This document shows positions 1 to 32,668 of a stretch of 32,668 nucleotides of DNA, piece by piece; the first letter of the stretch is position 1, and every line of letters starts with the position of its first letter. The notes below the pieces were generated by a model. It did not search any database. It worked only from the letters and a program-made list of their open reading frames with translations, and was not told where the DNA came from. The stretch lies in assembly GCA_946630035.1 (NCBI GenBank), contig CAMOYN010000003.1, positions 1 to 32,668 on the forward strand. The letters are read 5' to 3'. The translations under genes and the position numbers were made by a program. Origin of the DNA: an uncultured Lachnospiraceae bacterium (GTDB lineage Bacteria > Bacillota > Clostridia > Lachnospirales > Lachnospiraceae).

Positions 1-3
1 AGG

Positions 4-134
4 AAGGTGCTTCGCACCTTGCGCGGCGCGGCAAGAACGCCAAGGCGTTCTTGATTGCCCGAACGAAGCGCGTCAACGTCACGAGAAATCATCAGGATTT
101 CTCGTGACGCTGAGCGGTGCCCAAGCAGCTTGGG
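4..134. repeat. Cluster of consecutive intergenic hairpins (4-20, 32-53, 77-109, 120-134)
   Basis: AAGGTGC-TTC-GCACCTT; CAAGAACGCC-AA-GGCGTTCTTG; CGTCACGAGAAATC-ATCAG-GATTTCTCGTGACG (14 bp); CCCAAGC-A-GCTTGGG. All are perfect inverted repeats by eye. Confidence 0.8.
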
Positions 135-254
135 GCGAACCACTTAGAAAATTGTGGCCCCTCCGCTCCGGCTCCGATGAGAACCTGACACGCCTTCTCC
201 GGAAAAAAGAACATCCCGCCTTTAGAGGGCAGAGTTCTGAAGGGAGGGTAGCAA

Positions 255-746
255 ATGGGGTTTGGAAGACATGTGCTCACGGTGGCGGCGGGGATTTTGC
301 TGCTGCTGGGGGTGCCTCTGATGTGCACGGAGAGGGGAAGGGGCCTTCTCCTGTCGGGGGGTGTGGATGCCGTGAGCAGTGCCTCCGTGATTCTGGATCA
401 GCCTTCGGGGGAGTATGTGGTTCTGATCAATGGGGGGATGAGGAAGAGCCAGGAGACTCTGGAGGCCTGGAAGTCCTTTTTCGGAGGCGAGGAGATTGCC
501 TACATCTTCGAGGACATTGCCTGCTCGGTAGCGGCGGGAGACGCAGGAGCTCTGGAAATGGCCCGGAGCTTCCAGTCCCGTCTGCCGGAAAATCAGATGC
601 AGATCCGTACAGAGGACGCCACTCTTCTGATGTCAAGGGCAGATCATGGAAAATTTGATGTGCTGATCATGTCGAAGGAGTTTTCCGAGGCATATCATGG
701 GGAGACAGTGCCGAAAGAAGGACTGGAATGGATCTCCCTGAATTAA
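255..746 (+). CDS. Small membrane-anchored/secreted protein of unknown function, first gene of the fumarate reductase-like operon; contains DAVSSAS
   Basis: GGGAGG RBS 8 nt upstream of ATG; N-terminal hydrophobic segment VLTVAAGILLLLGVPLM; tightly linked to the downstream cytochrome b/FrdA/FrdB genes. Confidence 0.75.
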   Translation: MGFGRHVLTVAAGILLLLGVPLMCTERGRGLLLSGGVDAVSSASVILDQPSGEYVVLINGGMRKSQETLEAWKSFFGGEEIAYIFEDIACSVAAGDAGALEMARSFQSRLPENQMQIRTEDATLLMSRADHGKFDVLIMSKEFSEAYHGETVPKEGLEWISLN

Positions 747-769
747 AATAGAAGGCGAGGAGATCCGGT

Positions 770-1330
770 ATGAGAAAATGGAATGCACGGATCAGTGTTC
801 TGATCATGGTTTTGTTTCTGATTCATGGAATTGCCGGGGGCTTTCAGCTCATGGGCCTGATCCCGGGAGGACAGCCCATTTTCCATGTCATCAGCGTACT
901 TATGGTAATCCTGATTCTGATTCATGCGGGGATTGGCTGTAAGCTGACAGTAGATACGATACGGATCTGCCGGAAAACGGGAGTTTCCTATTTTCGTGAA
1001 AATGCTTTGTTCTGGACCAGGCGGATCAGTGGAGTGGCACTGATGATTCTGGTCTTGTTTCATATCCTCCTGTTCTGGGAAAACGGGGGAGAAGTCCTGC
1101 GCCTCTCTCTGTTTGAGGGGCCACAGCTGGCGGCAAATCTCCTGATGGCGGCTTCACTGGCGGTGCACATTCTGTGCAATATCCGGCCTCTGATGGTTTC
1201 CCTGGGAAAGGAAGGCCGTCATGTGAGCGTCAGGGATATTATGCTGATCCTGGCGGCAGTGCTTCTGTTCTGTACGATTGGCTTTGTGATTTATTATCTT
1301 CGTTGGAACGTTTTCTGGAAATATCGGTAA
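770..1330 (+). CDS. Multi-TM cytochrome b-like membrane protein (putative succinate dehydrogenase/fumarate reductase membrane anchor)
   Basis: About five hydrophobic helices with His residues inside them (LIHG, IFHVI, LIHAG, LFHIL, AVHIL); sits directly upstream of FrdA- and FrdB-like genes. Confidence 0.65.
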   Translation: MRKWNARISVLIMVLFLIHGIAGGFQLMGLIPGGQPIFHVISVLMVILILIHAGIGCKLTVDTIRICRKTGVSYFRENALFWTRRISGVALMILVLFHILLFWENGGEVLRLSLFEGPQLAANLLMAASLAVHILCNIRPLMVSLGKEGRHVSVRDIMLILAAVLLFCTIGFVIYYLRWNVFWKYR

Positions 1331-1388
1331 ACTGTGAATCAGGCATAGTGGTACCTGCGGAAAAGCAGCAGCGTAAGAGGCGGTTAGC

Positions 1389-3017
1389 ATGGATTGTGTG
1401 AATATTATCGGAGCGGGGCTGGCGGGTCTGTCGGCGGCAATGACTCTGGCAAAAAGAAATATACGGTGCCGTCTGGTGTCAGTTCAGTCTTCGGAGCGGG
1501 CGCAGTCTGTCCTGGCAGAGGGCGGAATCAATGGCGCGCTGGACACGATGGGGGAATCGGATGATGTCCGTTTTCACATGGAAGACACTTTAAAGGCGGG
1601 GGTTTATCTGGCGGATCCGGAGGCAGTGCGGGGACTTGCGGAGCATGCGCCGGAGGTGATCCGGATGCTGCGGGATCTGGGGGTTCCTTTTAATACCCTG
1701 GAGAATGGAGAAATCCGCCTGCGTAACTTCGGCGGCCAGAAAAAGAAGAGGACCGCCTATGCCAAGAGCAGCACAGGAAAGATTATTATGTCGGCGATGA
1801 TTGATGCGGTGAGGCGGTATGAAGCGGAGAGCCGGATCCTTCGGATGCCGCATCATGAGTTCCTGAAACTTGCACTCGCGTCTTCGGCGGCAGGGACGGG
1901 TGAGAGGATATGTTCCGGCGCAGTGGTCCGGGATGTCTGGACGGGAGAAGTGGAGGTGCTGCCGGGGCCGGTGATTCTTGCCGTGGGAGGAATGAATGGC
2001 ATGTTTCCGGGGATGACGACGGGAACGACAGCGAATTCGGGGGATGCCGTGGCAGCCGTTTTCCGGCAGGGAGTGCGCCTGGGAAATATGGAAATGATAC
2101 AGTATCATCCTACGACCTTCGGTATTGCAGATAAGCGGTGTCTGGTGACGGAGGCTGCCCGGGGAGAGGGCGGCCGGCTGTTCATTGAAAGAAATGGTGG
2201 CCGCTGGTATTTTATGGAGGAAAAATATCCGGAGCAGGGAAATCTGGCGTCGCGGGATGTCATTTCCCGCCAGATGTATTTTGTGATGCATGATCCTTCC
2301 TGCGGAGGACAGGTCTACCTGGATCTGACGGAGCTGGGGAAGGAGATCTGGCAGCAGCGTCTGCCGGATCTGAGGAAGGAACTGATCCATTATCTGGCCC
2401 TGGATCCGGCGAAATCCCCGATTCCGGTGGAGCCCGGGATTCACTATTTCATGGGCGGCATTGAGGTAGATGTAGGTCATCAGACGAACATCCGCGGGCT
2501 TCTGGCGGCGGGGGAGTGCTGCTGTCAGTACCACGGGGCAAACCGGCTGGGCGGAAATTCCATGCTGGGAGCCTTGTACGGGGGAAGGGTAGCGGCGGAC
2601 TCCGTGGCTGAGCAGGTTATGGAAGGAATCCGGGAAGAAACGGCGGGATCGGAGAAGGTCGGAAGCATGAATGAGGAGCTCAGAGGGGAAGAGAAAGGAA
2701 ATGCTGGGGAAATTTCCCCGGAGCTGGTCCGGCAGATTGCGGTCATCCTGGGAGATTCCTTGGGCATTGTGCGGAAGGGGGAAGCGTTGGAGGAGGCGAG
2801 GATTTCTCTGGAGAAGCTTCTGCCGCAGTGTAACAACGAACGGGAAAGAAACCGTGTGTATCTGGCGCAGGCGATGGTCATATCGGCAGAACTTCGGCGG
2901 GAGAGCCGGGGCGCTCACTACCGGTCGGATTACCCGGAGACGGAAGCCGCCATGGCAAGGCAGACCTGGGCAGAGTGGACTTCCGAAGGTGTGATGGTAC
3001 AGTTTCGTCAGAATTAA
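1389..3017 (+). CDS. FAD-dependent fumarate reductase/succinate dehydrogenase flavoprotein-like subunit
   Basis: GAGLAGLSAA FAD-binding motif, SVLAEGGINGAL, FGGQKKKRTAYAKSSTGK, YHPTT, EAARGEGG, HGANRLGGNSML. Confidence 0.88.
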   Translation: MDCVNIIGAGLAGLSAAMTLAKRNIRCRLVSVQSSERAQSVLAEGGINGALDTMGESDDVRFHMEDTLKAGVYLADPEAVRGLAEHAPEVIRMLRDLGVPFNTLENGEIRLRNFGGQKKKRTAYAKSSTGKIIMSAMIDAVRRYEAESRILRMPHHEFLKLALASSAAGTGERICSGAVVRDVWTGEVEVLPGPVILAVGGMNGMFPGMTTGTTANSGDAVAAVFRQGVRLGNMEMIQYHPTTFGIADKRCLVTEAARGEGGRLFIERNGGRWYFMEEKYPEQGNLASRDVISRQMYFVMHDPSCGGQVYLDLTELGKEIWQQRLPDLRKELIHYLALDPAKSPIPVEPGIHYFMGGIEVDVGHQTNIRGLLAAGECCCQYHGANRLGGNSMLGALYGGRVAADSVAEQVMEGIREETAGSEKVGSMNEELRGEEKGNAGEISPELVRQIAVILGDSLGIVRKGEALEEARISLEKLLPQCNNERERNRVYLAQAMVISAELRRESRGAHYRSDYPETEAAMARQTWAEWTSEGVMVQFRQN

Positions 3018-3030
3018 GGAGGAAACCCGG

Positions 3031-3750
3031 ATGCGGATAGAATTTAAGATCCTGCGGAGAGATTCGGCGGAAACCGCTGCCTGGTGGCAGGGAATTTGCT
3101 TCGAGACGGAAGACGAGAATGCTACCGTGGCGTCAGCTCTGCGAAAAATCAATGAGGCGGGAAATCTGGTGGACACAGAAGGCAGGACCGTAAAGAAAAT
3201 ACTCTGGGAGAACAGCTGTCTGCAGAAAAAGTGCGGTGCCTGTGCGATGGTGATTAATGGGAAGCCGAGATTAGCCTGTGACAGTTTCCTGCGGAATTAT
3301 CAGAAAAAAGGAAGAGGGAAGATTACGCTGGAGCCCCTGCGGAAATTCCCTGTGATTGCGGATCTGATGGTCGACCGGAGTATTTTGTTCGAAAATCTGA
3401 AACAGATGCAGCTCTGGAGCCGGGAGGAGGTCCACCTTACAGAAAAGCAGCGGGAGACGGCCTACGATGCTTCCCGGTGTCTGCAGTGTGGCTGTTGCCT
3501 GGAAATCTGCCCGAACTACCTTCCGGGAGAGTCATTCTTCGGGGCGGCAGGATTTGTTCCGGCGGCCCGGCTGATTGCGTCGCTGGAGGGAGAGGAGAAA
3601 CAAAAACTGCAGAAAGCCTACCGGGAGCATGTGTTTGCCGGGTGCGGGAAGTCCCTCGCCTGTGCAGACATCTGTCCCGCCGGGATTGAAGTGGAACGTC
3701 TCCTGGTTCGGTCCAATGCGGTCGCGGTATGGAAGAAATCGTTATTTTGA
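3031..3750 (+). CDS. Fumarate reductase/succinate dehydrogenase iron-sulfur subunit-like protein
   Basis: 2Fe-2S motif CLQKKCGACAM...LAC; CLQCGCCLEICP; CGKSLACADICP (Cx5Cx3CP). Confidence 0.88.
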   Translation: MRIEFKILRRDSAETAAWWQGICFETEDENATVASALRKINEAGNLVDTEGRTVKKILWENSCLQKKCGACAMVINGKPRLACDSFLRNYQKKGRGKITLEPLRKFPVIADLMVDRSILFENLKQMQLWSREEVHLTEKQRETAYDASRCLQCGCCLEICPNYLPGESFFGAAGFVPAARLIASLEGEEKQKLQKAYREHVFAGCGKSLACADICPAGIEVERLLVRSNAVAVWKKSLF

Positions 3751-4173
3751 TGAGGATTCCCTGGTGTACTGAAGACAGCGATTGGCCAGACGCACCCAGT
3801 GTCTGCTGTCTTCTTCCCCCAGCCAGGTGAGAAGGTTCTTCCGTTCCTCTCTCAGCTGCTGCCTCAGTTCCAGCGCTCTCTGAACTCCCTTCTCCGTCAG
3901 ACGGACATGCACTTTGCGTTTATCACCCCCGTCCCGCAGGCGTGAAATCAGATCTTTCTTTTCCAGTGCTTTCAGAATATTGGCGATCCGGCCGGTGGTC
4001 AGTCCGGTCTTCGCCAGCAGTTCCCCGGGCAGCATCTCCTGGTCGTTGGCCAGCAGACAGAGTAAAATACCGTCCTCCCCGGATGTGGAAAAACGCGCAC
4101 CCAGCTGGAAGGATTCCCGAAAATACTCTTCATGCATCTGATTGTATTCCTCGACTCGCTTATCAATACTCAT
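3742..4173 (-). CDS. MarR-family transcriptional regulator
   Basis: wHTH: GELLAKTGLTTGRIANILKALEKKDLISRLRDGGDKRKVHVRLTEKG. 3' end overlaps the frdB-like gene by 9 nt (convergent). Confidence 0.85.
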   Translation of the reverse strand: MSIDKRVEEYNQMHEEYFRESFQLGARFSTSGEDGILLCLLANDQEMLPGELLAKTGLTTGRIANILKALEKKDLISRLRDGGDKRKVHVRLTEKGVQRALELRQQLREERKNLLTWLGEEDSRHWVRLANRCLQYTRESSSK

Positions 4174-4197
4174 GAATATACCCGCAGATTCATCACT

Positions 4198-4241
4198 TGG
4201 TTAGTTTACTACATATAACAAATGATATTTTAGCCTAACCA
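4198..4241. promoter_or_regulatory. Candidate regulator operator(s) in the marR-apbE divergent region
   Basis: TAGT-TT-ACTA (4202-4211) and inverted TGGTTAG...CTAACCA flanking an AT-rich stretch immediately upstream of marR. Confidence 0.4.
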
Positions 4242-4283
4242 GATTTTCGTGTCAATCTGCCCTGTCCGGCTATTGATTTTATC

Positions 4284-4302
4284 GAAAATGATTCTCATTA
4301 AT
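4284..4302. promoter_or_regulatory. Fur-like box
   Basis: GAAAATGATTCTCATTAAT; core AATGA-TTC-TCATT is a perfect 5-3-5 inverted repeat. 14/19 match to the classical GATAATGATAATCATTATC by hand count. Confidence 0.5.
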
Positions 4303-4452
4303 ATAGGTAGAAACAGCAACCGGAGCCTGTCCGCGGGATTGGTAGTTGCGAAAAAAACTAAGAGCCATTATAATCTCTATGCTGATGTGTTTATCTCGGA
4401 AGCAGATAAGACTCCCATCTCTGCAGGTGGAAATAACGAGAGGAGTATATCA

Positions 4453-5568
4453 TTGAAAATGAAAATAAAAATCCCGCTTATATTGTGTGCTGTGTGTCTG
4501 ATGGCGGGCTGCAGTCCGGGCAGGAGCACCACACCGGAGACCTCCGCCGGAGCCGGGGAAAGCACCATGGCAGAAAAAGCTTCCGAGGCTTCGGAGAAGG
4601 AACCGGTGGAGGAGGGGGCTGAGACAGAGGCGGTGAAGGAACTCTTTGCCATGGACACTTACATGACGATTCGTACCGTTGGTGCCCGGGCGGAGGAGGC
4701 GGCCGAAGCTGCGGCGAAGGAGATTGCGCGTCTGGATGCGCTCCTCTCCACCGGCAGCGAGACCAGCGAAATCTCTGTTCTGAACCGGGAGACAACCGGC
4801 CAGGTGTCTGAGGATACGCTGATTCTGGTGGAGCGTGCGAAGGAATTCTGGCAGGAGACAGAAGGGGCCTTCGACATCACGGTGTATCCGCTGATGGAAA
4901 CCTGGGGATTTACCAGCGGGGAGTACCGTGTCCCGACGGAATCGGAACTGACGGATCTGCTGCAGCATGTGGACATGAATGCGGTACAGATCGACCAGGA
5001 AAACAGTCAGATATCCTTTTCCGATGAGAATGTCCGGATCGACCTGGGCGGTATTGCCAAGGGATATACCTCGGCTCGTCTGATGGATCTGTTCCGGGAA
5101 TATGATCTGAAACACGCGATCGTGAGCCTCGGAGGCAATGTGCAGGTGCTGGGGGACAAGCCCGATGGCAGTGCCTGGCGGATCGGAATTGAAGATCCCA
5201 GCGGATCCAGGGACTATCTGGGCGTTTTGGAGACAAAAGACCGGGCCGTGATCACATCCGGCGGCTACGAGAGATATTTCGAGCAGGACGGAAAACATTA
5301 TCATCACATTCTGGATCCCTCGACCGGCTATCCCGCCGAGAGCGGACTGATCTCCGTGACCATTGTGAGTGAAGACGGAACGATGGCCGACGCCCTCTCC
5401 ACCTCCCTGTTTGTCATGGGAAAAGATAAGGCCATCGCATTCTGGCAGAACCATGCAGATACCTTCGAGATGATCCTGCAGGAAGAGGATGGAACTCTGG
5501 TGATCAGCGAAGGGCTGAAAGATGCCTTCTCCACGGATATAAAGGCAGAGTTTGTATCGCGGAAATAA
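4453..5568 (+). CDS. apbE: ApbE family FAD:protein FMN transferase, lipoprotein
   Basis: AMDTYMTIRTVGARA, FDITVYPLMETWGF, RIDLGGIAKGYTS, HAIVSLGGNVQVLG, HHILDPSTGYPA, TMADALSTSLFVMG. Lipobox LMAGC. AGGAG RBS before TTG 4453 (alternative ATG 4459); the longer ORF start at 4249 is not supported. Confidence 0.93.
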   Translation: MKMKIKIPLILCAVCLMAGCSPGRSTTPETSAGAGESTMAEKASEASEKEPVEEGAETEAVKELFAMDTYMTIRTVGARAEEAAEAAAKEIARLDALLSTGSETSEISVLNRETTGQVSEDTLILVERAKEFWQETEGAFDITVYPLMETWGFTSGEYRVPTESELTDLLQHVDMNAVQIDQENSQISFSDENVRIDLGGIAKGYTSARLMDLFREYDLKHAIVSLGGNVQVLGDKPDGSAWRIGIEDPSGSRDYLGVLETKDRAVITSGGYERYFEQDGKHYHHILDPSTGYPAESGLISVTIVSEDGTMADALSTSLFVMGKDKAIAFWQNHADTFEMILQEEDGTLVISEGLKDAFSTDIKAEFVSRK

Positions 5569-5584
5569 AGAATCTGCTGTGCCA

Positions 5585-5603
5585 TTTGAGAAAATATCTC
5601 AAA
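5585..5603. terminator. Short inverted repeat downstream of apbE (weak terminator or operator)
   Basis: TTTGAGA-AAATA-TCTCAAA. Confidence 0.3.
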
Positions 5604-5628
5604 GCCTGTAAATGGGGACCGGTTTTCA

Positions 5629-5657
5629 TTGACGTAAAAAATATGAAATGATAGAAT
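5629..5657 (+). promoter_or_regulatory. Sigma-A type promoter
   Basis: TTGACG (5629-5634), 17-nt spacer, TAGAAT (5652-5657). Confidence 0.7.
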
Positions 5658-5659
5658 AC

Positions 5660-5710
5660 GAGTGGTTAGACAATGCAAACAAATGTAAGTCTAGCCACTC
5701 TTTCTATTTT
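5660..5710 (+). promoter_or_regulatory. 5' leader stem-loop followed by U-rich tract (possible attenuator, operator or 5' stabiliser)
   Basis: GAGTGGTTAGAC (5660-5671) / GTCTAGCCACTC (5689-5700), 12 bp with one G:U, then TTTCTATTTT; AGGAGG RBS follows at 5715. Confidence 0.5.
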
Positions 5711-5728
5711 ATACAGGAGGAAAACGTG

Positions 5729-7873
5729 ATGAAACAAAGTATTAGACGTCTGCTTGCCGGTGTGTTTATGGCCGGACTGGCATTTTCCCTTGCCCCTAAA
5801 ACGGCTCAGGCAGCAGAGAAGTATGTGCTGATGAATATTCCCTACGGAGAGTTTTATGAAGCCGAGGGAGTGTCCGGAGTAGATGCCGTGACATCTGCCA
5901 CGAAGAACAAACCCCGTACAGGAACACTGGCCGGAGGATCCTATCATGTAAATGCGGACGGCACCGATATCACAGGTGTCACTTATCCGGTAAAAGTGGA
6001 GGATGACACCATTCTGGCAAACTACACCGAAATCACAGAGGAGAGTTCGGTAGACATCACTGTTACGAACCGCGGTACGACTACTACGACGACCTACAGC
6101 GGGAAAGAGGCCCTCTTTGAAGCCCCGAGCTATGCCTACTATGTGCTGAGTGAGAAACCTTCTCACTATAAGACGCTGAAGGCCGATGGCAGTTTCTCGG
6201 CTGTGCAGGGAGAGACATTTACTACGGTCTATACGGCATCGGCCGATGTGACAGTGGGAGCCCGGCATGCAGATATTGAAATCGCCCTCAGCGGAACTGC
6301 GGGAATTGCCCAGGGAGATGCGGTGTCCGGTATTGTGCTGACCGATTCCGACGGGAAAAAGTACGCTCTGCGGCATATCGTAAATATCTGGCGGACGACC
6401 GAGATCGGCTGGAACCTGTCCGATTTTGATCTGAACGGCAAGACCATTACCAATGTCCGCTATTATACTCCCACTTCCGTGATTGATTATCCTCTGAACA
6501 TCCGTATCGGTAGTTCCGGATATGTTCTGATGAACATCCCTTACGACAAATTCTATGAGGGAGAAGGAGTTCCGGGGGTGGATGCCGTTACTTCCGCAAC
6601 GAAGAGCAAACCCAGGGCGGGTACCCTGGCCGGAGGATCTTACCATGTGAATTCCGATGGCAGCGACATCACAGGAATCACTTATCCGGTGTTCGTAAAA
6701 GATATGTCTGCACTGCAGAATTACACCCAGGTCACCGATGAAAACTCCCTGACCATCACGGTGAAACTTCGCGGCCAGGAAAATACTACGACCTATACCG
6801 GTAAGGAGACCTTGTTCGAAGCCCCCAGCTATGCTTACTATGTATTAAATGAGAAGCCGGCCCGTTACAAGGTTATGAATGAGGATGGAAGTTTCTCCGT
6901 TGTCAACGGCAGAGCCGCTTCTGTTGAAGGCGCGACCGGCGAGGTGACCATCGGCGCAAGACATGCCGATGTCGAAGTGAGCCTCAGCGGTACCACCGGA
7001 ATTGAAAAAGGAGATACCGTATCCGCCATTATCATGACGGATTCCGACGGAAAACAGTACGGTCTGCGTCACATCGCGAATATCTGGCGCGGCACCGAGA
7101 TCGGCTGGAGCAACTCGGAAATGGATATGACCGGAAAGACGATCAAAAATCTCCGTTACTATACACAGGATGCCGTGATCGATTTCCCGGTGGAAATCCC
7201 GATTGTCGAAAAACAGGAAGAGCCGAGTTCGGAAGAACCGACCTCCGAAGAGCCGACCTCCGAGGAACCGTCCTCGGAAGAACCGACCAGCGAAGAACCT
7301 GGCTCGGAAGAACCGACCTCTGAGGAACCGGTTCGCGAAAAGGAGATCGTCAAGGGAAAGATTTACACCGTAGATGACATGTTCTATCGCGTAACCGATG
7401 CAGGTAAAAATGGAAAAGGCACCGTGACCCTCATCAAAGCCTCCGAGGCAAAGAAAAATAAGATGAAGAGTGTTTCCATGCGCAGAACCGTAAAGATTTA
7501 CGGGAAGACCTTCTATATTACAGCCATCGGCAACAATGCTTTCCGCGGATTTACCAAACTGCAGGTGGTAAATATCGGAAATGGCGTAAAGAAAATCGGA
7601 AAGAGAGCGTTTGCCCAGAATCCCGCCCTGCAGACCGTCGTGATCGGAAAGAGCGTCGATACAATCGGTAAACTGGCCTTCAGCGGCTGTGATAACCTCT
7701 CCTCCCTTACGATCAAAACTACGAATCTGACGAAAGAGAAGGTAGAGGCCAAAGCCTTCGCAGGTACACCGGAGAACCTGGAAGTCCGGGTTGCCAGAAA
7801 AGTACTGAAAGCCTATAAGAAACTGTTGGTAGAAAAAGGTATTTCCGGGAATGCGGTCATTGCCTCCAGATAA
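5729..7873 (+). CDS. Secreted protein with two Tp47-domain-like repeats each bearing DAVTSATK, an SEEPT linker, and a C-terminal BspA-like leucine-rich repeat region
   Basis: AGGAGG RBS at 5715; signal peptide MKQSIRRLLAGVFMAGLAFSLAPKTAQA. YVLMNIPYxxFYExEGVxGVDAVTSATKxKPRxGTLAGGSYHVNxDGxDITGxTYPV occurs twice (from ~5822 and ~6521). C-term: IGNNAFRGFTKLQVVNIGNGVKKIGKRAF. Confidence 0.85.
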   Translation: MKQSIRRLLAGVFMAGLAFSLAPKTAQAAEKYVLMNIPYGEFYEAEGVSGVDAVTSATKNKPRTGTLAGGSYHVNADGTDITGVTYPVKVEDDTILANYTEITEESSVDITVTNRGTTTTTTYSGKEALFEAPSYAYYVLSEKPSHYKTLKADGSFSAVQGETFTTVYTASADVTVGARHADIEIALSGTAGIAQGDAVSGIVLTDSDGKKYALRHIVNIWRTTEIGWNLSDFDLNGKTITNVRYYTPTSVIDYPLNIRIGSSGYVLMNIPYDKFYEGEGVPGVDAVTSATKSKPRAGTLAGGSYHVNSDGSDITGITYPVFVKDMSALQNYTQVTDENSLTITVKLRGQENTTTYTGKETLFEAPSYAYYVLNEKPARYKVMNEDGSFSVVNGRAASVEGATGEVTIGARHADVEVSLSGTTGIEKGDTVSAIIMTDSDGKQYGLRHIANIWRGTEIGWSNSEMDMTGKTIKNLRYYTQDAVIDFPVEIPIVEKQEEPSSEEPTSEEPTSEEPSSEEPTSEEPGSEEPTSEEPVREKEIVKGKIYTVDDMFYRVTDAGKNGKGTVTLIKASEAKKNKMKSVSMRRTVKIYGKTFYITAIGNNAFRGFTKLQVVNIGNGVKKIGKRAFAQNPALQTVVIGKSVDTIGKLAFSGCDNLSSLTIKTTNLTKEKVEAKAFAGTPENLEVRVARKVLKAYKKLLVEKGISGNAVIASR
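7220..7335 (+). repeat. Coding tandem repeat (SEEPT)n linker
   Basis: Translation SSEEPTSEEPTSEEPSSEEPTSEEPGSEEPTSEEP. Confidence 0.85.
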
Positions 7874-7926
7874 CGCATTTCATCTCCTTCCGAGATAAAC
7901 GCTCCGCGGGGATGCGCACGTGTGCG

Positions 7927-7986
7927 GTGCGGAAGGTGCCATACGGCACCCCGCACACGGCGCGCAAGACTCGCAAGCGAGTCTTG
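7927..7986. repeat. Structured intergenic element with two hairpins, related to 32-53
   Basis: GTGCGG-aa-GGTGCC-ATAC-GGCACC-CCGCAC; CAAGACTCGC-AA-GCGAGTCTTG. Confidence 0.7.
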
Positions 7987-7996
7987 AATGAAAACA

Positions 7997-8025
7997 CCAC
8001 CGGGGACCTGTCCCCGGTGGCTTTA
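7997..8025 (+). terminator. Intrinsic terminator-like hairpin
   Basis: CCACCGGGGA-CCTG-TCCCCGGTGG perfect 10-bp stem followed by CTTTATT. Confidence 0.65.
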
Positions 8026-8148
8026 TTGTGCTGTTTTATTGAAAGAAATTCGCAGAAACTATAGCAAAATGGGAGAGTTTAAGGTAAAATAGATAAGCTA
8101 AAGGGAATTATTATTATCTGATGTGTTATACGGAAAGCAGGTGGGACA

Positions 8149-9090
8149 GTGCTGAATATTTACAAAACCGAAGACGGTGTGATCAGTGAACTGGAGGAGT
8201 TTGAACCGGGGATCTGGATAAAACTGACAGCGCCCACCAAGGAAGAGGGCAAGAGAGTTTCCCAGGCGTTCGATATCGATTTCGACGATATCCGGGCCGC
8301 ACTCGATGAAGAGGAAAGCTCCCGTATCAGTCTGGAAGATGGCTATACCCTGATTCTGGTGGACATCCCTACTCCGGAGATCCGTCACGAAAAGACCGCG
8401 TACACGACTGTGCCGCTGGGTATCCTTCTGACCCAGGACGTGGTGATTACCGTATGTAATGAGAACACCCCTATCCTGAATTACTTTACGGGGAAAAAAC
8501 TGCGGGATTTCAGTACAAAGAAGAAAATGCGTTTTGTCTATCAGATCCAGATGCGGACGGCGATGCTCTACCAGAGTTATCTGAAGGTGATCGATCAGAA
8601 GCGGACGGAGATTGAAGAAAGAGTCGGGGCCGATACCGAGGACGTGGATCTGATCGATCTGCACGAACTGGAATCCACCCTGGTATATTTTGCGACTTCT
8701 CTGCGGGCCAATGGCATCGTACTGGACCGGCTGCAGCGCTATAAGAGACTGGCTCAGTATCCGGAGGATATGGAACTGCTGGAAGACGTGATCATTGAGA
8801 ATAAACAGGCCATCGAGATGGCCGGAATCTACCGGGACATCATCGACGGTACCCGGCAGCTGCTTTCCTCTGTGATTGACAACCGCCTGAACAACGTCAT
8901 GAAGTATCTGACATCCATCACCCTGGTGATGGCTATTCCGACCATTATTTCCGGGTTGTACGGCATGAACGTGGCGGGAGAATGGATGCCGCTCTCCAGT
9001 ACACCCCACGGATTCCTGATTATCTGTATACTGACGCTGATCATCTGTATCATCACCATGTTGATACTGAAAAAGAAAAAGATGCTGTAA
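8149..9090 (+). CDS. CorA-like magnesium/divalent cation transporter
   Basis: C-terminal YGMNV motif (IISGLYGMNVAGEW) followed by a TM and Lys-rich end; typical CorA length and helical N-domain. GTG start. Confidence 0.88.
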   Translation: MLNIYKTEDGVISELEEFEPGIWIKLTAPTKEEGKRVSQAFDIDFDDIRAALDEEESSRISLEDGYTLILVDIPTPEIRHEKTAYTTVPLGILLTQDVVITVCNENTPILNYFTGKKLRDFSTKKKMRFVYQIQMRTAMLYQSYLKVIDQKRTEIEERVGADTEDVDLIDLHELESTLVYFATSLRANGIVLDRLQRYKRLAQYPEDMELLEDVIIENKQAIEMAGIYRDIIDGTRQLLSSVIDNRLNNVMKYLTSITLVMAIPTIISGLYGMNVAGEWMPLSSTPHGFLIICILTLIICIITMLILKKKKML

Positions 9091-9168
9091 AGCATCTTCG
9101 CACGGAAAAATAGAAGATACCGGGATACGATAAAACACCGGGATACGATGAATCACTGAGATAGGAAA

Positions 9169-9203
9169 ACAGGCAGAGGCCCTCGGGCCACTGCCTGTTT
9201 TTT
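9169..9203 (+). terminator. Intrinsic terminator
   Basis: ACAGGCAG-a-GGCCC-TC-GGGCC-a-CTGCCTGT followed by TTTTT. Confidence 0.85.
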
Positions 9204-9291
9204 CATCATAGATAGGCATCGTACTGTATTGATTTGTACGAGCTACTCGGCTACTATGTCATTACAGATAACGGAAACCGAACCTGAAGTC

Positions 9292-10410
9292 TTATTTGTC
9301 TGCTTTAGGGGCAGCTTTCTTGGCAGGCTCTTTAGCAGCAGCGGCTGCTTCCGCTTCCTTCTTGGCCGCTTCCTTGGCAGCTCTTTCCTTCGCCTTCATA
9401 TCCTGACGGGCGGCATACTGCACCAGGTTGATGCACTGGTTGGAATAACCCCACTCATTGTCGTACCAGGCGATCAGTTTAACAAAGGTGTCGTCCAGCA
9501 TGATACCGGCCTTCACGTCGAAGATGCAGGTCTGGAAGTTGCCTCTGAGGTCAGTAGAAACGATATCATCGTGGTTGTACTCGATGATACCCTTCATGGA
9601 ATGACGGCTGGCATCTTCTACGGCATCGCAGATCTCTTCGTAGGTGGTAGGTTTCTTCAGCTGAGCGGTCAGGTCAACCACGGATACATCGTTGGTAGGA
9701 ACACGGAAGCTCATACCGGTCATTTTGCCCTTCAGCTCCGGAATAACCAAGCCAACCGCCTTGGCAGCACCGGTGGTGGAAGGAATGATGTTGTTGAATA
9801 CGGAACGACCGGTTCTCCAGTCACGTCCACCGTTGGAGTCAACAGGCTTCTGCTTGGATGTGGAGGCATGGATCGTGGACATAAGAGCACGCTCGATACC
9901 GAAGGTGTCGTTGATAACCTTTGCCAGAGGAGCCAGGCAGTTGGTGGTACAGGATGCATTGGAAATAATCTTCATGCTGGGATCGTAGGTCTTGTTGTTA
10001 ACACCCATAACGAAGGTCGGGAAATCAGGATCTTTACCGGGAGCCGTCAGGATAACCTTCTTGGCACCGCCTTCGAAGTGCTTGGAGCACTCTTCCAGGG
10101 TACGGAACTTACCGGTAGATTCGATGATATACTCAGCACCGGCAGAAGCCCAGTCAATCTTTGCGGGATCTTCTTCCGAGAAAACGCGGATCTTCTTACC
10201 ATTGATAACCAGTTCCGTATCGGTAGCACGAACTCTGCCTTTGAAACGGCCAAATACAGAGTCATACTCCATCTGATATGCCATACGTTTGATATCTGCA
10301 TTACGCAGGTTGATAGCACATACTTCGATATCGGTGTCTCTCTCTTCGAGAATTCTCATGATAACACGACCGATACGACCGAAACCGTTGATTCCTACTT
10401 GAACTAACAT
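9292..10410 (-). CDS. gapA: Type I glyceraldehyde-3-phosphate dehydrogenase with Lys/Ala-rich C-terminal tail
   Basis: VGINGFGRIGR, NASCTTNCLAPL, WYDNEWGYSNQ. The tail AKERAAKEAAKKEAEAAAAAKEPAKKAAPKADK follows the catalytic domain. Confidence 0.95.
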   Translation of the reverse strand: MLVQVGINGFGRIGRVIMRILEERDTDIEVCAINLRNADIKRMAYQMEYDSVFGRFKGRVRATDTELVINGKKIRVFSEEDPAKIDWASAGAEYIIESTGKFRTLEECSKHFEGGAKKVILTAPGKDPDFPTFVMGVNNKTYDPSMKIISNASCTTNCLAPLAKVINDTFGIERALMSTIHASTSKQKPVDSNGGRDWRTGRSVFNNIIPSTTGAAKAVGLVIPELKGKMTGMSFRVPTNDVSVVDLTAQLKKPTTYEEICDAVEDASRHSMKGIIEYNHDDIVSTDLRGNFQTCIFDVKAGIMLDDTFVKLIAWYDNEWGYSNQCINLVQYAARQDMKAKERAAKEAAKKEAEAAAAAKEPAKKAAPKADK

Positions 10411-10735
10411 GGCTTTCTTCTCCTTTTCCAGGTAATGATACCGGCTCAGCCGGCAGAGCTGCCCGTCGGGAAACAGGCGATTCTTTTTTCGATGTTTATA
10501 TTATAAATCAGGGAAAAAGAAATAGCAATTTTAAAGGTTATATATTAAAAAATGTTTTTTGTATCGGATAAAATATCAACAAAAAAAATAAGCACAAATC
10601 AATTGCACCATTTTACTAATATAGATCGTAAATGTTATATATGAGAACGGTCTGAATAGAAGAATATACGGCTGTGAAATCAAATAAATTGGTTTCAAAA
10701 TATAAAAATTAAAAGAATAGAGGAGGCAGAGAATT

Positions 10736-11350
10736 ATGTTTATGAATCAGAAAATGCGCAGCTTCGTAACCCTGGCACTGTTGACGGCATTCCTTATCCT
10801 GGGAAACGGACAGCTTGTGGCGGCGGACCGGACCTCCGGCACCTGTGGGAAACAGCTCACATGGAACTACAAAGAAGGAGTGCTGCGGATCCGGGGGAAA
10901 GGAAGGATGAAGAACTACGACGGGTTCAATAAGGAGCTGGAACTGAAGCCGGGGCCCTGGAGAAAACTGAAAATCAGGAAGATCGTGGTGGAGGAGGGAG
11001 TTACCAGCATAGGAGATCAGGCCTTTTATGGCTTCACCGCCCTTCGCCGTGTAAAACTGCCCGGGTCACTGGTAACCATCGGAAAGAACTCCTTCGAGGG
11101 ATGCGACCATCTCACTTCGATCCGGCTGCCCCGCAATCTGCGCCGGATCGGCCTCAGAGCCTTCGCTGACTGCGGGAATCTGCGAAACATCCGAATCTCC
11201 ACCACAAAACTAACAAGGAAAAAGATCGGATTAAATGCTTTTTCCGGAACCCATACGAAAGTCCATGTGAAATGCCCGAAGCGCCTGGAAAAACGCTACC
11301 GAAAGTGGCTGATCCGGCAGGGGCTGTCGATGCATTCGGTCTGGGAATAG
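10736..11350 (+). CDS. Small secreted BspA-like leucine-rich repeat protein
   Basis: GAGGAGG RBS; signal peptide; GVTSIGDQAFYGFTALRRVKLPGSLVTIGKNSFEGCDHLTSIRLPRNLRRIGLRAF repeats. Confidence 0.8.
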   Translation: MFMNQKMRSFVTLALLTAFLILGNGQLVAADRTSGTCGKQLTWNYKEGVLRIRGKGRMKNYDGFNKELELKPGPWRKLKIRKIVVEEGVTSIGDQAFYGFTALRRVKLPGSLVTIGKNSFEGCDHLTSIRLPRNLRRIGLRAFADCGNLRNIRISTTKLTRKKIGLNAFSGTHTKVHVKCPKRLEKRYRKWLIRQGLSMHSVWE

Positions 11351-11378
11351 TAAATAAGAGTTATAAAGTGTAACATTT

Positions 11379-11414
11379 AAAACGCAGCCATTTTTCATAA
11401 AATGGCTGCGTTTT
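11379..11414. terminator. Bidirectional intrinsic terminator
   Basis: AAAACGCAGCCATTTT-TCAT-AAAATGGCTGCGTTTT, perfect 16-bp stem between convergent genes. Confidence 0.9.
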
Positions 11415-11435
11415 CAGTGTTATGAAACAGCTGTT

Positions 11436-12320
11436 TTAGTCGTAGGTTTCCATCCATTCTCTCAGAAGCTTCACATAGCGCTCATTGTCTTCTACAAAGC
11501 ACATGTGGCGGCATCCTTCAAACAGCTCCCAGCGGGAATTCGGGATGCGGTCGAAGAGATCCTTGGCCACCACCGGAGTGCAGAGATCATCGGTACCGCT
11601 GATGATGAGCGCCGGCTCTTTCCATTTCATGACTTCTTCCTGATATTCAAAATTCTTCAGGCTGCCCATGGGATTATATTCGTTAGGTCCCCATCCGTAC
11701 AGATAGGATTCAGAGCCGGATTTCTTCGGGCGGCGCAGGCATTCCGGATATTCTTCGCCAAAGGAGAGAGGAGCGCAGTGAGCCTCCATGTAATGATCAT
11801 TGGCCACAAGATACGCCGGATCTTCGTAATTACCGGTTTCTTCCGCCTTGGCGATGGCAGCCTGATCCTCCGGGGACATCTGCCGGATCATGCGATGTGC
11901 CTCTTTGGCCCAGAGACTGGCAGAAGCCATGGTGCTGGAAAGAATGACCGAACGCACGCCTTCCGGGTGATAATTGCAGAGATATTCAACGGCCAGCATA
12001 CCGCCCCAGGACTGACCCAGAAGATGCAGTTCATCCAGCCCCAGGTGCTTGCGAAGAGCGATCAGCTCATTGTCCCAGGTCTCCGGCGTCCAGAGCTCCG
12101 GGCATCCGTCCAGATAGGAATTGCCGCAGCCAATCTGATCGTAGGAGATGATGGCACGTCCATCCTCCGCGAGCACATCCAGTACTTCAAAGTAGTTGTG
12201 GGTAGAACCCGGGCCGCCGTGCATAAGAACCAGAGGCTTGCGGTTTCCGGTGCATTCACCGACGATACGGTAGTAGGTCTGGTGTCCGAGATAAGGCATA
12301 TAACCTTCGACAACTTTCAT
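11436..12320 (-). CDS. pip: Proline iminopeptidase-family alpha/beta hydrolase
   Basis: LMHGGPGSTHNYF, GQSWGGMLAVEY nucleophile elbow, GTDDLCTP, GCRHMCFVED. Confidence 0.85.
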   Translation of the reverse strand: MKVVEGYMPYLGHQTYYRIVGECTGNRKPLVLMHGGPGSTHNYFEVLDVLAEDGRAIISYDQIGCGNSYLDGCPELWTPETWDNELIALRKHLGLDELHLLGQSWGGMLAVEYLCNYHPEGVRSVILSSTMASASLWAKEAHRMIRQMSPEDQAAIAKAEETGNYEDPAYLVANDHYMEAHCAPLSFGEEYPECLRRPKKSGSESYLYGWGPNEYNPMGSLKNFEYQEEVMKWKEPALIISGTDDLCTPVVAKDLFDRIPNSRWELFEGCRHMCFVEDNERYVKLLREWMETYD

Positions 12321-12424
12321 GGCGTTACTCTCCTTGTGATTGAAGTTTCATATGTATCTTAAATGTACTTATATTTATAACGATTGTCAATAAGGAAGAT
12401 GGGACCGGCAGTAATATTCCTGCC

Positions 12425-12874
12425 TCAGTCTTTTTCTTTCCCGGAGAAGAGCGTCATAACAGCTCCCAGGATGACAAACAGATCTCCCAGATTGAATACC
12501 AGACGGCGGATCGGCCGGAGGGAAAACTGCAGATAATCCACTACATATCCGTGCTTCCACCGGTCGGCCAGATTGCTGAAAGCGCCCCCGGTGATCAGGG
12601 AAAGTCCCAGCTTCTCCATTGTATGTCCTTTCTTTCGGGAGAGCCGGAATAACCGGATGACGAAAAGGAGAAAACCACCGGCGGTGGCAGACAACATCAG
12701 CGACGGGTAGTCCTTTCCGATATTCAGCAGAATCCCCGGATTATGAAAACGGGAGATCGTGACATGACCATCCCCCACAGGCTGGGGGAAAGCGTGAGGA
12801 TCCTGCGCCTCAATTCCCTCCTTCAGACGAAGATCCAGGGCAGAAACCGCCGCGGCAAGTAAGAAATAGAACAT
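12425..12874 (-). CDS. lspA: Signal peptidase II (prolipoprotein signal peptidase)
   Basis: HNPGILLNIG, GGAFSNLADRWKHGYVVDYLQF, FNLGDLFVILG. Confidence 0.82.
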   Translation of the reverse strand: MFYFLLAAAVSALDLRLKEGIEAQDPHAFPQPVGDGHVTISRFHNPGILLNIGKDYPSLMLSATAGGFLLFVIRLFRLSRKKGHTMEKLGLSLITGGAFSNLADRWKHGYVVDYLQFSLRPIRRLVFNLGDLFVILGAVMTLFSGKEKD

Positions 12875-13030
12875 AAGAGACCTCCGTATTTATTAAGAAT
12901 CATTTGTCAGTTATTAAAATTTCATGATTTCACGAAAAATTCGTACATTTTTTCTCCAGAATCTATTATACTGGATAAAACGTTTCTGTGCAAATGGAAT
13001 GAAACATCTGAATAATATAGGAGGATCGAA

Positions 13031-15610
13031 ATGAAAAAATCAGGAATTATGATGCTGAGCCTGATGCTGGCGCTCTCAATGTCCGCCTGCAGCAGCTCCG
13101 GCGCCCAGAGTAAATCAGAAACAACCGCTGCGGAGACGACCGCAGAAGCCGCCGGCACCACGGCCGCAGAAGCCGCCGAGACCACGGCAGCAGGCACTGA
13201 AACCACGGCCGCAGAAGCCGCCGAAACCACGGCAGCCGGCACTGAAACCACGGCCGCAGAAGCCGCCGAAACCACGGCAGCTGGCACTGAAACCACCGCC
13301 GCAGAAGCCGCCGAAACCACGGAAGCAGGAGCGGAAACCACGGCCGCAGAAGCCGCCGAAACCACGGCAGCAGGCACTGAAACCACCGCCGCAGGAGCCG
13401 CCGACACCACGGCTTCCTATGCAGATTATGTAAAACTGAACGATTATCTCGGAATGGAGATCGATGTGATTGCCAGCGAGGTGACCGATGACGAAGTACG
13501 GGCCGAGATCGAAGGCATTCTGGAAGAGGATGCAGTGGAGGCCGACGTCACGGATGGTGCTTCCGACGGAAATACCATGGATGTCTCGATCACGGTAAAA
13601 GTGAATGGAAAAGTGGAAGAGGATCTCTCGGAACCGGAAACCGTGATGACACTGGGCTTCGGTGAGTACGGAGAGGACGTTGACAATGCGCTGATGGGCG
13701 CCAAGGCCGGCGATGAAGTTACCGTGAATGTCACGCTGGATGACATGTACGGGGATGAATGGGACGGCAAAGAAGCGGAGTACACCATTAAAGTAAGTCG
13801 GGTGTACCGTGATATCGTGCCGACCCTGACCGAAGAGTACGTAAAGGAACATACGGATTATGACAGCGTCGATGACTGGAAGGCGGCAGTTAAGGCTGAG
13901 TTGGAAGAGTACAACAAGGAGTCCCAGGTGGAAGAAGCCAGGGTCAATGTAATCGATCAGGTGATCGCAGCTTCTGAGATCAACGGTTACCCTCAGGAAC
14001 TCTATGACAGCATTTCCGATTCCTTCCAGGAAATTTATACCAACTATGCCCAGATGTACGACATGGAGAGCTGGACCGATATCATCAGCGAAGAGGAGCT
14101 GGATGCCTATGTGCAGCAGGAAGTCAACTATGTCATGGTGGTGCAGGAGATCGCAAATCGCGAGAATCTCAATATGAGCGAGGAGGAATACCAGACTTAC
14201 CTGAAAGAGCATCTGGAGGACTACGGATTTGAAACCGTAGAAGACCTGGTGGGCTATTATGGAGATGTGCGTATGCATGAACGTGCCATGATGGACAAGG
14301 TGGGAGAATATCTGGTCTCCAAGGGAACGATCCATGAGATGAGCGAAGAGGAGTACGATGAGAAGTACTCTCCGGCCGAGGCTGCCGAGGCAGTAGAGAT
14401 CGAAGTCGCTCCCTACGATCCCTTTGACTATGTCACTCTCGGAGATTATAAAGGAGTGCAGGTAGATATCCGTAAGACCGAGGTCACCGAAGAGCAGCTG
14501 AATGAAGAGATCGAAGCTCTGCGCATGGATGAATCCGAGCAGGAGGATGTCACCGACGGAGCACAGATGGATGATTATCTTCAGCTTTCCTACGAAGTGA
14601 AGGTGGATGGCAAAGAAGCCAGCGATCTGAACGTAGAAGAGATGGAATACCAGATTGGTATGGAAGATCCCTCCAAAGAGTTTGATGACGCACTGCTGGG
14701 AGCCAAGGCCGGCGATCATCTTCAGATCAAGACGACCCTGGGCGAAGACTACGGGGAAGATTACAACGGGAAAGAAGCGGAATACGACGTAAACGTGCTG
14801 CGTGTATACCGGGATATTCTGCCGGAATTTACCGATGAGTTTGTAAAAGAACATACCGAGTATGATACGGTAGAGGCTTATAAAGAAGCCAAAATGCAGG
14901 AACTGATTCAGAACGATGAAGATTACAACAGAGAAGAAGCATCCGATCTCCTGATCAGTAAGGTAGTGGAGAATGCCACCATTTCCGGTTATCCCCAGGA
15001 TCTGCATGATTCCGTCCGGGCTTCCATGGAGGCCATGTACAACAGCTACGCCGCTTTCTTTGGCGCCACCGACTGGAAAGATCTCGTCACAGAAGAGGAG
15101 ATGGAGCAGGCGACCGTGGAAGAAATCCACACGAAGCTGGTATTTGAAGCCATTGCCAAGCAGGAAAACATCGAAGTAAACGATGAAGAACTCCAGAAAT
15201 ATATCGAGCAGACCGTAAAAGAGTTTGAATATGAAAGCACCGACGCTTTGCTGGAGGAATACAGCGAAGCAGAACTTCTCGAAATCGCTGTTCGTGAAAA
15301 GATCACCGATTTCCTGATGGACAATGCGGTATTCAACGAACTGACAAAAGAGGAATATGAGGCGATCTACGGCTCCGACTTTGAAGAAGTAGAAGAAGAG
15401 GACGAAGAGGACGCGGAAGCAGATGCCGACGTAGATGCGGAAGAAGCCGATGAAGATGCGGAAGCAGACGAGACCGAAGAAGTCGTGGAAGCCGACGCAG
15501 AAGAAACAGAGAACAACGAAACCACAGCGGAGGAGACTGCCGAGACTGCAGAGACCGCAGAAGAAAAGGAAGCTGCGGAAGAAGCACCGGCCGAAGCCTC
15601 CGGCGAATAA
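13031..15610 (+). CDS. Lipoprotein with two tandem trigger-factor-like (FKBP-type PPIase plus chaperone) halves, Thr/Ala-rich N-terminal repeats and acidic C-terminal tail
   Basis: Lipobox ALSMSAC; YVKLNDYLGMEIDV...GAKAGDEVTVNVTL...GKEAEYTIKVSRVYRDIVP and YVTLGDYKGVQVDI...GAKAGDHLQIKTTL...GKEAEYDVNVLRVYRDILP. Confidence 0.82.
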   Translation: MKKSGIMMLSLMLALSMSACSSSGAQSKSETTAAETTAEAAGTTAAEAAETTAAGTETTAAEAAETTAAGTETTAAEAAETTAAGTETTAAEAAETTEAGAETTAAEAAETTAAGTETTAAGAADTTASYADYVKLNDYLGMEIDVIASEVTDDEVRAEIEGILEEDAVEADVTDGASDGNTMDVSITVKVNGKVEEDLSEPETVMTLGFGEYGEDVDNALMGAKAGDEVTVNVTLDDMYGDEWDGKEAEYTIKVSRVYRDIVPTLTEEYVKEHTDYDSVDDWKAAVKAELEEYNKESQVEEARVNVIDQVIAASEINGYPQELYDSISDSFQEIYTNYAQMYDMESWTDIISEEELDAYVQQEVNYVMVVQEIANRENLNMSEEEYQTYLKEHLEDYGFETVEDLVGYYGDVRMHERAMMDKVGEYLVSKGTIHEMSEEEYDEKYSPAEAAEAVEIEVAPYDPFDYVTLGDYKGVQVDIRKTEVTEEQLNEEIEALRMDESEQEDVTDGAQMDDYLQLSYEVKVDGKEASDLNVEEMEYQIGMEDPSKEFDDALLGAKAGDHLQIKTTLGEDYGEDYNGKEAEYDVNVLRVYRDILPEFTDEFVKEHTEYDTVEAYKEAKMQELIQNDEDYNREEASDLLISKVVENATISGYPQDLHDSVRASMEAMYNSYAAFFGATDWKDLVTEEEMEQATVEEIHTKLVFEAIAKQENIEVNDEELQKYIEQTVKEFEYESTDALLEEYSEAELLEIAVREKITDFLMDNAVFNELTKEEYEAIYGSDFEEVEEEDEEDAEADADVDAEEADEDAEADETEEVVEADAEETENNETTAEETAETAETAEEKEAAEEAPAEASGE
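13155..13413 (+). repeat. 45-nt coding minisatellite (ETTAAEAAETTAAGT)n
   Basis: Repeated ACCACGGCCGCAGAAGCCGCCGAAACCACGGCAGCxGGCACTGAA. Confidence 0.9.
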
Positions 15611-15624
15611 CCCAGACGCGAGAC

Positions 15625-15760
15625 GCGAGCCGCCACCGGGGACAGGTCCCACCGGCGGAGAAAAAACGGGAGAGCTCCCTCCGGCATGCCATCCGGCAGC
15701 CGGCGGGAGCTCTCCCCGGTTTTTCTCCGCCAGAGGGCCCCGTCCCCGGTGGCGGCTCGC
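15625..15760. repeat. Long, nearly perfect intergenic palindrome (cruciform-capable), possibly a bidirectional terminator
   Basis: Outer 19-bp arms GCGAGCCGCCACCGGGGAC (15625-15643) and GTCCCCGGTGGCGGCTCGC (15742-15760) are exactly complementary. Inner arms GGCGGAGAAAAAACGGGAGAGCTCCC / GGGAGCTCTCCCCGGTTTTTCTCCGCC are nearly perfect. Confidence 0.85.
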
Positions 15761-15772
15761 GGTGGCGGAAAT

Positions 15773-15803
15773 AAAAAAAGAGCGCCTCGCGACGCCCTTT
15801 TTT
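15773..15803. terminator. Possible intrinsic terminator: A-tract and T-tract flanking a GC-rich core
   Basis: AAAAAAAGAGCGCCTCGCGACGCCCTTTTTTT. Confidence 0.5.
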
Positions 15804-15892
15804 AAAAGGAGAAAAATGTATGAAAACTACAAATGGTAGGTAGTTGGCCGACGGCCTCTCGGCCGCCATTAGTAAAACGAAAGAGGAGAAAA

Positions 15893-16006
15893 ATGTGTCG
15901 ATATATGGAACATCTGAAAATCTCTTCTCAGATGGGTTTTAGCTTTGTTTTTTCTGTGTTCCTTTTGATGGTATTATCATATCGCAGGTTTGTGAATGAC
16001 CTGTGA
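15893..16006 (+). CDS. Putative 37-aa single-TM small protein MCRYMEHLKISSQMGFSFVFSVFLLMVLSYRRFVNDL
   Basis: GAGGAG RBS 7 nt upstream of ATG; hydrophobic GFSFVFSVFLLMVLSY followed by RR. Below the ORF-track length cutoff. Confidence 0.45.
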   Translation: MCRYMEHLKISSQMGFSFVFSVFLLMVLSYRRFVNDL

Positions 16007-16176
16007 CGTGAAAATAATCAATTTATTAAAAAGAAGTGCGATTCTTTCCATTTTATAAAGTGATCGAAAGAAAAAATGAAGGAAAGCAGGGGGATTTTGT
16101 GAAGGGATGCTCTTGCATTTTAGGAGAATAGCGAGTAGAATATGGAAAATGAATTATCCGGAAGGGGTTTTTTAAT

Positions 16177-17829
16177 ATGAAGAAAACGTATGCTTCGCTG
16201 TCCCGGGAAGAACTGGTGGCGTTGAAAGAAGAACTGGAAAAGCAGTATGAACAGAAAAAGGCTCTGGGCCTTTCGCTGGATATGTCCCGTGGTAAGCCTG
16301 CGGCGGATCAGCTGGAACTTTCAGAGGAAATGCTGAGCCTGCCGGTGTGGAAGGCGGAGAACGGAACCGACGGCAGAAATTATGGTGCTCTGGATGGTGT
16401 TCCCGAAGCCAAAAAGATGATGGCGGACATGATGGGATGCCCTGTGGAGAATGTCATTGTCGGAGGAAATTCCAGCCTGAATCTGATGTATGATGCTCTG
16501 ATGCGTGCGGAGCAGTTTGGTGTTCTGGGATCGACTCCCTGGAGTAAACTTCCGCTGGTGTCTTTTCTGTGCCCGGTTCCCGGCTATGACCGTCACTTCC
16601 GGATCACGGAAACCCTGGGGATCAATATGATCAATGTCCCGATGACCGAGGACGGCCCGGACATGGATATCGTGGAGAAACTGGTGGCATCGGATGATAC
16701 GATCAAAGGTATCTGGTGTGTGCCGAAATTCAGCAATCCTAGCGGTGTGGTATACTCCGATGAGACGGTACGACGTCTGGCGGCGCTGAAACCGGCAGCG
16801 AAGGACTTCCGCATTTTCTGGGATAATGCCTATGTGGTCCATTATCTGTATGAGGAAGATCAGCCTCAGATCCTGGATATTATCACGGAATGTGAAAAAG
16901 CCGGCAATCCGGATATGGTTTATGAATTTGCCTCTACTTCCAAGGTGACCTTCCCGGGAGCGGGTATTTCTGCCATGGCAGCTTCTGAGGCGAACCTGAA
17001 GGAGCAGAAGAAATATCTGGGAGTTCAGACGATCGGCTATGACAAGCTGAATATGCTGCGGCATGTGGCATTCCTCAAGGATTTTGATGGAATGAAAGCG
17101 CATATGATGAAGCAGGCGGCTCTGATTCGTCCGAAGTTTGAAGCGGTGGAAGAGATGCTGGAGCAGGAGCTGGGCGGTCTGGAGATCGGAAGCTGGACCA
17201 TGCCGAAGGGCGGATATTTCATCTCCTTCACGTCCCTGACCGGATGTGCGGCCCGTATCATCGAGCTGTGTAAGGAAGCCGGCGTGAAGATGACCGGTGC
17301 CGGAGCGGCCTTCCCCTACGGAAAGGATCCCCGGGACAACAATATCCGTATCGCTCCCACCTATCCCACGGTAGAAGAACTGACGCAGGCCGCGGAGCTG
17401 TTTGTTCTCTGCGTAAAACTGGCCAGTGCGGAGATTCTGATTCGCCGGATGGATATCGATCCGGTGATCCGCAAGGTATTTACCCAGGAAGACTATGACA
17501 ATATCATGGCACTGGAAGATCACCGCACCAAGGAATTCTACGAGTCCACCCCGGTGGACGACTGGATTGTGAAGGTCACCCATAAGCCTCAGCGTTTCCG
17601 CCGGGAGAGAATGCTCTACATCGTGCAGCTGAACCATTATCTGGCGGATAACCTGGCCAACGATGATATGTACTGGCGGGCAGAACCGAAGAAATTCTTC
17701 GCCGGCACTCCCAGCCTGGAGCAGATCTGGGATGCCCTGCAGGCAAATCTGGATTATTTCAATGATAAAGAGGAGTTTCATGTCGCACGACTGAACCTGA
17801 CCTTTGACAAGCCGGAATTTGATTCCTGA
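16177..17829 (+). CDS. Class I/II aminotransferase (aspartate-aminotransferase-like) with C-terminal extension
   Basis: SRGKPAADQLELS, NYGALDGVPEAKKMMA, VGGNSSLNLMYDALM, CPVPGYDRHF, PKFSNPSGVVYS, ASTSKVTFPGAGI (PLP Lys), NNIRIAPTYPT. Confidence 0.85.
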   Translation: MKKTYASLSREELVALKEELEKQYEQKKALGLSLDMSRGKPAADQLELSEEMLSLPVWKAENGTDGRNYGALDGVPEAKKMMADMMGCPVENVIVGGNSSLNLMYDALMRAEQFGVLGSTPWSKLPLVSFLCPVPGYDRHFRITETLGINMINVPMTEDGPDMDIVEKLVASDDTIKGIWCVPKFSNPSGVVYSDETVRRLAALKPAAKDFRIFWDNAYVVHYLYEEDQPQILDIITECEKAGNPDMVYEFASTSKVTFPGAGISAMAASEANLKEQKKYLGVQTIGYDKLNMLRHVAFLKDFDGMKAHMMKQAALIRPKFEAVEEMLEQELGGLEIGSWTMPKGGYFISFTSLTGCAARIIELCKEAGVKMTGAGAAFPYGKDPRDNNIRIAPTYPTVEELTQAAELFVLCVKLASAEILIRRMDIDPVIRKVFTQEDYDNIMALEDHRTKEFYESTPVDDWIVKVTHKPQRFRRERMLYIVQLNHYLADNLANDDMYWRAEPKKFFAGTPSLEQIWDALQANLDYFNDKEEFHVARLNLTFDKPEFDS

Positions 17830-17945
17830 TGAGATTCCGCTACGGTGTTAAGAATCTTAAGAAAAATTAATATTATTGCTAAGATATATTAATAGTTTCA
17901 AAACATATATTAACCTTCTTCCGATATAATCAATTGCAGATAGGA

Positions 17946-17977
17946 CGGCGATGCGGAACCGACAGGCGGCATCGCCG
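17946..17977 (+). promoter_or_regulatory. 5' UTR stem-loop upstream of the citrate-type transporter
   Basis: CGGCGATGC (17946-17954) / GCATCGCCG (17969-17977); TATAAT at 17925-17930 just upstream; AGGAGG at 18001. Confidence 0.45.
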
Positions 17978-18014
17978 CCCGAACAGTCAATTATTCCTAA
18001 AGGAGGAAAACTGT

Positions 18015-19412
18015 ATGGGTGAAACTGTTGTTGGCATTCTGGGGTTCCTGACAATTGTTGCAATCGTGGTAACGCTTTTTAAGAGTAAGACGCTGCCCAG
18101 TATTGCATTTATTGTTTTCCCCTCCATCCTGGCTGTGATCCTGATGATCGGTGGTTACTACAACATCGAGCAGGTCGGCAAGCTGATCAAGGGCGGCTTC
18201 GGAAGCACAGGTGCTACCGCTGCTCTGTTTGTATTCTCTGTTCTGTACTTTGGTATTATGACGGATGCAGGTATGTTTGATGTCATCATTAACAAACTGA
18301 TGGGTCTGGTAGGCGACAGTGTTATCGGCGTTACGCTGATGACGGCTGTGATCGCTCTGATCGGCCATCTGGATGGTGGTGGTGCTTCCACATTCTGTAT
18401 CGTAATTCCTGCCATGCTTCCCATCTACAAGAAGATGCACATGCGTCCCACGACGCTGCTGCGAATTGCCGTTCTTGCCATGGGTGTTCTGAACCTGATG
18501 CCCTGGGCAGGTCCTACCATGCGTGCGGCATCCGTACTGAACATGGAAGCAGGAAATCTGTGGACCACCCTGATCCCGATCCAGATTTTCGGTATTATTC
18601 TCTGTCTGGCACATGCAGTGCTGGCTGGTTTCCAGGAGCAGGCAAGAGGGGCTGGACTTCATGGAAAACTGGCACAGACGGAAGGTGCGGTAGAAGTGGC
18701 AGAGGCAGCTGCCGATACGAAGACCAATGATCTGGCCCGTCCGAAGCTGTTTGTCTTCAACATTATCCTTACCATCGCTGTTATCGGACTGCTGATCTGG
18801 GATCAGTTCCCCAGCTATGTTCCTTTCATGCTCGGTGTAGCTGCCGGTATCCTGGTGAATTATCCGGATGTCAAACTGCAGAAAAAAGTCATCAATCTGC
18901 ATGCCGGCCCGGCTCTGATGATGTGTTCCACCCTCATGGGTGCCGCGATTCTGATGGGTATTCTTGTATATGGATTTAACGTAGATGGCTCGGCGGTTAT
19001 CGCGAAACCCGGAACAGAGATGGCCATCGTCAGCGTGGTTACCTGCATGGCAGATCTGATTAAGATGATTCTCCCGGCAGCCCTGGGTTCTCACCTGCCG
19101 CTGGTGATCGGTATTCTGTCCGTTCCGTTGGCACTGTGCTTCGATACAGACTCCTACTTCTATGGAATGCTGCCGATCATGATCGCGATCGGTGCCGGCT
19201 TTGGCGTAGAAGCCCTGCCGATCGCAGTGGCTATGGTTGTCTGCCGTAACTGTGCGACATTCATCAGCCCGATGGTTCCGGCAACTCTGCTGGGTATCGG
19301 TCTGGCGGATGTGGATATCAAAGATCATATCAAAGCCTCTTTCCTGTATGTCTGGGCTTTCTCCATCATCTGCATGATCTTTGCCATCATCCTGGGTATC
19401 ATCCCGCTATAA
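18015..19412 (+). CDS. CitMHS-like citrate (Mg2+/metal-citrate) transporter
   Basis: About 12 hydrophobic helices; IGHLDGGGASTFCIVIPAMLPIYKKMHMRP, MPWAGPTMRAASVL, central hydrophilic loop, LGSHLPLVIGILSVPLALCFDTDSYFYGMLPI. AGGAGG RBS at 18001. Confidence 0.8.
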   Translation: MGETVVGILGFLTIVAIVVTLFKSKTLPSIAFIVFPSILAVILMIGGYYNIEQVGKLIKGGFGSTGATAALFVFSVLYFGIMTDAGMFDVIINKLMGLVGDSVIGVTLMTAVIALIGHLDGGGASTFCIVIPAMLPIYKKMHMRPTTLLRIAVLAMGVLNLMPWAGPTMRAASVLNMEAGNLWTTLIPIQIFGIILCLAHAVLAGFQEQARGAGLHGKLAQTEGAVEVAEAAADTKTNDLARPKLFVFNIILTIAVIGLLIWDQFPSYVPFMLGVAAGILVNYPDVKLQKKVINLHAGPALMMCSTLMGAAILMGILVYGFNVDGSAVIAKPGTEMAIVSVVTCMADLIKMILPAALGSHLPLVIGILSVPLALCFDTDSYFYGMLPIMIAIGAGFGVEALPIAVAMVVCRNCATFISPMVPATLLGIGLADVDIKDHIKASFLYVWAFSIICMIFAIILGIIPL

Positions 19413-20090
19413 TACGATAAATTTATAACCCAGCCCCCAGACGGTCTGCAGATACTGCGGCTGTTTGGGGGTATCTTCGATTTTACCCCGAAGATGATTG
19501 ATATGAACCGTGACCGTGTTCTCATCCGTCAGATCATCATTCCACACCTGACGATAAATCTGGGCTTTCGTAAATACCTGCCCGGGATGTTCCATGAAAA
19601 ATGCCATCAGTTTGGTTTCTTTGGAGGACAGCAGGATCTCCTGGTTATTTTTCTTCAAAATCAGAGTGGAACGATTATATGAAAACGGCCCCAGAGTGAT
19701 GAAATTACTGTCGGTGGTCAGCTGACGGCTGCGGCGGATCAGTGCTTTGACCTTGGCTCCGAGAATAACCGGGTTGAAAGGTTTGGTGACATAATCATCC
19801 GCACCCAGTTCGAGCCCATACAGGGTGTCATAATCCTCATTTTTGCCGCTGACAATAATGATGGGAGTCGTGTTGCGGGCCGCACGGATCCGTTCCACGG
19901 CTTCAAAACCATCCATGCCATCCATTGTGATGTCCATCAGAATCAGAGAATAGGTGTGGCTCTTCAGTAATGCAAGAGCTTCCTCGGCGCTCCCGGCGAT
20001 ATCGGTGGCCAGCTGGTTGCTGTGCATGACCTTTTTCAAAAGACGCTGTATAGTCGGATCATCATCCACGATCAGAACTTTTTCTTCCAT
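19407..20090 (-). CDS. OmpR-family response regulator
   Basis: VLIVDDDPTIQ, LILMDITMDGMDG, ADDYVTKPF; C-terminal wHTH TVTVHINHLRGKIE...VWGLGYKF. Confidence 0.93.
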   Translation of the reverse strand: MEEKVLIVDDDPTIQRLLKKVMHSNQLATDIAGSAEEALALLKSHTYSLILMDITMDGMDGFEAVERIRAARNTTPIIIVSGKNEDYDTLYGLELGADDYVTKPFNPVILGAKVKALIRRSRQLTTDSNFITLGPFSYNRSTLILKKNNQEILLSSKETKLMAFFMEHPGQVFTKAQIYRQVWNDDLTDENTVTVHINHLRGKIEDTPKQPQYLQTVWGLGYKFIVL

Positions 20091-20182
20091 GTGTTATATC
20101 TCCTGTGGACCAATTGTCTGGTCAGGACATCGGAACTTATGAAGTCTCTTTATTAATATAATACTTTTACGGGGATTTGTAA

Positions 20183-22003
20183 ATGCAGTCAGATTTATCA
20201 GAAAAATCATTGAGAAAAGGAACTATGCTCCCCTGGCTTCTGACGCTGGGGATTCTTATGGCCGTGGCAGGCACAGCCCTTCTGTACCTTTTCCGGGACT
20301 ACAGAGAAACCATCTTTGACAGTCAGAAGAATCAGCTGATTAACATTTCCGAGAGTGTAGCCAACAGTATTGTGGTTTATCTGGAAAACTATCAGAAGAC
20401 GGTAGAAAGCATTCAGCATCTGGAAGAATACCGGCAGGCAGAAGAGGAATTCCGGAAGGGAAATCATGGCCCGATGGAACAGCTCCTGGAAGAGGAACGA
20501 ACCGTGAGTCCAGAGGAAATCACCTGCCTGCGATATACAGACACCGCAAAGGAAAGCTGCTATGCAGGGACGGTAGATACGTTTCACCAGATCAGAAATA
20601 TGGGCAGCGGACGAGGCTTTAAGGAGATTTCCACCTGCAGTGATGCCGATGGAATACTGTATTTCTGCCTGAGGGCGGACGATGAAGATGGCGGGATTCT
20701 GGAACTGTATCTGCCGATCCGGAAGGTATATGAGCATACGGCTTCTTATATCCGCATGGGAGAAAACGGATATGTTATGATCAAAGACTCCGACGGTATG
20801 ATACTGATGCATCCGGTGGAGGCACAGATCGGCATAGATGTTCTGGGGGACCGGAAAAAAATCTACCCGGATCTGGATTATTCAGAACTGGAAATTCTGA
20901 TTGAACATCAGCTGGCAGGGGAGAGCGGGGTGGAGACCTACTATTCCTACTGGTGGGCTGACAATCCGCCCAGCCGGGTAAAAAAGGTTTCTGCCTATGT
21001 TCCCGCGTTTATCGGCAATGATTTCCTGAGTATCAGCGCCGTCATGGATTATGCAGAGATCTCGGCCCCGGTGCAAAATGTCGGCGTCCGGATCCTCCTG
21101 GTCAGCATTTTACTGGTGGTTACATCCCTGATTTTCCTCATGCTGATCTACCGGGTTTTTTCCCAGCAGGCGCAGATTACCAGAGAAAATGCCCGGCTGA
21201 AACGGATCAATGAAGAACTGGAGCGGCTGCATCAGCAGGAGGAGCAGCTGGCACAGCAGCAGCGTCTGCAGCTGATCGGTACCATGACCAGCGGAATTGC
21301 CCACGAGTTTAATAACCTTCTCACTCCGATCATGGGATACTCCGCCATGATTCTGGAGGGAATGGACAGGAACGACGATAATTACGAAGATATGAAGGAA
21401 ATCCTGGGATCGGCCGAAAAAGCGAAGTCCATCATCGACCAGATCACTCAGTTTTCCCGGAAAAATGCAGAGCAGATGGTTTCGCCGGTCCATGTGGGGG
21501 AGGCTGTCCGGGGAGCACTGATCATTGTAGAGGCGGCGAAGCCCCGCAATGTGAAGATGGAAACCCACCTGGAGATGGAGAAGGACCTGTGCATGGGAAA
21601 TACCGTCCAGATTCACCAGATGGTGACCAATCTCTGTAATAACGCGATTCACGCCATCGGAAAAGAGCCGGGAGTACTGAGCGTCCGCACAGACACACTG
21701 CGGCCGGAGACAGAGACAGATCCCTACTTCCACGGGAAGGAAAAGAAACTCTTCTACCGGATTCAGGTCACGGATACCGGATGTGGGATGGACGCCGCCA
21801 CCGCAGAGCAGATCTTTATTCCGTTTTTTACCACAAAAAAGCCCGGTGAAGGAACCGGGCTGGGACTGGCGATTGTACAGCGTCTGGTGGAAGCGCACCA
21901 GGGGCATATTCAGGTGACGAGTAAGCCGGGGGAAGGCACCACCTTCGTGATCTGGCTTCCGCTGGTGGATCCGACGGAAAATCAGTCCGTAAAGAAAGAA
22001 TGA
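20183..22003 (+). CDS. Membrane sensor histidine kinase with extracytoplasmic Cache-like sensor
   Basis: Two TM segments flanking an extracellular domain (GENGYVMIKDSDGMILMHP); H-box GIAHEFNNLLTPIMGY; N-box NLCNNAIHAI; G-boxes DTGCGMD, GTGLGLAI. Confidence 0.92.
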   Translation: MQSDLSEKSLRKGTMLPWLLTLGILMAVAGTALLYLFRDYRETIFDSQKNQLINISESVANSIVVYLENYQKTVESIQHLEEYRQAEEEFRKGNHGPMEQLLEEERTVSPEEITCLRYTDTAKESCYAGTVDTFHQIRNMGSGRGFKEISTCSDADGILYFCLRADDEDGGILELYLPIRKVYEHTASYIRMGENGYVMIKDSDGMILMHPVEAQIGIDVLGDRKKIYPDLDYSELEILIEHQLAGESGVETYYSYWWADNPPSRVKKVSAYVPAFIGNDFLSISAVMDYAEISAPVQNVGVRILLVSILLVVTSLIFLMLIYRVFSQQAQITRENARLKRINEELERLHQQEEQLAQQQRLQLIGTMTSGIAHEFNNLLTPIMGYSAMILEGMDRNDDNYEDMKEILGSAEKAKSIIDQITQFSRKNAEQMVSPVHVGEAVRGALIIVEAAKPRNVKMETHLEMEKDLCMGNTVQIHQMVTNLCNNAIHAIGKEPGVLSVRTDTLRPETETDPYFHGKEKKLFYRIQVTDTGCGMDAATAEQIFIPFFTTKKPGEGTGLGLAIVQRLVEAHQGHIQVTSKPGEGTTFVIWLPLVDPTENQSVKKE

Positions 22004-22452
22004 TTTTTATAGACGGTCCGGCTCATGTTGCTGTTGTGAAAACGGGGATCGTCTGTCACATCCTGCGCCATCCAGGCAGGAGGTACGAAGGCGACGGCCT
22101 CCTCCACGGAGGGAAATTCCACTTCGGCCATGGCGAGATCGTCGAAAGGCTCTTCGAAGAGATCCAGCTCTACGGTATAGGGTTCCAGTGGAATCAGAAT
22201 CCGCCTTTTCCGGATGACATTTCCTTCGGCTTTGGCTTTCAGCTGCTGGTAGGATTCCTCCGGCAGAGGCAGTTCAAATTCCTGGCGGACCATCTTACCG
22301 CCCCCCTTGACGGTGAGGAAATAGTCCTGATCCCGTCTTCGCACCCGCACGACCGGATCCTGACACAGATAGGCCTGCTCAATTTCATAAGAGTTGTATT
22401 GATCGAGATGATCCGGCAGAGCCGGAACCAGAAATTTACGTTCAATTTCCAT
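21982..22452 (-). CDS. CYTH domain (triphosphate tunnel metalloenzyme-like) protein
   Basis: N-terminal MEIERKF (ExExK), VRVRRRDQDYFLTVKG, RKRRILIP, VELDLFEEP, AEVEFPSVEEA. RBS AGGGAGGAAAATACTATG supports start at 22452. Confidence 0.88.
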   Translation of the reverse strand: MEIERKFLVPALPDHLDQYNSYEIEQAYLCQDPVVRVRRRDQDYFLTVKGGGKMVRQEFELPLPEESYQQLKAKAEGNVIRKRRILIPLEPYTVELDLFEEPFDDLAMAEVEFPSVEEAVAFVPPAWMAQDVTDDPRFHNSNMSRTVYKNHSFFTD

Positions 22453-22601
22453 AGTATTTTCCTCCCTGTAATGGATATTATACACCAGCCTTTGTTGATT
22501 TGAAATAAAAATATCGAGAACCCCTTGATTCTTGGGGGATTATACTTTACAATACCTTTTGACTTAAAAACAACTATTTCTATGAGGAGAACATTTGCTT
22601 T

Positions 22602-22724
22602 ATGATGAACTTCAGAGATAAGAAATCCAAAAGAACACTGGCCCTGGTTATCTGCGTATTTATCTGCGTGGCTATGGTTGTCGGTCTGCTGACCGGTATC
22701 ATGGGCGTCGCCGGCATGATGTAA
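22602..22724 (+). CDS. Putative 40-aa small membrane protein MMNFRDKKSKRTLALVICVFICVAMVVGLLTGIMGVAGMM
   Basis: TGAGGAGA RBS upstream; KKSKR then a single hydrophobic helix. Below ORF-track cutoff. Confidence 0.6.
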   Translation: MMNFRDKKSKRTLALVICVFICVAMVVGLLTGIMGVAGMM

Positions 22725-22741
22725 GGAGTCCCAGAGGTTTC

Positions 22742-23281
22742 ATGGATATCGTAATGACAGGATATGCGGGCCTGGCAGAGAGCATCCGGTTGGCAGTAAG
22801 TCACCGGGAAAAGCTGCTGGAAACGTTGCCTGCCTCCTACCTGGATGACTGGCTGTCATGGGAGGATGGGATCGCAGAGCCGGGAAATCCGAAAGACGGG
22901 AAGAATCCGGATTCTGTTTTCTGCTCCGCCCTGTGCTGCATTCCCATCGGGGAGGGCGGCCTCTTCCGGGCGCTCTGGCAGCTGGCAGAAGAACTGGAAC
23001 AGGTTCTGAACCGTCCGGCCATCGGACTTGCGGTGGTTCTTGACGATATCCCGATCTGCCAGGAGACAATTGAAATCTGTGAAAGATTGAACCAAAACCC
23101 ATACCAGCTGCCCTCCGGCGGCTGGCTTTTGGCGTTACCGGAAGGAAAATATCTTCCCGGGGAGACAGCGGGAAAAAGGATCGGAAGCATCACCGAGGGC
23201 AAGGCCCGGCGGATCTTCGGGAAAGAGGGGATACGCTATCTGGAGAAACCCCGTCAGGAAAATACGGATATTCCTGAATGA
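22742..23281 (+). CDS. Standalone C-terminal half of an AIR-synthase-related / HypE-like protein
   Basis: DIVMTGYAGLAES, EGGLFRALWQLAEE, DDIPICQETIEICERLNQNPYQLPSGGWLLAL resemble the C-terminal half of AIR synthase-related proteins; no N-terminal ATP-binding half upstream. Confidence 0.55.
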   Translation: MDIVMTGYAGLAESIRLAVSHREKLLETLPASYLDDWLSWEDGIAEPGNPKDGKNPDSVFCSALCCIPIGEGGLFRALWQLAEELEQVLNRPAIGLAVVLDDIPICQETIEICERLNQNPYQLPSGGWLLALPEGKYLPGETAGKRIGSITEGKARRIFGKEGIRYLEKPRQENTDIPE

Positions 23282-23300
23282 AATCGTGCGGGAGGCAATC

Positions 23301-23801
23301 ATGGTAAACGTAGTTCTTTTGGAGCCGGAGATGCCGGCCAATACGGGAAACATAGGGAGAACCTGTGTCGCTACCGGTTCCCGGCTGCACCTGATCCGTC
23401 CTCTGGGATTTCAGCTGACGGATCGTATGATCAAGAGGGCGGGTCTGGATTACTGGCCCCAGCTGGATGTAACCGTCTATGATGATTACACCGATTTCCT
23501 GAACAAAAACCCCGGCGCCCATATCTATATGGCCAGCACCAAATCCCGGAATATCTACACCCAGCCGGAATACGAAGACGGATGTTATCTTATGTTCGGC
23601 AGGGAGAGCGCTGGCATCCCGGAGGAGATCCTCATTCGGAATCCGGAAAACACCATGCGGATTCCCATGCTGGGGGATACCCGCTCCCTGAATCTTGCCA
23701 ATTCCGTGGCCGTGGTGGTCTATGAAGCTTTGCGGCATCAGAATTTTGCCGGTTTGAATTTAAAAGGCGAACTTCATCGCCTGTCCTGGGATAATCAGTG
23801 A
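23301..23801 (+). CDS. trmL: tRNA (cytidine(34)-2'-O)-methyltransferase (SPOUT)
   Basis: VVLLEPEMPANTGNIGRTC, LHLIRPLGF, MFGRESAGIPEEIL, RIPMLGDTRSLNLANSVAVVVYEALRQ-like. GGGAGG RBS before ATG 23301. Confidence 0.93.
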   Translation: MVNVVLLEPEMPANTGNIGRTCVATGSRLHLIRPLGFQLTDRMIKRAGLDYWPQLDVTVYDDYTDFLNKNPGAHIYMASTKSRNIYTQPEYEDGCYLMFGRESAGIPEEILIRNPENTMRIPMLGDTRSLNLANSVAVVVYEALRHQNFAGLNLKGELHRLSWDNQ

Positions 23802-23813
23802 ACCGATATAATA

Positions 23814-23880
23814 ATACCAGGCTCAAAAGGTCATGCAGTCCATGCAGGCATGGAATGCATGACCTTTTTGAACCTGGTAT
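23814..23880. terminator. Long bidirectional terminator hairpin
   Basis: ATACCAGGCTCAAAAGGTCATGCA...TGCATGACCTTTTTGAACCTGGTAT between convergent genes. Confidence 0.85.
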
Positions 23881-23887
23881 CACAGAT

Positions 23888-25297
23888 TTACAGATCCGAT
23901 TTTGCAGGTGACAGGCTGAAGATGAATTCCGTGCCCGCCCCCTCGGTGCTGATGACATCGATGGTTTCTTCGTGGGCTGTGATAATCTCTTTTACGATCG
24001 CCAGCCCGAGCCCGGTCCCTTTTTTATCCTTTCCCCTGGAGGAATCGCCTTTGAAAAAACGGGAGAAGATCTGTTTCTGATCCTCCCGGGAGATTCCTAT
24101 GCCGGTGTCCCGGATCGAAACAAAAACCTTATTTCGACGCTGACTGACACCGATGGTTATGGACGAATTATCATAAGAGAATTTTATGGCATTATCGATC
24201 AGGTTGTACAGCACCTGTTGTATCTTTCCCATATCCGCGTAGACACGGATGGACGCTTCTTCCAGAATCAGATCGAAGGAAATCTGACGCATCTGACATT
24301 TTCTCTCAAAGGTCTCACAGACATTTTTTATCAGAGGACAGATATCAAAGTCCGAATATTCCAGATGGAGATTTTTGCGGTTCAGGGAATTCAGCGACAG
24401 CATACTCTGGGTCAGGTTTTCCAGACGTTCTGTCTCATGAATGACGATCCGCAGATATTTTTCTTCATTTTCCCGGGGGATGATTCCGTCCAGGATGGCC
24501 GTCAGATACCCCTTGATCGAAGTCAGGGGAGAACGGAAGTCGTGGGATACATTGGCTATGAATTTTTTCTGATAATCTTCAGAATTGGCCAGCTCGCTGG
24601 CCATCAGGTTCAGCGTTTCCGCCAGATAACCCATCTCATCGTTTCTCGTTACCGGAATCTTGTGCTGAAGATTGCCGGAGGCATATTCCCCGGCCCCTTT
24701 GGTGATCCGGTCCAGGGGACGCATCACCAGAACATAGATCTCTATGTAAAGCAGAAAAGAGAACAGGAATACAATGAGTGCGGTGAGGTAGGAAGGCTGT
24801 AACATCGAATCACTGTAGGACAGAACATCCTCCAGCGGTGTATGGGCAATGACATATCCGTAGGTCTGGAAGTTGGCCGTGATGGGTGCCTGGACACTGA
24901 GCATGTCCTGAGAAAAGAAACCGTAGTAATGGCCGGTCTGATAATAACTCTGGGAGGCGGCCGGGTCGAAGTGCTCAATCGGGACCCCTTCCAGAGAGTT
25001 CTTTTCACTGGAATCAAAATGGATCATGCCATCGGTATCGATGAACCAGATCCGCATGTCTGCATAATCCTCCACTCCGCGAAGACGGTTACGGAAATCG
25101 GAGGGAATCTGTCCGCTGATATACAGAGAACTGTAATTGTCAGCGATTCGGATGGCTTGTGAATAAATACGGGAAGCCGCATTCCTCAGCGCCGCCCTGG
25201 TGGTCAGCCGGGCGGTGAAGATGGAGACAATGCCGAAACAAATCAATCCGAAAAACAGATATCCCAGGATAAAACGGGTATAGAGTGATCGCTTCAT
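23888..25297 (-). CDS. Sensor histidine kinase (HAMP-HisKA-HATPase)
   Basis: FIANVSHDFRSPLTSIKGYL, NLIDNAIKFS, DTGIGIS, GTGLGLAIVKEI; two TM segments. Confidence 0.95.
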   Translation of the reverse strand: MKRSLYTRFILGYLFFGLICFGIVSIFTARLTTRAALRNAASRIYSQAIRIADNYSSLYISGQIPSDFRNRLRGVEDYADMRIWFIDTDGMIHFDSSEKNSLEGVPIEHFDPAASQSYYQTGHYYGFFSQDMLSVQAPITANFQTYGYVIAHTPLEDVLSYSDSMLQPSYLTALIVFLFSFLLYIEIYVLVMRPLDRITKGAGEYASGNLQHKIPVTRNDEMGYLAETLNLMASELANSEDYQKKFIANVSHDFRSPLTSIKGYLTAILDGIIPRENEEKYLRIVIHETERLENLTQSMLSLNSLNRKNLHLEYSDFDICPLIKNVCETFERKCQMRQISFDLILEEASIRVYADMGKIQQVLYNLIDNAIKFSYDNSSITIGVSQRRNKVFVSIRDTGIGISREDQKQIFSRFFKGDSSRGKDKKGTGLGLAIVKEIITAHEETIDVISTEGAGTEFIFSLSPAKSDL

Positions 25298-25313
25298 CTT
25301 GTCACTTCCTTGA

Positions 25314-25345
25314 ACTCCCCGCCTTTGCAGACGGGGAGTAAAAAA
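25314..25345 (-). other. Stem-loop between response regulator and kinase genes
   Basis: ACTCCCCG-(10 nt)-CGGGGAGT; on the minus strand it precedes the kinase RBS. Confidence 0.5.
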
Positions 25346-25356
25346 ACAGTATAATA

Positions 25357-26058
25357 TTAACGGTTCTTGATTTCAAAACGATAACCAATCCCCCAGACAG
25401 TAGCCAGACGCCAGTTTTTGTGGTCACCCAGCTTTTCGCGAAGCCTCTTGATATGGACATCCACGGTGCGGCTGTCACCGACATATTCATATCCCCAGAT
25501 ATGATCCAGGAGCTGCTCACGGGTAAATACCTGATTGGGAGAAGAGGCCAGGAAATATAACAATTCCAGCTCTTTCGGCGGCATATCCAGATCTTTCCCG
25601 TTGAATGTGACAGAGTAATTTGTCAGATTGATAGTGAGGTCCGGAAGCTGGACAATCTTGGCGGGGACGCTGCCGGAGGGAGCCGGCTGCTGGGAAGTCC
25701 GCCGCAGCACCGCTTTAACCCGGGCCACGATCTCTTTACAGTCAAAGGGCTTGATGATATAGTCGTCCGCACCGAGTTCCAGACCAAGAACTTTATCAAA
25801 AACTTCCCCTTTGGCGGAAAGCATTATGATAGGGACCTGGGATTCCCGGCGGATCTCCCGACAGACCTGATAACCGTCCATGCCGGGGAGCATCAGATCC
25901 AGCAGGATCAGATCCGGCCCGAAGACATGGAAGGCGGTAAGTGCGGATTCCCCGTCCGCTACGGTCTTCGTAGCATAACATTCTTTCACCAGATAAAGAG
26001 ACAATAATTCAGATATATTGGGATCATCATCGACGATCAGTATTTTCTGTTTGGACAT
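25357..26058 (-). CDS. OmpR-family response regulator
   Basis: ILIVDDDPNISELL, LILLDLMLPGMDG, ADDYIIKPFD, SRTVDVHIKRLREKLG, VWGIGYRFE. Confidence 0.95.
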   Translation of the reverse strand: MSKQKILIVDDDPNISELLSLYLVKECYATKTVADGESALTAFHVFGPDLILLDLMLPGMDGYQVCREIRRESQVPIIMLSAKGEVFDKVLGLELGADDYIIKPFDCKEIVARVKAVLRRTSQQPAPSGSVPAKIVQLPDLTINLTNYSVTFNGKDLDMPPKELELLYFLASSPNQVFTREQLLDHIWGYEYVGDSRTVDVHIKRLREKLGDHKNWRLATVWGIGYRFEIKNR

Positions 26059-26115
26059 AAGGGCCTCCGATTTTTTGGCAGTAAAGGAAACACGGAAATA
26101 TCCGATTTCACTTTT

Positions 26116-28488
26116 CTATTTGAAAGTGACAATGGTCACTCCGTAGCCACCTTCGTCGTATTCCGCTTCCCGGTAACCCGAAATGCGGGATTTATCCTTT
26201 CGCAGGAATTCTCTTACAGCACTGCGAAGTGTTCCTGTACCCCGGCCATGGATGATTCTGGCGGTGGGGTAGTGGGCCAGATAGGCATCGTCCAGATACT
26301 TGTCCAGAAGAGGAAGCGCTTCATCCACCGTTTTTCCGATCAGGTTCAGCTCTCCTGTGACGGATGAAGATTTTGCCATGCGGATCGCACCGGTGCCATG
26401 TTTCTGCTTCTTGCCCTCGTAGGAAACGGTGGCTTCCTGGAGCAGTTCCAGATCACTGATCTTGACATTCGAGCGAAGAATACCCATCTGGACGGTCACT
26501 TCTCCCTTGGCATTGGGGAGTGAGCTGATGGTACCGTTCAGACCGAGGGAAAGAACCTGGACGGCATCTCCGATATGGAAGTCTTCCGGAGCAGTGGTAC
26601 CTGTCTTTTTCTTCTTTTTTTGTCCCTGACTCAATTTGCGGTCATGCGCGTCAATCCGGCTGCGAAGACCGGCGCGCTCCGCCTCCATCTCACTGGTGAC
26701 CCGGACTCCCTGCTTGTTGAGATTCCGTATAACCCGGTCCGCCTCGTCTTTGGCATCCTGCAGGATATTGCGGGCTTCCTCTCTTGCCTGCCGCAGAATG
26801 GTTTCTTTGCGGTCTGCCATGTTATCCAGTTTGTTCTTTACTTCCTTCTGCATGCGGGAGGCTTCCGCCCGCATACGTTCCGATTCCTGCCGGTCTTTTT
26901 CCAGCTGAATCCGTTTCTCTTCCAGGTCAGAGATGACATCCTCAAATGCCTCATCCTTCTCGCCGATGGAGGCCTGGGCTTCTTCGATGATGTCCTCCAT
27001 CAGCCCCAGTTTGCGGGAGATGGCAAAAGCATTACTCTTACCGGGAACACCGATCAGCAGCCGGTAGGTAGGACGGAGGGTGGCTACATCAAACTCACAG
27101 GAAGCATTTTCCACACCCGGTGTGGAGAGAGCATAGATCTTCAGCTCCGAGTAGTGGGTGGTAGCGATCGTATGAATGTGTCTGCGGTGAAGTCTCTGTA
27201 AAATCGCCATGGCCAGAGCGGCTCCTTCCACAGGATCCGTGCCGGCCCCCAGCTCATCAAAGAGAACCAGAGATGCCTCGTCAGCTGAATTCAGAATCCG
27301 CACCGTATTGGTCATATGGGCCGAAAACGTGGAGAGATTCTGTTCAATGCTCTGCTCATCCCCTATATCCGCATAGACTTCATTGAAGATGCCGAGTTTC
27401 GAACCCGAATCCGCAGGAATATGCAGTCCGGACTGTCCCATCAGGGTAAAGAGCCCTACCGTCTTCAGTGTGACTGTTTTTCCGCCCGTGTTGGGACCGG
27501 TGATAACCAGAAGGTCAAATTTGCCTCCCAGCCAGAGATCGATGGGAACCACTTGCTTCGCAGGGAGCAGGGGGTGTCGTGCTTTTTTAATACGGATATA
27601 ACGGTCTTCGGAAAACAACGGTTCGCTTCCTTTGTATGAACGGGATAACTGCGCTTTGGCGAAGACAAAATCCAGATGGGTCAGTATGGTTACATCCGCG
27701 GCGATCTCTTCCGGATGCTCGGCGGCCCGGGAAGACAGTTCGGCCAGCACGGCTTCAATCTCTTTCTGCTCCTGGACAGAAAGCTCCTTCAGTTCGTTGT
27801 TCAGACGTACGATGGGCATCGGCTCGATGAAAAGGGTAGAGCCACTGCCGGACTGATCGTGAACCAGACCGGGAACCTGGGCCCGGTATTCCGTCTTCAC
27901 AGGGAGGCAGTATCTCCCGTCACGAACCGTGATAACACCATCCTGCAGCATGGTGCGGTGGCTGTTTAGAAGAGCGTTCAGCTGATCATGAATCCGGTTC
28001 TGCACACCACGCATATTTCTTCGCACTTTGGACAGACCGGGACTGGCATCATCACTTACTTCTTCTTCTGAAGGCAGACAGCGGGTGATCTCATTGTACA
28101 GAGAAGGCAGAGGCTCCAGTCCGGAAAAATATCCTTCCAGGGAATCCGGGTCTTCCCGGTCCTCTCTGTGACCGTAGGCCTTCACCCTTGCGGCAGCACC
28201 CAGCAGGGAAGCGACAGAAAGCAGTTCCCGGGGACTCAGTGAGGATCCCACAGAGAGTCGCATCAGAGAACCGCGGACATCGGTCACTCCGGCAAAGGAA
28301 AGGCTGCCTTTTCCGATCAGACGCATCTCGGCGTCACTCGTCTCTTTCTGGGCGGTGAGAATCTCGTTCCGGTCCGTCATCGGACGGAGCTCTTCGCACT
28401 TCTTTTTCCCAGAGGGAGAATGAGCAAGATCGGTTAAACGATGTATGATTTTATAGAATTCCAACGTATTATATATTTTCTCATTCAT
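26116..28488 (-). CDS. mutS2: Endonuclease MutS2 with C-terminal Smr domain
   Basis: TGPNTGGKTVTLKTVGL Walker A, LVLFDELGAGTDPVEGAALA, TTHYSELK; Smr: RIIHGRGTGTLRSAVREFL. Start MNEKIYNTLEF at 28488. Confidence 0.95.
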   Translation of the reverse strand: MNEKIYNTLEFYKIIHRLTDLAHSPSGKKKCEELRPMTDRNEILTAQKETSDAEMRLIGKGSLSFAGVTDVRGSLMRLSVGSSLSPRELLSVASLLGAAARVKAYGHREDREDPDSLEGYFSGLEPLPSLYNEITRCLPSEEEVSDDASPGLSKVRRNMRGVQNRIHDQLNALLNSHRTMLQDGVITVRDGRYCLPVKTEYRAQVPGLVHDQSGSGSTLFIEPMPIVRLNNELKELSVQEQKEIEAVLAELSSRAAEHPEEIAADVTILTHLDFVFAKAQLSRSYKGSEPLFSEDRYIRIKKARHPLLPAKQVVPIDLWLGGKFDLLVITGPNTGGKTVTLKTVGLFTLMGQSGLHIPADSGSKLGIFNEVYADIGDEQSIEQNLSTFSAHMTNTVRILNSADEASLVLFDELGAGTDPVEGAALAMAILQRLHRRHIHTIATTHYSELKIYALSTPGVENASCEFDVATLRPTYRLLIGVPGKSNAFAISRKLGLMEDIIEEAQASIGEKDEAFEDVISDLEEKRIQLEKDRQESERMRAEASRMQKEVKNKLDNMADRKETILRQAREEARNILQDAKDEADRVIRNLNKQGVRVTSEMEAERAGLRSRIDAHDRKLSQGQKKKKKTGTTAPEDFHIGDAVQVLSLGLNGTISSLPNAKGEVTVQMGILRSNVKISDLELLQEATVSYEGKKQKHGTGAIRMAKSSSVTGELNLIGKTVDEALPLLDKYLDDAYLAHYPTARIIHGRGTGTLRSAVREFLRKDKSRISGYREAEYDEGGYGVTIVTFK

Positions 28489-28659
28489 GTATAACAGTGT
28501 ACCATAACAGACGGAAAAGTGCAATCTGGTGCAAAAATGGGGATGACAAATAATGAAAACTGAATTATACTGTTGGTTATGGGGAGCGACTGCTTGACAT
28601 TGAACAGCGAAAGGTTATGAACCTGAGTACTATTTAATAACCTGGAGGAACTCAGATCC

Positions 28660-30147
28660 ATGTCAGAAGCGAAGGGAAAGGATACTAAGAAGAAAGAAGA
28701 AATTGAAAAAGGAAACAGAGCATTTATCCGGGAGACAATTCAGGAGCCCAGAAAGAAAAGGAATATCCTGAAATCCATTCTTACGGCTTCCGCAGTTGGA
28801 ATTGCTTTCGGAGTGTCTGCCAGCCTGAGTTTTGCGCTGGCCGGCAACTGGTTTCCTCAGGTGTTGGATTATACGGCGGAAAGTACCAGGGAGAGTATTG
28901 CAATACCGAGGGATCAGACCCCCAGTTCAACCGCATTGGAAGATATTGCTACGACCTCGTCGGAAACATCGACGGAGACTGTGGCAGAAACTGTGGAAGA
29001 GACCTCGACAGAATCACTGGAAGAGACCTCGGCAGTGATCTCGACAGAAACGGAAAGTTCGGCCTGGGAAGAAACGGAAAATCTGCGGCAGGAGTATCTG
29101 AACGACCACATTGAAGCCGTGCTGGAATCCATGCTGGAGAACCTGGACAGTGAAGATTTTGAAGTAGACAACGGGGTAGTCACAGCCGACACCGCAGAAT
29201 GCATTGATCAGGTACAGCATATCACAAAAGAGCTGAAGAACAGCATGGTACTTGTCACAACCAATTCAGAAGAGGAAGACGTTTTTAATCACGCTTATGT
29301 CCGCAGTCAGGAGGCCTTCGGAGTAGTGCTGGCAGTGACCGGCCAGGATGTTCGGATCCTGACGGAATCCTATCTGCTGGAGGATGCTGACAGTGTACAT
29401 ATTGTGTTGAACAATAAAAAGATTTACGGAGCGAAACTGATCGGGATGGACCGCACCACGGGAATTGCCTGCGTCTCGATTCCCATCGAGACCATCGAAG
29501 CGGAGGATATGTCCTGCCTGAAGCCTGTCAGACTGGGAAATTCCTACCTGCTGGAGCCAGGCGATATCGTTGTGGCCCTGGGAAATCCGATGGGCTATGT
29601 TCCTTCGGTCGGCTGGGGGATTGTGTCCTATATCGAGAGAAATCATCAGGGAACAGATCTGATTTTCCAGCTGATCCAGACCGATATTGCCGGGGACACG
29701 GCGGCCACAGGGTTCCTGGTAAATACCCAGGGAGAGATGGTCGGCTGGATAAAACAGGATTACAGCGATGAGAGCCGTAAACACCTGATTGCCGCCTTAT
29801 CCATTTCAGATATAAAGGGACACCTGGAATCGATTACCAATGGCGGAGACCTGACCAGCCTGGGGATCCAGGTTCTGGAAATCAACCGGGAGATGAAGCA
29901 GGAACAGAACCTTCCCGGCGGACTCTATATTTCCCGCTGCATCAGTGACGGACCTGCCTTCAATGCAGGGATTCAGAACGGGGATATCATAATCCGGCTC
30001 GGCGACACCCGGCTGTCCACCCTGACCGACCTCCAGACTGCCCTGGCCAAGTGTGAGCCGGGAGAGACGGTGGATGCGGTCGTTTTGCGCGGGAGCCGAG
30101 GGGTCTATGCGGAACAGGTATTTGAAGTGACACTGAGCGCAAGATAA
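28660..30147 (+). CDS. Membrane-anchored HtrA/DegP-like protein with PDZ domain; catalytic triad apparently lost
   Basis: N-terminal TM, Thr/Glu-rich linker; LGNPMGYVPSVGWGIVS, IQTDIAGDTAATGFLVNTQGEMVGW; PDZ GGLYISRCISDGPAFNAGIQNGDIIIRLGDTRL. Confidence 0.83.
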   Translation: MSEAKGKDTKKKEEIEKGNRAFIRETIQEPRKKRNILKSILTASAVGIAFGVSASLSFALAGNWFPQVLDYTAESTRESIAIPRDQTPSSTALEDIATTSSETSTETVAETVEETSTESLEETSAVISTETESSAWEETENLRQEYLNDHIEAVLESMLENLDSEDFEVDNGVVTADTAECIDQVQHITKELKNSMVLVTTNSEEEDVFNHAYVRSQEAFGVVLAVTGQDVRILTESYLLEDADSVHIVLNNKKIYGAKLIGMDRTTGIACVSIPIETIEAEDMSCLKPVRLGNSYLLEPGDIVVALGNPMGYVPSVGWGIVSYIERNHQGTDLIFQLIQTDIAGDTAATGFLVNTQGEMVGWIKQDYSDESRKHLIAALSISDIKGHLESITNGGDLTSLGIQVLEINREMKQEQNLPGGLYISRCISDGPAFNAGIQNGDIIIRLGDTRLSTLTDLQTALAKCEPGETVDAVVLRGSRGVYAEQVFEVTLSAR

Positions 30148-30237
30148 CCGCTGCGCAATAAGTAATGTGCGGCGCACCTTGTGCAGCGCAGCAGTAACAC
30201 AAAAATCAGACAGAAAGATACATAGGTTATTTTACAC

Positions 30238-31179
30238 ATGAAATGGATACAGAGTATGCGGGAATCCGATCGGATTTCGGACATCTATCTTTGCAAAAAC
30301 AAGATTAATGCCAAGACGAAGGCAGGGAAAACCTACTATTCGTTACAGCTGCAGGACAAAACGGGGACCATCGATGCCAAGATCTGGGATCTGTCCAGCG
30401 GGATTGATCACTTTGAAACCATGGATTACATCCATATTGATGGCGATGTGACCACCTATCAGGGGAGCCTTCAGCTGAACATACGCCGGGTCCGCATCGC
30501 CCACGAAGGGGAGTATAACGCCGCCGATTATCTTCCGGCCACACCCTACGACCGGAAAGAGATGGCACGGAAACTCACGGAACTGGTGACCAGCGTGGAG
30601 GATCCCCATTACCGGGAACTGCTGTCCTCCTTTTTCCAGAAAGACCGTGACTTTGCGATCCGTTTCGTAAATCATTCTGCCGCTAAAAGTGTACATCACA
30701 GCTTCGTCGGAGGACTGCTTCAGCATACCCTTCGCGTGGCAGAACTGTGCGATTTCTATTGCAGACAATATCCTGCACTGAACAGGGACCTTCTGATCAC
30801 CGGGGCCCTCTGCCATGATATAGGAAAAACCAGAGAACTGGCAGCTTTCCCACAGAACGATTACACCGATGAAGGACAGCTGATCGGACATATTGTGATC
30901 GGCTATGAGATGGTCATGGAACGCATCCGGACCATCCCGGATTTCCCGGAGAAAAAGGCGGCGGAACTGGGCCATCTTATCCTTTCCCATCACGGAGAAC
31001 TGGAGTATGGCTCCCCCAAAAAGCCGGCTCTGATCGAGGCGATGGCGCTGCATTTCGCAGACAACACGGATGCAAAAATGGAGACCATGACAGAACTCCT
31101 CTCCGGCGCATTAAATGACACCGACTGGCTGGGATACCAGCGCCTGCTGGATACCAATATCCGCAAGACCAGCCGGTAA
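30238..31179 (+). CDS. yhaM: YhaM-like 3'-5' exoribonuclease (OB-fold plus HD domain)
   Basis: LQLQDKTGTIDAKIWDLS OB motif; VHHSFVGGLLQHTLRVAELC...LLITGALCHDIGKTREL HD motif; LSHHGELEYGSPKKPALIEAMALHFADN. Confidence 0.88.
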   Translation: MKWIQSMRESDRISDIYLCKNKINAKTKAGKTYYSLQLQDKTGTIDAKIWDLSSGIDHFETMDYIHIDGDVTTYQGSLQLNIRRVRIAHEGEYNAADYLPATPYDRKEMARKLTELVTSVEDPHYRELLSSFFQKDRDFAIRFVNHSAAKSVHHSFVGGLLQHTLRVAELCDFYCRQYPALNRDLLITGALCHDIGKTRELAAFPQNDYTDEGQLIGHIVIGYEMVMERIRTIPDFPEKKAAELGHLILSHHGELEYGSPKKPALIEAMALHFADNTDAKMETMTELLSGALNDTDWLGYQRLLDTNIRKTSR

Positions 31180-31266
31180 AAAAGCTTAGCCGGTAAAAGC
31201 GCTTCCGGAAGGACAGGCTGCAGAAAACGATAACCAGAAACATTCTATCCACAGAACAGACAAGAC

Positions 31267-32668
31267 ATGGAAAAAAATACAATTCTACAGATACACATAG
31301 AAGATATGACAGAACAGGGGGAAGGGATCGGCAAAGCCGATGGCTACCCCCTTTTTGTAAAGGACACCGTCATCGGAGATCTGGCCGAAGTAAAAGTCAT
31401 CAAAGATAAAAAGACATACGGATACGGGAAACTGCTCCGCATCCTGGAACCATCCCCCGACCGGGTAACTCCCCGCTGCCCCGTAGCCGGCCCCTGCGGA
31501 GGCTGCCAGCTGCAGAACCTGAATTATAGCGCACAGCTGGAATTCAAACGAAAAAAAGTGGCAAATCATCTGAGAAGACTGGGCGGATTTCAACAGTTAG
31601 AGGTCAACCCGGTAATCGGCATGGAGCACCCCTGGGAATACCGGAACAAATGCCAGGTACCCGTGGGCCGCGGAAAAGACGGCCAGCCTGTGATGGGATT
31701 TTATGCCGGGAGAACCCACAGCATCATAGAAACAGAACAGTGCTGCCTGGGAGATCCGGTCAACGAGAAAATCCTCTCCCTGATCCGGGAGCATATGATC
31801 CGGTGGAAGATAGAACCCTATGACGAGAAGAGCGGCAAAGGCCTGATCCGCCATATCCTGATCCGCCAGGGCCGGAAAACCGGCCAGATCATGGTCTGCC
31901 TTGTGATCAACGGCCAGCGGATATCCCACGCAGAACAGCTGGTGGACGAGCTGAAGAAAATCCCCGGTCTCACCTCGGTAAGCCTAAACATTAACAGAGA
32001 AAAGAATAATACCATACTGGGACAAAAGCTGATTTATCTGTACGGAGAGGAATACATAACCGACGGGATCGGAGACATTGCATTTCGAATCTCCCCTCTG
32101 TCCTTCTTTCAGGTAAACCCCGTACAGACAGAAAAACTATATGCCAAAGCCCTGGAATTCGCCGGGCTCACCGGCGAAGAAACCGTCTGGGATCTTTATT
32201 GCGGAGCCGGGACCATATCCCTCTTCCTCGCACAACACGCCAAACAGGTATACGGCGTTGAAATCGTACCCTCCGCAGTGGAAAACGCCCGGGAAAACGC
32301 CAGACAGAATCACATCACCAATGCACAGTTCTTCCTGGGAAAATCCGAAGAAGTCCTCCCGGAACACTACGATCAGATATACCGGGAAACCGGAAAACAC
32401 CTCCAGGCAGACGTAATCGTCGTAGATCCTCCCCGCAAAGGCTGCGAACGCCAGCTGCTGGAAACCATGCTGGCCATGTCCCCCCAACGGATCGTATATG
32501 TCAGCTGCGACTCCGCCACCCTCGCCCGGGACCTGAAAATCCTTTGCAGCGATGGAAATTATGAAATCAAAGCAGTACAGCCCGTCGACATGTTCCCGCA
32601 AACCGTGCACATCGAGACGGTATGTCTTTTGTCCAAACTATCTGAGGCAAAGCATCATATCAGCGTTC
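31267..32668 (+). CDS. rlmD: 23S rRNA (uracil-5-)-methyltransferase RlmD/RumA family, truncated by window edge
   Basis: My translation from ATG 31267: MEKNTILQIHIEDMTEQGEGIGKADGYPLFVKDTVIGD...CPVAGPCGGCQLQ...SFFQVNP...WDLYCGAGTISLFLA...VDPPRKGC...YVSCDSATLARDL...HIETVCLLSKLSEAKHHISV; no stop before 32668. Confidence 0.92.
   Translation, partial: MEKNTILQIHIEDMTEQGEGIGKADGYPLFVKDTVIGDLAEVKVIKDKKTYGYGKLLRILEPSPDRVTPRCPVAGPCGGCQLQNLNYSAQLEFKRKKVANHLRRLGGFQQLEVNPVIGMEHPWEYRNKCQVPVGRGKDGQPVMGFYAGRTHSIIETEQCCLGDPVNEKILSLIREHMIRWKIEPYDEKSGKGLIRHILIRQGRKTGQIMVCLVINGQRISHAEQLVDELKKIPGLTSVSLNINREKNNTILGQKLIYLYGEEYITDGIGDIAFRISPLSFFQVNPVQTEKLYAKALEFAGLTGEETVWDLYCGAGTISLFLAQHAKQVYGVEIVPSAVENARENARQNHITNAQFFLGKSEEVLPEHYDQIYRETGKHLQADVIVVDPPRKGCERQLLETMLAMSPQRIVYVSCDSATLARDLKILCSDGNYEIKAVQPVDMFPQTVHIETVCLLSKLSEAKHHISV

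Follow-up and report, generated by a model that had tools for sequence, protein, structure and literature searches.

A repeated Tp47 domain-A-related domain beside apbE in a Lachnospiraceae contig: a candidate FMN acceptor

Which protein does an ApbE serve when no FMN_bind gene is found with it? The question is raised by a contig from an uncultured Lachnospiraceae bacterium, analyzed here over its whole length of 32,668 nucleotides (the window), in which a lipoprotein ApbE, the sole ApbE found in a genome assembly that is 67% complete, is followed by a secreted protein with two repeats, each carrying VDAVTSAT (Table 1). In our species scan, the relatives of this genome that have a name are Firmicutes of the gut and rumen. 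An earlier note on this DNA had proposed that the repeats are flavinylated, and we hold that whole reading, with the domain as FMN acceptor of the adjacent ApbE and the protein as a two-FMN secreted redox protein, to be evenly balanced.

Architecture of the gene pair

The analysis bore out the gene layout described in the earlier note: an ApbE with a lipobox (PF02424, E 3e-92; LMAGC) precedes a secreted protein whose two repeats of ~230 aa are 66% identical and hold DAVTSAT at 5882-5902 and 6581-6601, and the product runs from signal peptide through both repeats to a SEEPT spacer (15-nt repeat family D1) and BspA-type leucine-rich repeats (LRRs; LRR_5, E 1.6e-15). The ATG at 5729, rather than 5648, is the likely start of the repeat gene because AGGAGG stands ahead of it at 5715-5720; the TTGACG-17-TAGAAT element between the two genes is promoter-like in its sequence. 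A second BspA-type LRR gene lies in the window at 10736-11350 and resembles the tail of the repeat protein (10961-11341, E 1.9e-17).

Table 1. Features of the left part of the window.
Feature	Coordinates	Strand	Evidence
Membrane-anchored extracytosolic 163-aa protein with DAVSSAS	255..746	+	Sequence; unrelated to the repeats
SdhC/FrdC-like cytochrome b membrane subunit	770..1330	+	PF01127, E 8e-4, sub-threshold
Fumarate reductase/succinate dehydrogenase flavoprotein subunit	1389..3017	+	PF00890, E 8e-74; NCBIfam SdhA/FrdA-type
Fumarate reductase/succinate dehydrogenase iron-sulfur subunit	3031..3750	+	PF13085, E 2e-24
ApbE, FAD:protein FMN transferase, lipoprotein	4453..5568	+	PF02424, 309 bits, E 3.2e-92; lipobox LMAGC
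Promoter-like site between apbE and repeat gene	5629..5657	+	TTGACG-17-TAGAAT, extended TG
Secreted two-repeat protein	5729..7873	+	ORF; signal peptide MKQSIRRLLAGVFMAGLAFSLAPKTAQAA (by inspection)
Repeat domain copy 1, Tp47 domain-A-related, candidate FMN acceptor	5819..6508	+	Profile A3, E 6.8e-102
DAVTSAT motif, copy 1; candidate acceptor Thr codon 5900-5902	5882..5902	+	Sequence
Repeat domain copy 2	6518..7204	+	Profile A3, E 1.0e-101
DAVTSAT motif, copy 2; candidate acceptor Thr codon 6599-6601	6581..6601	+	Sequence
SEEPT-type acidic spacer, 15-nt repeat unit	7216..7330	+	Repeat family D1
BspA-type leucine-rich repeats (LRR_5)	7517..7780	+	PF13306, E 1.6e-15

No Pfam or NCBIfam model reached its cut-off on the repeats. 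An AlphaFold model of copy 1 (pLDDT 96, pTM 0.92) presents the motif as a loop with a short strand before it and a short helical turn after it. The domain is placed outside the cytosol by the signal peptide and by SLH, choline-binding and FIVAR modules in its relatives. Exact preservation of the motif in both copies had been taken as a sign of selection; the flanking blocks YVLMNIPY and LAGGSYHVN are conserved between the copies as well, so identity within this one protein is weak evidence, and the strong evidence for the motif is its conservation across the family.

Motif conservation and relation to Tp47 domain A

We collected the family by iterated profile searches of related genomes together with a single scan across 85,462 species genomes, which yielded 78 domain loci. 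Motif counts were taken from an alignment of 105 non-redundant domain copies (A3), as early HMM iterations had misplaced the motif in distant members owing to an insert. In A3, position 1 is Asp in 104/105 copies (Glu in one), position 4 is Thr in 51, Ser in 42 and Ala in 12, position 5 is Ser in 99 and Gly in one, position 6 is Ala in 93, Ser in 11 and Pro in one, and position 7 is Thr in 104 and Ser in one, an acceptor hydroxyl in 105/105. To judge from the alignment, the Asp and the hydroxyl are essentially fixed across the family, and the motif degeneration that the earlier note would have counted against its own proposal is not seen at either residue. The Asp and Thr are no more invariant than N6, P8, F12 and W191, and the conserved polar and aromatic residues K31, S41, Y42 and H43, a short sequence distance from the motif, would be in keeping with a ligand site. 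More distant relatives of the domain carry SVT, SPT or KAT at the motif.

The earlier note had suggested a likeness to Tp47 domain C; a Tp47 relation was found, to domain A instead. With hhalign, the first 60 residues of the domain match Tp47 domain A-like domains (93%, E 2.8e-7), pairing VDAVTSAT with FDxVTRAT and LAGGSYH with LHRGSFQ, while the rest aligns co-linearly with domain C at only marginal significance (E 1.1e-3, probability 20%). These sister domain A-like domains match the Tp47 crystal chain, where the motif reads DAVSRAT, and a Tp47_a-like HMM finds window copy 1 at 24.5 bits. Common to the window domain and to PBP-Tp47_a (PF14889)/PBP-Tp47_c (PF14888) of Treponema pallidum Tp47 (1o75) are the N-terminal block Y-V-x-x-x-(I/L)-(P/S)-(Y/W)-x-x-(F/Y)-(Y/W)-x-x-E and, after it, D-x-V-(S/T)-x-A-T followed by L-x-x-G-S-(Y/F); in contrast to Tp47, the window domain lacks a ~20-residue insert ahead of the motif and has Ser rather than Arg at position 5. 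The two domain types co-occur in the same large proteins.

At the Pfam gathering score the window protein matches neither PF14889 nor PF14888, and a profile search of the PDB made directly with the domain gave no match. Foldseek with the domain model returned nothing from the PDB at E < 0.001, 1o75 being absent, and weak Ig/FN3-like matches only, whereas a control with a poorer model of a sister Tp47_a/c region retrieved 1o75 at 1.3e-12. Because the better model misses what the poorer one finds, the domain is, on these sequence and model comparisons, a divergent relative of Tp47 domain A that stands outside the Tp47 family proper. Its motif goes back to a Tp47 domain-A-like ancestor, which makes a structural or other ligand role possible. 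We found no paper in the open-access literature linking Tp47 to flavinylation.

The view in the earlier note that the repeat has no FMN_bind fold held: the window protein has no Pfam match to FMN_bind (PF04205) and hhalign assigns a probability of 6%, and by these profile comparisons the repeat domain is not an FMN_bind domain. Window-type proteins share with FMN_bind, NqrC/RnfG and multi-flavinylated proteins an extracytosolic location, linkage to ApbE, D-x-x-(S/T)-x-A-T, repeated domains and wall-binding modules. They differ in that the motif lies near the domain start, not at its end, and in position 5, which in the FMN_bind domains of the same loci is Gly in 170/203 and Ser in 4/203 (position 6 is Ala in 201/203). 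The fit to the ApbE-substrate consensus Dxx(s/t)gAT claimed before is therefore partial, standing for Asp 1 and the hydroxyl at 7 and failing at 5-6, where Ser-Ala replaces Gly-Ala in the window. ApbE may tolerate this Ser by analogy, since a Gly-to-Ala change in the motif keeps flavinylation at about 50%, the level to which Ala-to-Val also lowers it (PMC12052999). In many multi-FMN proteins the last FMN_bind domain reads D-x-V-S-R-A-T (L104:5598-7577, L072:2151-4208, L095:4679-6532 and others), an Arg-for-Gly variant that is the same as in Tp47 domain A.

Genomic linkage to ApbE

A survey of ApbE neighborhoods, suggested in the earlier note, found ApbE within about 10 kb of the domain in 25/78 loci against 0.59 expected, an enrichment of about 43-fold (Poisson p about 6e-32, taking each locus as independent). 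The distance from apbE to the domain gene is below 500 bp in ten loci, of which the window is one, with apbE upstream, downstream or divergent, and the linkage is seen in both gene orders and orientations. Presence in the genome was rejected as evidence, being uninformative at a background of 90% of the order (75/78 domain genomes against 266/294). At L079:4001-5084, in Ruminococcus faecis JCM 15917, ApbE is spread over two overlapping frames (frameshift or sequencing error).

FMN_bind accompanies the domain in the same polypeptide in 35/93 domain proteins (two genomes counted twice). Locus L104 presents a run of apbE, a multi-FMN_bind gene, a small FMN_bind gene, a NapH-like Fe-S protein and a large domain protein, which is the cluster type that PMC8238504 describes for multi-flavinylated proteins; there, large unannotated wall-binding proteins occur in such clusters (Fig. 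6). The FIVAR- and SLH-bearing relatives of the window protein beside multi-FMN and NapH-like genes are proteins of this kind, and the passage on wall-binding proteins does not name the window-type domain. Such a cluster, present around L104 and L041, has no counterpart in the window, where no motif-bearing FMN_bind neighbor was found and where an FMN_bind gene was also sought at the left end and was absent; in this the window copy differs from the Fig. 6-type clusters. At L091:6749-9220 a motif-less FMN_bind-like N-terminal half runs straight into a domain copy with DAVSTAT, as if the following domain supplied the motif of that half. The linkage to ApbE could largely reflect FMN_bind partners in the same clusters. 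The domain shows a strong association with flavin-based extracytosolic redox systems, and its participation in them is considerably likelier than flavinylation of the repeats themselves.

Of the domain genomes checked, four, the window's own (G000), G151, G169 and G222, encode ApbE with no FMN_bind detected, each absence being provisional as these are draft assemblies; in three of them (G000, G169 and G222) apbE and the domain gene are neighbors. The G222 protein, an SLH-anchored relative (L111:1781-4180) with apbE 150 bp downstream, carries the canonical DAVSGAT in the second of its otherwise ordinary domain copies and DAITSAT in the first. The same argument, in which an apbE with no FMN_bind stands next to an unrelated domain whose motif is conserved, led from orphan apbE genes to DUF2271 and DUF3570, which co-expression confirmed (PMC8238504); those domains carry (S/T)GA(S/T), whereas the window domain, mostly (S/T)SAT, is a candidate only. 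Three domain genomes without ApbE (G158, G184 and G199) were rejected as a refutation: all encode FMN_bind, so that ApbE was probably missed there through incomplete assembly.

Competing explanations and significance

In related loci, the 247,100 aa encoded by other genes contain two matches to the motif pattern D..[ST][GS]A[ST], whereas the nine leftmost window genes hold three instances in two unrelated proteins against 0.025 expected, and at that background rate it would be unlikely for two such proteins to lie around one apbE by chance. The second of these, the 255-746 protein, heads a run with the SdhC-like, FrdA and FrdB genes, and its DAVSSAS sits just outside its membrane anchor. It shows no homology beyond the motif to the repeat domain or to FMN_bind, and we regard it as a second candidate ApbE substrate of no known family. 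Its relatives read DAVSSAS, DAVASAS, DAVSRAS or DALTSAT, keeping D-A-x-x-x-A-(S/T) in 5/5 aligned sequences, and in 3/4 of them an FMN_bind-type lipoprotein and SdhC/FrdA stand alongside. The window ApbE might thus serve this protein, or FMN_bind genes missing from the incomplete assembly, and leave the repeat protein an unmodified neighbor. In genome G388, which appears to be the same as G158, one contig carries this Frd operon together with a close relative of the domain, and no ApbE was found in the assembly, which favors such an arrangement; ApbE-domain linkage that recurs at loci without the Frd operon speaks against it, and we consider it improbable, and in any case compatible with flavinylation of the repeats. 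Far less credible still is that an ordinary LRR adhesin matches seven residues by coincidence. Surface proteins with BspA LRRs are common and the window genome holds several further LRR matches, but near-invariance over 105 copies, the significance of the linkage to ApbE and the rarity of the motif elsewhere largely refute this, as does the tail itself, which is absent from the relatives examined (these have SLH, choline-binding, FIVAR or Big_2 modules instead).

The weightier alternative, a real if doubtful possibility, is that D-x-x-x-S-A-T, retained from a Tp47-A ancestor, serves the structure or binds a ligand other than flavin, that the protein, exposed on the wall, acts as a partner or scaffold in flavin-based systems, and that flavins sit on FMN_bind only. 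At the homologous site, D-x-V-(S/T)-R-A-T is present in Tp47 and in the Tp47_a domains of Clostridia, Gly is almost never found at position 5, and with N6, P8, F12 and W191 equally invariant, conservation does not point to flavin in particular. Speaking against this alternative are the DAVSGAT copy beside ApbE and the three FMN_bind-less genomes in which ApbE adjoins the domain gene; a purely structural Thr alone would leave the tight linkage unexplained. Covalent FMN on the repeat domain is a plausible candidate modification, with roughly even chances. We propose more tentatively, a little short of even, that the Tp47-A-related domain is an unrecognized class of ApbE substrate, a (S/T)-S-A-T variant bearing one FMN per domain on wall-bound proteins of Clostridia.

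If the repeats are flavinylated, we infer the following scheme. A compact extracytosolic domain, new and related to Tp47 domain A, would serve flavin-based electron transfer, and FMN would be moved from FAD onto its Asp-x-x-(Ser/Thr)-Ser-Ala-Thr loop by the lipoprotein ApbE encoded next to it. The window protein, secreted and kept near the surface by its LRR tail, would then carry two covalently bound FMNs and act as a redox protein that takes electrons from a donor in the membrane and hands them to an acceptor outside the cell.

The genomic context ties Tp47-related domains to flavin-based redox systems, a link for which we found no paper in the open-access literature. About 4% of the ApbE-bearing genomes surveyed lack a known substrate, by the survey figures given in PMC8238504, and for some of these the domain, which is widespread in gut and rumen Clostridia as part of wall-bound proteins, is a concrete candidate. 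Were the proposal true, the accepted ApbE motif would be widened, and by homology it could be asked if Tp47, the syphilis antigen, has or once had a flavin-related role for its DAVSRAT site. If FMN is really attached, the domain would define a new class of extracellular electron-transfer protein.
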